This document shows, one piece after another, positions 1 to 64,000 of a stretch of 64,000 nt of DNA. A program made the translations under genes and the position numbers. The stretch comes from Pseudomonadota bacterium (GTDB lineage: Bacteria > Myxococcota_A > UBA796 > GCA-2862545), in the NCBI GenBank assembly GCA_947475315.1, contig CANJMY010000007.1:1-64000 (forward strand), read 5' to 3'. The notes under the pieces were generated by a model. The model saw nothing but the letters and a program-made list of their open reading frames with translations. It was not told the origin of the DNA and searched no databases. Position 1 is the first letter of the stretch. Each line of letters starts with the position of its first letter.

Positions 1-87
1 ATCGTAGCGTGCGGCGGCGGTGGCGGCATTCGCGCGGATCCGGCGTGTTCGTGCTACAACGCGGCGTCGTGCGTTCTGGGAGGAATC

Positions 88-1356
88 ATGCGCCGCGTTC
101 TGGGGATCGCTGGGCTGCTCGCCCTGTCGACGGGGTGCCTCACGTTCAAAGCCGAAGATCCGCCCGCAGGCGGCGGTTCGGGTGACGTGTCGTCGCCGGA
201 CGAGAGCGACCCGGACGGCGATGGTCTGAGCAACGCTGAGGAGGACTCGCGGGGCACCGATCCGTTCAACCCCGACAGCGACGGCGACGGCGTGTCCGAC
301 GGCGACGAGGTCGACGCGGGATCGGATCCGCTGGTGGCGGGCGGCAGCGGCGGCGGCGGTGGGAGCACGGGCGGCGGCGACACGGGCCCGGTGGACAGCG
401 ACGGCGACGGCCTCTCCGACGCGGTGGAGGCGCGCCTCGGCACCGATCCGGACGACGCCGACAGCGACGATGACGGCCTGCAGGACGGCGCGGAGAACAC
501 CCAGGGCACCGATCCGCTGAACGACGACACCGACGGCGGCGGCGTGAACGACTTCGACGAGCTGAGCTCCGGCACCAACCCGTGGTACGGCGGCGACGAC
601 GTCGTCCCCGACCCGGACGCCGGTCTGCCGGACCGCGACGGCGACGGTCTGCCCGACTCGCAGGAGGCCGCGCACGGCTGTGATCCGGATGATCCGGACT
701 CGGACGGCGATCGACTCTCGGACGGCGCCGAGGTGAAGGTGTTCGGGTCGGACCCGACCGAGGTCGACACCGACGGCGACGGCCTCGACGACGACGACGA
801 GGTGGTGCTGTTCGGCACCGATCCCGCGCTCGCCGACAGCGATGGCGGCGGCGTCACCGACGACGTCGAGCTGGACGACGGCACCGACCCGCGCTGGCCC
901 GGCGACGACGGCGGCGTGATCGGCGCGCCTGGCCCCGACGCCGATCACGACGGTCTCTCGGACGACGACGAGCGGCACCTGGGCACCAACCCGCAGGACC
1001 CGGACTCGGACCACGACGGTCTGCGCGACCGCGCGGAGGTCGACATCGGCACCGATCCGCTCTCGCAGGACACGGACCGCGACGGGCTCTCGGACGGCGC
1101 CGAGGCGCTGCGCTGGAACAGCGATCCGGTCGACGACGACACCGACGGCGACGGCCTGACCGACGGTGTCGAGGTGCAGGCGCACAACACCAACCCGCTG
1201 CTCGCGGACACCGACGGCGACAACCTCACCGACGCCGCCGAGGTTCGCGTGCATGGCACCAGGCCGACCGACCCCGACACCGACGGCGGCGGCGAGAACG
1301 ACGGCGACGAGATCCTGCATGGGCACAACCCGAACTGGGCTGGCGACGACATCTAG
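88..1356 (+). CDS. Thrombospondin type 3 repeat-rich lipoprotein
   Basis: 422 residues. The N-terminus is a lipoprotein signal peptide with lipobox LSTGC, so the mature protein should be lipid-anchored in the envelope. Nearly all of the rest is a string of about a dozen acidic units of the type DSDGDGLSDxxE followed by GTDP or GTNP, the pattern of thrombospondin type 3 calcium-binding repeats, broken by a Gly/Ser-rich linker near residues 85-100. Such repeats bind Ca2+ along the chain and usually act as rigid surface spacers; no enzymatic domain is seen. A strong GGAGG 4 bases before the ATG sets the start, although the frame is open back to base 1. The next lipoprotein gene follows within 10 bases, so the two are probably co-transcribed. 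Confidence 0.85.
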   Translation: MRRVLGIAGLLALSTGCLTFKAEDPPAGGGSGDVSSPDESDPDGDGLSNAEEDSRGTDPFNPDSDGDGVSDGDEVDAGSDPLVAGGSGGGGGSTGGGDTGPVDSDGDGLSDAVEARLGTDPDDADSDDDGLQDGAENTQGTDPLNDDTDGGGVNDFDELSSGTNPWYGGDDVVPDPDAGLPDRDGDGLPDSQEAAHGCDPDDPDSDGDRLSDGAEVKVFGSDPTEVDTDGDGLDDDDEVVLFGTDPALADSDGGGVTDDVELDDGTDPRWPGDDGGVIGAPGPDADHDGLSDDDERHLGTNPQDPDSDHDGLRDRAEVDIGTDPLSQDTDRDGLSDGAEALRWNSDPVDDDTDGDGLTDGVEVQAHNTNPLLADTDGDNLTDAAEVRVHGTRPTDPDTDGGGENDGDEILHGHNPNWAGDDI

Positions 1357-1364
1357 GAGTGCCT

Positions 1365-1973
1365 GTGCGACCTATGCTCGTCCTGACCGCGCTGCTCACC
1401 GCGTGCGGCGCGCCCAGCCCAAGCGAAGGTGCGGGCAAGCCGGCGGGCGCGGGCGCCGACATTCCGGCGCCGCCGGCCGTGACCCAACCCGAGGTGGCGA
1501 TGGCCCCGCTCTCCCTGACCTCTCCGGCGTTCGCGCCCGGCGCTGAGATCCCCCGCGAGTACACCTGCCAGGGCGGCGACACATCGCCGGAGCTTGCGTG
1601 GTCGGGCGCACCCGCGGGCACCCGCAGCTTCGTCCTGATCGAGCACGACCCGGACGTGCCGGACCCCGCGGCGCCGCAGCGTCAGTGGGTCCACTGGGTG
1701 CTCTACGATCTGCCCTCCGACCTGACCGGCCTGCCCAAGGGCGCGCAGGTCGCCCCGCCCGGCGGCCGGGACGGGAACAGCGACTGGGGCAAGACCGGCT
1801 ACGGTGGCCCGTGCCCGCCAATCGGTCGCCACCGCTACTTCCACACGCTCTACGCGCTGGACACCGTGCTGGGCGATCGCGGCCCGCTCACCCGTGACGC
1901 GCTCGAAGCGGGGATCGCAGGGCATGTCCTGGCCAAGGCCGAGCTGATCGGCACCTACCAGAAGTCGCCCTAG
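1365..1973 (+). CDS. YbhB/YbcL (PEBP, Raf kinase inhibitor-like) lipoprotein
   Basis: About 202 residues. After a short signal with lipobox LTAC and a Pro/Ala linker comes a complete phosphatidylethanolamine-binding-protein fold of the bacterial YbhB type: the DPDVPDP...WVHWVLYDLP segment and the GYGGPCPP...HRYFHTLYAL segment that form the conserved anion-binding pocket. Members bind small phosphorylated or anionic ligands; the physiological ligand of bacterial forms is mostly unknown. I prefer GTG at 1365 because GGAG lies 5 bases upstream, overlapping the previous stop; a GTG at 1359 and an ATG at 1374 are alternatives. Being secreted as a lipoprotein differs from cytoplasmic E. coli YbhB. 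Confidence 0.85.
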   Translation: MRPMLVLTALLTACGAPSPSEGAGKPAGAGADIPAPPAVTQPEVAMAPLSLTSPAFAPGAEIPREYTCQGGDTSPELAWSGAPAGTRSFVLIEHDPDVPDPAAPQRQWVHWVLYDLPSDLTGLPKGAQVAPPGGRDGNSDWGKTGYGGPCPPIGRHRYFHTLYALDTVLGDRGPLTRDALEAGIAGHVLAKAELIGTYQKSP

Positions 1974-1991
1974 GCCCTGCGCAGGCAGGGC
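1974..1991 (+). terminator. Hairpin after the PEBP lipoprotein gene
   Basis: A perfect 7-bp stem (GCCCTGC/GCAGGGC) with a 4-base loop begins at the stop codon of the upstream gene. There is no T-run after it, so it is only a possible terminator or mRNA-end stabiliser. Confidence 0.35.
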
Positions 1992-2091
1992 GGGCACGGT
2001 TCGAGCGTTCGTTATAGGCTCGCCGCCCGCTGGCACGCCGTCAGCGATTTGGCCGCCCGCCCTTCGTCGGGGCGTCGGCATGGAGCACGCC

Positions 2092-3903
2092 ATGAGTGAC
2101 GAAGAAGGCTACGACTTTCAACCGCGCGAGCTGTCCCCGGTCGAGACCGTACGGCACAGCACCGCCCACTTGCTCGCGAGCGCCGTAGCGCATCTGTACC
2201 CGGGCTCCCGGTTCGCCATTGGGCCGCACGTGGAGCACGGCTTCTACTACGACATGGACATCGAAGGCGGCGTGATCTCTGAGGACGACCTCCCCCGGAT
2301 CGAGGAGGAGATGAAGGCGATCGCCAAGCAGAACCTCCCGTTCCTGCAGACGGCCAAGTCGCGCGACGAGGCGCTGGCCTGGGCCGACGCCACGCTGCAG
2401 CCCTTCAAGCGCGAGCTGATCGAGGGCCTGCCGTCCAAGGTGTTCGGCTTCTACACGCACGGTGACTTCACCGACATGTGCGCGGGCCCGCACGTCCGCT
2501 ACTCGTCCAAGCTCAAGCACTTCAAGCTCACCCGCGTCGCGGGCGCCTACTGGCGTGGCGACGAGAAGCGCCCGATGCTGACTCGCGTCTACGGCGTCGC
2601 GTTCGAGACGAAGGAGGAGCTGGAGAAGCACCTGCACTTCGTGGAAGAGGCCAAGAAGCGCGACCACCGCAAGCTCGGCCGCGAGCTCGACCTGTTCATG
2701 TTCCACGAGTGGGCGCCGGGCTCTGCATTCTGGCTCCCGCACGGCGAGTTCATCTACAACCTGCTCGGCTCGCGCATGCGCGAGCTGCTCGCCGGCACCG
2801 GCTACGACGTCGTTCGCACGCCGCTCGTATTCGACAGCAAGCTGTTTGAGACTTCCGGCCACTGGGAGCACTACCGCGACGACATGTTCCACTTCCCCGA
2901 GTCGCACCACGGCGACAAGCCGGAAGCTCACGTCGGCTGCGGGCATGACCACGGCGACGACGACGGGAAGACGCTGGGCCTCAAGCCCATGAACTGCCCG
3001 TCGCACATGCTCATCTTCCGGTCGCGCAAGCGCAGCTACCGGGAGCTGCCGCTGCGCATCCACGACCAAGGCGTGCTGCACCGCAACGAGCGGTCGGGCG
3101 CGCTGTCGGGCCTGACGCGCGTGCGCCAGTTCTGCCAGGACGACGCGCACATCTTCTGCCGCGAGGATCAGATCGCGGACGAGGTCGCGGCGCTGCTGAA
3201 CCTAGTCGAGCTCGTGTACGGCGCGTTCGACATGACCTTCAACCTGTTCCTCTCGACGCGCCCCGCCGCCAAGCTTGGCGACGACGCGCTGTGGGATCGG
3301 GCCGAAGGCGCGCTGCGCGAGGCGCTGGCGCGGTCCGGTCGGGAGTACAAGATCAAGGAGGGCGACGGCGCCTTCTACGGTCCGAAGATCGACTTCGAGG
3401 TCATGGACGCGCTCGAGCGTCGCCACCAGTGCGCGACCATCCAGCTCGACTACCAGCTCCCGCGTCGCTTCGAGCTCCAGTACGCCGGCGCCGACAACTT
3501 GCTGCACACCCCCGTGGTCATCCACCGCGCGGTCATGGGCAGCTTCGAGCGCTTCATCGGCATCCTCATCGAGCACTACGGCGGCAACTTCCCCGTCTGG
3601 CTGGCGCCCGAGCAGGTCCGCATCCTCACCGTCTCCGAGAAGACGAACGAGTACGGGCACGCGGTGCTGGCGCAGATGAAGGCCGCCGGTGTCCGCGCCA
3701 CCTTCGACGATGGCGATGAGAAGGTTGGCTACAAGATCCGCGCCGCGCACGGCAAGAAGCTGCCGTACATGGCGGTCATTGGCCCGCGCGAGGTCGAGGA
3801 AGGCACCGTCGCCGTCCGCGGCCGCAACGACGTCGATCTGGGCTCGATCAAGGTTGAGGACTTCATCGCCCGCGTGAAGGGCGAGTCCAAGATCCCGTTC
3901 TAG
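2092..3903 (+). CDS. thrS: Threonyl-tRNA synthetase lacking the TGS domain
   Basis: 603 residues. It charges tRNA-Thr with threonine in the cytoplasm. The protein starts directly at the editing domain (HSTAH at 22-26 and the CAGPH motif), so the roughly 60-residue N-terminal TGS domain of E. coli ThrRS (642 aa) is absent. The class II catalytic core is complete, with zinc ligands Cys302 (MNCP), His353 (DDAHIFC) and His478 (VIHR), motif 2 around HRNERSG, and a C-terminal anticodon-binding domain. A His/Asp/Gly-rich insert sits at about 272-292, just before the Cys ligand. Start chosen at the second ATG because GGAG lies 6 bases upstream; ATG at 2080 would add four residues. Neighbours are unrelated; the usual infC-rpmI-rplT partners do not follow. 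Confidence 0.95.
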   Translation: MSDEEGYDFQPRELSPVETVRHSTAHLLASAVAHLYPGSRFAIGPHVEHGFYYDMDIEGGVISEDDLPRIEEEMKAIAKQNLPFLQTAKSRDEALAWADATLQPFKRELIEGLPSKVFGFYTHGDFTDMCAGPHVRYSSKLKHFKLTRVAGAYWRGDEKRPMLTRVYGVAFETKEELEKHLHFVEEAKKRDHRKLGRELDLFMFHEWAPGSAFWLPHGEFIYNLLGSRMRELLAGTGYDVVRTPLVFDSKLFETSGHWEHYRDDMFHFPESHHGDKPEAHVGCGHDHGDDDGKTLGLKPMNCPSHMLIFRSRKRSYRELPLRIHDQGVLHRNERSGALSGLTRVRQFCQDDAHIFCREDQIADEVAALLNLVELVYGAFDMTFNLFLSTRPAAKLGDDALWDRAEGALREALARSGREYKIKEGDGAFYGPKIDFEVMDALERRHQCATIQLDYQLPRRFELQYAGADNLLHTPVVIHRAVMGSFERFIGILIEHYGGNFPVWLAPEQVRILTVSEKTNEYGHAVLAQMKAAGVRATFDDGDEKVGYKIRAAHGKKLPYMAVIGPREVEEGTVAVRGRNDVDLGSIKVEDFIARVKGESKIPF

Positions 3904-3915
3904 TGAGCGCCCCTC

Positions 3916-3944
3916 CGGCGCGCGGCCATGGGTGCCGCGCGCCG
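3916..3944 (+). terminator. Strong GC hairpin after thrS
   Basis: A perfect 11-bp GC stem (CGGCGCGCGGC / GCCGCGCGCCG) with a 7-base loop lies 12 bases after the thrS stop. No T-tract follows, which is common in very GC-rich genomes. It probably ends or protects the thrS transcript. The remaining bases up to 4148 hold no gene that I can support, only a 5-bp hairpin at 4030-4044. Confidence 0.55.
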
Positions 3945-4148
3945 TTGCGGTGAGCCGCTCGTCGGTGATGTCCAGAGTTGTTCGATGAACCGCCGCGTCG
4001 GGGCGCGAACCCCAAGGTGTAGCCGGGCAGGGGATCGTGTCCCCGTCGCGCTCATCGAGGATTTCTGCGGGCGTGCAGGAAAGAGCCCTGTCACTCACAA
4101 AGGTTTGTGCCGATGAGGTGGATGGTAGACGATCCCCTCGGAGGTGGC

Positions 4149-4616
4149 ATGTCCCTCGACCTTGCGTTCTTGCTGGCCCTCGCCTGTGTGGCGGTGGCGT
4201 TGGCGACGGGGCGCGTGGTGGCGGCGTTGCCGGGTCTGGCCGGTGAGCTTGGCGTCGAGGACGTGTCGGACGAGCTGCTGCACGCGCTGGAGCGCGGCCT
4301 GCACGGGTTCCGCACCTGGGTGCTGGCGGCGCCCTTCTGCTGGTTGGTCACCGCCTGGGCGTCCAACCACGCCAGCCACTCTGAGACGCTCGGGGCCGTC
4401 GCCCAGGGCGCCGGTCTCTTTCCGATCTTCGGCGTGCTGTTCACCCTCGGCGCGGGGCTCTGGCGCTTCTCGGTCGCCACGTCCGCCACCCCCGCTGAAG
4501 AGGGCGCTGAGGCCTTTGGCCGTGAGCTCGCCGCGGCCTTGCTCGCCGGGCTCTCCGCGCTCGCGTTCGCCCTGTCGATCGGCGGCACCATCCACTGGGT
4601 GCTCGGCCTATTCTAG
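4149..4616 (+). CDS. Small four-helix membrane protein, function unknown
   Basis: 155 residues if started at the ATG preceded by GGAGGT (4140-4145), which is preferred over an upstream ATG at 4107. Four hydrophobic segments are visible at about residues 4-25, 58-75, 85-105 and 125-150, joined by short polar loops; no catalytic motif is recognised. It is most likely an inner-membrane protein. Its stop overlaps by 4 bases the stop of the convergent glycosyltransferase gene, leaving no room for a separate terminator. Confidence 0.7.
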   Translation: MSLDLAFLLALACVAVALATGRVVAALPGLAGELGVEDVSDELLHALERGLHGFRTWVLAAPFCWLVTAWASNHASHSETLGAVAQGAGLFPIFGVLFTLGAGLWRFSVATSATPAEEGAEAFGRELAAALLAGLSALAFALSIGGTIHWVLGLF

Positions 4617-6151
4617 GGCGGGTCGGTCACGCGGTAGTACCCGACGCGCAGCGTGGGCGTGGCGTAGCGCTCCCACAGCCAACCGCGCGCGATGATGTGC
4701 GCTTCGGCGATCGGCTGCATCGTGTGGCTGTGCTCGAATGCGGCGCACAGGTCGGCAGGCTCTCCCGGCTCGACGGACGTGCACAGGGCGGAGCGGTAGT
4801 AGATCAGGCAGGGGGTCGGCGTGATGTCGTCGCCCACGTCCTGCCACGTCAGGCGCTGATGCAGGAACGCGAGGCCGTCGCGAAGCAGCAGCCCGCGGTC
4901 GGTCACGTCGCGCTCGGTCACCACCGTGCAGCCGTCCGGGATCTCCGCCAGGTGCTGGCGGATGAACGCGTACTCTTCGGCCAGGGTGAAGCGGCTGTAG
5001 GCGTCGGGCAGGGTGGTGGCGGTCAAGCCCGCGATGCCAAGGGCGGCGAGCGCGGAGAGCGGCGCCCGCGCGTCTTGGCGGGTCCAATTGACCACGCGAT
5101 CGACGAGGCCCTCGACGCCGAGCCCGATGAGCAGGGCCATCCAGGGGAGCACCCGCAGCTGGTGGCGCGCCAGACACCACACCGGCGTCGCGCCGATCGA
5201 CCAGCTCGCGTTCGCGACCAACGAGCCGAGCGCGAACATCAGGGCCAGCGTCGCCAGGCCGCGTCGTGGTCCCGGGCGACCCCACGGCGCGGTCAAGGTC
5301 AGCAAGCCCAGCGCCGTGGGCACAAACACCGCGTTGAACGGGGCGTAGTGCGCGAGGCCCCAGGTGAGCGCGCCGTGGCCCTGGTCCAGGCTCGCGCCGC
5401 GCGCCGACGGCCCCTGGCCGAGCGTCACGCCGACGAGGTCGGGCAGCGCGACCAAGACGACCAGCGCGCCGACCGCCGCGACGCGCTGGGTCGGCCATCG
5501 GACGCCGCACGCGAGCGCCCACAGCCCGAGCAAGAAGGGGATCGCCATGCCCTCGGGCCGCATGGCCGCGGTCAGCCCGAGCGACAGGCCCACCCAGGCT
5601 ACGTCCGTGGCGGGAGGCGCGCGGGGCGCCGTCGCCGCGATCACCGCGACCAGGGTGAGCAGGATCTCCACGATCTGCGGCGCGTCGGTGTGGCTGTAGC
5701 GGACATGTAGGCCCACACCACCGAGCACCAAGGCGGCGACGAGCCCCGCGAGCCGACCGCCGCCCAGTCGGCGCGTCACGAGGTCGATCAGCGGCACACA
5801 GAGCGCTCCCGCGACGGCCACGACACCGAACACCACCCGGTCATCGACGACCACGCCCAGCACCCACACGGCGCGCATGAGCGCCACCAACCCGTGGGTG
5901 TAGCGCCACTGGATCTGGTCCCAGGGCTGGAACACCTCGTCGGTGCGTGGGTTGATGTCGTGGGGGACGCCCGGGGCCGCAAGGCGAAGCGCGAGCGCGC
6001 CCGCAAACATCAGCGCTGCCGTCAGCCACGCGGCGGGCGGGGTCGACCTGCGAGCCGACCACAGCGTCCGCGCGCCCAGCGCGAGCCAGGCGAGCCATGC
6101 GAGGGTCAGCGGGAGCAAGACCATCCCGGAGGCGTTCGGCGTCGACGTCAC
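4613..6151 (-). CDS. Polytopic membrane glycosyltransferase, GT39/ArnT-like
   Basis: 512 residues with about 11-12 hydrophobic helices. The first periplasmic loop carries a Pro-Arg-Thr-Asp-Glu element (HDINPRTDE, near residue 65), resembling the catalytic Asp-Glu of PMT/ArnT-type enzymes that move a sugar from a polyprenyl-phosphate donor to protein or lipid on the outer face of the inner membrane. A short soluble C-terminal part (from about 370) lies after the helices. The GTG start follows GGGGGAG closely. Acceptor and sugar cannot be told from the sequence. It is separated by 15 bases from the upstream beta-barrel-like gene, suggesting one minus-strand operon with the PHP lipoprotein. Confidence 0.75.
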   Translation of the reverse strand: MTSTPNASGMVLLPLTLAWLAWLALGARTLWSARRSTPPAAWLTAALMFAGALALRLAAPGVPHDINPRTDEVFQPWDQIQWRYTHGLVALMRAVWVLGVVVDDRVVFGVVAVAGALCVPLIDLVTRRLGGGRLAGLVAALVLGGVGLHVRYSHTDAPQIVEILLTLVAVIAATAPRAPPATDVAWVGLSLGLTAAMRPEGMAIPFLLGLWALACGVRWPTQRVAAVGALVVLVALPDLVGVTLGQGPSARGASLDQGHGALTWGLAHYAPFNAVFVPTALGLLTLTAPWGRPGPRRGLATLALMFALGSLVANASWSIGATPVWCLARHQLRVLPWMALLIGLGVEGLVDRVVNWTRQDARAPLSALAALGIAGLTATTLPDAYSRFTLAEEYAFIRQHLAEIPDGCTVVTERDVTDRGLLLRDGLAFLHQRLTWQDVGDDITPTPCLIYYRSALCTSVEPGEPADLCAAFEHSHTMQPIAEAHIIARGWLWERYATPTLRVGYYRVTDPP

Positions 6152-6166
6152 CGCTCCCCCGTGGCC

Positions 6167-6982
6167 TTAAGGCTTGGCGACCGGACCGAACCGCACCGAG
6201 CCGCGCAGATCGGCGACGATGTTCGCGCGCTCCCGGCCCGCGAGCGGCGCGCGCGCGCCGACCTCAAACCCAAAGCGCTTGCCGTCGCCAAAGCGGAGGC
6301 CGCCGCCCACCGACACCACGTCGACCGGCGCGGTCCGCAGGAAGCCCGCGTCCACGTCGGCCACGATCCCAAACTGGGGAATGGGTCGGAACTCCAGGCC
6401 GAGGTTCACGTTCCCGCCGATCGACGGGACCGCGGTGACGCCCGACCCAGCCAGCACGGTGACGGTGAAGCTGTCGTGCAGCCGCACCCATGGGTGGGCT
6501 TGCCAGACCGTGCTCACGGCCAGCTCGCCGCCGTACGGGCGACCGTAGTGGTACAGCCCGGTCGCGGTGGGGAGCACCAGCTTGACGTGGCTGCCGACCG
6601 TGAAGTCGCGCACCGGCGACTCTGCGAACGCGGCACCCACCGACAGGTGCCCGAGCCCGATCGCGGACGCGGACAGCGACGCGACCGCCAGGTCGTAGCG
6701 CACCGCCTCCAGGCGCCCGAAGACCTCGACGCCGGGGATGATCTGAACGCTCCCGTCGAGGTTCAGCCCGCCGACGACGTAGCCGTAGAAGTTGGGGCGA
6801 TCGATGGTGATGCGGCCGCCCGCGCCCACGCCCAATTCGGAGCGGGTGCAGGTGCGACGGGGCGCGCCCAAGGCGCCGTCCGTGAACCAGGCCTGGGTCG
6901 GGCCGTCGATGAAGCCGTCGGACGCGGCCTCGCAGGGGTCGGCGGCGTGCGCGGTGGCCAGCAGGGCGAGCAGGGTGATCAC
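6167..6982 (-). CDS. Secreted beta-barrel-like outer-membrane protein, unknown
   Basis: 271 residues. A signal peptide (VITLLALLATAHA, cut before ADPC) is followed by a run of alternating hydrophobic/polar strands rich in Gly and aromatics, ending in strand-like segments (GGGLRFGDGKRFGFEVGAR, then SVRFGPVAKP) as in outer-membrane beta-barrels of roughly 10-12 strands. No specific family is recognised. The GTG start overlaps the TGA of the upstream PHP lipoprotein (GTGA), so translation is coupled and the two products probably work together at the outer membrane. Longer readings of this frame run through the neighbouring gene and are spurious. Confidence 0.7.
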   Translation of the reverse strand: MITLLALLATAHAADPCEAASDGFIDGPTQAWFTDGALGAPRRTCTRSELGVGAGGRITIDRPNFYGYVVGGLNLDGSVQIIPGVEVFGRLEAVRYDLAVASLSASAIGLGHLSVGAAFAESPVRDFTVGSHVKLVLPTATGLYHYGRPYGGELAVSTVWQAHPWVRLHDSFTVTVLAGSGVTAVPSIGGNVNLGLEFRPIPQFGIVADVDAGFLRTAPVDVVSVGGGLRFGDGKRFGFEVGARAPLAGRERANIVADLRGSVRFGPVAKP

Positions 6983-9918
6983 TTCGTCACCCCGAACTTG
7001 CCGTCGCCGTTGAGGTCGAGCACCAGCGGGTTGGTGTAGGACATCGGCGCGCCGCCGGGCACCACCACGCTGTACGCGTAGCCGGGCTCGCCTCGCTTGG
7101 GCACCGGTGGGTCGGTCAGCGGGCCGACGTCGGTCAGGCACTCGACGCTGGGCTTGTCGGTGAGCGCGTCCACGTCGGTCCAGTCGATGTGGCCGTCGCC
7201 GTTGTTGTCGCTGGTGTCGGGCCAGCCGTTGCAGTCCAGGTCGGCGCTGTCGACCAGCGGCGCACCGGCCTCGACCACGATCCAGGCGTCGCCGGAGTCG
7301 GGCAGCAGGTCGGCGAGCGGGAGCGTCATGTTGAGGCGATCCAAGCCGTCGAGGTCGTCCTCGGACGCGGGGTGGGCGAGCTCGTCGCGCAGGGTGCGCA
7401 CGACTCGACCGTTCACCACCACGCGCACCTCCTCCACGGGGATCCACGGGGCGGCGCGCACCACGATCGACAACGAGCCCGACGTGTCCGGCTGGAACGG
7501 CGTGAGCGACGGGCCATGGGCGACGCTTGTGTTGTCGTCGAGCGAGACGGTGAGCACCGGGCCGTTCGTGCCCATCATCCGACCGTCGCGGACCGAGGCG
7601 TCGAACAGGCCCACGTCGAAGTCGGCCACCGACGTGTCCGCCCACACCAGGTTGCGCGGGAAGCCGATCACGCTCTCGGTGAGCGTGTGGCTGTCGCTGT
7701 TCGCGGTGCCGGACCGCAGGACGCCCTGGTTCAGCAGGTAGAACCAGATCGCCCGGTAGGGCTGGTAGACCGAGTTGGCCGAGCCGTTCATCACCTCTTG
7801 GGCGTCGAAGTCGCTGTTCGCGTGCCCAGCACCCGGCGGCGTGCGCAGGAAGAGCGACGCGCCCGAGCCGTCGTAGGACTTGGGCAGCGGCTTGGTGCCG
7901 TCCAGATCGATCGCGTCGACCCAGCCAAAGTCTCGGCCAAACTGGAAGCCATCATAGGGGTGGTTGAGCTGGGCGACGCCGTTGTCCTCGTCCCACCCAT
8001 GACCGACCAGGCGATCCATGAGCGCGCCTGGCTCGACCAGCTCGTCCCACGCCGCGCCGCGCAGCGAGTCGGCCGGGTCGTACTTCACCGGCCAGAAATT
8101 GAAGTGGCCGATCACGCGCGGGTACGACGAGTCGGAGAACAGCGGGAACAGGATGTGGCCGGTGGACTCGGTGCCCTCGATCACCGCGAGCCGCGACGAC
8201 GCGTCGAGCGCGCTGAGCGCCGCGCTGTAGTCGCCGACCACGTCGTGCTCGGTCGAGGCGATCACGTCGATGCGCGCGGCGAGCCAGGCGCGAACGCGAT
8301 CTTCGCCGCCCAGGCTGGAGTCGAAGGACGCCGCGCCGTGCACGTGGAAGTCGCCCGACAGCGTCCCTTCGGGCTGGAGCGGCAGCGTCTCGACGGCGAG
8401 CGTGGCGGAGGTGCCTCCGCCGGCCGTCACCGTGACCGTGGTGTGCGCGAGCGTGGTGAACGGCCCGGCCGCCGCGTACAGCTCGTAGGTGCCGGGCGGG
8501 ACGACCAGCGACGTGGGTCCGTCGACCAGCACGCGGTTGCAGGCGGGCGATCCGCCGTGCGGGTTGCCGAGCAGCGGCGCGCAGGACGCGAAGTGGCCCA
8601 GGAAGGTGCCCATCCGCGCGTCGGCCTCGTCGGCGGTGGTCGGGTCGACGAACACCAGCAGGTGGTCGGTCACCCCGTCGACTGTGCCGTCGACGACCAA
8701 CTCGCCGACCGCGGGCACGGTGAGATCCTCGGCGGTCGCGTCGCCTCCGCCGACCTTCACGTCGTCCGACGTCACCAGCTGGCCGAACGCCTCGACCTCG
8801 AGCGTGTAGGTCCGGTCCGGCGGGACACGCGCCGAGAACGTGCCGTCGGCAGCCGGGATCACGTGAGTCCACGGGGTACGCGTCGAGGGGTCGTCCGACG
8901 CCGCGCCCTCGCTGATCACGATCTGCGCGCGGACGGGGGCGCCGAGGCCGCCGATGTCGTCGGCCTCCTGCACGACGCGTCCCGTGAGCGTGACGTAGGG
9001 CTCATCCCACAGCTGCTTGCGCAGCTCCAGCGCGATGTCCGACACGCCCGAGACCGCAGCACCCGGCGCCACGGCCAGGAAGCGCTCATAGACCTCGGCG
9101 TCGCGCGGCAGCAGCACGCGGGTGGGCGTGCCGATCGCGCTGATGATGTCGCTGTGAAAGCCGCTCACGCCGTCGCGATCGCAGGCGACCTCGCCGTAGC
9201 TCGCGCCAGGCTGCTCGTGCGCCGCGGCGACCATGTACGGGGTGGTGACGATCGCGTCGCCCACGTCCGACAGGCCGAACCCGGGGTGGGTGAAGCCGGC
9301 GCCGACCGCAGGCGCGAAGGGGATCTGCCCGCGATCGCCAAAGTAGAAGCCGTCGCCGACGAACACCGACATCGGGTCGACGCCCTCGTGGATCAGCTCG
9401 GTCCGAACTCGGATTCCGGGCTCACATGGCCGGATCTCGTAGCGGGTGGCGACGCGCACGTCGGGGCGGTTGTCCAGGGTGCCGGTGACCTGCACCGCCT
9501 TGATGTCGCCGTCCTCCAGGATCTGGAGCGTGTCGTAGTGGGCGACATCTTGAGGGAGCAGGCCGGTCGCTTGCAGCAATTGTCGGAGGTCGTCGTCGTT
9601 GGCGCCTCGGTTCGACAGGTCGACCAGGTTGCCGCCGGTGGGCCCGAGGTAGTGCGGGTGGTCCAGCGCCTCGATGACCGCGACGACCTTGTCGTTTCCA
9701 AGTACGATATCACCAAGAGCGCCCAGCGCGCCGACGCCGCCGGGCACCTGGGCCGGGTCGGTGACGACGAACACCTCACTGGTGCCAGACTCACAGGTGT
9801 ACGCGACGGCCTTGCACGGGCTCGGGACCACGCAGTCGTCGGCGCCGCCGAGGCAACCCTCCGGAGCGGGGCAGGCGGTCACGAGCAGGAGGGGCAGGGG
9901 CAGCAGGTAGGTGCGCAT
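6979..9918 (-). CDS. CehA/McbA-type PHP metallohydrolase lipoprotein
   Basis: 979 residues. Lipobox LVTAC places the mature N-terminal Cys at position 16. The central part has the PHP-superfamily signature of the CehA/McbA family: GDFHVH near residue 523, STEHD near 556, an Asn-His-Pro motif (LNHPY) and a late NSDSH, which supply metal ligands for phosphoesterase-type hydrolysis. N-terminal regions (about 40-500) are beta-rich with carboxypeptidase-regulatory-like modules. The C-terminus has two Ca-binding dockerin/EF-like loops (DNNGDGHIDW and DLNGDGKFG). CehA and McbA themselves act on carbaryl; the natural substrate here is unknown. It is translationally coupled to the barrel-like gene downstream. 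Confidence 0.8.
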   Translation of the reverse strand: MRTYLLPLPLLLVTACPAPEGCLGGADDCVVPSPCKAVAYTCESGTSEVFVVTDPAQVPGGVGALGALGDIVLGNDKVVAVIEALDHPHYLGPTGGNLVDLSNRGANDDDLRQLLQATGLLPQDVAHYDTLQILEDGDIKAVQVTGTLDNRPDVRVATRYEIRPCEPGIRVRTELIHEGVDPMSVFVGDGFYFGDRGQIPFAPAVGAGFTHPGFGLSDVGDAIVTTPYMVAAAHEQPGASYGEVACDRDGVSGFHSDIISAIGTPTRVLLPRDAEVYERFLAVAPGAAVSGVSDIALELRKQLWDEPYVTLTGRVVQEADDIGGLGAPVRAQIVISEGAASDDPSTRTPWTHVIPAADGTFSARVPPDRTYTLEVEAFGQLVTSDDVKVGGGDATAEDLTVPAVGELVVDGTVDGVTDHLLVFVDPTTADEADARMGTFLGHFASCAPLLGNPHGGSPACNRVLVDGPTSLVVPPGTYELYAAAGPFTTLAHTTVTVTAGGGTSATLAVETLPLQPEGTLSGDFHVHGAASFDSSLGGEDRVRAWLAARIDVIASTEHDVVGDYSAALSALDASSRLAVIEGTESTGHILFPLFSDSSYPRVIGHFNFWPVKYDPADSLRGAAWDELVEPGALMDRLVGHGWDEDNGVAQLNHPYDGFQFGRDFGWVDAIDLDGTKPLPKSYDGSGASLFLRTPPGAGHANSDFDAQEVMNGSANSVYQPYRAIWFYLLNQGVLRSGTANSDSHTLTESVIGFPRNLVWADTSVADFDVGLFDASVRDGRMMGTNGPVLTVSLDDNTSVAHGPSLTPFQPDTSGSLSIVVRAAPWIPVEEVRVVVNGRVVRTLRDELAHPASEDDLDGLDRLNMTLPLADLLPDSGDAWIVVEAGAPLVDSADLDCNGWPDTSDNNGDGHIDWTDVDALTDKPSVECLTDVGPLTDPPVPKRGEPGYAYSVVVPGGAPMSYTNPLVLDLNGDGKFGVTK

Positions 9919-9944
9919 GGTCTGACCCTAGCGGATAGAGGCGG

Positions 9945-9971
9945 CGTTCGCGAGCGGTGCCGTTCGCGAGC
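9945..9971. repeat. 11-bp direct repeat in a divergent promoter region
   Basis: CGTTCGCGAGC occurs at 9945-9955 and again, exactly, at 9961-9971. Each copy contains the palindrome TCGCGA and the copies are 16 bases apart. They sit between the divergent PHP lipoprotein gene and mtgA, where an operator would be expected. No regulator is identified. Confidence 0.35.
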
Positions 9972-9987
9972 ACGAGGGAGCGCCGCT

Positions 9988-10722
9988 GTGGCCACGCTGC
10001 GCAAGATCGCCGTTCGGCTCGTGGTGTGGTGCACGCGACTGGTGGTCGCGGCGCTGCTCTTCAGCGTGCTCCAGGTGGTCGCCTTGCGCTGGGTGAACCC
10101 CCCGATGACCTGGACCATGGTGGAGAGCGGCTGGGCGCGCGGCGCGATGCCGCAGCAGCGCTGGCTCGACATGGACGCGCTGGGTCGAGAGGTCCCGCGC
10201 GCGGCGGTGGCGGCCGAGGACGGCTGGTTCTGGCACCACCACGGCTTTGACCTGGGCGCCATCGAGGCGGCGGTCGAGCACAACGCCGACTCCAAGAAGG
10301 TGAAGGGCGCGTCGACCATCTCCCAGCAGGTCGCCCGCAACGTCTTCCTCTGGCAGGGCCGGACCTGGGTCCGCAAAGGCCTGGAGGCTTGGTATACCGT
10401 GCTGATGGAGGCGCTGGTCCCCAAGGCGCGCATCCTCGAGGTCTACCTCAACGTCGCGGAGACCGGCCCCAACACGTTCGGCATGGAGGCGGGGGCCAGG
10501 CACTGGTTCGGCAAGTCCGCCAAGGCGCTCACGCCCGAGGAGTCCGCGCGGTTGGTCGGCATCCTCCCGTCCCCGAACAAGTGGGGCATCCACGGCGAAG
10601 TGGTCAACAAGCGCGTGCCGATCATCCTGGAGCACAAGGTCCCGTTCCCGGGTGAGCGCGGCTTCGCGGACATGGCGAAGAGGGCGCCCAAGTCGGTGGG
10701 CTGGCGGGTGTGGTTCGACTGA
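9988..10722 (+). CDS. mtgA: Monofunctional biosynthetic peptidoglycan transglycosylase
   Basis: 244 residues. One N-terminal membrane anchor (about 8-35) is followed by a GT51 domain. The catalytic Glu77 lies in AAEDGWFWHHHG, followed by GASTISQQVARN, a conserved GT51 motif, and by EVYLNVAETG and the late LVGILPSP segment. It polymerises lipid II into glycan strands on the periplasmic face of the inner membrane, without a transpeptidase domain. The GTG start at 9988 is placed by GGGAG 8 bases upstream and by the membrane anchor. It is followed by an amidase gene in the same orientation, so the pair may serve wall remodelling. Confidence 0.93.
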   Translation: MATLRKIAVRLVVWCTRLVVAALLFSVLQVVALRWVNPPMTWTMVESGWARGAMPQQRWLDMDALGREVPRAAVAAEDGWFWHHHGFDLGAIEAAVEHNADSKKVKGASTISQQVARNVFLWQGRTWVRKGLEAWYTVLMEALVPKARILEVYLNVAETGPNTFGMEAGARHWFGKSAKALTPEESARLVGILPSPNKWGIHGEVVNKRVPIILEHKVPFPGERGFADMAKRAPKSVGWRVWFD

Positions 10723-10816
10723 GCCTGCGCTGGGCTAGGCACGCCGGATTTCCACCTTGGAGGCGGAACGGCGGCGTTGGAGGCGTTAAACGGGTGGCGT
10801 TCCCCACGGGTGCCTC

Positions 10817-12817
10817 GTGACCGCACGCCTTGTCCGCTCCGCCTCGGCTCTCGCCACGCTGTTCCTCGTCGCCTGCGCGACCGCGGATGTGTCCGTGGAC
10901 TCGGACGCCCCGGCGCCGCTCGTCGAAGGGGAAGCCCCGGGCGCGTCCCCGGACGTGTACGCAGACGCGGCGCAGACCTGGGAGGTCCCCGCGGACCTGC
11001 TGCAGGCGATCGCCCAGACCGAGACCGGCGGCAAGATGGTGTCGGGTCAGGAGGAGATCGAGGGCTGGGCGCCCGCGTTCGGCGTGATGGGCCTGCGCGG
11101 CGAACACCTGACGGACGGTGCGCGTCTGGCCGGGCTGGATGAGGCGCGGGTCCGCACGGATCGCGCGTCGAACGTGATGGCCGTCGCGGCGCTGCTGTCG
11201 TCGTGGGCCGACGAGTCCGCGCTCGACCGCGCGGACCTGGGCGCCTGGGCGCCGCTCGTCGCGCGCTACGCCGCCATCCCCAACACCAACGCCACGGCGT
11301 CGTACGTGTGGGACGGTGTGTTCGGCAACCTACAGCGCGGCTTCGTCGTCGAAGGCGGCTTTGTCGGTGGCATGGACGTGGTGCCCGCGTGGCCTCGACC
11401 GACGGTGTCGGCGTCGGTGCTGGGTGCCGAGCACCCCTACGCGGTGTGGCGTCCGTCGCCGAACTTCAACACGCGCAGCGCGGGCGCGGGCGGCGTCGGG
11501 ATGGTCATCATCCACGACTGCGAGGGTGCGTACTCCGGTTGCTGGGGCTGGCTCAGCGACGCCGCGTCCGGCGTGAGCGCCCACTACGTGATCAGCGAGA
11601 CGGGCTCGGAGATCTCGCAGCTTGTGCACGAGGCCGACCGCGCGTGGCACGTCGGCGCCACCTACGACTGCGTGCTCAACGGCAACGCCGACTGCAGCCT
11701 CAATGGCTGGAACGTGAACCACTTCTCGGTGGGGATCGAGCACGCCGGCTTCTCGTCGCAGACCAGCTGGGACGACCACCTGCTGGACGTGTCCGCGCAG
11801 CTCGTCTGCGACATCACGACCACGCACCAGATCCCCCGCGACAGCTACCACATCGTCGCGCACGCCACGCTCCAGCCCTACAACCGCACGGACCCGGGCG
11901 CGGGCTGGCCGTGGGTCGACTACCTCGACCGCGTGCACGCCGCGTGCGGCGAGGCGACGAGCGGCGGCACCGCCGGTCAGATCGTGATCGACAGCAACAA
12001 CGCGGCGAACGATGCGAGCGTGGCGCGGGTCGACACCTCCGCCAACTGGACGTCGAGCGCCAGCGTCTCTGGCTACTGGAACACCGGCTACTGGGTGGCG
12101 CCCACCTCGCCCGTGTCCGACCCGGCGCGCTTCCAGTTCTTGGCGGCCTCGCCGGTCTGCTACAAGGTCGACGCGTGGTGGACGGCGGCGGCGGACCGAT
12201 CGGCCTCCGCGCCTTGGATCGCGTACGACGCGGGCGGCGCTGAGGTCGGCCGCGCGGTGGTCGATCAGACCGCGCGTGGCTCCCAGTGGAACACGCTCGG
12301 CACCTGGGGCTTCACGCCGGGGTGGAACCAGGTCGACCTGTCCCGCTGGGCTGCGGCGGGCGCCGTGGTCGTCGCGGACGCGGTCCGGCTCACGCCGGCC
12401 ACCGGCTGCGAGCTGTGCGGCGACGGCGTGCTGGACGCGGGCGAGCGGTGCGACGACGGGGATCTGGTGTCGGGCGACGGCTGCTCGTCGACCTGCCAGC
12501 CTGAGCTGCACATCACGTCGGTGAGCGTCGTCACGCCGGGCAACCCGCTGACGCTCACCGCCGACGGCGCCGCCCCTGGCCAGGCGATCACGTTCTACAC
12601 GGGCTCGGGGCGGGGGACGTCGCCGGTGCCCGGCTGCGCCTCCGCCTCGCTGCCGTTCACGCCGCGCTACACGCTCGGGCACGGAACGGCCGACAGCGCG
12701 GGGCACGTGTCCGTGCGCATCACCTCGCCGTCGTACCTCGCGTACAAGGTCTTCAAGTTCGTCGCGGTGGACGACGCCGCCTGCGACCTCTCGCCCGCGT
12801 GGCGTCAGCGCTTCTAG
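10817..12817 (+). CDS. Mosaic peptidoglycan amidase lipoprotein with golvesin-like and Cys-rich domains
   Basis: 666 residues. After a signal peptide with lipobox LVAC come four parts: a lysozyme/SLT-like helical region (about 45-150), an N-acetylmuramoyl-L-alanine amidase (Amidase_2/PGRP) domain (about 195-380), a golvesin-like beta domain (about 390-530) and a DUF4215-type Cys-rich repeat (CGDGVLDAGERCDDGD, about 531-562) plus a terminal beta domain. In the amidase part I see VIIHD near 231, SVGIEHAGF and AHATLQPYNRTDPG near 350, matching the zinc-ligand and substrate motifs. The protein should cut the amide between muramic acid and L-Ala in the periplasm or on the surface of other cells. 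Its 8-base separation from the convergent neighbour leaves no terminator. Confidence 0.85.
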   Translation: MTARLVRSASALATLFLVACATADVSVDSDAPAPLVEGEAPGASPDVYADAAQTWEVPADLLQAIAQTETGGKMVSGQEEIEGWAPAFGVMGLRGEHLTDGARLAGLDEARVRTDRASNVMAVAALLSSWADESALDRADLGAWAPLVARYAAIPNTNATASYVWDGVFGNLQRGFVVEGGFVGGMDVVPAWPRPTVSASVLGAEHPYAVWRPSPNFNTRSAGAGGVGMVIIHDCEGAYSGCWGWLSDAASGVSAHYVISETGSEISQLVHEADRAWHVGATYDCVLNGNADCSLNGWNVNHFSVGIEHAGFSSQTSWDDHLLDVSAQLVCDITTTHQIPRDSYHIVAHATLQPYNRTDPGAGWPWVDYLDRVHAACGEATSGGTAGQIVIDSNNAANDASVARVDTSANWTSSASVSGYWNTGYWVAPTSPVSDPARFQFLAASPVCYKVDAWWTAAADRSASAPWIAYDAGGAEVGRAVVDQTARGSQWNTLGTWGFTPGWNQVDLSRWAAAGAVVVADAVRLTPATGCELCGDGVLDAGERCDDGDLVSGDGCSSTCQPELHITSVSVVTPGNPLTLTADGAAPGQAITFYTGSGRGTSPVPGCASASLPFTPRYTLGHGTADSAGHVSVRITSPSYLAYKVFKFVAVDDAACDLSPAWRQRF

Positions 12818-12824
12818 GCGTCGC

Positions 12825-13829
12825 TCACAGCCGCGACAGGCCGACGCGTCGACGCGCCTGCAGGCAGGCGTCGGCGCCCACCTCAAAGTCGCGGCACGCG
12901 TGCGGACGGATGGCGTAGATCGCGCAGCGCCAGGGCGGCCCACCGGGGTTCAGGCCCACGCAGCGACCGCCCGGGCGGTCCAGGTAGCGGAACTCACCAT
13001 CGGCGGAGATCAGGTCGGGCCGGACGAGGTTGACCGCGTCCTCCGGCTCGACCGACACGGCGTGGAAGCCCTCGCGGCAGCACGCGCCGCACGCCGCGCA
13101 GTCGCTGTGGTCGAGCTTGCGCTCCCAGCGCACGCACGCGGGCGAGGCCGGCGCGACGGCACGATCGTGGGCGCGGCAGTGGGTCGTCTGCGAGGCGCTC
13201 CACGCGCAGGTGTCGCAGGTGCCGCCGCTCGGGTGGGCCGCGACGCCAACCGCGGTCCGGGGTCGGGTGAGGGACCACAGCGAGCCGGGCTCGGCCGCGC
13301 CGCGCACCAGGTCCGCCATGTCGGCTGTGGCGCGGAGCGCGTCGAGCAGCGGGCCGGACCACTTGCCGCGCACCGCCTCGGGCCACGCGGCGCGCGCGAG
13401 GGGGATGGCGGGGTCGTCGCCGGCGCCGAGCGCGTCGGGCGGCAGCGCGTCCCAGTAGGGGCGCCAGTTCGTCGTCGGCGCGAGCAGGTCCCGCAGGCCG
13501 TAGAGGTCGGTGAGCGCGGCCTGCAGGCGGTGGCACGCGTGCTCCTGCACGGCGGCGCGCGCGTCCTCCGTGTTGTCCAGGCCCCAGTCGACCTCGCGGA
13601 GCATGCTCGGCCCTTGTACGAGCGCGTGCACGATCTCGTGCAGGATCATCTGCGCCACGCTGTCGTCGGGATCGAAGTCGGACGGCGGGCACAGGGTCAA
13701 CGTGTCACGGCCATCCCACGACGCGTACACGTCCGGGGCGCGGGCGACCTTCCAGCCCAGGCGCGCGGCGCAGCGCAGCCAGATCGCGTCGAGCGGGTCG
13801 CCATACGTGCCAGGGATGGTGCGTGTCAT
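12825..13829 (-). CDS. HExxH metallopeptidase-like domain fused to a YkgJ-type Cys cluster
   Basis: 334 residues. The N-terminal third has HEIVH (His64-Glu65, His68), the zinc-binding signature of gluzincin/minigluzincin proteases, with a following EHACH at 95-100 that could supply a third ligand. The C-terminal third begins with a CDTC pair, then has the YkgJ-like cluster DCAACGACC, a later WRCAIYAIRPHACRDF segment and a final Cys; YkgJ/UPF0153 proteins are thought to bind zinc or an Fe-S cluster. The middle (about 100-220) is helical with no recognised motif. No signal peptide is seen, so it is probably cytoplasmic. Substrate unknown. Confidence 0.75.
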   Translation of the reverse strand: MTRTIPGTYGDPLDAIWLRCAARLGWKVARAPDVYASWDGRDTLTLCPPSDFDPDDSVAQMILHEIVHALVQGPSMLREVDWGLDNTEDARAAVQEHACHRLQAALTDLYGLRDLLAPTTNWRPYWDALPPDALGAGDDPAIPLARAAWPEAVRGKWSGPLLDALRATADMADLVRGAAEPGSLWSLTRPRTAVGVAAHPSGGTCDTCAWSASQTTHCRAHDRAVAPASPACVRWERKLDHSDCAACGACCREGFHAVSVEPEDAVNLVRPDLISADGEFRYLDRPGGRCVGLNPGGPPWRCAIYAIRPHACRDFEVGADACLQARRRVGLSRL

Positions 13830-13939
13830 CCGCGGCGCCTATCTCGTGGTGTCACCTGCGCGTAAGTGCAGCATGTCGGACGCATGGGCCATGACATGAG
13901 TGTCCGGGACGCAAACCGCGACGGCCCCGACGGTCGGAC

Positions 13940-14036
13940 GGCTCCAGGGTGCCCGGAAGGGACGCTCCTGAGGACCACGCGCGCTGCTCTCCCCTTGTGT
14001 GGCGCGCAGGATGGACTCGGGACGCACCCTGGAGCC
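13940..14036 (+). repeat. 13-bp inverted repeat upstream of the kinase operon
   Basis: GGCTCCAGGGTGC (13940-13952) and its exact complement GCACCCTGGAGCC (14024-14036) are separated by 71 bases and end 63 bases before the kinase ATG. They could form a long-range stem in a 5' leader RNA or be paired protein sites. The rest of the gene-free stretch 13830-14099 between the divergent genes holds no reading frame I can support. Confidence 0.5.
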
Positions 14037-14099
14037 TTCGACCACCCCTCCGTGAATGCGCGCGCCGGACCGGCCCGTTAGCGGACGACGGGGGCTCGC

Positions 14100-15686
14100 A
14101 TGGACGGCGTGGACGCCAAGGCCTCGCTGGGCCCGCACGACGCTCGCTACCGCCTGGACTACCCGCTCGGTGAGGGCGGCATGGCGGTGGTCTGGCGGGG
14201 CTACGACTCCGTCAAACAGAAGCTCGTCGCCATCAAGGTGGTGCGGGGCGGGGGACGGGCGACCGCGGTGCGGGTCAAGCGCTTGACCGCCGAGCTCCGC
14301 GCGTTGTCCAGGCTGGAGTCCGCGCGGCACCCCAACCTGGTGCAGGTCTACGCGTTCCACGAGTACGAGGATCCAGAGACCAACGAACAACGCGCCTTCA
14401 TCGTCATGGAGTACGTGGAGGGCGGCAACGTCGAGCAGCAGATGCACGCGTTGGGGCGTCTCCCGCCGCGGCGGGCGGTGCGTTGGGTGGTGCAGGTGCT
14501 CTCGGCGTTGGGGGCCGCGCATCGGGTCAACGTCGTCCATCGAGACATCAAGCCGTCGAACATCCTGCTGGACCGCGAGGGCAACGCGGTGCTCGCGGAC
14601 TTTGGCATCGCCATGTTCTCCGACGAGGTCGATCGCTTCACGCGCACGGGCGTGATGATGGGGTCGGTCGCCTACGCTCCGCCGGAGCAGCGCCTGTCGG
14701 CCAAGGACGCGCGGCCGACGTCCGATCTGTACGCGACAGGCGCCGCGCTCTACCAGATGCTGACCGGCGAGCGCCCCGATCACCTCTTCGCCGAGCCGAT
14801 CGAGCATGCGCGCTGGCAGCTCGTGGACGAGCCGCTGCGGTCGGTGCTCTTCAAGGCGATGAAGAAGGACCCGGACGAGCGCTACCAGACCGCCGATGCC
14901 ATGGCCGACGCGCTGGAGGCTTGCGTCGCGTCCCTGCCACCGGACGAGGTCGCCGACGCGCTCACCCGGTTTCCTGGGCGCAGCGCCGACAGCCGAGACG
15001 GCGCGTTCCCGACGTTCGGACAGACCAAGACGGCAGACGGGCTCCCTGAGTTTGATGACGACGACGGCGCTCGCGCGCTCACCCCGGCTCGGGCGGCTTT
15101 GGCGGTGGGCAGCGTGGTTCTCGTCGCGCTCGCCGTGTGGCTCACGAATCCGGTCGGGACGCCGCCGTCGGCGACGGCGCCTGTGGCGGCGGTCGGGTCG
15201 GCGACGTTGGCGGCTCCTCCGGTCGCGCCGTCCCCGGGTCCGCCGACCGGGCCGGAGGTGGCAGCCCCGGCCACGTCGGCCGCGCCTGCGTCGCCTGAAG
15301 CTGCCTCCGCCGTCTCGCCGGGCGCGCCGCGCGCGAGGACCAAACCCGTCGCCCCAGCCCCCGTCTCGCCCGAGATGGCGCCGATCGCCGGCAAGTGGCG
15401 CCGCAACGGTGGGTCGGTTGGGCCCTCGACGTTCGTGGTCGGAGGCGAACCGTCGGCGCTGCGCGGAACGTTCGCCTACAGCCGCGCGAACAGGGTGGTG
15501 GGCGAGGGGACGCTCTCCAAGGGCGCCTGGGATCCCGACGCACGGCAGGGCGCGGTTGAATTTGAGTACGCGGAGACGACCGTACGCCTCGACCTCAAGC
15601 TCTTGCAGGACGGTACGCTGGCGGTGACGTGTTGCGGAGGTGGCGCTGTGAACATGGGAGACATCCAGTACCGCCGGGCGGAGTGA
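14100..15686 (+). CDS. Hanks-type Ser/Thr protein kinase, membrane-anchored
   Basis: 528 residues. A full PknB-like kinase domain (about 15-280) shows the Gly loop GEGGMAVV, Lys46 in VAIKVV, HRDIKPSN at 147-154 and DFG at 167-169, with APPEQ in the activation segment, so it should be active. A Pro/Ala-rich part contains one transmembrane helix at about 330-352. The outside portion ends with a beta-rich domain of about 110 residues (from GKWRRNGG) that may act as a sensor. It is the first gene of a five-gene run and lies 50 bases before an FHA-domain gene, the expected reader of its phosphothreonine. A 13-bp inverted repeat precedes it. Confidence 0.92.
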   Translation: MDGVDAKASLGPHDARYRLDYPLGEGGMAVVWRGYDSVKQKLVAIKVVRGGGRATAVRVKRLTAELRALSRLESARHPNLVQVYAFHEYEDPETNEQRAFIVMEYVEGGNVEQQMHALGRLPPRRAVRWVVQVLSALGAAHRVNVVHRDIKPSNILLDREGNAVLADFGIAMFSDEVDRFTRTGVMMGSVAYAPPEQRLSAKDARPTSDLYATGAALYQMLTGERPDHLFAEPIEHARWQLVDEPLRSVLFKAMKKDPDERYQTADAMADALEACVASLPPDEVADALTRFPGRSADSRDGAFPTFGQTKTADGLPEFDDDDGARALTPARAALAVGSVVLVALAVWLTNPVGTPPSATAPVAAVGSATLAAPPVAPSPGPPTGPEVAAPATSAAPASPEAASAVSPGAPRARTKPVAPAPVSPEMAPIAGKWRRNGGSVGPSTFVVGGEPSALRGTFAYSRANRVVGEGTLSKGAWDPDARQGAVEFEYAETTVRLDLKLLQDGTLAVTCCGGGAVNMGDIQYRRAE

Positions 15687-15736
15687 TCCCCCGCGTCAGC
15701 ATCCGTGGTAGACCAGGGCTGGGGATGGGGGTGTGA

Positions 15737-16699
15737 GTGAGCGGTGGGATGTGGCTGCACATGGTGCGCAACGGCGTGGAACGCCCGGCGATCGCCGTGC
15801 TTGGACGCCCACGAACGCTCGGGCGAGCGCGTGACTGCGATCACGTGATCGCCGATCCGAGCGTGTCCTCCCACCACGCCTCGGTCTGGTTCGAGAACGG
15901 CTGCGCTTGGATTCGGGACCTCGGCAGCCGCAACGGCACTTGGATCGACCGAGTACGCGTGTCGGCACCGGCCGTGCTGAACGACGGCGCCCGCGTTCGC
16001 CTCGGGTCCACCATCGAGTTCGTGGCCCGCGCGGCCGCGCCGGTTGTGCCGACCCGGCAGGACGCCGTCGCCGTCGAGGACGTGGAGACGATGGTCCGCC
16101 ACCCGTTCTTCGCGGACCGCTTCTTCCTGGGCGACAGCGACCACGCTGACCTTCGGGTGGCCGACGCGGGCGGCGGCGTCGCCCTCTTCCTCGACCAAGA
16201 CGGCGACGTCTGGCGGTCCACCGTCGACGACGACGGCCCGCTCGAGCTGGGAGAGGTCTTCACGTGCGGCGGTCGACGCTTCCGCGTGGTGGCGGACGAT
16301 GGGTCCGTGGGCCTTGGCGCCACGATCGGCGACGCGCGCTTACCGTTCCGGCTCACCCTGACGCTGGACGGCGTGGCGGGCGCCGAAGCGATCATCGACG
16401 ACCCACAGACCGGCACGCGCCATGTCGTCGACGCCGAGAACCGAGCTGTTCTGCTCTACGCGCTCGCCAAGCGCGCGGTGGACGCGCGCAGCACGGGCAA
16501 CGACGATGACGCGTGGTGCTCCGACGAGGACATCACGCGGGACGTCTGGGGACGGCGCTCGTCGACGGACGCGAACAGCCTGCACGTGCTGGTGCACCGG
16601 CTGCGCAAAGAGCTGAAAGAGGCCGGTTTCGACCCCTGGTTCATCGAGAAGCGTCGCAAGGCCATTCGACTCGCCCTCCCCGACATCGTGATCAAGTGA
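15737..16699 (+). CDS. FHA domain-winged helix transcription regulator
   Basis: 320 residues. The N-terminal FHA domain (about 15-105) has the phosphothreonine-reading residues: GR at 29-30, SSHH at 44-47 and SRNGT at 64-68. A second, FHA-like beta region may follow (about 120-215). The C-terminus (about 240-315) looks like an OmpR/PhoB-type winged helix (DITRDVWG...LHVLVHRLRKELKE...FIEKRRKAIRL). EmbR of mycobacteria joins the same two modules in the opposite order and is controlled by a Ser/Thr kinase, so this protein is probably a transcription factor switched by the kinase encoded just upstream. The GTG start follows a G-rich stretch. Confidence 0.8.
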   Translation: MSGGMWLHMVRNGVERPAIAVLGRPRTLGRARDCDHVIADPSVSSHHASVWFENGCAWIRDLGSRNGTWIDRVRVSAPAVLNDGARVRLGSTIEFVARAAAPVVPTRQDAVAVEDVETMVRHPFFADRFFLGDSDHADLRVADAGGGVALFLDQDGDVWRSTVDDDGPLELGEVFTCGGRRFRVVADDGSVGLGATIGDARLPFRLTLTLDGVAGAEAIIDDPQTGTRHVVDAENRAVLLYALAKRAVDARSTGNDDDAWCSDEDITRDVWGRRSSTDANSLHVLVHRLRKELKEAGFDPWFIEKRRKAIRLALPDIVIK

Positions 16700-16706
16700 G
16701 TCGGTC

Positions 16707-17768
16707 ATGCTGACCGTATTGTGGGTCGCGACGGCGTTGGCGGGCTCCTCCCCGCTGGTGGAGGGGCACGTCGTCGCGCTCTCCACCTTCTCCGACGAGC
16801 AAGGCGCGCCCGGCGTCGGCGGTGGCGCGGCGTTCGGCGTGAACGCCTTTGGCCCGCTGTGGATGGAGGCGGTGCTGGAGGGCGCGTGGACGCCCGCGAG
16901 CGGTCCCCGTGTGGCGATGTGGCCGCGGCTGCGCGTGTTCGCCACGCCGAGGGACGAGTCGACTCGCGCGGCGCTCTCCTTCGCGGCCGGCGCCGGCATC
17001 CAGGCGCTGCCCACGCCTGCGCGCGGGCAGTTCGAGCTGTCCTCTGCGCTTGACGTTCGCGTCGCCCACAACGTGGCGCTCCGGTTCGAGGGCGGCTGGC
17101 TGCCGACGACCACCACGCTCGGCGCGACGCGCTTCGCCCTGGGCGTCGTGTGGACACGTCGGCGGGACTCTGCCCCCGTCGTGGAGGAGAAGTCCGTCCA
17201 GCCGTGGCTGCCGTTCCCGGAGTGCCGGTTCGTCGGTCCCGCGGAGGCGCGGGCCTACTTTGGGGACGACGTGGCCGAGACACGCGCGCCCGATGGCGCT
17301 GCCCCCGCCGCGATCGTCGCGCCGGGCGGCAAGCAAGACACGCCGCCGCCCCCGCCCGAAGGCGCCGTCTGGATCACGCCGGGGTCCGGGCAGATCACCT
17401 CCGACGAGCTGCGCTTCGCGGGCCACACGGTCTGGGCGCGGCGCCTGCCGCCCGCCTACTCGGTCGTGTTCGCGCTGGCCGATGCGTCCCTGTCCGACGC
17501 CGAGGCCGCGCAGATCGCCGCGCTCGCGAGCGCGCCTGGGGTCGTCTGGCGCGTGCACGGCTCGTACTCGACCGAGGGCGACCTGGACCTGAACCGATCC
17601 TTGGGGCTCGCGCGCGCCAACGCCGTGCGCGACGTGCTGATCCACGCGGGCTTGCCCGCCAGCCGCATCCTGTCGACCGACGTGGTTGAGCCCGACCCAG
17701 GCGCCTCGCTGGAGGCGCAGCGCAGCGCCACCGTCGTCGCTGAGCTTCCGCCCGAGGTGTCGCCATGA
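16707..17768 (+). CDS. OmpA-family outer-membrane protein
   Basis: 353 residues. A short signal peptide (MLTVLWVATALA) leads into a beta-strand-rich region (about 15-150) resembling a small barrel, a Pro-rich linker near 210-220, and a C-terminal OmpA-like domain (about 235-350). That domain has the typical helix with NRSLGLARANAVRDVLIHAG and would bind peptidoglycan. It probably tethers the outer membrane to the wall. The gene starts 7 bases after the FHA regulator stop, and its own stop overlaps the next start (ATGA), so it belongs to the kinase operon. Confidence 0.75.
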   Translation: MLTVLWVATALAGSSPLVEGHVVALSTFSDEQGAPGVGGGAAFGVNAFGPLWMEAVLEGAWTPASGPRVAMWPRLRVFATPRDESTRAALSFAAGAGIQALPTPARGQFELSSALDVRVAHNVALRFEGGWLPTTTTLGATRFALGVVWTRRRDSAPVVEEKSVQPWLPFPECRFVGPAEARAYFGDDVAETRAPDGAAPAAIVAPGGKQDTPPPPPEGAVWITPGSGQITSDELRFAGHTVWARRLPPAYSVVFALADASLSDAEAAQIAALASAPGVVWRVHGSYSTEGDLDLNRSLGLARANAVRDVLIHAGLPASRILSTDVVEPDPGASLEAQRSATVVAELPPEVSP

Positions 17769-18886
17769 TCGCCTTGTGGCTGGCTCTGTCGGTCGCGCAC
17801 GCCTCGGGCACGCACGTGGTGTTGGCCGGGGAGACCGCGGAGTCGATCGCGCGCATGGTCGGCGATCCCAAGCTCGCCGACGCGATCCGCGCCGAGAACG
17901 ACATCGCGCCGGGCGCGCAGCCGGTGGTGGGCGCCGTGCTCCGACTGCCGGAGTCCGTGCCCGGGTCCGGCTGCGAGCCCTCGCGCGTGCTGGACCACAA
18001 CGGCCCGCTCTTCCTGCGCACCACGCGCCGCGAAGCGGTGACCGTGACCCACGCCGAAGGCACGCTCAGCCAGGAGTCTCGGGACGTCATCGTTCGCGCT
18101 CCGGTTGAGGACCACACGGTGCTGAACCTCGCGGACGAGATCTGCACGGGCGCGGCGGGCGTCGACGGCGACTCCGTGGACGGCTTTGCGCGGGTGGAGC
18201 TCTCCGTGCCGCCGGACGCCGGCGCGCGCGACGTGATCACGCTCCTTCCCGGTACCTGCGTGATCATCACCGCGGTGGACCGGGTTCGGGACGCGCGCAG
18301 CTCGCTCGTCGACCTGACCCAGGGCGCGATCGTCGTCGAGCACCAGCCCGTCCCCGGCGACGTGATCGTGCGCACCGGCGGCACCGATCCCGCGGGCAGC
18401 GCGGTCACCGTCGGGCACCGCGGTGGCTTTCGCGTCGCGGTCGAGCCGACGTCCGCCCGCACTGAGGCGATCGGCGCCGAGGTCAGCACCACCGCCCAGG
18501 GCCACGAGGTCGTGCTCCCCGAGGGCTACGGAGGACGCACCACCTTCGGTGAGGCGCCCAGCGACCCGCACCCGCTCCCGACCACGCCCAAGCTCCTCTC
18601 GCCTGCAGACCGCGCGCCGCTCCTGGTGCCGGACTTCCGCGCGCAGCCGGCGCTGCGGGCGGGCAGCTACATCCTGCGCATCGGGCTGGCCGAGACGCCA
18701 CAGCTTCCGGTGTTCGCGACTGAGCTGCTCACGCCATCCTTCGCGCCGCTCTACCCGGACGAGACGCTCGTCCTGCCGTCCGGTCGAGGCGCGTGGACCT
18801 GGCAGATGTCGGCGGTTGATGCGCTCGGGTTCGAGGGCAAGCCGTCGCCCGGACGCACCTTCTTCGCGCCGGTGGTGACGCCATGA
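17765..18886 (+). CDS. LysM and FecR-like domain periplasmic protein
   Basis: 373 residues. Signal peptide MIALWLALSVAHAS, then a LysM-like module (about 16-60, THVVLAGETAESIARM...PVVGAVLRLP) expected to bind glycan chains. The central part (about 65-270) is beta-rich, with a stretch resembling FecR-type domains (GGFRVAVEPTSARTEAIG, then EVSTTAQGHEVVLPEGYG). The C-terminal third is Pro-rich with another beta domain. LysM-FecR proteins are usually wall-associated sensors or scaffolds. Start and stop overlap the neighbouring genes by 4 bases (ATGA) on both sides, indicating tight translational coupling with the OmpA-like and barrel-like proteins. Confidence 0.7.
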   Translation: MIALWLALSVAHASGTHVVLAGETAESIARMVGDPKLADAIRAENDIAPGAQPVVGAVLRLPESVPGSGCEPSRVLDHNGPLFLRTTRREAVTVTHAEGTLSQESRDVIVRAPVEDHTVLNLADEICTGAAGVDGDSVDGFARVELSVPPDAGARDVITLLPGTCVIITAVDRVRDARSSLVDLTQGAIVVEHQPVPGDVIVRTGGTDPAGSAVTVGHRGGFRVAVEPTSARTEAIGAEVSTTAQGHEVVLPEGYGGRTTFGEAPSDPHPLPTTPKLLSPADRAPLLVPDFRAQPALRAGSYILRIGLAETPQLPVFATELLTPSFAPLYPDETLVLPSGRGAWTWQMSAVDALGFEGKPSPGRTFFAPVVTP

Positions 18887-19731
18887 TCGCGTGGGTGCTC
18901 GCGTTGGCGGTGGCGTTCGCGCAGGACGCGGCGCCCGCGGTCTCGTCGGATGGCCTCGTTCCGGCGGTGTTCTCGGAGCGCGGCGTCGTCACCTCGGACA
19001 CCAACACCCAGCGGCTTGGCGTGGCGACCGTGCACGTCGGCTGGGCGCACGCGCCGTTCGTGCTCAAGGATGAACACGACAAGGCCGCGGTCATCCGCGA
19101 GGATGGCGTGGTGTCGGTGTCGGGCGGCGTGGGCTTGGGTCCGCTGCGCCTCGGCGCGACCTTCGCCGGCTACCTGGCCACCAGCGATCGGTTCCAGGGC
19201 GTGCGGACCGCGCCGGGCGACCTCGGCGTCGACCTGCAATTCGTGCCGTTCTCCGCGTCATCCAAGCGGCCGGGCTTTGGCCTGTTGGTCCACGCCAGCG
19301 CGCCGCTTGGCGGGCACCGGCTCGGCCTCGGCTGGGACGGCGCCGCCTGGGAGGCGCGCGCGTTGATGGACGGCGTCGCGGGCCCCGTCTGGATCGGCGC
19401 GGAGGCCGGCGTGCGAGACGCTCCGGCCGTCCAGGTGGGCGACGTCGCGCTCGACACCTCCTTCGTGTGGCGTCAGGCGACGGGCGTCCGCTTCACCCGG
19501 CACGGCGGCATGACCCTCGAATGGCAGGGGGCGGTGGCGCTGCTGCACGCCGTCCGGCCCGAGACCACCCCCGCCGAGGCCATCCTGTCGGGCTGGATCG
19601 ACGCGGATCAAGGCCTCTCGGTTCGCGTGGGCGCCAGCGCGGGCCTGACCCCAGGCTGGACCGCGCCGTCCGTGCGCGCCTTCGCCGAGATCCACGGAGA
19701 GTTTGCGCGCAAGGTGCGCTCCCCGAAGTGA
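18883..19731 (+). CDS. Beta-barrel-like envelope protein, unknown
   Basis: 282 residues. Signal peptide MIAWVLALAVAFA (cut before QDAAP) and then many alternating strands with Gly turns (for example VSVSGGVGLGPLRLGATFAGYL and SVRVGASAGLTPG), as in outer-membrane barrels. No family motif is recognised. It is the last gene of the kinase operon, coupled to the LysM/FecR-like gene through an ATGA overlap, so it may form an envelope complex with the two preceding products. Confidence 0.65.
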   Translation: MIAWVLALAVAFAQDAAPAVSSDGLVPAVFSERGVVTSDTNTQRLGVATVHVGWAHAPFVLKDEHDKAAVIREDGVVSVSGGVGLGPLRLGATFAGYLATSDRFQGVRTAPGDLGVDLQFVPFSASSKRPGFGLLVHASAPLGGHRLGLGWDGAAWEARALMDGVAGPVWIGAEAGVRDAPAVQVGDVALDTSFVWRQATGVRFTRHGGMTLEWQGAVALLHAVRPETTPAEAILSGWIDADQGLSVRVGASAGLTPGWTAPSVRAFAEIHGEFARKVRSPK

Positions 19732-19770
19732 CCGCAAGGCGATGCGGGTCGGCGGATCCGGGGTTCAGTC

Positions 19771-19816
19771 GGCGCTGGTCTCAGCTCCCATCGTTCCAGT
19801 GCCATCGGTGGTTTTT
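19771..19816. terminator. Possible terminator between convergent genes
   Basis: An 8-bp stem with one G-U pair (19771-19778 with 19796-19803) is followed 8 bases later by TTTTT (19812-19816), one of the few T-runs here. It lies in the 129-base gap between the convergent kinase operon and GH31 gene. The large loop makes the call weak. Confidence 0.3.
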
Positions 19817-19860
19817 CGGGCTCACGCCATGACCACTGCGAACTTTCGCCGCGGCCCCGG

Positions 19861-22191
19861 TCAGCGCACGACCTGGAAGGTGTAGGTGCGGGGCGTCGGG
19901 CCCCGCACCGTGACGTGTACGCCCCCGACGTCTCCCTCGACCGCGTCGGCGCCCGTCGTCGTGAGCGTGGTCTCACCGCTCGCGGTGGCCGTGCCGGTCA
20001 CCGTGTAGCTGGTGCCGTCGGCCTCCACGAAGCTAGGCGCGCCGCCACCGACCAGCAGCACGCGGCGTGACACGTCCGCGTCGGCGAAGTCGGTGACACC
20101 CTCGACCGTCGCCTCACCGAGCGTGTCCGGGATCACCTCAAACAGAGGCACGGTCGATCCCGCCGCCACAAACACCGGGATCTGGTCGACGGGCGCGTCG
20201 AACACGCCGCTGGAGACCGGGCTGAGCGTCCACCAGTCGTACCAGTCGACGCCAGCGGGCAGATCGACCTGACGCGAGGTGGCGCCCTTTTCCAGGACCG
20301 GGGCGACGAGCAGCGCGCGGCCGAGCATCCAGGCGTCCACGCGGTCCCATGGCTCGCCTTCGAACACGAACGAGATCGGCAGGACGATGGGCGTGCCGAC
20401 GTCGCTCGCCTGCTTGGCGAGCGCGTAGCGGTAGGGCCACGTACGAGCGTTCTCGCGGGCGTAGGTGGTCCACAGCGCAAGCGTCTCCGGCGTGGAGTCG
20501 AACTGCGCGTTGTCGGTGTCGAAGCTGCCGTGGTGGGTGCGCATGATCGGCGAGAACGCGCCCAGCTCGGTCCAACGGGCCTGCAGCTCGGCGTCGCGCG
20601 GATCGTTCCCGACGCTCTGGTACCCGGCGATGTCGTGGGTGGTCACCGGGACACCGGACGCGGAGAGTCCCAAGGCGAGCGGGAGAATGCTTGGGAGTCC
20701 GTCGTCCGTGTCGAAGCTGGTCCGCTGGTCGCCCAGCCAGGTGACGGGGCACGCGGGCGCGGCGCGAAGCCAGCCGGATCGGCAGAAGTAGACCGCGTCG
20801 CGGCCGCCCAGGACCTCCTGATTCAGCGACTGCCACGCGCGCGGGTAGTCGTTGTGCACGTCCAGGCCCACGCTGCCGTCCACCATCCGCGCGTCGGTGG
20901 GTAGCCACTCGCCATAGTCCGCCATCCAGCCGTCAAAGCCCGCGTCCCGCGCGACCTCCATCTTCTGCCGTGCCCAGGCGCGCCCCGCGTCCGTGAACAC
21001 GTCGATCATCGCGGTCGGCTTGAAGGTGACGCCGGTGAACACGTCGTCCCCGTCCGCGCCCTGGATCAGCGCGCCCGCCGCGCTGGAGTCCTCGCCGCTC
21101 CGGGCGGTCATGCCGACGAAGGGCGCGAAGTACGCGAACCACTTGAAGCCAGCGGCCTGCAGCGCGGCGTCCTGGCCTGCCACGTCCGGGTAGAGCGTGG
21201 TGTCGATGTCCCACTCTTCGGAGAGGCGGTAGCCGGTGCCGGTCTGGTTGGCGCCCTTCCAGTCCTCGGTCCAGATGGCCGACGAGGGCGCCCCTGCCTC
21301 ACGCAGCGTGGCCGCCACGGTGTTGACGCGATCGGGGCCCCTCACGGCGTCGTTCCAGGGGCCGTAGGCCCACCCCGGCGCGAGCGGGGGTCTCCCCGTG
21401 AGGTTCGTGAGCTTCTCCACCACGGCCAATGGCGTCTTGCCCTGGAGCAGGGTGAACTCGACGTGGTCGGACCAGGCGGTCGTCGACCAGCGGGTCGGGT
21501 CCGACTTGCAGAGGTCGACCTCGACGCGGGCCAGCGTGTCGATCAGGAGCCCCGACGGCTGCTGCGGTCGGAGCAGGAAGGGTACCGGGTAGGACGACCC
21601 GTGGCGGGTGCCCTTGAGGAACCAGTCGTCGCCGGGCACGTCGGTGTCGTAGTGACCGATGCCGGGCTCGCTGACCCAGAGCGGGAAGGCCTCGCCGACG
21701 TGGTTCACGTCGAGCGCCATGCTGCCTAGGCCAAGGAAGGCCTCGTCCTTGTCGCAGGCGGCCGACAGGCGCACCAGCGGCGCGATGGCGTCCGTGCGGG
21801 CACTCTTGTCGATCGCGGAATTGTCGGTGGTCACGCTGGCCACCAGATCACCGTCGACCACCTTGAGGGTCAGGCTGCCGACCGCGCCGTCCGGGTCAAG
21901 CAGGGGCCAGCTGGGGTTGGCGTCGTCGCCGCCACGTTCGCCCAAGGTGAGGTCTGAGATCGCCTGCTGGACGCCGTCGAAGCGGAACGCGCCGACGTTC
22001 ATCTCGATGGTCTGTGTGGTGGCGCCCCAGGCGATGCGCACGCGCTCCAGGTGGGCGCCGTCCTCACCGACCACCGTGAGCGACGCGTCGTCGTCTTGGG
22101 TGACGGTGAAGCCGCCGAGCACAAGCTCCGTGGGCTCGGTCGTGGTGTCACAGGCGGCGAGCAAGACGAGCAGGGGAAGGGTGCGGCGCAT
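19861..22191 (-). CDS. Glycoside hydrolase family 31 lipoprotein
   Basis: 776 residues. Lipobox LLAAC in MRRTLPLLVLLAAC sets the start at 22191, supported by GGAGG just upstream; a longer frame up to 22233 is unlikely. The GH31 signature is present: the nucleophile region DGWMADYGEW near residue 425 and the acid/base region WLGDQRTSFDTDD near 485, followed by SGVPVTTHDIAGY. Family members are alpha-glucosidases, alpha-xylosidases and relatives; the precise sugar cannot be read off. As a lipoprotein it should act outside the inner membrane on oligosaccharides. It lies 13 bases downstream of the acetate kinase fusion gene. Confidence 0.87.
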   Translation of the reverse strand: MRRTLPLLVLLAACDTTTEPTELVLGGFTVTQDDDASLTVVGEDGAHLERVRIAWGATTQTIEMNVGAFRFDGVQQAISDLTLGERGGDDANPSWPLLDPDGAVGSLTLKVVDGDLVASVTTDNSAIDKSARTDAIAPLVRLSAACDKDEAFLGLGSMALDVNHVGEAFPLWVSEPGIGHYDTDVPGDDWFLKGTRHGSSYPVPFLLRPQQPSGLLIDTLARVEVDLCKSDPTRWSTTAWSDHVEFTLLQGKTPLAVVEKLTNLTGRPPLAPGWAYGPWNDAVRGPDRVNTVAATLREAGAPSSAIWTEDWKGANQTGTGYRLSEEWDIDTTLYPDVAGQDAALQAAGFKWFAYFAPFVGMTARSGEDSSAAGALIQGADGDDVFTGVTFKPTAMIDVFTDAGRAWARQKMEVARDAGFDGWMADYGEWLPTDARMVDGSVGLDVHNDYPRAWQSLNQEVLGGRDAVYFCRSGWLRAAPACPVTWLGDQRTSFDTDDGLPSILPLALGLSASGVPVTTHDIAGYQSVGNDPRDAELQARWTELGAFSPIMRTHHGSFDTDNAQFDSTPETLALWTTYARENARTWPYRYALAKQASDVGTPIVLPISFVFEGEPWDRVDAWMLGRALLVAPVLEKGATSRQVDLPAGVDWYDWWTLSPVSSGVFDAPVDQIPVFVAAGSTVPLFEVIPDTLGEATVEGVTDFADADVSRRVLLVGGGAPSFVEADGTSYTVTGTATASGETTLTTTGADAVEGDVGGVHVTVRGPTPRTYTFQVVR

Positions 22192-22204
22192 GGGCCCTCC
22201 GAGA

Positions 22205-24019
22205 TCAGGCGTCCTGGTCGTACCGCGTTTCACGTCTGCGAAGCACGGCGACGGCCTCCACCTGAACCAGGGCGCCCTCGGCGCTGTTGGAGATCTCCGC
22301 GGCGTTCGCCTCGTCCGTGTCGATGTGCATCTCCAGCCTGGAGGCCTCGGACACGCGGATCGTCACGTCGCCAAAGATCAGGCTTCGCGGGCCGGAGGAC
22401 ACCTCCACCTCCACCATGTCCTTGTGCTTCACGCCGTACGCGGCGGCGTCCGTGGGGGTCATGTGGATGTGGCGAGCGGCGCAGATCACGCCCTCCGGGA
22501 TGGTGAGCGAGCCTGCGGGCCCTCGGAGCGTCACGCCTGGGCTGTTTGCGACGTCGCCGGAGATGCGAACGGGCGCGTCCAGGCCGAGGAAGAACTCGTC
22601 GGTGCGGCTGACCTCGACCTGACAGGCCGAGCGCTCTGGCCCCAGCACCCGGACCCCTTCGATCGTCCGCTTCGGCCCCACGATGTCGAGCACCTCGCCG
22701 CTGGCGTACTGCCCCGGCTGGGAGAGCGGCTTGAGCGGCGTGAGCGTGTGATCTAGGCCGAAAAGAACGTCGATCGCGGCACGCGTGAGGTGGATGTGGC
22801 GCGCGCTCACGGCGATGGGGATGGCGCCGGGCGTGCCGACGGAGTCGGCGCCGACCATCAGCGCTGCCGTGTCGCGGGCGATCGCGCGGGCCTCGTCGGT
22901 GTGGACCACCAGCAGCTGCACGCGGCTCGCGGGGTCGTGGATCGCGAACACGGGCTGCAGCTGGGAGACGCGCGCGTCGCGGTTGGCGTCGTCGTCGAGG
23001 ACGGCGCCCAGGAAGCCAAGGCGCTGCAGCGCCCGCTGACGGACCAGCGCGCTGTGCTCGCCAATGCCGGCGGTGAACGCGATCACGTCGACGCCGCCCA
23101 TCAGCGCTGCGTAAGCGCCGATGTACTTGCGGAGCCGGTGGCAGAACACGTGGATCGCCAGGCGCGCGGACTCGTCTCCCGCCGACGCCCGCTCCTCCAG
23201 GTCACGGAAATCGCCGCTTCCCCCGGCCAAGCCCGCGAGGCCGCCGCGCTTGTTCACGAGGTCGTCGAGCCCATCGAGGTCCAAGCCCTCGGCGCGCGCC
23301 ACCGCGATCAACGCGCCCGGGTCGATGTCCCCGGTGCGGGTTCGCATCACCAGCCCCTCGGCGGGCGTCATCCCGGACGAGATCTCGACGCTTCGGCCGT
23401 TCTCCACGGCGCACACGCTGCATCCGCTCCCCAAGTGGATCGTGAGGATCCGCAGCTCACGAATCTCGGCTTTGAGGTGTCGGGCAACCTCGGCCGCGAC
23501 CCAGCCGTGGCTCGTGCCATGAAAGCCGTAGCGTCGTACGCCGTGCGCTTCGGCGAGCTCACGCGGCAGCGCGTAGGCGCGCGCCCGCGCGGGCAGGGTA
23601 GCGTGGAAGGCGGTGTCGAAGACCGCGACGTGCGTCACCGACGGGAACTCCGTCCGGGCCGCCCGAACCAGGGCCAACGCCGCCGGGTTGTGGAGCGGCG
23701 CGAGCGGGATCAGCGCCTCGATCGCACCCTCCACTGAGTCGTCGATGCGGGTGGGCGCGGTGAAGCGCGACCCGCCATGGACCACGCGGTGCCCCACGGC
23801 GTCGATCGCGCCGCTGCGGAGGAGGTGGGGGAGCGCGGCGTGCAGCGCCTCGGTCATCGAGCCCACTTGCTGGTGTAAGGGCTCAGCGCCGTCCACGGTG
23901 AGCATGGAGTGCTCGCCGATCCGGTCGATCTCCACGGAGCTGTCTCGAATGCCCGTCGCCGGGTCGAGGACGTCCGCCTTGAGGCTGCTACTTCCGGCGT
24001 TGAGGACAAGGACGCGCAT
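22205..24019 (-). CDS. Acetate kinase fused to PduL-type phosphotransacylase
   Basis: 604 residues in one open frame. Residues 1 to about 385 are a complete acetate/propionate kinase: NAGSSSLK, GHRVVHGG, VFDTAFH, YGFHGTSHG, the GDIDPG motif and TAGIGEH, close to the usual 400 residues. From about 397 a full PduL domain follows, with the metal ligands HIH at 408-410, Glu469, HIH at 517-519 and His565 (EMHIDTDEANAA). Together the halves could convert acyl-CoA + Pi to acyl-phosphate and then to carboxylate + ATP, or the reverse, possibly handing over the acyl-phosphate directly. These are normally two proteins. ATG start with GGAGAG upstream. The GH31 gene follows 13 bases downstream. Confidence 0.92.
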   Translation of the reverse strand: MRVLVLNAGSSSLKADVLDPATGIRDSSVEIDRIGEHSMLTVDGAEPLHQQVGSMTEALHAALPHLLRSGAIDAVGHRVVHGGSRFTAPTRIDDSVEGAIEALIPLAPLHNPAALALVRAARTEFPSVTHVAVFDTAFHATLPARARAYALPRELAEAHGVRRYGFHGTSHGWVAAEVARHLKAEIRELRILTIHLGSGCSVCAVENGRSVEISSGMTPAEGLVMRTRTGDIDPGALIAVARAEGLDLDGLDDLVNKRGGLAGLAGGSGDFRDLEERASAGDESARLAIHVFCHRLRKYIGAYAALMGGVDVIAFTAGIGEHSALVRQRALQRLGFLGAVLDDDANRDARVSQLQPVFAIHDPASRVQLLVVHTDEARAIARDTAALMVGADSVGTPGAIPIAVSARHIHLTRAAIDVLFGLDHTLTPLKPLSQPGQYASGEVLDIVGPKRTIEGVRVLGPERSACQVEVSRTDEFFLGLDAPVRISGDVANSPGVTLRGPAGSLTIPEGVICAARHIHMTPTDAAAYGVKHKDMVEVEVSSGPRSLIFGDVTIRVSEASRLEMHIDTDEANAAEISNSAEGALVQVEAVAVLRRRETRYDQDA

Positions 24020-24079
24020 GGGCTCTCCGACCGTCGGACCTATCTCGCCCGAGGGCGACCCCGGTAGACCGAGTCGAGA

Positions 24080-25006
24080 TCAGCGAGGCTTGACCGCGAC
24101 GGCCGTCCAGATGCGGTTCAGCGGCCGCCAGACCGGGTGCGCGCGACACGCTTCCTCCACATCGAGGAGCGCCTCCAACGGCGGCACGAAGCCCGCGACC
24201 TGCTCCAGCGGCCCGTCGAGGACGTAGTGGGTGGGGACCATGAGCTCCACCTTGAGGCCTGCGCGCTCCAGCAACTCCGTGAGCGGGCCGTCCTCCCAGG
24301 TGTGCACCCAGCCCTCGCCGGGCAGGTCGATGATGCCGTCGCCGACCAGCGCGTGCGCGATTGAGCCGGGCGCCGCGTCCTGGGCGAGCGCCCATCCCCA
24401 GCGGCCCTCCATCGACAGCAGCAGGGCTCCGCCAGGCTTGAGTCGTGCCACGATCTCGGCGAGCGCCCGCTCGACCTCCGGCACGTAGCAGAGCACCTCG
24501 CAGGCGATCACGGTGTCGACTTGTACGGCGGGGAGCGCGTGGACGCTCGACCAGTGCAGGTCCACCTTGCCCGGCATGCCCATCACGTGCTGGGCGGCGC
24601 GCCGAAGGCTCCGGAGGTCCGCGTCCACCCCGTAGACCGTGGCCCCGCGCGCGACGAGGGGCACCAAGAACCGACCGACGCCGCAACCCACGTCGAGCAC
24701 GGTCTTGGCGCGGTCGAGCCAAGGCTTCCAGTGCCACGTGTACAGCTCGCGCTCGACCGCCTTCAGGTCGTAGACGGGGCAGGCTCGGTCGAGCACGTCC
24801 ATCCACTCGGCCTCGTTGTTCCAGGCGTCCTTCGCGGCGTCCAGGTACGCGTGGTCGGCGCCGCCCTTGCCTAGGACCCAGGGGTCGTCGGCGGGAAGGT
24901 CGAACGCGAGGCCGTCAAGCTTCGTCAGCGCGCGCGCCGAAAAGGGGGCGTCACCCGGTAGGGCGATAGGTGTACCGTCTGGGTGCCGTGCATTTGCGAG
25001 TCCCAT
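24080..25006 (-). CDS. Class I SAM-dependent methyltransferase
   Basis: 308 residues. The Rossmann core has motif I VLDVGCGVGRFL (about 112-123), an acidic VYGVDAD end of strand 2 and the later VDTVIACEVLCYVPE, typical of small-molecule methyltransferases of the UbiE/Methyltransf_11/25 type. The N-terminal 100 residues are helical and may cover the substrate site. Substrate unknown. The ATG is preceded by GGAG at 6 bases. It faces away from the VOC gene at 25066, with the promoter region of both in the 59-base gap. Confidence 0.8.
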   Translation of the reverse strand: MGLANARHPDGTPIALPGDAPFSARALTKLDGLAFDLPADDPWVLGKGGADHAYLDAAKDAWNNEAEWMDVLDRACPVYDLKAVERELYTWHWKPWLDRAKTVLDVGCGVGRFLVPLVARGATVYGVDADLRSLRRAAQHVMGMPGKVDLHWSSVHALPAVQVDTVIACEVLCYVPEVERALAEIVARLKPGGALLLSMEGRWGWALAQDAAPGSIAHALVGDGIIDLPGEGWVHTWEDGPLTELLERAGLKVELMVPTHYVLDGPLEQVAGFVPPLEALLDVEEACRAHPVWRPLNRIWTAVAVKPR

Positions 25007-25065
25007 CTCGTGCTCCGTGGGCTCGCGTTGGCTAACCGTTGCGGAAGTTCTGGCGATGAGGGACC

Positions 25066-25464
25066 ATGACTGTTGCGATTGTGGCCGTGGGTCACGTTGG
25101 GATCCGCGTGCATGATCTGGATCGGGCGCTGGCCTTTTACGGTCAGCTCGGCTTCACCCAGGTCTGGTGGGGGGAGGAGGACCGCGTGTCGGTCCTGCGC
25201 CACCCCGCGGGCATGGAGATCAACCTCATCGTCAACGCCGTCGCCGATGGTCCCAACGTCCTGATGGACGTGCCGAAGAAGGTCGCGGGCATCACCCACG
25301 TCGCATGGTCCGTGCAGTCGGTGGACGCCGCCGCCGCCGCGCTGCTCGTATCGGGGCACGTCATCACGGAGGGCCCGGTCACCCACGGGAACGGTTCGCG
25401 CAGCGTGTTTGTGCGAGACCCGGACCACAACGTCGTCGAGTTCTGCCAGCCTGCGCCGTCCTAG
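25066..25464 (+). CDS. VOC (glyoxalase/bleomycin-resistance-like) protein
   Basis: 132 residues. It has two beta-alpha-beta-beta-beta half-domains of the vicinal-oxygen-chelate fold. His10 in VGHVGIRVHDLDRALAFY and a late VRDPDHNVVEFCQ, with a Glu as the last metal ligand, are typical of metal-dependent lyases and dioxygenases of this superfamily. The reaction cannot be assigned. It is a single gene between a divergent and a convergent methyltransferase gene. Confidence 0.82.
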   Translation: MTVAIVAVGHVGIRVHDLDRALAFYGQLGFTQVWWGEEDRVSVLRHPAGMEINLIVNAVADGPNVLMDVPKKVAGITHVAWSVQSVDAAAAALLVSGHVITEGPVTHGNGSRSVFVRDPDHNVVEFCQPAPS

Positions 25465-25476
25465 CGCGTCGGCCGC

Positions 25477-26253
25477 TTATGTCAGTCGCGCGTTCGCCGA
25501 GCCGTTCAGGTAGAACCAGCGGATCCGCGCCCCGATGAAGACCGTCTGCACGACGCCCGATTCGTAGGTGGCGCCGGGGAGGGTCGCGACCATCTCTCCG
25601 AGCTCGCGGCGCGTGTAGCAGCGAAGGCAGGACACGACGCCCTCCCAGATCAGCAGCACAGGCACGACCGGGACCAGCCACCACAGCAGCGCGGACCCCA
25701 CGTCGAACCGCTGCAGGAAGGGCATCAGGAGCCACGCCATCATGGCGACCGCCACGGACGCGACCATGGCGAACGGATCGCGGTTCAGCGCCTCCAGGAC
25801 GAGCAGCGGCTCGCCCTTGGCGTGCGCGTCGGCGAGGACCGCCCGGGCGAGGTCTGGCGGCATGTGGTGGAAGGAATTGCACAGCACACGGAGCCCGTGG
25901 AGGTCACTGGGCACGGCGGAGGCGTCGACCGAGCGTGGGTCGTATCGAAGGCCCGGCTGGGCCGCGATCGCCTCCGGGTTCGGGTAGAGGTCCGTCAGCA
26001 CCAATTCGTCGAGCGAGCCCGCGGCGACGAGCTTGGGGAACAGGCGCACGATCGGACCGCCTGAGCCCGTGCCGAGGTCCACGATCGAGCGGCGGCCCGA
26101 GGCGTTCAGCAACTGGACGATCAGCGGCACCGCCCAGTTGAACAGGCCGGTGAACGCCTCGACGTCCCGCAGGCAGTCCGTCATCCGCCGTCGCATGGAC
26201 GCCGGGAACGACTCAAGGTCCATGAACTCGAACAGATGGAGGCGCGGAAACAT
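25477..26253 (-). CDS. Methyltransferase-like protein with two membrane helices
   Basis: 258 residues if started at MFPRLHLFEF; an in-frame extension to 26403 is Arg/Pro/Cys-rich and unlikely. Residues 45-165 form a Rossmann methyltransferase core with motif I IVDLGTGSGGPIV and an LTDLYPN strand-2 end, followed by a CNSFHHMP motif. Near the C-terminus are two adjacent hydrophobic helices (about 165-205), then a terminal strand region. This suggests a membrane-embedded enzyme acting on a lipid or membrane-bound substrate. Neighbours give no clue. Confidence 0.65.
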   Translation of the reverse strand: MFPRLHLFEFMDLESFPASMRRRMTDCLRDVEAFTGLFNWAVPLIVQLLNASGRRSIVDLGTGSGGPIVRLFPKLVAAGSLDELVLTDLYPNPEAIAAQPGLRYDPRSVDASAVPSDLHGLRVLCNSFHHMPPDLARAVLADAHAKGEPLLVLEALNRDPFAMVASVAVAMMAWLLMPFLQRFDVGSALLWWLVPVVPVLLIWEGVVSCLRCYTRRELGEMVATLPGATYESGVVQTVFIGARIRWFYLNGSANARLT

Positions 26254-26417
26254 CGCGGCATGTGTCCCGGGAGCGCAGCGGCCGCAACGTCGGCACGTGA
26301 AAGCTCGTGGCGTGTGCGTCTTGGCCGGTGCGTGGGGCTCTGGCGCGCTATGGTCGCGCGCGCGTCGAGGGGTGGGTCCCCAAGGCGTCACCCTAGCCTG
26401 CAACCAGGAAGTTCCCC

Positions 26418-27443
26418 TTGTCCACCCTCGTGACCGGCGCCGGCGGCCATCTCGGCGCCACCCTCGTTCGTACGCTCATCGCCCAGGGTCGCTCCGTCAA
26501 GGCGCTCGATCTCGACCCGGGCATCGCGCTGGCGGGCCTCGATGTCGAGGTCCTGCGCGGCGACATCCGCGACGCGGACTTCCTCCGGTCGGCCTTCCAG
26601 CCCGGCGACACGCTCTTTCACCTCGCCTCGGTGATCTCCACGTCGGGCGACAAGGGCGGCCTCGTGCAGTCCGTGAACGTCGACGGCGCGCGGAACATCG
26701 CCAAGGTCGCGCGCGAGGTCGGCCTCAAGCGCTTGATCCACACCAGCTCGATCCACGCCTACGACATCGACACGCACGGCGCGCCGATCACGGAGCAGAC
26801 GCGCCTGGCGATCGGCCACAGCTCGAGCGCGTACAACGTCTCCAAGGCCCAGGGCCAGCTCGCCGTATTCGAAGAGGGCGCCAAGGGCTTGGATGTGGTG
26901 GTGGTCAATCCCTGCGGTGTGATCGGTCCGTACGACTACAAGGCGTCGCGGATGGGCAAGTTCTTCCGCGCGATCGCGCGCGGCAACTCGGGTCCGGTGG
27001 GGCCGTCCGGCTTCAACTGGGTCGACGTGCGCGACGTCGTCCAGGGGCTGCTGCTCGCTGAGACGAAGGGTCGCCCCGGCGAGGCGTACATCCTGGCGGG
27101 CCACTGGAACTCGAACCTGGCGCTCGGGAACATCGCGGCCGGCATCGTCGGCAAGCCGATCCCCGCAAAGCCGATCCCGATGTGGACGCTGCGGGCGCTG
27201 CACGCGCTCGGTCCGGTCCTCACGATGCTCGGCAAGCGGCCGCCCGTGACCCGCGAGGCGCTCGACGCGCTGCTCGCGAACCCGAACATGTCGCACGCCA
27301 AGGCCACGGCCGAGCTGGGCTACAACCCGCGACCGGTCGAGGACACGATCCGCGCCATCTTCAATTGGCTCGCGGACGAGGACATCCTGGCCAAGGAGTC
27401 GGTGGAGCACAAGGCGCGCAAGGCCGCGAAGGCCGGCAAGTAG
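26418..27443 (+). CDS. NAD-dependent epimerase/dehydratase (extended SDR)
   Basis: 341 residues. TGAGGHLG at the N-terminus is the NAD(P)-binding loop, and Tyr139-Lys143 with Ser111 form the SDR active site. The family includes sugar epimerases, dihydroflavonol-reductase-like enzymes and 3-beta-hydroxysteroid dehydrogenases; the C-terminal substrate domain does not let me choose. The TTG start is supported by AGGAAG about 6 bases upstream. The end is Lys/Ala-rich. A GC hairpin follows. Confidence 0.82.
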   Translation: MSTLVTGAGGHLGATLVRTLIAQGRSVKALDLDPGIALAGLDVEVLRGDIRDADFLRSAFQPGDTLFHLASVISTSGDKGGLVQSVNVDGARNIAKVAREVGLKRLIHTSSIHAYDIDTHGAPITEQTRLAIGHSSSAYNVSKAQGQLAVFEEGAKGLDVVVVNPCGVIGPYDYKASRMGKFFRAIARGNSGPVGPSGFNWVDVRDVVQGLLLAETKGRPGEAYILAGHWNSNLALGNIAAGIVGKPIPAKPIPMWTLRALHALGPVLTMLGKRPPVTREALDALLANPNMSHAKATAELGYNPRPVEDTIRAIFNWLADEDILAKESVEHKARKAAKAGK

Positions 27444-27444
27444 G

Positions 27445-27475
27445 GGCGCCGCTCCGCACGGGCGGAGCGGGCGCC
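27445..27475. terminator. Bidirectional GC hairpin between convergent genes
   Basis: GGCGCCGCTCCGC pairs with GCGGAGCGGGCGCC across a 4-base loop, with a single bulged G. It fills most of the 40-base gap between the epimerase stop and the stop of the convergent lipoprotein gene, so it can serve both directions. No T-run. Confidence 0.6.
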
Positions 27476-27483
27476 GACTTGGA

Positions 27484-28146
27484 TCAGGTGCCGCTGACGG
27501 TGACGGTGTCGCAGGCGGTGAACTCGGTGATCACCGTGCCGTGATCGACGCCGCCGGTGGCACCTGGGATGCCGAGCCCGGCGATCGACGAGTCGTACGA
27601 CCAGTCCACGCTGACCGTGCCCGACGCCGCGCAGCCCGCGTCGTCGAAGGTGAGCGCGTCGTAGACCGCGCTGACCGTGTAGCCGATGGCAAAGCCGGCC
27701 GCGCCGATGGAGTAGTCGACGTCGTAGGTGCCGTCGATGGACACGGGCGCGGTGCCGATGTTCAGGTCGACGTCGTAGGTGAATTCGTAGCCGGTCTCGC
27801 CCCAGGTCGTGCTGACGACGAGGTGGCTGCCGTCCCACTCGACCACATCGCCTGCCGCGCGCGCGAGCGCGGCCGGGTCGGCCTGCTCGGCGTCCGTGCC
27901 GTTGGTGGTGGCGTAGGACTGATGCGCGCTGACCAGGCCCGACAAGCTTGAGCCGACGGACGTGACGTTGGTCTGGAGCGTCGCCTCGTCAGCGTCCGAC
28001 GGCGTGCTCGCCATGGTGCCAGACGATGAGCCCACGGACTTCGCCGCCGACTCGACCGCGGGATCGTGGATCTCCTTGGTGCCCTTACAGGCGCCGAGGG
28101 TTGTGGCCGTGAGGAACGTGAGGGTCGTGAGAAGGACGCGGTTCAT
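27484..28146 (-). CDS. Lipoprotein of unknown function
   Basis: 220 residues from the ATG preceded by AGGAG (8 bases). Signal peptide with lipobox LGAC. The mature part starts with a charged, helical segment (about 20-85) and then a beta-rich domain with repeated short strands (ATTWGETGYEFTYDV-like, FAIGYTVSA-like patterns), perhaps a small lipocalin-like sandwich. No family is recognised. Frames extending to 28341 cover the upstream leader and are not supported. Confidence 0.65.
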   Translation of the reverse strand: MNRVLLTTLTFLTATTLGACKGTKEIHDPAVESAAKSVGSSSGTMASTPSDADEATLQTNVTSVGSSLSGLVSAHQSYATTNGTDAEQADPAALARAAGDVVEWDGSHLVVSTTWGETGYEFTYDVDLNIGTAPVSIDGTYDVDYSIGAAGFAIGYTVSAVYDALTFDDAGCAASGTVSVDWSYDSSIAGLGIPGATGGVDHGTVITEFTACDTVTVSGT

Positions 28147-28412
28147 TGAGGTGACTCCTGGTGAGGTGGCGAGCTGCCGAGAGACCCGTAGAGTCCCCGC
28201 GGCGTCTCCAGACGGGCGAAGACCATGCAACTTACACGGTCGAACACAAAGAACGGCGCGCCCCCCATGGACGACCGGACACCCGCTCCTTTGCACACCG
28301 GGTGCCAACCTGCCAGCCTGGACGGCCGGTCGGGGTGACACCGATCGTCGCGACCGGGTGCAAGTCCGTGCGCGGCCTACCGGCGGAGCTACGGTGCGGA
28401 TGTGAGGGGATC

Positions 28413-29324
28413 ATGCGTTCTGCCCAGCTCGTGCTGCTGCTGTGCTTGTCTTGGTCGAGCGTGTCGTTTGGCGGAGAGGCGCCGCCGGCGGAGCTGAGCG
28501 CCGCATCCGTGCCAGGCCCCATCGCCTCGCCGGACGCGGTGACGCCGGCCGAGTCGGCAGCGCCGGATGCCTCGCTGGCGGTCCCGGTCACATTGGTCGT
28601 AGGCGCCGCATCGACGCAGACCTCGGAACCCCCGGAGGACCCGCGGGGGGCTTTGGCGTCGACCCGCGCGCTGTCCTACCTGGAGTGGACCGCGCGGCCA
28701 CACGACCCTACGGAGGCGCTCCCAACCGTGATCGTGCTGCACGGCTGGGGGGGGACGCCAGAACGGATCCTGCCGATCGCTCAGTTCGAGGACCTGGACG
28801 TGCGGGTGATCGCGCCGCAGGCGCCGCTGCGATCGGGCCGCGGCTACACCTGGATCGCGCACCTTCGTGAGGACGGCACGCCGCAGAGCGCCACCGCCGA
28901 GGCGGACGCGTCCATGGCCGACCTCGTGGCGCTCGTCGAGAGGCTGCGCCTCGAGCGTCCGATGTCTGGAAAGCCGGTCTTGGTGGGCTTCAGCCTGGGC
29001 GGCGCGATGGCCTACGGACTCTCCGTCTACCACCCCGAGCTGTTCGAAGAGGTCCTCATCCTGTCGGGCCCGATGCCGCCGCGGATCATCCCGGAGCGCG
29101 CGAACGCGGCGCAGGCGGCGCTCCCGGTGCGGGCCGCGCACATCCAGCGCGATCCGATCGTTGCGTCCGCGCCGAGCAAGGCGACCATCCTCAAGATGGC
29201 CGAGGCGGGCTTTGACGCCACCTTCGAGGCCTTCCCTGGAAGTCAGCACCGCGTCTCGGACGCGGAGCGCGCGTGGCTGCACGACGCGATCCTACAGCGG
29301 TGGAACAAGGAGCTTTCGCCCTGA
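28413..29324 (+). CDS. Secreted alpha/beta-hydrolase (carboxylesterase-like)
   Basis: 303 residues from the ATG that follows GAGGGG. An N-terminal signal peptide of about 22 residues is followed by a Pro/Ala-rich linker, then an alpha/beta-hydrolase of the phospholipase/carboxylesterase type: LHGWGG oxyanion loop near 110, nucleophile Ser194 in VGFSLGGAM, and a C-terminal SQHRVS with the likely catalytic His. It probably hydrolyses esters in the periplasm or outside the cell. The 266 bases upstream hold no gene. Confidence 0.8.
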   Translation: MRSAQLVLLLCLSWSSVSFGGEAPPAELSAASVPGPIASPDAVTPAESAAPDASLAVPVTLVVGAASTQTSEPPEDPRGALASTRALSYLEWTARPHDPTEALPTVIVLHGWGGTPERILPIAQFEDLDVRVIAPQAPLRSGRGYTWIAHLREDGTPQSATAEADASMADLVALVERLRLERPMSGKPVLVGFSLGGAMAYGLSVYHPELFEEVLILSGPMPPRIIPERANAAQAALPVRAAHIQRDPIVASAPSKATILKMAEAGFDATFEAFPGSQHRVSDAERAWLHDAILQRWNKELSP

Positions 29325-29327
29325 ATC

Positions 29328-29900
29328 CTACGCCAGCAGCCGCTGGACCTCGGCCGGCGTGAGCGGACGCCACTGCCCCGGCGTGAGGCCCAACTCAAGA
29401 AGCGTGAGTCCGCCCATCGCGACGCGGATCAGGCGCAGGGTTGGCGACCCGACCGTCGCGGTCATCCGGCGCACCTGACGGTTCTTCCCCTCCGTGAGCG
29501 TGAGCTCCAGCCAGGTGGTGGGGATGCTCTTGCGGTAGCGGATCGGCGGGCTTCTTGGCGGGTGTTCGGGCTCGCTCTCCAGACGGGTCGCCAGGCACGG
29601 CCGCGTGCGAAAGTCTTTGAGATCCAGCCCACCTCGGCGCAAGGCGAGCAGCGCGCTGTCTTCGACCAGCCCCTCCACCTGTGCGTGGTAGGTCCGCGGG
29701 TGCGCTCGCTTGGGGTTGAGCAAGAGGTCGGTCCAGCGGGCCTCGTCGCTCAGCAGCAGCAGACCCTCGGAGTCGCGGTCCAGGCGGCCGATCGGGTAGA
29801 CGCCTGGCGCAAAGCCGAACTCCGCGAGTGTGTGGTGCGTAGGCACGTCCTTCGTGAATTGGCTGAGCACGTCGAACGGCTTGTAGAACGCGATCAGCAT
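29328..29900 (-). CDS. rluE: 23S rRNA pseudouridine synthase, RsuA/RluE type
   Basis: 190 residues without an S4 domain, like E. coli RluE. The catalytic motif GRLDRDSEGLLLL (about 39-51) carries the nucleophilic Asp, and EGKNRQVRRMTATVG with a following RLIRVAMGGL completes the family pattern. It isomerises a uridine in 23S rRNA. Its start lies 2 bases after the stop of the GNAT gene upstream, so the two share a transcript. The exact target base is inferred only from family resemblance. Confidence 0.85.
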   Translation of the reverse strand: MLIAFYKPFDVLSQFTKDVPTHHTLAEFGFAPGVYPIGRLDRDSEGLLLLSDEARWTDLLLNPKRAHPRTYHAQVEGLVEDSALLALRRGGLDLKDFRTRPCLATRLESEPEHPPRSPPIRYRKSIPTTWLELTLTEGKNRQVRRMTATVGSPTLRLIRVAMGGLTLLELGLTPGQWRPLTPAEVQRLLA

Positions 29901-29902
29901 GG

Positions 29903-30445
29903 TCAGCGAAGAGCCTTGCGCAGCACGACAAACTCCAGGTCGTCGCGCTTGGGCCTACCAAACCGCGGCTCGCCGTAGGGGAAGGGGCGACGCTCGTCGG
30001 TGACGCGCCAGCCGCGGCGCTCGTAGTACGCGATCAGCTCCGTACGCTGCGCGATCACCGTCATCGCGGCCTCGTCCACCCCGAACTCTTCGACGAGCGC
30101 GCGCTCGGCAAGGGCGAGCATCTGCGACCCGAGCCCTGACGTCTGCTGGTCCGGTGACACGGAGAGCATGCCGCCGTACCCGCAGCCATGGTCGTCCTTG
30201 ATCAGCACCGAGCCCACGAGCTTGTCCTCATCCAACGCGAGCAGGAAGCGCGCTTGCGGGTTGGCGAGGTGGTCGCCGACCTCCTGCGCGTCGGTGCGTT
30301 GGCCGTCGAGCAGGTCGGCTTCGGTGGTCCATCCGGCGCGGCTCGCGTCGCCACGGAACGAGGCCTCGACCAGCGCGACGATCGCGGGGACGTCGGCCGG
30401 TCCGGCGACGCGGAAGGTGAGGGGGCGCGGCTGTGCTTCGCTCAC
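29903..30445 (-). CDS. GNAT-family N-acetyltransferase
   Basis: 180 residues if started at the GTG preceded by GGAG at 5 bases; an ATG at 30496 would add 17 residues without a good ribosome site. The acetyl-CoA-binding strand and loop read GMLSVSPDQQTSGLGSQML, and the end has the usual AYYERRGW motif. Acceptor unknown. It sits directly before the RluE-like gene. Confidence 0.83.
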   Translation of the reverse strand: MSEAQPRPLTFRVAGPADVPAIVALVEASFRGDASRAGWTTEADLLDGQRTDAQEVGDHLANPQARFLLALDEDKLVGSVLIKDDHGCGYGGMLSVSPDQQTSGLGSQMLALAERALVEEFGVDEAAMTVIAQRTELIAYYERRGWRVTDERRPFPYGEPRFGRPKRDDLEFVVLRKALR

Positions 30446-30525
30446 GACGACTCCGACTGGCCGGGTCTCGTGCCCCGGCGACCGCCGATCGGCCACCGCT
30501 CCATGTAGCGGCGAGTTGGCGCGGT

Positions 30526-30542
30526 GGGCACGCGCGGTGCAT
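30526..30542 (+). promoter_or_regulatory. Weak sigma-54-like promoter
   Basis: GGCAC at 30527-30531 and TGCA at 30538-30541 have the correct -24/-12 spacing, but both conserved T positions in front are G. It lies 78 bases before the S74-like lipoprotein ATG. Confidence 0.25.
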
Positions 30543-30619
30543 CGGTGGTCTCACCCGGCGAGCAATCCGGGCTTTTCAAGCGGCTACGGCCCGATCCACC
30601 CCGCACTCCGGAGTCTCCC

Positions 30620-31219
30620 ATGAAGCGCGCGCTGCTGCTTCCCTTGATCTTCTTGGCGGCGTGCCCGACCGACGTCGATCCCACGCAGCTTCGCTGGTTC
30701 ACGACCTGCGGCTCGCCGGCGTGCGGCGGCTACCAAGGGCCGTTCGACGGCGTCCCCGAGTGCACCAGCGAGGTGGAGGGCGACGTCTGCGCGACCGCGG
30801 ACGCCCGCTGCGACTTGGTGAACGACTGCGACGTGCTGCTGGCCTGCGTGTCCGAGGACCCGACCCAGCAGCCCGGCGGTTGTCCGATCTCGCGGCGCAA
30901 GTTCAAGCGCGACATCCACTATCTGGACCCGGCCGAGCGGGACGAAGCGGCCAAGCAGGCGCTCTCGATGGGCCTGTCGACGTGGAGCTACAACTGGGAC
31001 GCGCCGGACGCGCGGCGCCACCTCGGCTTCATCATCGACGATCAGGAGGGCAGCCGGGCGGTGACGGCCGACGGCGATCACGTGGATCTCTACGGCTACA
31101 CGAGCCTCACGCTGGCCGCCGTCCAGGCCGATCACGCGCGACTCGAAGCGCAGCAGGCTGAGATCGACGCGCTCAAGGCCGAGCTGCGCGAGCTCCAGGC
31201 CACTGTTCGGGCCCGCTAG
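30620..31219 (+). CDS. Lipoprotein with a peptidase S74-like chaperone domain
   Basis: 199 residues from the ATG that follows GGAG (7 bases). Lipobox LAAC, then about 70 Cys-rich residues (eight Cys between 30 and 88), then a C-terminal domain (91-199) like the intramolecular chaperone/peptidase S74 of phage tailspikes: SRRKFKRDI at 91-99, a YNW strand near 124, HLGFIIDDQE near 134-143, a DLYGYTSLTLAAVQ helix start and a final coiled coil (170-198). Ser91 and Lys96 have the spacing I recall for the self-cleaving Ser-Lys pair of endosialidase. It could trimerise on the cell surface and cut itself. No phage genes are nearby. Confidence 0.65.
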   Translation: MKRALLLPLIFLAACPTDVDPTQLRWFTTCGSPACGGYQGPFDGVPECTSEVEGDVCATADARCDLVNDCDVLLACVSEDPTQQPGGCPISRRKFKRDIHYLDPAERDEAAKQALSMGLSTWSYNWDAPDARRHLGFIIDDQEGSRAVTADGDHVDLYGYTSLTLAAVQADHARLEAQQAEIDALKAELRELQATVRAR

Positions 31220-31268
31220 GCGCGCGTTGGCGGCGGCAGCGCCACACGTGAAGTGCTAACGGTCGAGG

Positions 31269-33329
31269 GTGGACACCCCCGCCCCCGCATCGTCGCGCTT
31301 CGAACGTGTGCTGGCCGCCCTCCTCGGCGCGGCGAGCGTGGGTCTCCTGATCGACCACGTGGCGCGGACCGACTTCCGGTACCACCTGTGGTCGGATCGC
31401 GACATGCTGCGCAGCGACGTCTCGTTCTGGGACCTGCCGACCATGGGCGCGGAGCTGTCCTACGGCATCGGCGCGCGCATCCCCGGCGGCGCCATGCACA
31501 CGCTGTGGTGGGCCGTGCTTCAGCTGCGCGACGATCCCCGCTTCGTATGGAACGTACAATGGGCGCTGCTTGTCGTCGGCGCGGGCTGGCTCGCGCGCGA
31601 CATGGCGCGGCGACTCGGCGCCTTGCCTGGCGCGATGACGTTCGCGTCGCTGCTGGCCGCGCCTGTGGTGTGGGGCAGCCTTCGCACCCTGTGGAACCCC
31701 GGCTGGATCCCCGTCTTCCTCGCGGTGGGCTTCACTGCGTGGCTCAAGGCCGTGCTGGATCGCGACGGCCGAGGCCTGGCGCTGTTCGCGGCGTGTGTCG
31801 CGGTCGGCGCGGCCGCCCATATGTCCGTGGCGCTGCTCGCGCTGTGCGCGCTTCCGGCGTGGATCCTGGCTCGGCCCGTGACCAAGCCCAGGCACGTGCT
31901 CGCGGCGCTCGGGGTGGTGGTCGCGACCTACACGCCGTACCTGATCTCCGATGCGCGAAACGGCTGGTGGAACCTCCGCGCGATGGGCGCCCAGCAGCAG
32001 GTGGATGGGCTGATCCCGACCCAGCTGGCCGACGACGTGTGGACCGAGCTGTCAGGCATCTTGGCGCAGCTCTCGGGTTGGTCAGGCGTGAGCCCAGAGT
32101 CGGTCGGGCTCACGATGTGGGGGACGGTCCTCGCGGCCGTCGGCGCGGCGGGCGCGCTGGCGTGGGTCCGGCGTGCGCACTCGGATGGCCGGTTGCTGCG
32201 CGCGAGCGGATCTGTCGTGGCGCTGTTTGTCGCGTCCTACGCCGGCTCGTCGATCAACGCGGGCATGCTGGTGAACAGTCGCTACCTGTTGGCTGTCGCA
32301 CCGGCCGTGGCGTTGCTGGCGGGCGCGTTCTTGCGCGCGGCGACCCAGGCGGCGCCGCGCATGGCGTGGCTGAGCGGCGGCCTGATCGCCGCTTGGCCGT
32401 TGACCGTGATGCTCTGCCAGCGCGACGCCGCCATCCGCGAGCTCCGCGCGCCGGAGGTCTTTGACTACGGGCACCTGCTGGACTGGACTTCGGCGGTGCA
32501 GCAGGCGACCGGCTGGTCGCTGCAGGACGTGTCAGGCCGCACCCTTGCCGTGCGCTACCGCGGCACCCACTTCGAGCGGCAGGTCTCGGTGCCGGTCGCG
32601 TGGCTGTTGGCACATCAGGGGCAGGCCTTCCCCGGATCGCTCGCGCCGCCCTGCGCGCTCGTCGTGGAGCATGAAGAGGACTCGCCTTCGTCGGAGTGGG
32701 CGACGCCTGCGGCGATGGCGGGGGCGCTGGTCGTGGATCAGGTGACGAGCGTGGACCGCGTGGTGGAGCTGGCGCCGCGCTCCGCGTTGGTGCTCTACGC
32801 GACGGCCTCGGGTCGCTGCCCGACCTCGTTTGACCAACGCTACGTCCTGACGCCTGAGGAGCAGCTCACCTGGCCAGAGGAGGGTGCGCCGCAGGAGGAT
32901 CAGGCAGCGCGACTGCCCGACGTGGGCGGGGACTCCCGTTGGCGGGTGACCCTCCAGGCAGGCGGCGGTCAGGTCCCGATGTGGGTCCGTGGCCTGGTGC
33001 TCTGGCACCCGCACGACGGCGTGGTCGACGTGTCGTTCCACAGCAACCAGCTGCGCGGCCAAGGCTGGAACTACGGGTTCTTCGGTAACGCCGCTGTCAG
33101 GGGCGTTCGTGTGGTGGGTCATGACGCGGTCGGCGCTGAGGTCGCGTCGATCGTGCTGGCGACCGGAATCGTCGGCGGTGACGGCGCGCTCACGCCGATC
33201 TCGGCGACGGGTGCGTGGCCCACCGGGATCACGCCAGAGCTGGAGGTCGGCGTCGATCCAGCCATCCTGCCCTGGCGAAACAGCCCGGCGCCGTCCGCGC
33301 CGAAGACGCTCGTGATCCCGCTGCGCTGA
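31269..33329 (+). CDS. Large membrane protein, glycosyltransferase-39-like
   Basis: 686 residues. The first ~390 have about ten hydrophobic helices; the first loop contains WSDRDML, in the place where GT39/ArnT-like enzymes have acidic catalytic residues. Residues 400-686 form a soluble, beta-rich domain. The GTG start is the most upstream one and lacks a clear ribosome site; GTG at 31311 is an alternative. Its topology fits a polyprenyl-phosphate-sugar-dependent transferase of the inner membrane, but no diagnostic motif proves it. Confidence 0.6.
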   Translation: MDTPAPASSRFERVLAALLGAASVGLLIDHVARTDFRYHLWSDRDMLRSDVSFWDLPTMGAELSYGIGARIPGGAMHTLWWAVLQLRDDPRFVWNVQWALLVVGAGWLARDMARRLGALPGAMTFASLLAAPVVWGSLRTLWNPGWIPVFLAVGFTAWLKAVLDRDGRGLALFAACVAVGAAAHMSVALLALCALPAWILARPVTKPRHVLAALGVVVATYTPYLISDARNGWWNLRAMGAQQQVDGLIPTQLADDVWTELSGILAQLSGWSGVSPESVGLTMWGTVLAAVGAAGALAWVRRAHSDGRLLRASGSVVALFVASYAGSSINAGMLVNSRYLLAVAPAVALLAGAFLRAATQAAPRMAWLSGGLIAAWPLTVMLCQRDAAIRELRAPEVFDYGHLLDWTSAVQQATGWSLQDVSGRTLAVRYRGTHFERQVSVPVAWLLAHQGQAFPGSLAPPCALVVEHEEDSPSSEWATPAAMAGALVVDQVTSVDRVVELAPRSALVLYATASGRCPTSFDQRYVLTPEEQLTWPEEGAPQEDQAARLPDVGGDSRWRVTLQAGGGQVPMWVRGLVLWHPHDGVVDVSFHSNQLRGQGWNYGFFGNAAVRGVRVVGHDAVGAEVASIVLATGIVGGDGALTPISATGAWPTGITPELEVGVDPAILPWRNSPAPSAPKTLVIPLR

Positions 33330-33370
33330 CCCGACCGGGTGCGTTACCGTGAAGCCTTTGGAGGACCTTG

Positions 33371-34915
33371 ATGGAACGTCTGACCAGCCGCCTGCAAGAC
33401 GCGTGGATTGACGGGGCTTCGCCGCACGCGTTGCTCGTGGACGCAGTCTCGGGTCAGGCCGTCGCCGAGGCCAGCTCGAATGGCTTGGATCTGGGCGCGG
33501 CGCTCGCGTTCGCCCGAACGGTGGGCGGGCCCTCCTTGCGGGCGCTCACGTTCGCCCAGCGCGGAGCGCTGCTGAAGTCTCTGAGCGGCGTGCTGCACAC
33601 GCACCGCGACGAGCTGGTCGACCTGTCCCGGGCCAACTACGGATCGACGCGCGGCGACGCGAAGTTCGACGTGGACGGCGCCAGCGCGACGCTGGCCTAC
33701 TACGCCTCGGTCGGCGCCAAGCTCGGCGATCGCGCGGTGCTGCTGGACGGCGACGCTGAGGCGATCGGTCGCTCGGCCCGGTTTGTGGGCCAGCACGTGC
33801 TGGTTCCGCGTCAGGGCGTGGCGCTCCACATCAATGCGTTCAACTTCCCCGCGTGGGGCATGGCCGAGAAGCTCGCGGTCAGCTTGCTGGCCGGTGTCCC
33901 GGCGCTGGTGAAGCCGGCGACCGCCACCGCGCTCGTCACCTGGCGCGTGGTGCAGCTGTGGGACGAGGCCGGTCTGCTCCCCGCGGGCGCGGTCAGCCTG
34001 CTCTGCGGCAGCGCGGGCGACCTGCTCGATCATCTGGCACCGCAGGACGTCATCGCCTTCACGGGTTCGAGCGACACGGGCCGGACGATTCGGTCGCACG
34101 CGAAGGTGATCGCGCTCGGCATCCCCGTGAACGTCGAGGCCGACTCGCTGAACGCGTCGGTGCTTGGGCCGGACGTCGAGCCGGGCGAGCCGACCTTCGA
34201 GATGTTCGTCAGCGACATGGTCCGCGATCTGACCCAGAAGGCGGGCCAGAAGTGTACCGCGATCCGGCGCGTGTTCGTCCCGACCGATCTGCTGGAGTCG
34301 GTGCGCGAGGCGCTGTCGGACCACTTCGAGCGCGTGGTCGTGGGTGACCCGGACGCCCGCGAGACGTCGGTGGGGCCGGTGTCGACAGCGGCCCAGCTCC
34401 GCGACGTGAACCGAGGCGTGGACACGCTGGCCTCGCACTTCGACGAGCTGATCGCCGCCAAGGGCGACCTCCCGGAGGCGGGCTTCTTCGTGCGGCCCCG
34501 CGTGTTCGTGACGGACCAAGGCGCGGACGCTCCGTTCGTGCACGAGCACGAGGTGTTTGGCCCGGTGGCCACCGTGCTGACCTGGGACGGCGACGCCGAC
34601 GCGGCGGTGGCGATGGTCGCCAAGGGCGGCGGTGGCCTGGTCGCCAGCGTCTACAGCGACGACGAGTCCTGGGCGGGGCGGGTGGTCCTCGGCCTCGCAC
34701 CCTGGCACGGCCGGATCCACTGGGGATCGAAGAAGGTGGCCGATCAGAGCCCCGGGCCAGGTACGGTGCTCCCCAACCTGGTGCACGGTGGGCCCGGCAA
34801 GGCAGGAGGTGGCGAGGAATTGGGCGGGGTGCGCGGGATGCGGTTCTATCAGCAACGCACGGCGATCCAAGCGGATCGTACGCTCCTGGAGCGCGTCCTG
34901 GGCCCGACCCCCTGA
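33371..34915 (+). CDS. BoxD/PaaZ-type semialdehyde dehydrogenase
   Basis: 514 residues. It matches the aldehyde-dehydrogenase half of E. coli PaaZ, including Glu256 (VEADSLN) and Cys295 (AGQKCTAIRR) at the same positions. The hydratase half of PaaZ is absent, as in BoxD. Such enzymes oxidise the CoA-semialdehyde formed after ring opening of phenylacetate or benzoate to the acid with NADP+. No other paa or box gene is in the window, so the substrate is inferred from family only. The ATG follows GGAGG by 7 bases. Confidence 0.85.
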   Translation: MERLTSRLQDAWIDGASPHALLVDAVSGQAVAEASSNGLDLGAALAFARTVGGPSLRALTFAQRGALLKSLSGVLHTHRDELVDLSRANYGSTRGDAKFDVDGASATLAYYASVGAKLGDRAVLLDGDAEAIGRSARFVGQHVLVPRQGVALHINAFNFPAWGMAEKLAVSLLAGVPALVKPATATALVTWRVVQLWDEAGLLPAGAVSLLCGSAGDLLDHLAPQDVIAFTGSSDTGRTIRSHAKVIALGIPVNVEADSLNASVLGPDVEPGEPTFEMFVSDMVRDLTQKAGQKCTAIRRVFVPTDLLESVREALSDHFERVVVGDPDARETSVGPVSTAAQLRDVNRGVDTLASHFDELIAAKGDLPEAGFFVRPRVFVTDQGADAPFVHEHEVFGPVATVLTWDGDADAAVAMVAKGGGGLVASVYSDDESWAGRVVLGLAPWHGRIHWGSKKVADQSPGPGTVLPNLVHGGPGKAGGGEELGGVRGMRFYQQRTAIQADRTLLERVLGPTP

Positions 34916-34936
34916 GTGGATCGTGACGAATCAGGA

Positions 34937-34965
34937 TTGAACACGGCGGCAAATGCGTCTAGATC
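34937..34965 (+). promoter_or_regulatory. Possible sigma-70-type promoter
   Basis: TTGAAC and TAGATC with a 17-base spacer lie in a locally AT-richer gap (34916-35014) before the small coupled gene pair. The -10 match is poor. Confidence 0.25.
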
Positions 34966-35014
34966 GTCAATGTGCTCGCGTCTGATCCGATACTCACACC
35001 TCGAGGAGGGAAGA

Positions 35015-35170
35015 TTGGCGACGAAGGACTGGAAGAAGGCGATCCAGGACGCCATCGAGACGCTGGAAGATCGCGTCCGCTCGGCGCTGGACGCGCTGGC
35101 GCCCAGGCCCCAGCTGGTCCCCGTGCCGGTCGGCCGTCCCACGCGGGATGATCGGCGCCGTCGGGAGTGA
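35015..35170 (+). CDS. 51-residue charged helical protein
   Basis: TTG start directly after GGAGGG (about 5 bases). The first 30 residues are an amphipathic helix (KDWKKAIQDAIETLEDRV) followed by a Pro-rich stretch and an Arg/Asp-rich tail (TRDDRRRRE). Its stop overlaps the GTG of the next gene (GTGA). No family is recognised; translational coupling suggests it is a partner or regulator of the following membrane-anchored protein. Confidence 0.55.
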   Translation: MATKDWKKAIQDAIETLEDRVRSALDALAPRPQLVPVPVGRPTRDDRRRRE

Positions 35171-36369
35171 CCTCGGCCGCAGTCCTCTGGGTCGCGCTGA
35201 TGGCGGCCGTGGTGGGCTTGGCTGCCGCTTGGTTTGTCGTCCCACACCCGCCCGAGCTGGACGGTGAGGCTTGGTTCAAGGGGATCCTGGTCGCGCGGCT
35301 CGCGGATCGTGCGCCCGCCGACGTGATGCGCTGGGTCGTGTGGCACCCTCTGGGCCGCTGGCCTGAGCGAAAGCTCGCGCACCCGACGGTGGAGTCGATG
35401 CCCGGGAAGCTCCTGCCCGGAGAAGGCGAGCTGCTGGCCAGGTTGGCACGCCTGCCGAACATCGTCGCGCGCTGGGCCATGCTTCGGGACGAGGCGGTGG
35501 CCAAGACCCTGACCCTGCCGGGTGACCTCCCTCCAGAGGCGAGCCCCGCGCGCTGGCTGGGTGCCGCGAGCGGCTGGGACCGCGTGCGGGACGACGCGCT
35601 GCCCGCGTCCGCGGAGCGCCGGACGAGCTCGTCGTGGCTGCTGATCGACGATCCGCGACCCGGCGTCCCGGACGTGTCGGCGGCGTTCGCGGGGTTCGCG
35701 GAGGTACGCACGCTGGCGTCTCTGTGCGCGGATCCGGTGATCGGCGGCGCGTGGGAGATGGCGCGGACGCGGCTGGCGCAGGTCGGGCAGGTGACCGCAG
35801 CCGAGTGGGACACGATCGCAGCCGGGATGGCGCCCTGGGGCCGCGTGGCGATGGCGTCGGCGGTGGATTCGTTGGCCAAGGTGATGGAGACCAAGCTGCC
35901 GGTCAACAAGCCAGAGCGGCGCTTGATCGTCGCGGCGACAGGCGGCGCGATGCCGGTGCTGCTGCGCGCGCTGGCGGAGCGCGTGGACCTGCGCGACCGC
36001 GTGATCGCCGTGGTGTCGGTCGGCGGCGCGGTGGGCGGGCTCCCCGACCAGCAGGGCCCGCTGTCGGAGGCGGTCGCGGACGACTGGATGGCGCACAATT
36101 TCCAGCACGGCCTGATGGACGTGGAGATCCTGCGTCGCATCCCGTACGCGTCGATCCAGTGGCTGGACACGTCCGAGCCGGTGCCGGGCGCCGGCGGCAT
36201 CCCCGTGGCGCGCGCGCGCTTCCCGGAGCCCGAGTGGGACGGCCGGGCCTTCCGCTGCGTCGAGCCTGTGGACCTGGGCGTGGTGCCGGTGGAGGCCGAT
36301 CTGCCGGTGGACGAGGTGGTCGGCGCGCTGCGCCTGGTGGTGGACCTGTGGGTGCTGTCACGGCGGTGA
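35167..36369 (+). CDS. Membrane-anchored protein of unknown function
   Basis: 400 residues. One N-terminal membrane helix (about 3-25) precedes a large soluble domain. The segment LIVAATGGAMPVLLRAL followed by VIAVVSVGGAVGGLP (about 256-290) resembles the core strands of an alpha/beta-hydrolase-like fold, but the nucleophile position is not a Ser in GxSxG, so activity is doubtful. GTG start overlapping the stop of the 51-residue gene. Function unknown. Confidence 0.6.
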   Translation: MTSAAVLWVALMAAVVGLAAAWFVVPHPPELDGEAWFKGILVARLADRAPADVMRWVVWHPLGRWPERKLAHPTVESMPGKLLPGEGELLARLARLPNIVARWAMLRDEAVAKTLTLPGDLPPEASPARWLGAASGWDRVRDDALPASAERRTSSSWLLIDDPRPGVPDVSAAFAGFAEVRTLASLCADPVIGGAWEMARTRLAQVGQVTAAEWDTIAAGMAPWGRVAMASAVDSLAKVMETKLPVNKPERRLIVAATGGAMPVLLRALAERVDLRDRVIAVVSVGGAVGGLPDQQGPLSEAVADDWMAHNFQHGLMDVEILRRIPYASIQWLDTSEPVPGAGGIPVARARFPEPEWDGRAFRCVEPVDLGVVPVEADLPVDEVVGALRLVVDLWVLSRR

Positions 36370-36407
36370 GGCTTGCGGGTCGTCCCGCGATCGGCGAATG
36401 AGGCGGC

Positions 36408-37331
36408 ATGCGCATGCACGCCTTCCATCGTACCGAGCTGCTCCTGGGTCAGGAGGGCTACGCCCGCCTTGAGGGCGCCTCCATCGCCGTGATCGGCCTG
36501 GGCGGCGTCGGCAGCCACGCGGCTGAGGCGCTCGCGCGCTCCGGCGTCGGTCACCTCACGCTCGTCGACTTTGACGCGGTGTGCCTGACCAACCTCAACC
36601 GTCAGGTGCACGCGCTGCGCAGCACCGTGGGCGAGAAGAAGGCCGACCTGATGGCGGCCCGCTGCAAGGACATCCACCCCAAGCTCGACGTGCGCGGCCT
36701 GGCCACCTTCTACGGCCCTGACACCCGCGACGAGATCTTCGACCGGCCCTACGACGCCGTGCTCGACTGCATCGACCACATGGCGACCAAGCTGCACCTG
36801 CTCCAGACCTGCGTGGAGCGCGGCATCCCGGTGTGGTCTGCCATGGGCGCGGGTGGGCGTATGGACCCCACACGCGTGCGCGTGACCGACATCGAGGACA
36901 CGAACACCGATCCGTTCGCGCGCATCGTCCGCAAGAACCTGCGGGAGGCTGGCATCGAGCGTGGGATCCGCGCGGTGTGGTCGGACGAGCCGCCCAACGA
37001 CGTGGACGAGGAGGTCGAGGCGGCCTTCAAGTGCATCTGCCCCGACAAGGCCGGCACGCCGTACTCCTGTGACCGGCGCTTCCAGGTGCAGGGCACGGTG
37101 GCGTGGATGCCTCCGGTGTTTGGCTTGGTGATGGCGGCGGCGGTGGTGGGCGCGCTCGCGCAGCGCAAGACCGTGAGTGATCCGGCCCCTGCGCCCCTGC
37201 TGGCGCCGCACAAGAGCGTGCCGTCGCGGCAGAAGCCGAGCGCCGAGCGTCGCCGTGAGCTGATGGAGATGGCCTCGCTGCTCCAGCCTGTCGCGCGCGC
37301 GGATCTGGACGCGCCACCCTCGGATGGCTGA
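36408..37331 (+). CDS. tcdA: tRNA threonylcarbamoyladenosine dehydratase
   Basis: 307 residues. An E1-like ThiF fold with the ATP-binding loop IGLGGVGSHAAE (about 28-39), LVDFDAVCLTNLNRQ and VLDCIDHMATK. It uses ATP to cyclise t6A37 in tRNA to ct6A. Length and motif order match E. coli TcdA/CsdL; the tail after residue 250 is the usual membrane-associated hydrophobic helix plus a polar extension. Its last 8 bases overlap the ABC transporter ATPase start, so the exporter genes are co-transcribed. Confidence 0.92.
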   Translation: MRMHAFHRTELLLGQEGYARLEGASIAVIGLGGVGSHAAEALARSGVGHLTLVDFDAVCLTNLNRQVHALRSTVGEKKADLMAARCKDIHPKLDVRGLATFYGPDTRDEIFDRPYDAVLDCIDHMATKLHLLQTCVERGIPVWSAMGAGGRMDPTRVRVTDIEDTNTDPFARIVRKNLREAGIERGIRAVWSDEPPNDVDEEVEAAFKCICPDKAGTPYSCDRRFQVQGTVAWMPPVFGLVMAAAVVGALAQRKTVSDPAPAPLLAPHKSVPSRQKPSAERRRELMEMASLLQPVARADLDAPPSDG

Positions 37332-38313
37332 AGCGCGACTCCACGCCGCGGGCCTGTCTCGGGCGTTCCAGACGCGCACGCGTCGGGCGGGGTTGAGCGG
37401 CGCGGTCGTGGACTGGATCTCGCCGATCCACACTGAGCGCGTCGTGATCGAGGGCGTCGATCTCGACGTGCGCGCGGGCCAGGTCGTGGGGCTGCTCGGC
37501 GCCAACGGCGCGGGAAAGTCCACGGTGGTGAAGTGCCTGGTGGGGCTGCTTCAGCCGACCTCCGGGACGGTGCGGATCGACGGGCTCGACCCCTTCGCGC
37601 AGCGTGAGCAGGTCGTGCGTCGCCTGGGCGTCGTGTTCGGTCAGCGGTCACAGCTGTGGTGGGACCTGGCGGTGCGTGAGTCGTTCGACCTGCTCGCGGC
37701 GCTGTTCGGGGTGGACGACACGACGCACAGAGCCCGCCTTGAGTCGCTCGTCGCCGCCCTGGAGATCGAGGACCTGCTCGCGCGACCGGTGCGAGAGCTG
37801 TCTCTGGGCCAGCGCGTGCGCTGCGATCTGGCGGCGAGCCTGCTGCACGGACCGTCGGTGCTGGTGCTTGACGAGCCCACGATCGGGATCGACGCGTCGG
37901 TGCGGACGCGAGTGCGCTCCTTTGTGCGGGCGCGCGCGGACGGGGGCGCCGCGGTGCTGCTCGCCACGCATGATCTAGACGACGTCGACGCGATCTGCGA
38001 CGCCGTTGTGCTGCTCGACCATGGACGTCCGATCTTTCAGGGGCCGCCTGCCGCGCTCAAGACGTGGCTGGGTGGTGTGCGCTCGCTGCGGGTCGTCCCG
38101 CGGGCCCACGTGTCGGACGAGGCGGTCGCGGCGCTCTCGGCGCGGCTGGGCGTGGCCGTCGCGCGCGAGGGCGGCGCGCTGCGGGTGCCGATCGACGTGG
38201 ACGCCGCGGTTCGCACGCGCGTGGTGCTGGACGCGATCGACGTGATGGACGTGGCCACGGTCGAGGCGTCGCTCGAGCGGCTGCTCGCCGACTGGTACGA
38301 GGCCCACCGGTGA
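37324..38313 (+). CDS. ABC exporter ATP-binding protein (COG4586-like)
   Basis: 329 residues. Walker A GANGAGKST at 59-67, signature LSLGQRVRCD, Walker B VLVLDEPTIGID, an H-loop TH motif in LLATHD. The N-terminal extension before the Walker A and the C-terminal ~80 residues match the COG4586 type that pairs with two COG4587/COG3694 permeases. It energises export of an unidentified substrate; some relatives export viologens. GTGA overlap to the first permease. Confidence 0.88.
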   Translation: MAEARLHAAGLSRAFQTRTRRAGLSGAVVDWISPIHTERVVIEGVDLDVRAGQVVGLLGANGAGKSTVVKCLVGLLQPTSGTVRIDGLDPFAQREQVVRRLGVVFGQRSQLWWDLAVRESFDLLAALFGVDDTTHRARLESLVAALEIEDLLARPVRELSLGQRVRCDLAASLLHGPSVLVLDEPTIGIDASVRTRVRSFVRARADGGAAVLLATHDLDDVDAICDAVVLLDHGRPIFQGPPAALKTWLGGVRSLRVVPRAHVSDEAVAALSARLGVAVAREGGALRVPIDVDAAVRTRVVLDAIDVMDVATVEASLERLLADWYEAHR

Positions 38314-39080
38314 CCGGCCGCCTCGCGCTGCTGCGGCTCGGGGCGAAGTACGCGTACGCGTGGCGCGGCGATGTGGTGATCGCGTGGATCTCGTCGGCGC
38401 TGGTGATGCTGGCCGCGGCGGGTACCTGGCACGCGGCGGCGCGCGCGGGCGGCGAGGACCCAGCCGTCGCGACGACCTGGGTGGTGCTGGCGTGGGCGGT
38501 CTCGCGGGTGACGAGCAGCCGACTCGATGACAACCTGGCGCAGCGTTGGCGGAGCGGTCAGGTCGCGACGGATCTGCTCAAGCCGATCGGGCTGGTGTCC
38601 TGGCTGTTGTGGCGCGACGCGGGGCGCGCGATCGCGACGCTCGTCGTGATCGGCGCGCCGCTCGTGCTCCTGGGCGCGGCGCTGGGCCCGCTCACGCTGC
38701 ACGGTGGTCTGGTGTCGGCGCTGGGCTTCCTGCTGTCGCTCGGCCTGGGTGTCGTCACCGGGGGCGCGCTGGCGATCTGCGTGGGTGTCCTCGCCGCACG
38801 GAGCGGGCAGGGCCAAGGCATCGTGGGGCTCAAAGAGGTCGTGGTCCCGCTGATCTCCGGGGCGCTAGTGCCCCACGCGATGCTGCCGGAGGGGGTTGCA
38901 CGCGCGCTCTCCTGGCTGCCGACGGCGGGCCTCGCGACCGCGCCGGCGGCATGGTGGATGGGCGGCGCATGGCCGCTGGAGGCGCTCGCGCTCCAGGTGA
39001 TGTGGGCGGTGATCCTCTGCGCGCTCGCCGAGGTGTCCTGGCGCCGCGCGACGCAGGCGCTCACCGTGGTGGGCGGATGA
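38310..39080 (+). CDS. ABC-2 exporter permease, subunit 1
   Basis: 256 residues with six hydrophobic helices, starting with the AYAWRGDVVIAW segment typical of COG4587-type ABC-2 permeases. The GTG overlaps the ATPase stop (GTGA) and its own stop overlaps the next ATG (ATGA). It should form the membrane channel as a heterodimer with the following gene product. Confidence 0.8.
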   Translation: MTGRLALLRLGAKYAYAWRGDVVIAWISSALVMLAAAGTWHAAARAGGEDPAVATTWVVLAWAVSRVTSSRLDDNLAQRWRSGQVATDLLKPIGLVSWLLWRDAGRAIATLVVIGAPLVLLGAALGPLTLHGGLVSALGFLLSLGLGVVTGGALAICVGVLAARSGQGQGIVGLKEVVVPLISGALVPHAMLPEGVARALSWLPTAGLATAPAAWWMGGAWPLEALALQVMWAVILCALAEVSWRRATQALTVVGG

Positions 39081-39841
39081 ACGCGTGGCTCCTGCTTGTG
39101 CGCGCGCGGGGGCGTGAGCGTTGGCGCGCGCCGACGGACGCGCTGGTCGGCGTGACCGCCGACCTCGCGGGCGCGTTCGTGGGCTTGGCGATGGTGCTGG
39201 CGGTGTTCACGCGGGTCGACACGTTCGCGGGGCTGAATCAGCGCGCGATGATCGCGTGCTGGGGCGTGGGCGAGGTGGCGCGCGGGTTGGCGGGGCTGGT
39301 CAGCAGGCCTGTGTCCGCGGTGCCGAGCCGCTACGTGCTCGACGGAGGCCTTGACCGACTCCTGCTCCGACCGACGTCGGTGCTCGGTCAGGTGATCGCG
39401 GAGGGCGTGAACCCGGTCGCGTCGCTCCCCGCGCTGTGGGGTGCGTGGGCCGCGCTGGCAGCCTGCACGCACGTCGGCCCCGGCGAGGTCGCGCGGCTGG
39501 TGATCGGCGGCGCGCTCGGTGCGCTCCTGATGGGCGGCGTGGCGCTCGCGGTCGCGTCGAGCGGCTTCTGGATCCCGCAGCGGGGCGGCGCGGTGTCGGT
39601 CGTCTGGCAAGCGACGAGCTTCGCCGCGTGGCCGCCTGACGCGCTCGCGGGGCCGCTGCGCTGGCTGCTGGTGACCGCGCTGCCGTTCACCTTCGCAGGC
39701 TACGCGCCCGGCTGCTGGCTGCTCGGGGTGCCGACGCCCGCGTGGATGGCGGCGTGGCCGGTCGTCTCGCTCGCGTGCGGGGCCATCGGCGCGCTGGCGT
39801 GGCGCGCCGGGCTTCGGCGGTACGGGTCCGCGGGCAGCTGA
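39077..39841 (+). CDS. ABC-2 exporter permease, subunit 2
   Basis: 254 residues, six helices, resembling COG3694-type permeases: an N-terminal LLLVRARGRERWRAP amphipathic start and a central segment ending in the LDRLLLRPTSVL element typical of the family. It is the third gene of the overlapping ATPase-permease-permease set; the stop lies 3 bases from the convergent oxidoreductase stop. Confidence 0.8.
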   Translation: MNAWLLLVRARGRERWRAPTDALVGVTADLAGAFVGLAMVLAVFTRVDTFAGLNQRAMIACWGVGEVARGLAGLVSRPVSAVPSRYVLDGGLDRLLLRPTSVLGQVIAEGVNPVASLPALWGAWAALAACTHVGPGEVARLVIGGALGALLMGGVALAVASSGFWIPQRGGAVSVVWQATSFAAWPPDALAGPLRWLLVTALPFTFAGYAPGCWLLGVPTPAWMAAWPVVSLACGAIGALAWRAGLRRYGSAGS

Positions 39842-39844
39842 GCC

Positions 39845-41104
39845 CTACGTGTGGACCGCGAACTTGGCGACGTCGACGTCGACCAGGCCGTACTTGCACA
39901 TGGTCCGGATCAGCTGGAGCGCGTGCTTGTCGCGGGCGGCCTCGCCCGTGAACACCTTGGGGATGTTCGCCTCGAAGTGAGGCGCGACCAAGCGGCCGAA
40001 CCACGTCGTCTCCTTCATCCGCAACCCGACGTCCAGGATGGACCACAGCTTTCCGTTGTAGAAGGTCTCGACGGCCTCCTGCCAGCCACGCACGTGCGAC
40101 GCCTGGTCGGCCTCGTACTTCTTCATGGCCTTCATGCCGCCGTCACCTTTGGTGAGGGCCATGGCCAGCTCGTTGGCGGAGGTGAGGGCGAGCATCATGC
40201 CACTGGAGAACACGGGGTCGACGAAGCCGAAGGCGTCGCCGACGAGCGCCCAGTTCTCGCCCACGCCGCGTCGCGCGACGAGCGACCAGTTGTTGAAGCG
40301 CACCACCGGCGTGACGCGCTTGGCGTTTACGTTCCACTTGGCGGCGATCGAGTCGCGCTTGAGGATGTTGTCGAAGCGCTCCTCATCGGTGTCGCCGTAC
40401 TGCGAGGCACGCTCGGCGGGCAGCACGAAGCCGACGCTCATGCGGTCGGGGAGCGGGATGCGCCAGGACCAGCCCCAGTCCATGACCTCGGTGTGCACGT
40501 GTCCTTCGTCGAGCGAGGGCACATCGTCGCAGTGGGCGAACAGCGCGATGTCCTTGCGGGGGCCCTCGTCGGCCTCCAGACCAAGCAGCCGCGCGAACTT
40601 GCGCGAGCGGCCTGTCGCGTCGATGATCCAGTCGGGCTGTTTGCCGGCCAGGACCTCTGCCGCGGCCAGGGTCTCGTCGGTGAGCTTGAGCTTGTCGGTG
40701 CCCTCGACCGCCTCCACCTGCGCGCGGTGGGTGAGCACGGTGGCGCCGGCGCGGGCGGCGGCGGCGCGAAAGGTGGCGTCGTACTTCTCGCGCGGCACGT
40801 TGTACGCGTACGTGCACTTGGCGCCGGGCACCGTGTCGAACTTGAAGGAGTGGATGGTCCGACCCTTGTCCAGGATGAAGGTCGCGCCGGGCTTGAGCTT
40901 GCTGTAGCTCTTGACCTCGTCCGCGATGCCCAGGTCAAACAGGAAGGGCATGATCGCGGGGATGAGCGACTCGCCCACGATCAGCGGAGGGCGCTTGCCC
41001 GGGTCGAACAGGACCACGGTCTTTCCCGCGCGCGCGAGCCAAACGGCCAGCGCGGCGCCTGACGGTCCGCCTCCGACGATGGCGACAGTCTGGACGTGGC
41101 TCAA
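39845..41104 (-). CDS. FAD-dependent oxidoreductase, flavin-halogenase-like
   Basis: 419 residues. N-terminal FAD loop VGGGPSGAALA, then GESLIPAI near 44-51, Lys71 in LKPGATF where halogenases have their catalytic Lys, the tryptophan-halogenase motif WSWRIP, and the later ALVGDAFGFVDPVFSSGMML that closes the FAD site. These fit the FADH2-dependent halogenase/geranylgeranyl-reductase superfamily. Without a flavin reductase or biosynthetic cluster nearby I cannot say whether it halogenates. TTG start preceded by a strong AGGAGG. Confidence 0.78.
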   Translation of the reverse strand: MSHVQTVAIVGGGPSGAALAVWLARAGKTVVLFDPGKRPPLIVGESLIPAIMPFLFDLGIADEVKSYSKLKPGATFILDKGRTIHSFKFDTVPGAKCTYAYNVPREKYDATFRAAAARAGATVLTHRAQVEAVEGTDKLKLTDETLAAAEVLAGKQPDWIIDATGRSRKFARLLGLEADEGPRKDIALFAHCDDVPSLDEGHVHTEVMDWGWSWRIPLPDRMSVGFVLPAERASQYGDTDEERFDNILKRDSIAAKWNVNAKRVTPVVRFNNWSLVARRGVGENWALVGDAFGFVDPVFSSGMMLALTSANELAMALTKGDGGMKAMKKYEADQASHVRGWQEAVETFYNGKLWSILDVGLRMKETTWFGRLVAPHFEANIPKVFTGEAARDKHALQLIRTMCKYGLVDVDVAKFAVHT

Positions 41105-41229
41105 GGTGAGCCTCCTGGGGCGAGGTGAGGGCTGGTTGAGTAGCCGGTTGTTTGCGGGTCGACACGGCAGCGTTCCGCGGCTACCGTGGCCGCGTTGATC
41201 GGGCCGTTTGGTCGGCCCGTGGAGGCCTC

Positions 41230-41943
41230 TTGATTCCGTCCGTTCGTTCTGCCCGCTTCGTCGGTCTGCTGGCCTTCTCTGGCCTGTTCGCCACCCTGGC
41301 TGCGTGCAGCGGGAGCGCTCCTGAAGCGCCCGCCGAGCAGGCGCAGCAGGGTGCCAAGGGTCGCAAGGCCAAGGCGCCTGGCGCCGGCGAGGCCCGCCCG
41401 GACATGGTCCACGTGGTCCCCAAGCGCTTCGGCAACCTGACCTCCGACACGCTCCCCACGGTGGAAGGCATCGCCGCCAAGATGGGCGCCCCGTACACGG
41501 CGCGCGCGGCCGAGGGCGGTCTGTCCGGCGCCACGGTCCAGATCCTCCGCGACGGCGCGGTGGTCGCGGACGTGTGGCCGGCGACCGACAACAAGTCCAT
41601 CCTGCGAACCTACTCCACGTCGGACAAGGTGCAGTACCCGTTCAACGGCCGCGTCGGCCTGCGCATGGGCGACCACAAGAACTGGACGCGCATGGTGTGC
41701 GAGCTCGCGGCGTCTCCGCTCGACGGCAAGGCCTTCTGCCACTCGTCGTCGGACGCGCACCTCGGCTACATCGTCGAGGGCTGGGCTGGTGATGCCAAGG
41801 TGGTGCCCGCCAAGGAGGCGCTGGCCGATCTCAAGATCGTCGGCCTGCTCTGGGCTCCTGCGGCGCCGGGCGCTACGCCGAAGCCTGCCGCCACCCCGGA
41901 TGAGGGCGCGGACAAGGTCCCTGCCGACGGCGCCGCCGAGTAA
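41230..41943 (+). CDS. Lipoprotein of unknown function
   Basis: 237 residues from the TTG that follows GGAGG (4 bases). Signal peptide with lipobox LAAC, an Ala/Lys/Gly-rich linker, then a central domain (about 60-205) containing a VEGIAAKMGAPYTA strand-helix and two Cys (MVCELA and FCHSS) that could pair. The end is Pro/Ala/Asp-rich. No family is recognised. It is divergent from the flavin enzyme. Confidence 0.6.
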   Translation: MIPSVRSARFVGLLAFSGLFATLAACSGSAPEAPAEQAQQGAKGRKAKAPGAGEARPDMVHVVPKRFGNLTSDTLPTVEGIAAKMGAPYTARAAEGGLSGATVQILRDGAVVADVWPATDNKSILRTYSTSDKVQYPFNGRVGLRMGDHKNWTRMVCELAASPLDGKAFCHSSSDAHLGYIVEGWAGDAKVVPAKEALADLKIVGLLWAPAAPGATPKPAATPDEGADKVPADGAAE

Positions 41944-42006
41944 GCGCGTCGTCCCACGGGGCCACGTCACGCGGGTCAGGACATTTCCGGGACTACGGAG
42001 CCGCTC

Positions 42007-43017
42007 TTGAATCCGCTGTCGGCCACGGCACCTCGCGCCATCCGCTCGATCGAGCACGTCGTCCTGGACGGGCGGCGCGCGGTGGCGAGCGTGGAGGTGC
42101 CGGTGTTGGTGCATCGGTCGGCGACGCTTGGCCCGTGCGCGGTGATCACGGCGAACCTGCACGGCGACGAGACGATCGGCGTGGCGGTGGCCCACCGGCT
42201 GGACATGTGGCTGCAGGCGCACCCGTTCCGCGGGACGATCGCGCTGTACCCTTCGTGCAACCCGACGGGGCTGCGCGCGCAGACCCGACACGTTCCCGCG
42301 GACGACGTCGACCTGAACCGGCTGTTTCCGGGCAACGCGCGCGGCACCTCGGGCAGCCGCCTCGCCGCGTCGATCTGGCATGACCTGTCCATGCGGCGTC
42401 CGGACCTGGTGGTCGACCTGCACGCCGACGCGCCTTGCGCGGTGCCCTACGTGATCGTCGACCGCCCCGTGCAGAGCACGGGCGAGGCGAGGCGCAAGCT
42501 CGGAGAGCGACTGCTTGCGCTGGCGGACGCGACCGGCCTGACCGTGCTGCGCGAGTACCCCGACGAGGCCTACGTTCAGTTCGGGCTGGATCGCTCGCTG
42601 GCTGGCGCGGTGGTGAACGTGCTCCACACGCCGTCCGTGACGCTTGAGGTCGGGCCGCGGCGCTGGATGGACTCTCGGTCGGTCGCCAAGGCGCTGGACG
42701 CCACGCTGGGTGTTCTGGCTTGCGGCGGCCTGGTCGACCACGTGACGCACCCAGACTCGACCAAGGTCGAAGGCGTGTGGCGTCGCGCGCCCACACCCCG
42801 CGCCCGGGTGGCGGGCCTGTTCGACCCGCGCCTGGAGCCCGGCGATCGGTTCTCCAAGGGCGACGTGCTCGCATGGCTCCGTACGATCACCGGTGACGTC
42901 GCCGAGTCGATCATCGCGACCGATGACGGCGTGTTGATGAGCTGGGTTGAAGCGAGCTGGGTGGCGCCGGGCGCCCTGCTGGGTACGCTGGGCATTCCCG
43001 ACTCGGAGCGGCTCTGA
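42007..43017 (+). CDS. Succinylglutamate desuccinylase/aspartoacylase-like zinc hydrolase
   Basis: 336 residues. His52 and Glu55 (ANLHGDE) and the later VDLHADAP supply zinc ligands of M14-type AstE/AspA hydrolases; VDLNRLFPG is the usual substrate-binding segment. It would cleave an N-acyl amino acid or related amide. TTG start with GGAG 6 bases upstream. Its stop overlaps the following ATG (TGATG), coupling it to an rRNA methyltransferase gene with no clear functional link. Confidence 0.82.
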   Translation: MNPLSATAPRAIRSIEHVVLDGRRAVASVEVPVLVHRSATLGPCAVITANLHGDETIGVAVAHRLDMWLQAHPFRGTIALYPSCNPTGLRAQTRHVPADDVDLNRLFPGNARGTSGSRLAASIWHDLSMRRPDLVVDLHADAPCAVPYVIVDRPVQSTGEARRKLGERLLALADATGLTVLREYPDEAYVQFGLDRSLAGAVVNVLHTPSVTLEVGPRRWMDSRSVAKALDATLGVLACGGLVDHVTHPDSTKVEGVWRRAPTPRARVAGLFDPRLEPGDRFSKGDVLAWLRTITGDVAESIIATDDGVLMSWVEASWVAPGALLGTLGIPDSERL

Positions 43018-44234
43018 TGGCGCGTGGTGACGACAAGAACGCAGGGCGGCGCCTGCGCGTGAACGGGCACTCGGCGACGTGGCTGCGCCAGGGCTTTCCG
43101 TGGGTCTACCCGAACGAAGTGGTGGGCCAGCTCCCCAAGCCTGCGGGCACCGAGGTGCTGCTGGAGGCGGCCGACGGCACCGTGCTCGGGCGCGCGCTGA
43201 CCGACGACGCGTGGATCGCGGCGCGCGTGTACCGCGCCGACGGCGGCCTGCTCGACGAGGCGTGGATGCGCGGTCGCTTGGACGACGCGATCACCCTCCG
43301 TGAGCGGCTCGTGCTGTCGGACGACACCAATTGCGCTCGCCTCGTGCACGGTGAGAACGACGCGCTCCCAGGCGTGCGGGTGGACAAGTGGGGGGACTAC
43401 CTGACGGTGATCCTCGACACGCCCGCGGTGCGCTCGCTGCTGCCGCTGCTGGTCGACGCGCTGGTCGAGCGGCTGGCGCCTTTGGGCGTGTTCCTCTGCT
43501 ACCGGCTCGACTCTCGCGACACGCGTGACCCTTCCCAGTTCACGCCGGCGCCCGGCTGGCTCTACGGCGAGGCTCCCGAGGGCGGCGAGGTCGTCGTGCT
43601 CGAGCGTGGGATGGCCATGCGCGTGCGCCCCGGCGAGGGCCCGGACGTGGGCAGCTACCCGGACATGCGTGACGTCCGGACCTGGTTGGCCCCGCATTGG
43701 GCCGGCCGTCGTGTGCTCAACACGTTTGCCTACACGGCCGGGTTCTCGGTGGCGGCCATGCGCGGTGGCGCCGCCGAGGCGGTGAGCGTGGATCTGGCGG
43801 TGGTGTCGTTGGAGCGTGCCAAGGCCAACTTCGTCGCGAACGGGCTGGACCCGGAGGCGTCCGAGTTCCTCGCCGAGGACACCTTCCGCGCGCTGGATCG
43901 CTTTCGTCGGACCGGGCGTCGCTTCGATCTGGTCGTCGTGGACCCGCCCAGCTTCTCCCACGGACCCGAGGGCATGTGGTCGGCGAAGAAGGACCTCCCT
44001 CGCTTGGTGGCGGCGGCCGTGCGCGTGCTCGATCGCCGAGGCCTGCTGGTCGTCGCGTCCAACCAGGGGCAGGTCTCGCCCCGCGAATTCCGCGGGGCGA
44101 TGGCTGAGGGCTTCAAGCGCGCCGAGCGCACCGCGCGTGAACTCGCGTTCTTGGGCGCCGCGGTGGACCACCCCGCGCTCGTGACCTTCCCGGAAGGGCA
44201 CTACCTCAAGGTCGGCGTCTGGGCCTTGGACTGA
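43017..44234 (+). CDS. rlmI: RlmI-like 23S rRNA m5C methyltransferase
   Basis: 405 residues. An N-terminal PUA-like domain (GHSATWLRQGFPWVYPNEV) is followed by a central EEHEE-like region and a Rossmann methyltransferase: VLNTFAYTAGFSVAA (motif I, about 240), SVDLAVVSLERAKAN, and catalytic-type DPPSF near 308. E. coli RlmI methylates C1962 of 23S rRNA. Good full-length match; a relative with another target is possible. Confidence 0.85.
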   Translation: MARGDDKNAGRRLRVNGHSATWLRQGFPWVYPNEVVGQLPKPAGTEVLLEAADGTVLGRALTDDAWIAARVYRADGGLLDEAWMRGRLDDAITLRERLVLSDDTNCARLVHGENDALPGVRVDKWGDYLTVILDTPAVRSLLPLLVDALVERLAPLGVFLCYRLDSRDTRDPSQFTPAPGWLYGEAPEGGEVVVLERGMAMRVRPGEGPDVGSYPDMRDVRTWLAPHWAGRRVLNTFAYTAGFSVAAMRGGAAEAVSVDLAVVSLERAKANFVANGLDPEASEFLAEDTFRALDRFRRTGRRFDLVVVDPPSFSHGPEGMWSAKKDLPRLVAAAVRVLDRRGLLVVASNQGQVSPREFRGAMAEGFKRAERTARELAFLGAAVDHPALVTFPEGHYLKVGVWALD

Positions 44235-44288
44235 GCGTATGGGTCGCCGGTTGCGTCGGCGCCCTGTACACTGTCCGTGGAGGCTCTG

Positions 44289-45296
44289 ATGCGCTGCGTT
44301 TCGCTGGTCGCGTTGCTGGTAGGCGCCTGCTCGAACGGGACGGCCACGGTTGACGAGGGCTGCGCGTCGTCGCTCGCCGGCGCGTCGTTGCTCAGCGGAT
44401 CACCGGACGTGCTGGCGCGGGTCGACTGCTACCGGGGCTACTTGGGGCTGCCCCACATGAGCGTCTCCAGCGGCGTGCAGGCCGCCGCAGAGGCGCACGC
44501 CAACTGGCTTGAGGCGAACGACGTGCTCGGCTCGGCGCCCAAGGTCGACGTCCGAGACTGGATCGGCGTCGTCGGCGAGGTGGAGGGAACCGACGGGTAT
44601 ACGGGGCGGTCGCCTTACGACCGAAACGCGAAGGCCGGCGTGACCATCGCGGGCGGACAACCGACCAACATCTGGGGCCTGTTCCGCTTTCAGGCCGACG
44701 TGGACCCGGACAAATGGATCATGGAGCCGTCGGTTCGAGACGCCCTGTTCCAGCCCAAGGTGCTCGGCGTAGGCGAGGCGACGGCGACGCTCGGCGGCGT
44801 CGAGCGTGCCTACACCGACGTGTTCGCGGCGATCCCCTCAGGCACCCGGCTGTTCCGCCCGGTCGTGTACCCGAAGGATGGCCAGGAGGACGTGCCGTCG
44901 GCCTGGACGGACCTGGCGCAGGTGTGGGACGACAAGCTCACGAAACACGAGTGGATCGGGTTCCCGGTGACGATCACCATGGGCTGCGACCAGCAGAGCC
45001 ACGTGTCGATCAACCCGTTCCAGATCGCCGTCCTGTCGGCGACGCTGACCAATCCGGACGGCGAGGAGGTCCCGATCCGCGTGATCCCACCGACCGGAGC
45101 GTTCGCGGGGTTCCTGCGCACCACGATCGTGCTCGCGCCGAACGCCCCGCTCGCGGTCGACACTGAGTTCGCGGTCGACGCCGAGATCACGAGCCTGTTC
45201 GGCACCACGATGGTGCACACGACCTTCCGCACGTCGCCCGCGCCCACCGACACGGACTCTCCGGACACGGACGCGCCCGACACCGACGCCCCGTAG
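44289..45296 (+). CDS. CAP (SCP-like) domain lipoprotein with DTD tail
   Basis: 335 residues from the ATG that follows GGAGG. Lipobox VGAC. A CAP-like domain (about 30-190) has RGYLGLPHMSVSSGVQAAAE with a helix AHANWL, and a central GYTGRSPYDR like that of bacterial CAP proteins; the catalytic His/Glu pattern is not clear to me. A beta domain follows (about 190-310), then a short TDTDSPDTDAPDTD tail. Secreted surface protein, function unknown. Confidence 0.7.
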   Translation: MRCVSLVALLVGACSNGTATVDEGCASSLAGASLLSGSPDVLARVDCYRGYLGLPHMSVSSGVQAAAEAHANWLEANDVLGSAPKVDVRDWIGVVGEVEGTDGYTGRSPYDRNAKAGVTIAGGQPTNIWGLFRFQADVDPDKWIMEPSVRDALFQPKVLGVGEATATLGGVERAYTDVFAAIPSGTRLFRPVVYPKDGQEDVPSAWTDLAQVWDDKLTKHEWIGFPVTITMGCDQQSHVSINPFQIAVLSATLTNPDGEEVPIRVIPPTGAFAGFLRTTIVLAPNAPLAVDTEFAVDAEITSLFGTTMVHTTFRTSPAPTDTDSPDTDAPDTDAP

Positions 45297-45297
45297 G

Positions 45298-45846
45298 CTA
45301 GGTGTCGATCCCTTCGACCGCGTCCATCCAGGCGTCGGACCAGCGATCCTGGGCGGCCTCGTAGCGCTCGGAGAGCGCCTCGGCGTCGGCCAAATCCTGA
45401 TCGAGCTCCTCGCGCAGCTCGTTGGCGAGCCCCATCGCGGCGCCGGTCGCCTCGTCACGGGCAGAGTCCAGGTCCTCTTCGGCGCCGCCCCCGGAGGAGC
45501 CGCCTGTGTAGAGCATGGCCGCGAGCCAGTCCTCGGCGTTCCCGGCGAGCACCGCCGCGTCGCCGCTCTCCGACAGCTCGACCACCGGCCACACGTCCTG
45601 CGCCAGCCCCTGCTCCGGACACCACCAGAGCGTGTAGTACAGCTCACCCTCGTCGCGCCGGGTCATCAGCAGCCAGCAGCGCGGCGGCTTCTCGGCGCAG
45701 GCCATCTCCTTGAAGACGTCGCGAAAGGTCGCGTCCAGCTTGAAGACCGCGTGGCGCTCCCACGCGGTGATCTCGCCGTCCTCGTCGAGGTCTAGGAAGG
45801 CGCGGACCGCGTGTCCGAAGTCCTCCAGAAGTTGTCGTGCGGTCAA
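45298..45846 (-). CDS. Acidic protein with an EF-hand-like loop
   Basis: 182 residues, TTG start. DLDEDGEITAWE at 18-29 matches a calcium-binding EF-hand loop. The centre (about 45-110) has a W/Y-rich strand region (ELYYTLWWCPEQ, then VWPVVELSESGDAA) that faintly recalls SUKH/SMI1 proteins. The last 60 residues are an acidic helix. No secretion signal. It lies 100 bases downstream of the steroid-reductase-like gene on the same strand and could be its last operon member. Confidence 0.55.
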   Translation of the reverse strand: MTARQLLEDFGHAVRAFLDLDEDGEITAWERHAVFKLDATFRDVFKEMACAEKPPRCWLLMTRRDEGELYYTLWWCPEQGLAQDVWPVVELSESGDAAVLAGNAEDWLAAMLYTGGSSGGGAEEDLDSARDEATGAAMGLANELREELDQDLADAEALSERYEAAQDRWSDAWMDAVEGIDT

Positions 45847-45946
45847 AGTTCACCCCATGACGAGCAAGCGTCCACGGACGTTGTCTCAATGGCGGTGGGC
45901 TGGGTCAAGCATCAAATTGCCACGGCGACAGCGTGTCCAGCCGATG

Positions 45947-46726
45947 TCAAAGGATCCAGGGCAGGATGGCCCGACGACTTTTCGGGTAGTCCGGGAACTG
46001 GGACTGGTACCAGGCGTGGTTCTGCAAGGCGCGCGGGACCAGGTTGGCGGCGGTGTAGACAGCAAATCCAAGGCCGGCCGTGGACCACGTCGCGATGGCC
46101 CAGCCGGTCCAGGCCACGCACTCTCCGAAGTAGTTGGGGCAGGTGATCCACTCGTAGAGGCCACCGGTCGGGATCTTGTACCCAGTCTCTCCGGGCTTGC
46201 GCAGCGCGCGGAGCGAGGCGTCCGCCTGTCGGTTGATCCAGGTCCCCAGGCCGAACAGGGCGATGCCCACCAGGAAGCGCGGGTCGATGAGCCATGCGTT
46301 GGTCCAAGACTGCACGCCGCCCGACGCCATCGGTGCGTTCACGATCGCGTTCAGGGTGTTGAAGGCCACGGCCATGGCCGCGACGAGGATGGGCATGCGG
46401 TCGCCCGGCTTCACGCGCATGCGGAACGGGTAGATGAAAGCCCGGTAGACGTAGTGGAAGAACCAGATTCCAAGGAAGATCAGCGCGGGCGCGCTCGCGG
46501 TGGGCATGGTCAGGTAGAACAGCGCGCCCCACAGCAGCACCGACGGGCTCTCCATGACGACCCAGCCGATGCGCGGGTCGAAGGTGGGGCCCCAACCGGC
46601 GCGCACGTGACGGCCGTAGGGCGCCGACAGCAGGGTGAGCATCACCACGGTCAGCGCGGCGGCCGCGAACATCGCTTGGACGGCGTGCGCGTGGAAGGTC
46701 GGGTCCGTGAGCATGGCCACATTCAT
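45947..46726 (-). CDS. Steroid 5-alpha-reductase (SRD5A1-like) membrane enzyme
   Basis: 259 residues, the size of human SRD5A1/2, with about seven helices. Conserved elements are in order: PYGRH (36-40), GW..MESPS with Glu59, FHYVYRAFIYP (90-100), and a C-terminal run with RKPGETGYKIPTGG (176-189), NYFGE (198-202) and DYPKSR ending in PWIL. These are signatures of NADPH-dependent 3-oxo-5-alpha-steroid 4-dehydrogenases. It would reduce a conjugated C=C of a steroid or other polyprenoid-like enone in the membrane. The ATG overlaps the asparaginase stop (ATGA). Confidence 0.88.
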   Translation of the reverse strand: MNVAMLTDPTFHAHAVQAMFAAAALTVVMLTLLSAPYGRHVRAGWGPTFDPRIGWVVMESPSVLLWGALFYLTMPTASAPALIFLGIWFFHYVYRAFIYPFRMRVKPGDRMPILVAAMAVAFNTLNAIVNAPMASGGVQSWTNAWLIDPRFLVGIALFGLGTWINRQADASLRALRKPGETGYKIPTGGLYEWITCPNYFGECVAWTGWAIATWSTAGLGFAVYTAANLVPRALQNHAWYQSQFPDYPKSRRAILPWIL

Positions 46727-47781
46727 TGGGGGGCTCCGAGCTCACCGCGCAGGTCGGTGGCGAACAGTCTGCGGACGTCGGCCCGCGTGAGGTGGGGCTG
46801 GGAGAGGAGCCACATCAGCTTGGTGAGCGCAGCCTCTGCGGTCATGTCCAGACCGCCGACGACGCCCGCTTCGGCGAGCGCGCGGCCGCCGGCGTAGTCG
46901 TCGCGCACCGTGCCGCGCAGGCACTGGGTGACGTGGGTGAGCACGAGCCCGGAGTCGGTCGCCTTGCGGAGCACCCGGAGCAGCTCGGGCTGGTTGTCGG
47001 GCGCGTTCCCTGCGCCGAAGGTCTGGAGCACGACGCCCTGCAGCGGCGCCTGGAGCATGGCGTCGAGCGTGTGCGGCGTGAGGCCAGGGAACCAACGGAA
47101 GCAAGCGACCAGCGGCTGGGTGATCGGCACGACCCGGACCGGGCCTGCGCCGGGCGGTCGCACCAGGTCACGGTCCACCGTGACGTCGACGCCCACGCGC
47201 GCGAGCGGGCGCAGGTTGCCGGACGCGAACGCGTCGAGGCCGCTCGCGTCGACCTTGGTGGCGCGGTTGCCGCGCAGCAGGCTGTCGCGAAAGTACAGCC
47301 CGACCTCGGGGATGTCCGCGCGGCTGGCGAGGGTGAGCGCGCCGAGCAGATTGGCGGTCGCGTCGTTTCGCACCCGCATGAACGGGATCTGCGAGCCCGT
47401 GAAGATCACCGGCTTGGACAGGCCCTCCAGCATGAACGACAGCGCGGACGCGGTGTAGGCCATGGTGTCGGTGCCGTGCAGCACGACGAACGCGTCTGTT
47501 TCAGCGTCGTGCGCGGCGATGTCGTTGGCGATCCCGACCCAGTCGGCGGGCCCCATGTTCGCGGAGTCGAGCAGCGACGGGTACTCGCGCACGGTGTAGC
47601 GCACGACGAGGCCGTCGATGTCGGTGGGCAGCGTCAGGTCCGGCTCGCCCTCCACGTGGAAGGCGCGGCTTCGACGCAGCTCGCGCACCAGCAGGCCCGG
47701 CGCCGGCACCCAGCCGCGCGGCCCCTGGGTCATGCCGATGGTGCCGCCCGTGTAGAGCACGAGCACGCGGCGCACGCTCAC
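46723..47781 (-). CDS. ansA: L-asparaginase, cytoplasmic type I
   Basis: 352 residues. VLYTGGTIGM at the N-terminus holds the nucleophilic Thr, and HGTDTMAYTASALSFML near residue 100 holds the second active-site Thr-Asp. No signal peptide, so it is cytoplasmic, hydrolysing Asn to Asp and ammonia. The GTG start overlaps the TGA of the class V aminotransferase gene (GTGA), and the stop overlaps the steroid-reductase ATG. Confidence 0.9.
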   Translation of the reverse strand: MSVRRVLVLYTGGTIGMTQGPRGWVPAPGLLVRELRRSRAFHVEGEPDLTLPTDIDGLVVRYTVREYPSLLDSANMGPADWVGIANDIAAHDAETDAFVVLHGTDTMAYTASALSFMLEGLSKPVIFTGSQIPFMRVRNDATANLLGALTLASRADIPEVGLYFRDSLLRGNRATKVDASGLDAFASGNLRPLARVGVDVTVDRDLVRPPGAGPVRVVPITQPLVACFRWFPGLTPHTLDAMLQAPLQGVVLQTFGAGNAPDNQPELLRVLRKATDSGLVLTHVTQCLRGTVRDDYAGGRALAEAGVVGGLDMTAEAALTKLMWLLSQPHLTRADVRRLFATDLRGELGAPQ

Positions 47782-49529
47782 GTGCGGCCCGCCCGCAGGG
47801 TGAGGTGCGCGCCGACGCCGGCGAGCGCGTCGTCCGGGGCGCGGGCACGGTCGGACGGCATCGGGAACCAGCGCAGGGCCTCGAAGTCGGCGGTGACGTA
47901 GGGCGCGGGCGGGGGCTCGGCGTCGCCCAGGGTGGCGAGCATGCGGCGGGCCTCGTCGAGGTAGGTGGGGAGCACCCACTCTGGCTCGGTCGAACGACGC
48001 GTGCGGACCTCCATCCGGCCGTTCGCGTACGACACATCGCGCAGCGACAGCGGGGGGCGCGGCGTCCCGTCCCGATGCTGCCAGCGACCGGACGCCGGGT
48101 CGAACGTGTAGTGCGGGAGGAAGCGCCACCCGTGCTCGGCGACGAGCTCGATCGCGTCGAGGATGAACTGCAGGACCGGGTCGCTGATGAAGTAGTTGAA
48201 ATTCACGCGCACCCAGCCGGGCTTGATCCCCTCGCAGCCGTTGAGGATCTCGCGCTCGAACTCGTGTGACGTCGTGATGTCGATGCCGAGCAGTCGGTGG
48301 CCATAGGGGCCCGCACAGGAGCAGCCGCCGCGCGACTGGATGCCGAACAGGTCGTTGAGCAGCGCCACCACGAAGTTGTGGTGCAGGTAGCGGCTGCCGT
48401 GACGGACCATGAAGCTCACGATCGACAGGCGCCACGCGTCCGGGTTGCCGAGGATCTCGATCTTGGGGTTGGTGCGCCACTGCTGGATCGCGCGCTGGAC
48501 GAACGCGTGCTCGCGCGTGCGGATGGTCTCCCAGCCGACCGCCTCCTTCAGCTGGAACACGAGGCCTGCGCGGATCGACTCGATGATCGCCGGCGTGCCG
48601 CCCTCTTCGCGGTGCTCCACGTCCGACAGGTAGGCGTGATCCTGGTCGTTCACGTAGGCCACGGTGCCGCCGCCCGGCACGGCCGGGACGCGGTTGCGGA
48701 ACACGTGGCGCTTGGCGACGAGCACGCCTGGGGTGCCTGGACCCCCGACGAACTTGTGCGGGGAGAGGAAGATGGCGTCCTTGTAGATCTGGTCGCCGTC
48801 CTCCTTGTCGTCGCGCATGTTCATCTCGATCTTCACGTACGGACCGGCCGCCGCGAAGTCCCAGAACGAGAGCGCGCCGTGCCGGTGCAGCAGGGACGCG
48901 ACGGCGCGGGTGTTGGTTCCGATGCCGGTCACGTTGGACGCGGCGGAGAAGCTGCCGATCTTCATCGGACGGTCCGCGTAGCGGACCAGCTCAGCCTCCA
49001 GGTGTGCGAGGTCGATGTGGCCGTCGGCGTCCTCGCGGATCACCACGGTCTGTGCGATCGACTCGCGCCACGGGAGCTCGTTGCTGTGGTGCTCGTACGG
49101 GCCGATGAACACGACGGGGCGCTCGTGTTCCGGGATGTAGGACGAGAGGTTGTACCGGGCGTCCAGGTCGGCGGGCAGCCGCAGGTTCAGGCAGTCGATC
49201 AGCTTGTGGATGGCGCCCGTGGCGCCGGAGCCGCAGAACACCAGCGCGTCGCGCTCGTCGGCGCCGACGGCCTCCTTGATGATCGCGCGCGCGTCCTCCC
49301 GAAAGCGCGTGGTCTGCCGACCGGTGCCGCTCGTCTCGGTGTGGGTGTTCGCGTAGAGCGGCATCACCTCGTGCCGTATGAAGTCCTCGATGAAGGACAG
49401 CGAGCGGCCTGACGCGGTGTAGTCGGCGTAGGTCACGCGGCGGGGGCCGTAGGGCCCGTCGAGCACCTGATCGTCGCCGATGATGCCGCTTCGGATGGTC
49501 TCGATCAGTCGTTCCTGTCGCGTCAGCAC
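47778..49529 (-). CDS. Class V aminotransferase/cysteine desulfurase-like PLP enzyme
   Basis: 583 residues. PLP-binding Lys in SPHKFVGG near 258, the FWDFAAAGPY segment holding the ring-nitrogen Asp, a GGGTVAYV loop, and SRGGCSCAGPYGH near 405 where cysteine desulfurases carry their reactive Cys. The protein is longer than usual (about 400-430), having an extra C-terminal domain of about 120 residues. It could be a desulfurase or a kynureninase-like lyase. GTG start with GGAG 6 bases upstream; first gene of the overlapping minus-strand cluster. Confidence 0.85.
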   Translation of the reverse strand: MLTRQERLIETIRSGIIGDDQVLDGPYGPRRVTYADYTASGRSLSFIEDFIRHEVMPLYANTHTETSGTGRQTTRFREDARAIIKEAVGADERDALVFCGSGATGAIHKLIDCLNLRLPADLDARYNLSSYIPEHERPVVFIGPYEHHSNELPWRESIAQTVVIREDADGHIDLAHLEAELVRYADRPMKIGSFSAASNVTGIGTNTRAVASLLHRHGALSFWDFAAAGPYVKIEMNMRDDKEDGDQIYKDAIFLSPHKFVGGPGTPGVLVAKRHVFRNRVPAVPGGGTVAYVNDQDHAYLSDVEHREEGGTPAIIESIRAGLVFQLKEAVGWETIRTREHAFVQRAIQQWRTNPKIEILGNPDAWRLSIVSFMVRHGSRYLHHNFVVALLNDLFGIQSRGGCSCAGPYGHRLLGIDITTSHEFEREILNGCEGIKPGWVRVNFNYFISDPVLQFILDAIELVAEHGWRFLPHYTFDPASGRWQHRDGTPRPPLSLRDVSYANGRMEVRTRRSTEPEWVLPTYLDEARRMLATLGDAEPPPAPYVTADFEALRWFPMPSDRARAPDDALAGVGAHLTLRAGRT

Positions 49530-49572
49530 GGCAGACTCCGTCCGGTTCTGGCCACGGCGGCGTGGTGGGCCG

Positions 49573-50034
49573 CTACTCGGGCTTCTTGGTGGCCAGCGCC
49601 CAGGTGATGCCCAGGTTCAGGTAGTCCGGGAACTGCGGCGGCGGGTCGAGCTTGACCGCGCGGACCACGTCTGCGGCGCACTCGTCGAGCACCTCGTCCT
49701 CGGTCGAGCTGGTGACCTTCACGGACCGGACGGTGCCGTCGGTGCGAAAGCGCAGGTGCACCTGGAGGAAGCGCATCGGCGACTTGCCCCGCACCAGCGC
49801 CTGCTCGCGACAGGCCCGAAGGCCCGTGTCGTCCGCGCGCAGGAGCTTCTCCAGGCGGGTGGCCGTGCGGTCATCCGACTCGCCGAGCGGGTCGGAGAGG
49901 ACCACGATGTGGTCGGTGTCCGCGGTCGTTACGGCCACGACGGTGGGCGAGGGCGGCGGGGGTGGGGGAACGTCGGCCCACGCCACGGAGGCGAGGCTCG
50001 ACGACAACACGAGTGAGGGGAGGAGCATGCGCAT
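49573..50034 (-). CDS. Periplasmic TonB-C/AgmX-like protein
   Basis: 153 residues. Signal peptide (cut after AWA), a Pro-rich start (DVPPPPPPSP), then one domain (about 55-148) with CREQALVRGKS...LQVHLRFRTDGTVRSVKV and a second Cys in LDECAADVV, resembling the C-terminal domain of TonB or AgmX/PglI. Two Cys may pair. It may contact envelope partners. Divergent from fumC. Confidence 0.7.
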   Translation of the reverse strand: MRMLLPSLVLSSSLASVAWADVPPPPPPSPTVVAVTTADTDHIVVLSDPLGESDDRTATRLEKLLRADDTGLRACREQALVRGKSPMRFLQVHLRFRTDGTVRSVKVTSSTEDEVLDECAADVVRAVKLDPPPQFPDYLNLGITWALATKKPE

Positions 50035-50115
50035 GGGGGGCCTCTAATCCGCTTGTGCGGCCTGTGGACCGCTTTGTCGTGCGGAGCTACCTGACCAGAG
50101 CCCCCGAGGTTTGCC

Positions 50116-51512
<1,397 letters not shown>

Positions 51513-51516
<4 letters not shown>

Positions 51517-52187
51517 GGCGCGCGACCCTGGTTGTGGGGCTGTCGCTGGCGACGGTCGCGGTCGCCGACGAGGGGCCGCAGATCCGATCCGAGGCGCGGC
51601 GACGCTACCCGAACAAGATCTACAAGGACCGGTCGATCGACCGGACCTGCACGTTCGACGTCACCCTGGACGATCGCGGCCACGTGACGGGCGCGCAGGT
51701 GGTGGAGTGTCCGGCGGAGCTGGCGTCGTTCGCGGAGCGCATCGTGCGGCGGGATCGCTGGCGCAAGCCGGTGGTTGAGGGCACGGTCGCGCGGGTGACG
51801 GCCCACTTCGAGGCGCCGATCGACGTGTTCCAGTTCCCGCACCCGGACACCTGGCGCTACCGCGAGGGGCCGGTCTGCGACGTGCACTTGGCGATTGGCG
51901 AGGACGGCACGGTGCGGCTTCGGAGCGCGTCCGAGGGCTGCGCGCCGGCTGTGGAGGAGACCACACGCGTCGCCCCAGCGCCGTGGGCCGGAGAGGTCAA
52001 GGTCGCGCCGATCCTCTGCCCGGTGACCTTCCGGACCAAGGGCGACGAGAAGCTCGACGTGGAGCTCTTCCGCTGCCCGCCGGCCACGTGGGCGCACGCG
52101 GGTGCGGTGCTCGACGCGCTCGACTGGCCGGACCTCGACCGGGTGTGGGCCGTGGTGATCGGCTTTGGCGGCGAGGCCGCCCGCTAG
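51513..52187 (+). CDS. Secreted protein with two TonB-C-like modules
   Basis: 224 residues. Signal peptide ending in VAVA, then two related modules (about 45-110 and 120-190), each starting with a Cys-strand followed by [11 protein letters not shown] or [10 protein letters not shown]-type hairpins, as in TonB C-terminal-like domains. Cys pairs suggest disulfides. The start overlaps the fumC stop, so it is translated with fumarase although the predicted location is the periplasm. Confidence 0.65.
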
Positions 52188-52189
52188 CG

Positions 52190-52209
52190 CCCCGGGCCGA
52201 GGCTCGGGG
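52190..52209. terminator. Bidirectional hairpin between convergent genes
   Basis: CCCCGGGC pairs with GCTCGGGG (one G-U pair) across a 4-base loop in the 27-base gap between two convergent stops. No T-run. Confidence 0.5.
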
Positions 52210-52214
52210 GAGGG

Positions 52215-52823
52215 CTAGACGAGCGACCTACGGCGGCGCAGGCCGGCGAGGCCCAGCGCCAGGCCGGTCAGGCCAAACCCGGCGGACTGGCTGGTGCTGG
52301 CGCAGCCGCAGGTGCCCTTGACGACGGGGCCACCCGTGTCGGTGTCGTCACCGGTGACGTTGTCGTCGGTGTCCTGGGCGGTGCCGGTCTCCGTGTCGCC
52401 GATGTCCGTGTCGGCGACGGTGTCCGTGTCCGCGACGGTGTCCGTGTCGACCACGGTGTCCGTGTCCGCGACGGTGTCCGTGTCGACCACCGTGTCGGTG
52501 TCGACGGGCGGCACGTCGGTGTCGAGCCCGGTGTCAAACGTGTCCGACGAGTCGAAGACGACGCCCCAGGTGTCGCCCCAGCCGCTGTCCGTGGTGTCGA
52601 AGGAGCCGGTGTCCGCGGAGTCCGCGGGCACAATGGCCGTGTCCCAGGCGAGGCCCGTGTCCCACACGAAGCCGGTGTCCCACGCCGGCGCGGTGTCGAC
52701 GACCGGATCGGTGTCCAGCACGTCGGTGTCAATGACAGGGGGGAGCGGCTGCGGCACGGCGAGCGCGCGGCTGACAGGCAGCAGGCACACAAGCAGCAGG
52801 GCCGCGCGATGCGCGTGGTTCAT
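52215..52823 (-). CDS. DTD-repeat surface protein with MYXO-CTERM-like tail
   Basis: 202 residues from the ATG that follows GGAG (5 bases). Signal peptide, then an extremely Asp/Thr/Val-rich chain with tandem DTDTVV/DTDTVA hexapeptides. The C-terminus has CGCAS, a hydrophobic helix (GFGLTGLALGLAGL) and RRRR, the MYXO-CTERM sorting pattern that in myxobacteria is cut and modified for outer-surface display. No enzymatic domain; probably a surface or cell-wall filament. The frame extended to 52925 is not supported. Confidence 0.8.
   Translation of the reverse strand: MNHAHRAALLLVCLLPVSRALAVPQPLPPVIDTDVLDTDPVVDTAPAWDTGFVWDTGLAWDTAIVPADSADTGSFDTTDSGWGDTWGVVFDSSDTFDTGLDTDVPPVDTDTVVDTDTVADTDTVVDTDTVADTDTVADTDIGDTETGTAQDTDDNVTGDDTDTGGPVVKGTCGCASTSQSAGFGLTGLALGLAGLRRRRSLV
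52413..52502. repeat. Five 18-bp tandem repeats inside the DTD-protein gene
   Basis: Five in-frame 18-base units such as CGCGACGGTGTCCGTGTC alternate with GACCACGGTGTCCGTGTC. Each encodes six residues (DTDTVA or DTDTVV), so slippage would change protein length without a frameshift. Confidence 0.85.
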
Positions 52824-52928
52824 GGCGTCTCCAACCGCGCGGCGCCATCCAGGCCGCTCGGCCGGCCATTCTATCCTGAAGACGGGTCCGTCGCGAGCCG
52901 TCGCCGCCCGTTTCCGGGCGACCAACCG

Positions 52929-53660
52929 TCAGAGCGCGGCGAGGAGCTCCCGGACCGACCGTTGCGTGCCGACTTCCAGCGCGCGGCAGATCTGGGCGTG
53001 CCCGATGCTGACCTCGCGAAGACCCGGCAGGCCGCGCAGGCCGATCAGGTTGTGCCGGTCCAGATCGTGTCCGGCGTTGACCGACAGGCCCGCGCGGGCG
53101 GCCGCCTCAGCGGTGGCGAACATGGCGGCCCGGGCGATCTCCTGGTCGGGCTTGCCCCATGCCCAGGCGTACGGGCCCGTGTAGAGCTCCACCCGGTCCG
53201 CGCCCGCGTCAACCGCGCCGGCGACGGGGCCCGGATCGCAGTCCACGAACAGGCTCACGCGGGTTCCGACGCGGTGAAGACGCTCGATCGTCGGCGCCAA
53301 TTCTGCGTTGTCTTCGGGGAAGCGGTAGCCGTGGTCGCTGGTGACCTCGCCGGGCCGCACGGGCACCAGGGTGCACTGGGCTGGACGCAGCGCCACCACC
53401 TGGTCGACGATCTCCGAGTGGTTCTCACACTCGATGTTCAGCTCCACCCCGGGGTGCTTGGACGCCAAATGCGCCGCGAGCGGCACGAGGTCCGAGTACA
53501 GCACATGCCGTTGGTCGCGGCGGGGGTGGACGGTGATCCCGTGGGCCCCCGCGGCCAGCACTGCGTCGGCCGCGTCGAGCAGGTTCGGCGTGTCATGGCC
53601 GCGACTGTTGCGCACCAGGGCGTACTTGTTGATGTTCACCGAGAGCTGCACGCGGACCAT
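52929..53660 (-). CDS. pdxJ: Pyridoxine 5'-phosphate synthase
   Basis: 243 residues. TIM-barrel enzyme that condenses 1-deoxy-D-xylulose 5-phosphate with aminoacetone 3-phosphate to form pyridoxine phosphate. Motifs: SVNINKYALVRNSRG, ITVHPRRDQRH, ELNIE, SLFVDCDPG, VELYTGPYA, VNAGHDLDRHNL, VSIGHA. The first motif is the NxNK variant that I recall from some proteobacterial PdxJ, where E. coli has NIDHVATLR; the other active-site residues are kept. I start at the ATG preceded by GAGG rather than 5 codons upstream. pdxA is not in the window. Confidence 0.9.
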   Translation of the reverse strand: MVRVQLSVNINKYALVRNSRGHDTPNLLDAADAVLAAGAHGITVHPRRDQRHVLYSDLVPLAAHLASKHPGVELNIECENHSEIVDQVVALRPAQCTLVPVRPGEVTSDHGYRFPEDNAELAPTIERLHRVGTRVSLFVDCDPGPVAGAVDAGADRVELYTGPYAWAWGKPDQEIARAAMFATAEAAARAGLSVNAGHDLDRHNLIGLRGLPGLREVSIGHAQICRALEVGTQRSVRELLAAL

Positions 53661-53769
53661 GTCTGCCTCTTTCACTGTCTACACCTCGTCCTCGACGCGC
53701 AGGACCCGCACGGGGTAGCCTTTCGGCGCCGCTCTGCAAGGTTGCCGGGCGTCACTGGGAGCCGACCCC

Positions 53770-55311
53770 TTGGGTACCCGTACCTGTACCGTGATGTTCA
53801 CCGACATGGCGGACTACACCGCCGCTGTCGCGCGCACGGACCGTGATGGGCTCCGCCGGCTGCTCGCGGAGCATGAAGACGCGGTCTCGCCGATTGTGAA
53901 GCGCTACCACGGCCGGGTCGTGAAGAATCTGGGCGACAGCTTCATGTGCCTGTTCGACTCGTCGACGGACGCGGTCCGGTCGGCGCTCGACATCCAGGAC
54001 TACGTCGCGGCCGGCGGCGGGATCAACATCCGCATCGGCATGACCACAGGCGACGTCGAGGAGATCGACGGCGACGCGTTCGGTGACGCGGTGAACCAGG
54101 CGGCGCGCATCCTGTCCAAGGCCCCGGCGGGCGAGGTCTGGTTTGGCCCGGGCACCCGCGTGTGCATGAACGTGTCGGAGATCCCGTGGGAGTCGGTGGG
54201 CCGGTTCCCCCTCAAGGGCATCTCGGGCGACGTCGACCTGTACCGCGCCGTGCCCACCCACAAGTGCTGGTTGCCCGAGGCCGTCGCCTCCGCCGCCCGT
54301 CGGAACCGCTTGGTGCGGGTCAAGCGCGGCCAGCCGATGAACGCGATGCTGCCCCCGGAGGCCATCCTGCTGCTGGAGGGCTTCCTCCCGGGATCGTCCG
54401 AACTGTCCGACGCGCTGGGCCGCCTGCCCGTGCTCGACCCGGCGTCGCTCTACCTGACGACCTACCACATCTCGTCGGCGGACCGGCAGGTCTGGGTCGA
54501 CGCGGGCCGCGGGCTGGTGATCGGGGTCCCGAACGCGGTCGACCGGGCCATCCACGACGTCCAGCGCGCGGTCAGCCGCACCTCTGGCGCGGACACCCTG
54601 GTGCTCGAGACGGGCGCCCTGGTGGACTTCGAACTGGTGCTCTCGGGCTTGGCGCTGCCGGCCGTCCCGCTGTCCGAGGTCGTCGAGTCCTACTACTACG
54701 AGCTGATGCCCGAGGGCCGCTGGGTCAACACCTCGGAGCGAACCCTGCTGCGCGTCGAGGTCAACCTGGATGGTCCGCGCCTGGTGGTGACCGCGCCGGG
54801 CGTGGTGATCGACGGTCGCACGCGACGTCCGGACGAGGTCATCTCGCTCGCGGACGGCACCCGGTTCGACGTAGGCGGCATGACGTTCACGTTCCACGCG
54901 CTCTCGCACCCCGACTTTGTCGGCGCGATCATGTGCGACACGAACATGCGCATCGGTGTGATCGGCGGCCAGACGGTCGAGATTGGCCGCGAGCCGAACC
55001 ACCCGGGCCTGATGTTCGCGGACCGCCGCGGCCAGCAGAACATCCGCTGGTGCTCGGGCGTGCGCGCCGCCAAGGCCCGCGCGGGCGGCTTCACCATGGA
55101 TCGCGCGCTGGTTGGCCGTCGCCAGGCGGCGATCAGCCTGGTCGGTGACGTGATCCGCCTGACCCCGCTCCACGAGCGCTGCCCCACTTGGCTGCTGCGC
55201 GCGGGCGCCCGCCAGCTTGAGCCGGTGCTTGAGCCGACGATCATCTCGATCGGGGACAGCATCGTGACCGGAACCACCGTCGTGGGGCTCCGTGCGCCGG
55301 ACGAGGGCTGA
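53770..55311 (+). CDS. Class III nucleotide cyclase with degenerate FHA-like C-terminus
   Basis: 513 residues. The cyclase homology domain (about 1-165) has all active-site residues: metal-binding Asp12 (FTD) and Asp56 (LGD), Lys52 and Asp106 for the purine, and Asn109 and Arg113 of VNQAAR, so it should make cAMP (Lys/Asp pair) or cGMP. The remaining part is beta-rich; one stretch (about 405-465, starting VEIGREPN) resembles an FHA domain without the SxxH residues. No membrane helix is seen. TTG start; topB begins 15 bases after the stop. Confidence 0.82.
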   Translation: MGTRTCTVMFTDMADYTAAVARTDRDGLRRLLAEHEDAVSPIVKRYHGRVVKNLGDSFMCLFDSSTDAVRSALDIQDYVAAGGGINIRIGMTTGDVEEIDGDAFGDAVNQAARILSKAPAGEVWFGPGTRVCMNVSEIPWESVGRFPLKGISGDVDLYRAVPTHKCWLPEAVASAARRNRLVRVKRGQPMNAMLPPEAILLLEGFLPGSSELSDALGRLPVLDPASLYLTTYHISSADRQVWVDAGRGLVIGVPNAVDRAIHDVQRAVSRTSGADTLVLETGALVDFELVLSGLALPAVPLSEVVESYYYELMPEGRWVNTSERTLLRVEVNLDGPRLVVTAPGVVIDGRTRRPDEVISLADGTRFDVGGMTFTFHALSHPDFVGAIMCDTNMRIGVIGGQTVEIGREPNHPGLMFADRRGQQNIRWCSGVRAAKARAGGFTMDRALVGRRQAAISLVGDVIRLTPLHERCPTWLLRAGARQLEPVLEPTIISIGDSIVTGTTVVGLRAPDEG

Positions 55312-55326
55312 CGCCCGGGTGCTCCA

Positions 55327-57831
55327 TTGCGGTTGATCATCGCCGAGAAGCCGAGCGTCGCCCGGGACCTGGCCCGAGTGCTCGGTCTGGGCGGCAAGGG
55401 CGACGGCTTCCTGCAGGGTGACGGCGTCGCCGTGACGTGGTGCATCGGCCACCTGCTGGAGTTTGAGGACCCGGCCTACTACGACCCCGCCTGGAAGCGC
55501 TGGGCGCTCGACACGCTGCCCATGGTCCCGAGCCACTTCGCGCTTCGCGTGCGCGAGGGCGTCGAGGACCAGGCGAAGGTCGTCCGCAAGCTGCTGCGGG
55601 ACAAGTCGCTGCGTGAGGTGATCAACGCCTGTGACGCCGGTCGCGAAGGCGAACTGATCTTCCGCCAGATCTACGAGTTCAGCGAGTGCACGCGTCCGGT
55701 CCAGCGCCTGTGGGTGTCATCGCTGACGGACGAGGCGGTGCGGCTTGGGTTCTCGCGGCTTCGGCCCGGTGTGGAGTTCGACGCGTTGGCCGACGCCGCC
55801 CGCTCCCGCTCCGAGTCCGACTGGCTGGTGGGGCTGAACGCGACCCGCGCGCTCACGTGTCGCACCCGCGACGCCGGCGGGGACGCCCTGTGGAGCGTGG
55901 GGCGGGTCCAGACGCCCACCCTGGCGATGATCGTCGCGCGCGACCACGAGATCGCCGCGTTCGTGCCCGAGTCGTACTGGCGGGTGGAGGCCAGGCTCAG
56001 CGCCGGCGGCGGCGTCTGGAAGGCCACGTTCATCCGCACGGTGACCGCGCCAAAAGAGGAGGAGGAGCGAGAAGGCCAGGACGCGCCCAAAGTCGAGCGG
56101 CTGGCCACCGAGCAAGACGCCCGCTGGATCGCCGACGCGGTGCGCGGACGCGAGGGCGTGGTCACGCGCGCCACCCGCAAGACCCGCCGCGAGCTGCCCC
56201 CGCTGCTCTACGATCTGACCTCGCTGCAGCGCCGCGCGAACCAGCGCTATGGGCTGTCCGCCCAGCGCACGCTGGAGGTGGCTCAAGGGCTCTATGAGCG
56301 CCACAAGCTCATCACGTACCCGAGAACGGACGCGCGCTACCTGACGTCGGACCAGGTGGGGGAGCTGCCCGGGATCTTGCGCGCCGTGGGCACTCTGGCC
56401 CCGTACCGCGCGACGGCCGAGGCGCTGTCGGAGCGCCCGCTGCGGATCAGCGGCCGCATCGTCGACGACGCCGAGGTCGGCGATCACCACGCGATCCTAC
56501 CTACCTCTCGGTCGGCGGAGGGCGCGCGCCTGGACCCCGACGAGAAGCGGGTCTACGACCTGATCGCCCGGCGCCTGTTGGCGGCGCTCTCGCCCGACGC
56601 GGTGATCGACACGGCCGAGATCTGGGTGGAGGTGGCGCCGCCGCCGGACGCGCCGCTGCCGGCGGACGCGCCGCCGCCCCTGACCTTTCGCGCCAAGGGG
56701 CGAGTGCTCCGCGAGGCAGGCTGGCAGGCGATCGACCCGCCGGCGAGCTCCAACGACCTGGACCTGCCCAACATCGAGGAGGGCGCGGTCGTGCACGTGG
56801 ACGACGCCGCGACCATGCCCGGCCAGACGCGCCCGCCGCGCCCGCACGACGACGCGTCGATCCTGCGCGCCATGGAGACCGCCGGGCGCGCGCTCGACGA
56901 CGACAACCTGCGCCGCGCGCTCCGCAACGCAGGCCTGGGCACGCCCGCCACCCGCGCCGCCATCCTGCAGACGCTGCTCGATCGCAAGTACATCCTCCGC
57001 GACGGACGGGCGCTGCAGGCGACCCCCATGGGCTGCGCGCTGATCGAGGCGCTGCCGGTGGAGGCGCTCAAGAGCGCGGAGCTGACCGGTCGCTGGGAGA
57101 AGCGCCTGGCCGACATCGCCGAGGGGCGTGAGCGCCGCGACGCGTTCATGTCCGACGTGGTCGTGTACACGGGTGTCATCGTCGACGCGATCCGCGGGAG
57201 CGGGGCGCTCCCGATGGCCGCGACCGAGCGCACGCGCCCGGAGGCCGAGGCGATCGGCGCCTGCCCGGCCTGCGGCGCCCCCGTCCGCAAGCGGGGCGAC
57301 GTGTGGACCTGCGACACCGGCCGCACCTGCCCGTTTGTCGTGTTCGGCACCATGGGCGGCAAGACCATCGGCGTGACCATCGTGCGGACGCTGCTCAAGG
57401 AGAAGCGGACCGCGGTGATGACAGGCTTCAAGAGCCGGGCCGGAAAGGCCTTCGACGCGGGCCTGGAGGTCGGGCCAGACGGTCGGGTGCAGCTGTACTT
57501 CTCGAACGAGCCCGCAGCACCCAAGGCGGAGCCCAACGAGCCCAAGGCGGCGCCCAAGCCGAGCGCGGACGGTCGCGCGAAGGCGGGCGCCAAGGCGTCC
57601 GGGGAGCCCAAGCCCCGCGCCAAGGCGGAAGGGAAGGCGCCGGCGAGTAAGGCCGCGCCCAAGCCCGGGGCAGACAAGGGGGCGACCAAGCCCCGGCCGA
57701 ACGCCATGCCCGCCGCGCCGAAGGTGGGCGAGGCGTGCCCCACCTGCGGCGAAGGCAGGGTGATGCAGGGCCGGACCTCGCTCGGGTGCTCCCGGTGGCG
57801 CGAGGGCTGTGGCTGGAGAGGCCCGCTCTAG
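55327..57831 (+). CDS. topB: DNA topoisomerase III with H1-like Lys-rich linker
   Basis: 834 residues (E. coli TopB 653). Toprim domain at the N-terminus (IAEKPSVARDLA, then NACDAGREGELIF with the metal acidic residues), catalytic Tyr331 in ITYPRTDARY, close to Tyr328 in E. coli. It relaxes and decatenates DNA. After a zinc ribbon (CPACGAP...CPF, about 640-670) comes a Lys/Ala/Pro-rich segment (about 725-795) like histone H1 tails and then a final CPTCGEG...CSRWREGCGW zinc ribbon. TTG start, no clear ribosome site; the stop overlaps the convergent CheY-like gene by 4 bases. Confidence 0.93.
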   Translation: MRLIIAEKPSVARDLARVLGLGGKGDGFLQGDGVAVTWCIGHLLEFEDPAYYDPAWKRWALDTLPMVPSHFALRVREGVEDQAKVVRKLLRDKSLREVINACDAGREGELIFRQIYEFSECTRPVQRLWVSSLTDEAVRLGFSRLRPGVEFDALADAARSRSESDWLVGLNATRALTCRTRDAGGDALWSVGRVQTPTLAMIVARDHEIAAFVPESYWRVEARLSAGGGVWKATFIRTVTAPKEEEEREGQDAPKVERLATEQDARWIADAVRGREGVVTRATRKTRRELPPLLYDLTSLQRRANQRYGLSAQRTLEVAQGLYERHKLITYPRTDARYLTSDQVGELPGILRAVGTLAPYRATAEALSERPLRISGRIVDDAEVGDHHAILPTSRSAEGARLDPDEKRVYDLIARRLLAALSPDAVIDTAEIWVEVAPPPDAPLPADAPPPLTFRAKGRVLREAGWQAIDPPASSNDLDLPNIEEGAVVHVDDAATMPGQTRPPRPHDDASILRAMETAGRALDDDNLRRALRNAGLGTPATRAAILQTLLDRKYILRDGRALQATPMGCALIEALPVEALKSAELTGRWEKRLADIAEGRERRDAFMSDVVVYTGVIVDAIRGSGALPMAATERTRPEAEAIGACPACGAPVRKRGDVWTCDTGRTCPFVVFGTMGGKTIGVTIVRTLLKEKRTAVMTGFKSRAGKAFDAGLEVGPDGRVQLYFSNEPAAPKAEPNEPKAAPKPSADGRAKAGAKASGEPKPRAKAEGKAPASKAAPKPGADKGATKPRPNAMPAAPKVGEACPTCGEGRVMQGRTSLGCSRWREGCGWRGPL

Positions 57832-58196
57832 TCGCGGTCGCCCAGGATCGCGTTGACCAGGGAGAGGAGGGACTCGGGCCGGAACGGCTTGGCCAGGAAC
57901 GCGTCCCGCTGCTTGTCGACGCCCACCACCGTGAGGTTCTCGGGCGTCTCGCCCGACATGAAGATCACGCGCAGGTCGGGCCGCATGCCGCGCGCCTGAC
58001 GGGCGAGCGACGGGCCCTCGATGTCGTCCATCATCACGTCGGACAGCAGCAGCTGGATGGACGGGTCGCGCGCGAGCACGGACAGCGCTTCGGCGCCGCT
58101 GGTCGCGGACACCACCCGGCGACCGTCACGCTCCAGGGCGCGCACCACGGTGCGCCGCACCAGCGGGTCGTCGTCCACCACGAGCAACGTGGTCAT
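57828..58196 (-). CDS. CheY-like single-domain response regulator
   Basis: 122 residues: a receiver domain only. Asp8-Asp9-Asp10 cluster in VVDDDP, phospho-acceptor Asp53 in LLSDVMMDD, Thr/Ser region SGET at 81-84 and Lys103 in LAKPFRP. No output domain. The partner kinase is not in the window. It is divergent from the membrane dipeptidase gene. Confidence 0.92.
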   Translation of the reverse strand: MTTLLVVDDDPLVRRTVVRALERDGRRVVSATSGAEALSVLARDPSIQLLLSDVMMDDIEGPSLARQARGMRPDLRVIFMSGETPENLTVVGVDKQRDAFLAKPFRPESLLSLVNAILGDRD

Positions 58197-58233
58197 GGCC
58201 GGATGAGGGGGTTGGATCGTGGGCTCCTGCCGC

Positions 58234-58257
58234 GGGTCGGACGTTGTAGCCCGACCC
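58234..58257. promoter_or_regulatory. Hairpin in the divergent region before the dipeptidase gene
   Basis: GGGTCGG and CCGACCC form a 7-bp stem with a 10-base loop. TTGTAG is repeated at 58244 and 58258. It lies in the 146-base gap of divergent genes and may be an operator or part of a leader RNA. Confidence 0.3.
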
Positions 58258-58342
58258 TTGTAGGGATCCTGACACGACGTGGCCTCTCGCGCATGGCGAT
58301 TGCGTGGAACTGCGCATACGAAGCGCGCCCGCGAGGTGCCAC

Positions 58343-59422
58343 GTGGCTCGTCTCGACTACATCGATCACCGCGCCGATCCGTCTGCCTGGGCGCGCGAGC
58401 TCGGCTGTTCGGACGAGGCGGTGGCGCTGCTCTTGGACAGCCCGTTCATCGACCTGCACTGCGATCTGGAGGTCCCCGTCCGCTTGTTCGGCTGGGACCC
58501 GGCCAAGCGCCACGGGCCTTGGAAGCGGGTGATGCCGCTGTTTGGCCACACCGACTACCCGCGCCTGCGGGAAGCCGGGATGACCGGGGTCGTCTACGAC
58601 CTGGCGACCAACGTGTTCCGACGCGAGCCCAACCGCCAGGTGATCACGCTGGCCAACCTGGAGCGCTGCCAGCGGCAGATCGCGGCGTGGCCGGAGGATC
58701 TCGCGGTCGCGCGCACCCGCTCCGAGTACGACGCGGCGGTGGCGGCCGGGCGGACCGCCTTCTTCCTGGCGCTGCAGGGCGGGAACGCGCTGTCCCACGA
58801 CCCGACCGTGCTGCTGGGTGACGTGGGGCAGCTGATCCACCGCATCACGCTGGTGCACCTCAAGTCCAGCGTGCTCGGCGGCAGCAACAGCCCCGGTCAG
58901 CCGGAGAACGGCATCACCGACCGCGGCCGCGAGTTCGTGAAGCTGTGCAACCAGGCCCGGATCCTCGTGGACCTGGCCCACGCGGGCAAGAAGACCTTCT
59001 GGGGCGCGCTCGACGCGCATGACACGCTCATCCCGCCGATCGTCAGCCACGTGGGCATGGCCGGCGTGCGCGACCTGTGGCGCAACATCGACGACGACCA
59101 GGCCCGCGCGATCGCCGACCGCGGCGGCGTGATCGGCATCGTCTACCAGGGGAACTTCCTGGCGGACGTGCCGGTCGGCTGCGCGAGCAAGCGCTCGGCG
59201 ATCGTGGACCACCTCGATCATGTCATTCGGGTCGCGGGCGAGCAGGCGGCGGCGATCGGCACCGACTACGACGGCGTCATCACGCCGCCCTCGGATCTGA
59301 CCGACATCACGCAGCACCCGCTGCTGGTGCAGGACATGCTCGATCGAGGCTGGTCCCACGCCCGCATTCGCGGGATCCTGGGCGAGAACTACCTGCGGGT
59401 GGTCAAGGAAGTCCGGCCGTGA
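58343..59422 (+). CDS. Membrane dipeptidase (peptidase M19)
   Basis: 359 residues. Zinc-binding motifs of renal-dipeptidase-like enzymes: DLHCD (His39, Asp41), LVHLKS near 173-178, VDLAHAGK, VSHVGM and the final GTDYDG. It cleaves dipeptides, often with D-residues. I choose GTG at 58343 because GAGGTG is 5 bases upstream; GTG at 58304 would add 13 residues. No signal peptide is seen, so a cytoplasmic place is likely. Not obviously linked to the gsp genes. Confidence 0.88.
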   Translation: MARLDYIDHRADPSAWARELGCSDEAVALLLDSPFIDLHCDLEVPVRLFGWDPAKRHGPWKRVMPLFGHTDYPRLREAGMTGVVYDLATNVFRREPNRQVITLANLERCQRQIAAWPEDLAVARTRSEYDAAVAAGRTAFFLALQGGNALSHDPTVLLGDVGQLIHRITLVHLKSSVLGGSNSPGQPENGITDRGREFVKLCNQARILVDLAHAGKKTFWGALDAHDTLIPPIVSHVGMAGVRDLWRNIDDDQARAIADRGGVIGIVYQGNFLADVPVGCASKRSAIVDHLDHVIRVAGEQAAAIGTDYDGVITPPSDLTDITQHPLLVQDMLDRGWSHARIRGILGENYLRVVKEVRP

Positions 59423-59530
59423 CGCAATTCCAGATGACAGCTTGTCACACGTTCGGGGCGGCTTCCACCCCCGTTGACAGGATGTCCGGGACGGGTCGAA
59501 GAAAGCGTGTAGAACGGGCTTGCAGAGGCA

Positions 59531-59546
59531 TGGCACGCGGGTTGCC
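59531..59546 (+). promoter_or_regulatory. Sigma-54 (-24/-12) promoter before gspC
   Basis: TGGCAC (59531-59536), five bases, TTGCC (59542-59546) fits the consensus TGGCAC-N5-TTGCA except for the last base. The GC at 59544-59545 puts the transcript start near 59557, just before the GGAGG of gspC. It would need an enhancer-binding protein. Confidence 0.75.
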
Positions 59547-59569
59547 TTACGCTGGCGATGGAGGACGGG

Positions 59570-60568
59570 ATGGCGGGTGAGGCCCTGGCGGGACTGCGCG
59601 ACAAGCCGTGGATGCCGTTCGTCGGCGTCACGGTCGGCGCCGTCGTGCTCGCGCTCCTGGCCTCTGCCGGAGTGGGCGTGCTGGTGCGTCTGCCCGAGGG
59701 CGCCAAGGTGACCCCGGCCATGACCGCCGAGGACATCGCCGGCGCGGGCGGCCTGTCGACCAACGCAGACGACGTGACGGCCACTGGGGGCGGTGACGCA
59801 GGCGCCGACGCTGGGGGCAGCTCGGCGGATGGGCTTACCGCGGCCATTCACGCGGGCCGTCGCCTGAGCAAGGCCGATTACGTCAAGAGCATCCTGGATC
59901 GGAACATCTTCGACCCGTCCAAGATTGGCAAGCCCATTTGCGTCGGCGATGAATGCCCTGATGAGGCGGGCTCTGACCTCAAGGTCACGCTCAAGGGCAC
60001 GGTGGTCGCGGTGCCCGCGGCCTACAGCGCCGCCTTCATCGCCGAGGAAGGCAAGGAGACGGTCCACGCCTACGGGATCGGCCAGAAGGTCCAGGGCGCT
60101 GAGATCCTTGAGATCCAGGACAAGCGGGTGCGCGTGCGCAACCCGGCCGGCGCCGAGGAGTGGCTGGAGGTCGGCGTTGAGAAGCCGGCGTCCGTCGGCG
60201 ACGGCGCCAAGCCTGCCGCGGAGGGTGGGATCACTGGCGACGGCGAGACCAACTTCACGATCGATCGCGCCACGCTCAACGCGGCGCTCGGCAACATGGA
60301 CGAGCTCTCGGGCATGGCCCGCGCGCTCCTGCACCGCGGCCCGGACGGCGAGTACGACGGCTACCGCCTGTCGGCGATCCGTCGCGACACCCTCCCCGAC
60401 AAGGTCGGCATCCGCAACGGCGACATCATCCACTCGGTGAACGGCCTGCAGATCAACTCGCTCGACGGCGCGATGAAGGCGCTCGACGCGCTCAAGACGC
60501 AGCCCAACCTCAAGGTCGAGGTCACCCGCCGTGGCCAGCCGACTACCCTCAACTACGACATCCGCTGA
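59570..60568 (+). CDS. gspC: Type II secretion inner-membrane protein GspC
   Basis: 332 residues. One N-terminal membrane helix (about 14-36), a homology region (about 100-190: NIFDPSKIG, LKVTLKGTVVAVP) that contacts the secretin, and a C-terminal PDZ-like domain (about 245-330: YRLSAIRRDTLPDKVGIRNG). It links the inner-membrane platform to the GspD pore. GGAGG 5 bases before ATG 59570 and the sigma-54 start near 59557 favour this start over ATG 59558. First gene of the gspCDE operon. Confidence 0.88.
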   Translation: MAGEALAGLRDKPWMPFVGVTVGAVVLALLASAGVGVLVRLPEGAKVTPAMTAEDIAGAGGLSTNADDVTATGGGDAGADAGGSSADGLTAAIHAGRRLSKADYVKSILDRNIFDPSKIGKPICVGDECPDEAGSDLKVTLKGTVVAVPAAYSAAFIAEEGKETVHAYGIGQKVQGAEILEIQDKRVRVRNPAGAEEWLEVGVEKPASVGDGAKPAAEGGITGDGETNFTIDRATLNAALGNMDELSGMARALLHRGPDGEYDGYRLSAIRRDTLPDKVGIRNGDIIHSVNGLQINSLDGAMKALDALKTQPNLKVEVTRRGQPTTLNYDIR

Positions 60569-60607
60569 CGCTTGGGTCGAATGACCCGAGCCGGAGCATG
60601 AGCCTCG

Positions 60608-63247
60608 ATGCCTCAGCGTCTCTCTCGTCCCCTCCTCGTTGCGTTGATCCTCGCCGTGCCCCTGTCGGGCGCGCTCGCGCAGGACAACCCGCCCACGCCC
60701 GCGCCCCGCTCGGTGCCCACGCCGCCAACGGCGTCTCCTGCGGGCGTGCCCGCGGGTCAGACCCCGGTGGGCGCGCCGCCGACGCTCAAGCCCGGCGAGC
60801 CCACGCCTGCGTCCGCGCCAGTGAACCCGTCCATCGCGCCCGAGACGGTGCCGCCACCGCTGGCGCCCGCGGGCGGCGGCGTGAACATCAATTACGTGGA
60901 AGCCGATCTTTACTCGCTGCTCGAGTACTTCGCGCGTGCCACGGGCAAGAACTTCGTGATCGCGGACCAGCGTGACCTGCAGGGCAAGAAGGTCACGATC
61001 ATCTCGAACAAGCCGGTGTCGCCGGGCGCCGCCTACGAGGCGTTCCTGTCGGCCCTGGAAGTGCACGGCCTGACCGTCGTCCAGGTCGGCAACCTGTACA
61101 AGATCATCAAGGCGCAAGAGGCGCAGCAGTCGCCCGGCCGGCCCGGTCAGGGCGGCGATATCCAGGCGACCGACCAGTACATCACGCAGATCATCCAGTT
61201 CGACAACATCAGCGTCACCGACGTCCGCGAGATCGTTGACAACCTGGTGTCGCCTAACGCCAAGGTGCTGGCCTACGCGCCGGCCAACACGCTGATCCTG
61301 ACGGACACCGGCTTCAACATCCGGCGCATCTACGACATCGTCAGCAAGCTCGACATCGCGGCCCCCCGCGCGACCATGGCGATCTACCCGATCGTCTTCG
61401 CCAAGGCCGAGGACATCAAGCAGCTGATCGAGGACCTCTACGGCACGGCCGAAGACGCCAGCAGCACCGCGGGCCGCGCCACTGCACGCGCGGGCGCTCG
61501 CAGCCCGCGCGCTGCGGCGCGCGCCAACCCCACCGCCGGCGCCGCCGCCGGCGCGAGTGAGGGCGTCACCGCGGGCAAGGAGTCGAACTACATCACGAAG
61601 GTGCTCTCCGACGAGCGCACCAACTCGCTGATCGTGCTCGCGAACGAGCAGGGCCAGCAGGCGGTCAAGGACCTGATCGCCAAGCTGGACATCGACGTCG
61701 ACCCGACCAGTCGCTCGCAGATCTACGTGTACCGACTGGAGCACGCCAAGGCGGAGGACATCGCCAAGGTGCTGCAGACGCTGTCGCAGACCACGTCGAA
61801 GGGCAGCGCCAGCTCGGGCCGCGGCGCCGGCAACCAGACCACCGTCGACACGCGTCTGGCCGCCACCCGCGCGCGCGAGGTCGTGCCTCCTGCGAACGCC
61901 GCAGGTGAGGGCAACAACAACGAGGCCGGTGGCGCCATCGCCGCGTTCGACTCCGGTATGCGCATCGCGGCGGACGAGAACACGAACAGCTTGGTGATCA
62001 TCGCGTCCAAGGACGACTACGCGATCATCGAGTCCGTGATCAAGGAGCTCGACACCAAGCGCAAGCAGGTCTACCTCGACGCGGTCATCTTGGAGCTCTC
62101 GAGCAACGACGCGCTCGACTTCAACCTCGCGTACCACACGCCGTTCGACATCAACACGCCGTTTAACGGCGGCTCCAAGGCCACGGGCATCGTCGGCGGC
62201 CAGTTCGGCACCAACTCGCTCGGCCTGGATCCCTCGGGCCTGGCGGGCTTGGCGTTTGGCATCTTCGGGCAGTCTGTCGCCGTACCCATCATCGATCCGT
62301 CCACCGGGTCCGTGACCTCGATCGACATCCCTGCGTTCGGCATCGCGCTGCAGGCGCTCAAGACGAACCAGATGGTGAACATCGTCTCCAACCCGAGCGT
62401 CATGGCGCTCGACAACGAGGAGGCGAAGATCGTCGTCGGCCGGAAGATCCCGTTCCCGACGTCCAACGGCCTCAACAGCCTGGGCCAGCCAGTCGTGACC
62501 TACCAGCGCGAAGACGTCGCGATCACGCTCGACATGACGCCGCGGATCAACTCCGAGAACTTCGTCACGCTCGAGCTCGACGTGGAGGTGCAGGAGGTCG
62601 AAGACTCCAGCTCGCTCAACACCGCGCAGGCCGGCTTCATCACGTCCAACCGCGAGATCAAGACCGTCGCGTTGGTCGGCGACAACGAGACCGTGGTGCT
62701 CGGAGGTCTGGTGGGCAGCACGGACAGCAAGTCCGAGTCCAAGATCCCCATCCTGGGTGACCTGCCGCTGATCGGCGCGCTGTTCCGCAACCACAGCAAC
62801 TCGGCGCGCCGCACCAACCTGATGGTGTTCATCACGCCGCACATCATCGATGACTCTGACGATCTGTCTGAGATCATGCGCGTGAAGGAAGCCCAGCGCG
62901 AAGAGTTCATGCGCCGCTTCTACGGCAAGTCGCAGGACCAGCAGATGGCTGAGATCAAGCGCCTGCTGCAGTACTCGATGAACAACGTCGACAAGCCCTC
63001 CGTGTTCCGCGGTCCGGCCACCATCGCCAACACGGTGACGGTCGGCGGTCAGCCGGTCTCGGCCGGCGCGCGCGACGAGCTCGAGGCCAGCCTTGAGGCC
63101 GCGCGCCAGGTCCAGCCTGGTGAGGGCGCTGGCTTGCTGCCGAACAACCAGGTGAACATCGTCCCGCCGCCTCCGGCCCCCGCGCCCGCGCCGGCCCCTG
63201 CGCCCGCGCCTGCGCCCGAGACGCCGCCGGCCGACGGAGGCCAGTGA
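60608..63247 (+). CDS. gspD: Type II secretion outer-membrane secretin GspD
   Basis: 879 residues. Signal peptide cut after ALA, a Pro-rich linker, then an N0-like domain (VNINYVEADLYSLLEYFA, about 93-175), N1-N3 repeats with the AYAPANTLILTD and DERTNSLIVLAN motifs, and the secretin core (from about 460) ending in KIPILGDLPLIGALFR and NLMVFITPHII. It forms the outer-membrane channel. An Arg/Ala-rich insert (about 290-320) and an Ala/Pro tail at the end are unusual low-complexity parts. Most gspC/gspD neighbours lie beyond the window. Confidence 0.95.
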   Translation: MPQRLSRPLLVALILAVPLSGALAQDNPPTPAPRSVPTPPTASPAGVPAGQTPVGAPPTLKPGEPTPASAPVNPSIAPETVPPPLAPAGGGVNINYVEADLYSLLEYFARATGKNFVIADQRDLQGKKVTIISNKPVSPGAAYEAFLSALEVHGLTVVQVGNLYKIIKAQEAQQSPGRPGQGGDIQATDQYITQIIQFDNISVTDVREIVDNLVSPNAKVLAYAPANTLILTDTGFNIRRIYDIVSKLDIAAPRATMAIYPIVFAKAEDIKQLIEDLYGTAEDASSTAGRATARAGARSPRAAARANPTAGAAAGASEGVTAGKESNYITKVLSDERTNSLIVLANEQGQQAVKDLIAKLDIDVDPTSRSQIYVYRLEHAKAEDIAKVLQTLSQTTSKGSASSGRGAGNQTTVDTRLAATRAREVVPPANAAGEGNNNEAGGAIAAFDSGMRIAADENTNSLVIIASKDDYAIIESVIKELDTKRKQVYLDAVILELSSNDALDFNLAYHTPFDINTPFNGGSKATGIVGGQFGTNSLGLDPSGLAGLAFGIFGQSVAVPIIDPSTGSVTSIDIPAFGIALQALKTNQMVNIVSNPSVMALDNEEAKIVVGRKIPFPTSNGLNSLGQPVVTYQREDVAITLDMTPRINSENFVTLELDVEVQEVEDSSSLNTAQAGFITSNREIKTVALVGDNETVVLGGLVGSTDSKSESKIPILGDLPLIGALFRNHSNSARRTNLMVFITPHIIDDSDDLSEIMRVKEAQREEFMRRFYGKSQDQQMAEIKRLLQYSMNNVDKPSVFRGPATIANTVTVGGQPVSAGARDELEASLEAARQVQPGEGAGLLPNNQVNIVPPPPAPAPAPAPAPAPAPETPPADGGQ

Positions 63248-63248
63248 G

Positions 63249-64000
63249 ATGGGCGTTCGCCGGATCGAGTTCGACGAGAGCCTGAAGCGCTTCGGCATTG
63301 GCGCCGACGCGCTAGAGCGCGCGCGCACGACCGCGACCAAGCAGGGCATCCCGCTGCGTCGCGCCGCGCTGATCACCGAAGGGCTCGACCCGAAGGCGAT
63401 GGCGCGCGCGCTGTCGGAGATCTCGGGCCTGCCGGTCATGGAGACCGTGGACCTCGAGAGCGTCGATCCGGATCTGGTGCTCAAGCTGCCGCTTCAGCTC
63501 GCGCGCGACCGCCACGTGCTGCCGCTGTGGGTGGCCGACGGTGAGCTGGTGGTGGGGCTGTCGGAGCTCGACGCGCTGTCGATCATCGACGACCTGCGCC
63601 TGCTGCACGGGCGCCCGGTGCGCCCGGTGCTCGTGCCGTCGGACGTCCTCGACAAGGCGATGAACGACTCGTACGACCGCGCCTCTAAGAGCGCGTCGGA
63701 CATCCTCGACAACGTCGACGACGCTGATCAGAAGAACGACGACGACCTGAACCTTGAGGACGCCGAGCTGCTCGACGATCCGAACCAGGCGCCGATCATC
63801 CGCTTCGTGAACGCGCTCTTCACGCAGGCCATCAAAGAGCGGGCGAGCGACATCCACATCGAGCCGTTCGAAAAGGATCTGGTCGTCCGGTTCCGCATCG
63901 ACGGCGTGCTGCACGAGCGCTTCAAGCCGCAGTTCAGCCTGCGCAGCCCGATCGTGTCGCGCATCAAGATCATCAGCGGCCTCAACATCGCTGAGAAGCG
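63249..64000 (+). CDS. gspE: Type II secretion ATPase GspE (cut off by window end)
   Basis: At least 250 residues; the frame stays open to base 64000 and continues beyond. N1E-like domain first (about 1-130: a GspL-binding region), then an acidic linker near 155-180 and RASDIHIEP and VVRFRIDGVLHE, the start of the N2 domain. The Walker A motif and zinc-binding Cys are downstream of the window. It powers the type II secretion pseudopilus. It begins right after the gspD stop (one base gap). Confidence 0.92.
   Translation, partial: MGVRRIEFDESLKRFGIGADALERARTTATKQGIPLRRAALITEGLDPKAMARALSEISGLPVMETVDLESVDPDLVLKLPLQLARDRHVLPLWVADGELVVGLSELDALSIIDDLRLLHGRPVRPVLVPSDVLDKAMNDSYDRASKSASDILDNVDDADQKNDDDLNLEDAELLDDPNQAPIIRFVNALFTQAIKERASDIHIEPFEKDLVVRFRIDGVLHERFKPQFSLRSPIVSRIKIISGLNIAEK

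Follow-up and report, generated by a model that had tools for sequence, protein, structure and literature searches.

A recurrent Ser/Thr kinase, FHA-winged-helix and OmpA/LysM-FecR gene set as a candidate trans-envelope signalling operon

To our knowledge, most bacterial Ser/Thr kinases have neither a known input nor a dedicated output. The locus described here, part of a 64,000-nucleotide stretch of DNA (the window), raises the question of whether a Hanks-type kinase gene, followed in tandem by genes for an FHA-bearing transcription factor and for envelope proteins, forms a signalling unit in which both could be recognized. An operon of this kind, recurring in many genomes, offers a candidate input (an envelope antenna) and a candidate output (the FHA transcription factor) for a Ser/Thr kinase.

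Organization of the locus

Five open reading frames occupy positions 14100-19731, all on the + strand, which confirms the gene set described in a sequence-only reading of this DNA. The kinase and FHA genes are separated by 50 bp and the FHA and OmpA genes by 7 bp, while the OmpA/FecR and FecR/barrel junctions are 4-bp ATGA overlaps, present as that reading had described them. The predicted features are as follows.

13830..14099, no strand assigned: upstream intergenic region, presumed promoter
14100..15686, +: Hanks-type Ser/Thr kinase (Pfam Pkinase, 6e-39)
15078..15143, +: kinase transmembrane helix, predicted at about residues 327-348 (hydropathy peaks at residue 330, with a value of 2.13)
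15354..15680, +: C-terminal domain of the kinase (about residues 419-527), a candidate sensor in the periplasm (profile A6)
15737..16699, +: FHA-winged-helix (FHA-wHTH) regulator, GTG start, ATG at 15749 possible (Pfam FHA 6e-19, Trans_reg_C 3.6e-8)
15815..16006, +: FHA domain (Pfam, residues 27-90), with phosphothreonine-binding residues G29, R30, S44, H47, N66 and G67
16055..16306, +: middle region of the regulator (profile-profile Prob 32 and pairwise E 4.8e-4 against the first FHA domain)
16514..16657, +: OmpR/PhoB-type winged helix (PF00486; SaeR 4u88, E 0.0016 with profile A4)
16707..17768, +: OmpA-like protein (Pfam OmpA 0.0012, under the curated cut-off)
17765..18886, +: LysM/FecR-type protein, presumably periplasmic (Pfam LysM 0.28, under the cut-off)
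18883..19731, +: barrel-like protein, presumably of the outer membrane, an optional member (no Pfam family)

No sigma-70-like match was found in the region upstream of the kinase gene (13830-14099), and a search for a promoter motif or conserved operator upstream of the operon recovered none. An inverted repeat in this region (13937-13952/14024-14039) was considered as an operator and rejected, being missing from the sister genome. That the gene set is unique, or an assembly artefact, was ruled out by this same sister genome, which carries the same five genes and flanks; since the gene content also recurs in six families of the order, the set is more than a chance arrangement.

Recurrence of the gene set in related genomes

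The occurrence of the set was analyzed in 58 related genomes, with genes called genome by genome and strong FecR loci defined by E<1e-70. Twenty-four strong LysM/FecR loci were recovered from 22 of the 58 genomes, and 23 of these loci were examined, the other (L128) having no usable call and being left out of the operon counts. OmpA lies directly upstream of FecR in all 23, with an overlap of 1 or 4 bp in 20, and a barrel homologue is found 3' of FecR in 12. The kinase gene is inside the operon in 20 of the 23; a contig edge cuts two more loci, and one has only a 98-aa unassigned ORF upstream. This recurrence gives good support to a conserved envelope-signalling unit. The sequence-only reading had taken conservation of gene order as its check: gene content does recur across relatives, but the exact five-gene order occurs in the window and its sister genome only, that is, within the genus. 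Other loci show the orders FHA>kinase>OmpA>FecR, kinase>OmpA>FecR>FHA and kinase>FHA>kinase>OmpA>FecR, or a divergent FHA gene.

The association of the FHA regulator with this unit is looser. Three kinase-OmpA-FecR loci whose flanks are complete (L127, L130 and L135) lack the regulator, so that the description of the unit as self-contained was too strong; five more loci, cut at contig edges, give no call for it. Also, FHA-wHTH genes are often found away from OmpA/FecR: in a tree of 54 family members, 16 are envelope-adjacent, 15 have only a kinase nearby and 23 have neither. These observations would suit two independent modules sharing a neighbourhood by chance or co-expression, one being kinase>OmpA>FecR(>barrel), with a kinase that has other targets, and the other a general FHA-wHTH protein served by several kinases. 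However, the FHA gene is in or beside the operon at 15 of the 23 examined FecR loci, in six families and in several arrangements, and five FHA-paired kinases devoid of OmpA/FecR neighbours keep the operon-type C-terminal domain, and we regard independent modules as unlikely. The scatter of envelope-adjacent copies in the FHA tree (11 changes versus a shuffled mean of 13.9) indicates that the FHA-envelope linkage has often been gained or lost.

Genome-wide counts, from which five loci without a usable call (L052, L057, L065, L080 and L095) were left out for FHA, point to the same association. FecR is present in 22 of the 40 genomes with the FHA-wHTH family (E<=1e-25) versus 0 of the 18 without it (p 2.3e-5, uncorrected for kinship). 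Of 56 FHA-wHTH loci, 31 have a kinase of the operon type no more than two genes away; such kinases account for 35 of 204 near genes versus 2 of 276 far genes (Fisher p 4e-12).

The kinase and the FHA-winged-helix regulator

All residues expected of an active Hanks kinase (catalytic Lys, Glu, HRD, Asn and DFG) are present in the kinase, and K46, E65, H147-R148-D149, K151, N154 and D167-F168-G169 are invariant in the 15 operon kinases compared, all of which also contain the hydrophobic segment. In the protein, the catalytic region is followed by a single predicted transmembrane segment and a C-terminal beta domain, presumably periplasmic. In contrast to PASTA kinases (PknB/Stk1), whose extracellular part is built of PASTA repeats, no such repeats were found in the operon kinase, with NF033483 covering residues 14-283 only (229 bits versus a cut-off of 450). 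The profile of the C-terminal domain (A6) matches 18 of 18 OmpA-adjacent kinases, all of them in the profile by construction; it also matches FHA-paired kinases from outside the profile that have no adjoining OmpA/FecR (L042, L054, L055, L061 and L072). The domain is missing from some other FHA-adjoining kinases, e.g. L059_6, L062_8, L096_7 and L092_3. A streptavidin/lipocalin-like barrel is no more than a possible assignment for it, given a weak profile match to streptavidin (E 0.0015), a low-confidence single-sequence model (pLDDT 58) and a best Foldseek E of 0.23.

The six phosphothreonine-binding residues of the FHA domain are invariant in 15 relatives, and the top PDB match of the domain is EmbR (2fez, 1.1e-17). 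As in the EmbR/PknH system of Mycobacterium tuberculosis, a membrane Ser/Thr kinase is accompanied by an FHA-bearing, OmpR-like transcription factor, but the window operon has LysM-FecR and OmpA partners in addition. The regulator had been read as EmbR-like modules in reverse order, of which the FHA part stands: EmbR has an N-terminal winged helix, a BTAD and a C-terminal FHA domain, whereas the window regulator has an N-terminal FHA domain and a C-terminal winged helix of the OmpR/PhoB type, with no Pfam match to BTAD at E up to 1. Domain order and the lack of a detected BTAD rule it out as an EmbR orthologue. Pfam gives FHA and no Response_reg (REC) domain for this protein; a single-sequence structure model of it was discarded (pLDDT 36).

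FHA domains are readers and not classical phospho-acceptors. In addition, the profile similarity of the regulator's middle region to its first FHA domain is suggestive, and only that, of an internal duplication that left a second, degenerate FHA-like domain. Both points would agree with the FHA protein being a scaffold or repressor that tethers its promoter to the membrane kinase, and not a regulator activated by phosphorylation. Against this, EmbR, the closest solved relative of the FHA domain, is reported to bind its promoters better once phosphorylated by PknH (PMC6213207), and we consider a scaffold or repressor very improbable.

The envelope proteins and a BiofilmReg-like arrangement

By inspection, the OmpA-like protein has a barrel-like N-terminal region, followed by an OmpA domain at the C-terminus (all 13 family members match PF00691 at E up to 0.1). 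An hhalign comparison (Prob 1-3) does not demonstrate that the barrel-like protein duplicates the N-terminal region of OmpA. In A. baumannii OmpA, the DAP-binding pair is Asp271/Arg286 (PMC5974059). Both residues are retained in 15 of 15 comparison proteins, whereas the peptidoglycan (DAP)-binding Asp is lost in all 19 operon copies (Ser in 17, Ala in 2) and the Arg is retained in all of them; the window protein has Ser, with the Arg kept. With the canonical Asp missing, wall contact through the OmpA domain is doubtful. Two further OmpA-domain proteins of the same genome (L163 and L164) also have Ser at this position, which softens the view of the loss as special to operon copies.

The window LysM/FecR protein itself has no Pfam match to FecR, and its labels derive from its relatives: of 13 family members, 7 match LysM and 5 match FecR at E up to 0.1, and LysM is absent from the member in G003. 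FecR-annotated proteins of Paraburkholderia and Eleftheria match the family profile, that of Paraburkholderia at positions 10-322 (E 7e-26), and in both the gene order is response regulator>FecR>CHASE2. The likeness to FecI-FecR-FecA iron-citrate signalling is limited to the FecR-type domain, by name and distant homology, and a FecIR-type iron system was ruled out, as neither an ECF sigma factor nor a TonB receptor is among the five genes.

In the Burkholderiales, a homologous LysM-FecR is flanked by a winged-helix response regulator on one side and a CHASE2 histidine kinase on the other. This is the BiofilmReg operon, described in PMC5192318 as a CreB-like response regulator, a LysM-FecR protein, a CHASE2 histidine kinase and a DUF4136 protein; an insertion in the regulator gene, reported to block transcription of the whole four-gene set, left Burkholderia contaminans unable to form biofilm, and OmpA goes unmentioned in the text of that paper. 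Both operons combine a Trans_reg_C winged-helix output (PF00486 in the window and Paraburkholderia regulators alike), a LysM-FecR protein and a membrane kinase, and homology between their FecR proteins extends along almost the full profile. In contrast, the membrane kinase of the window operon is of the Hanks Ser/Thr type and not a CHASE2 histidine kinase, its regulator carries FHA where BiofilmReg has a receiver domain, genes for OmpA and a barrel are added, and DUF4136 is missing; no CHASE2 match was found in the window's genome assembly (85% complete). The earlier statement that no described system has this exact set holds in the literature searched, although its LysM-FecR protein belongs to the known BiofilmReg theme.

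Taken as a whole, the locus is probably a trans-envelope signalling operon, in which a BiofilmReg-like envelope antenna is served by a Ser/Thr-kinase/FHA (pThr-FHA) relay that replaces the His-Asp relay. The OmpA-like and LysM/FecR proteins, with the optional barrel, would be its outer and periplasmic half, relaying cell-wall or outer-membrane status to the single-pass kinase, which would contribute its own periplasmic beta domain. An envelope change would trigger kinase autophosphorylation, probably on Thr181, an invariant residue of the activation loop, or on juxtamembrane sites rich in Thr; the resulting phosphothreonine would be the docking site for the regulator's FHA domain, and the regulator, once captured or phosphorylated, would bind its putative target promoters differently. 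The Ser/Thr-kinase variant would be the derived one.

The kinase's own C-terminal domain, together with the FHA-kinase pairs that occur without OmpA/FecR, could also mean that this domain senses alone and that OmpA, FecR and the barrel are structural outputs reinforcing the envelope. We find this somewhat unlikely, as OmpA/FecR adjoins a transducer gene across different transducer types, as LysM-FecR does in BiofilmReg. Outside the order, where 11 of 27 FecR-bearing genomes were covered, the pair adjoins a CHASE2-cyclase, a CHASE2-HisKA with an STPK-REC, or a Cache-HAMP-cyclase with an STPK; at 5 of the 11 distant FecR loci (L136, L137, L139, L140 and L145) no transducer was recognised. The CHASE2-cyclase loci of the same phylum (L142, L143, L144 and L150) likewise have OmpA/barrel and FecR genes coupled beside a membrane signalling enzyme, but their output is a cyclase and not kinase/FHA, and their OmpA keeps the DAP-binding Asp that the window protein lacks.

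It is conceivable, and proposed here tentatively, that OmpA/LysM-FecR is a widespread antenna with exchangeable transducers (histidine kinase, cyclase or Ser/Thr kinase), rewired in this order to a dedicated phosphothreonine two-component system made of a sensor Ser/Thr kinase and an FHA-wHTH protein, with FHA at the place of the BiofilmReg receiver. The OmpA domain would have given up the DAP-binding Asp, signalling and not anchoring. For LysM-FecR proteins, the operon suggests a function beyond the label 'FecR domain-containing protein', and the loci where homologous envelope proteins adjoin a cyclase or a histidine kinase serve as a natural, built-in comparison. In the FecR tree, from which the fragmentary L091 was omitted, the proteins of the order form a group of 22 (support 100/99), with those of the CHASE2-cyclase loci outside it, and one genome (G048) harbors both the CHASE2-cyclase and the kinase version.

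The five genes and their products

All five genes named by the sequence-only reading are present at the coordinates it reported, and the ATGA overlaps it claimed for the OmpA-like, LysM/FecR and barrel-like genes are seen in the window sequence:

14100-15686, + strand: Ser/Thr kinase
15737-16699, + strand: FHA-wHTH protein
16707-17768, + strand: OmpA-like protein
17765-18886, + strand: LysM/FecR protein
18883-19731, + strand: barrel-like protein

The kinase (528 aa) combines its kinase domain with a single hydrophobic stretch at about residues 327-348 and, at the C terminus, a conserved domain of ~110 aa. Across an alignment of 15 operon kinases, the catalytic residues and, in the activation segment, Arg179 and Thr181 do not vary. 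In the FHA-wHTH protein, Gly29, Arg30, Ser44, His47, Asn66 and Gly67, which we take to be the phosphothreonine-reading residues of the FHA domain, are kept in 15/15 sequences. The parts, the coupling of the genes and the intact active residues are directly visible in the sequence.

In the OmpA, FecR and barrel proteins (window genes at 16707, 17765 and 18883, with relatives in the family profiles A1, A2 and A5), putative signal peptides are very short, and the first 12 residues hold no Lys or Arg in 30/30 sequences; K/R are also missing from the first 10 residues in 8/18 window genes with hydrophobic N-termini.

Recurrence and gene order among relatives

The sister genome, of the same genus, carries the same five genes and the same flanks. 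The genomes compared are drafts in which genes outside the window were called anew, and counts are uncorrected for kinship. With the FHA protein as query, some match occurs in 57/58 related genomes, many being weak and spanning the FHA domain alone; counted as present at E<=1e-25, the FHA-wHTH family occurs in 40/58. Strong FecR profile matches (E<1e-70) occur in 22/58 genomes, at 24 loci, and these are 22 of the 40 FHA-wHTH genomes and 0 of the other 18 (Fisher p 2.3e-5, uncorrected for kinship).

Sequence was retrieved for each of the 24 FecR loci, and gene calls were usable around 23 (L128 was left out). OmpA lies immediately upstream of FecR in 23/23, with a 1- or 4-bp overlap in 20. A kinase lies inside the operon in 20/23, fragmented at L091 and partial at L134; a contig edge cuts L129 and L132, and L131 has only one 98-aa ORF without assignment upstream of OmpA/FecR. 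The FHA gene is within or beside the operon in 15/23 loci, another five reach contig edges, and it is absent from three with full flanks (L127, L130, L135). A barrel homologue follows FecR in 12/23. At loci L040 and L066, FHA, kinase and OmpA are in place up to the contig end.

The five-gene set, sought in relatives, recurs in content, but the order found in the window is seen only within the genus. Arrangements were as follows: ARRANGEMENTS; FHA>kinase>OmpA>FecR is common. FHA lies downstream of FecR in genomes G022, G031 and G037, and is divergent from kinase>OmpA>FecR in G011 and G020. In genomes G003 and G015 the order is kinase>FHA>kinase>OmpA, with the FHA-wHTH gene between two related kinases (loci L038 and L040). 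That the window order could come from this two-kinase form after loss of the second kinase is speculation, because in the kinase tree the window kinase groups with neither kinase of that form.

Kinase-FHA pairing and the OmpA domain

At 31/56 loci an operon-type kinase is no more than two genes away from the FHA-wHTH gene, such kinases making up 35/204 near genes versus 2/276 far genes (p 4e-12). A profile of the C-terminal domain, built from operon kinases, also matches five FHA-paired kinases without OmpA/FecR alongside (L042, L054, L055, L061 and L072; E 8.7e-14 to 1.5e-16); it has no match in 18/46 kinases compared, including some adjoining FHA genes. Juxtamembrane segments have twice the Thr fraction of kinase domains (0.095 vs 0.046), which is weak support because the periplasmic linker is likewise Thr-rich (0.073).

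Other recurrent gene sets adjoin FHA-wHTH genes at L063, L073, L074 and L075, comprising either a ~750-aa kinase with genes of ~528 and ~270 aa, or two kinases with a 265-aa gene; they suggest further FHA-wHTH pathways.

According to PMC5974059, an Asp of the OmpA domain binds diaminopimelate. This Asp is replaced in 19/19 operon OmpA proteins (Ser in 17, Ala in 2), all of which retain the partner Arg, whereas both residues are kept in 15/15 comparison proteins, of which 11 come from the other FecR loci and 4 are large OmpA proteins found in the order. The loss is not unique to the operon, since among other OmpA-domain proteins of the window genome L163 and L164 also have Ser, L158, L159 and L160 having the canonical Asp. 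Judged from sequence, the replacement makes wall anchoring through the operon OmpA domain doubtful; LysM, where present, may take over this part.

Wider families and a candidate pathway

FecR relatives (E<=1e-10) occur in 44/235 genomes of the phylum, 17 inside the order and 27 outside, and loci were fetched from 11 of the latter. An OmpA/barrel homologue lies upstream of FecR, directly or a few genes off, in 11/11. The neighbours include a CHASE2-cyclase (L142, L143, L144) and a Cache-HAMP-cyclase with a Ser/Thr kinase (L141, L146). At L138 (4591-8471), one operon encodes a CHASE2 histidine kinase, a Ser/Thr kinase with receiver domain, an Hpt protein, OmpA and FecR, possibly a His-Asp and Ser/Thr hybrid. 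Five of the 11 have no recognised transducer. In genome G048 the kinase/FHA set coexists with an OmpA>FecR>CHASE2-cyclase locus (L150). Among these genomes the FHA-wHTH family (E<=1e-25) does not extend beyond the class: it was found in 29/235, 27 of them in the order.

The Burkholderiales operon BiofilmReg (PMC5192318) comprises a response regulator, LysM-FecR, a CHASE2 histidine kinase and sometimes DUF4136. Its gene order was confirmed on plasmids of Paraburkholderia largidicola and Eleftheria terrae, the Paraburkholderia proteins having the domains REC+Trans_reg_C, LysM+FecR and CHASE2+HisKA+HATPase. The FecR proteins of both resemble the window family (Paraburkholderia, profile positions 10-322, E 7e-26; Eleftheria, 1.6e-15). 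A tree of 36 FecR proteins has one branch (100/99) that separates the 22 encoded in kinase operons of the order from every CHASE2- or cyclase-linked protein. The open-access library searched yielded no publication joining CHASE2, FecR and OmpA, and among the papers listed no title or abstract opening describing the FHA/FecR/LysM/OmpA/kinase/winged-helix set.

The most economical reading is that OmpA and LysM-FecR, with the optional barrel, would form an envelope antenna acting on the receptor kinase, which would then signal to the FHA-wHTH factor. Signal, phosphorylation, binding and targets would follow by analogy with BiofilmReg and with the mycobacterial regulator/kinase pair EmbR/PknH, the latter as described in PMC6213207.

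Two other window genes were also noted, both on the - strand. In the product of the gene upstream of the operon (12825-13829), a HEIVH motif resembling that of zinc proteases precedes a tail rich in cysteine. The single ORF at 22205-24019 resembles acetate kinase at its start and has end motifs like those of a PduL-type phosphotransacylase; it would be a fused acetate-forming enzyme.
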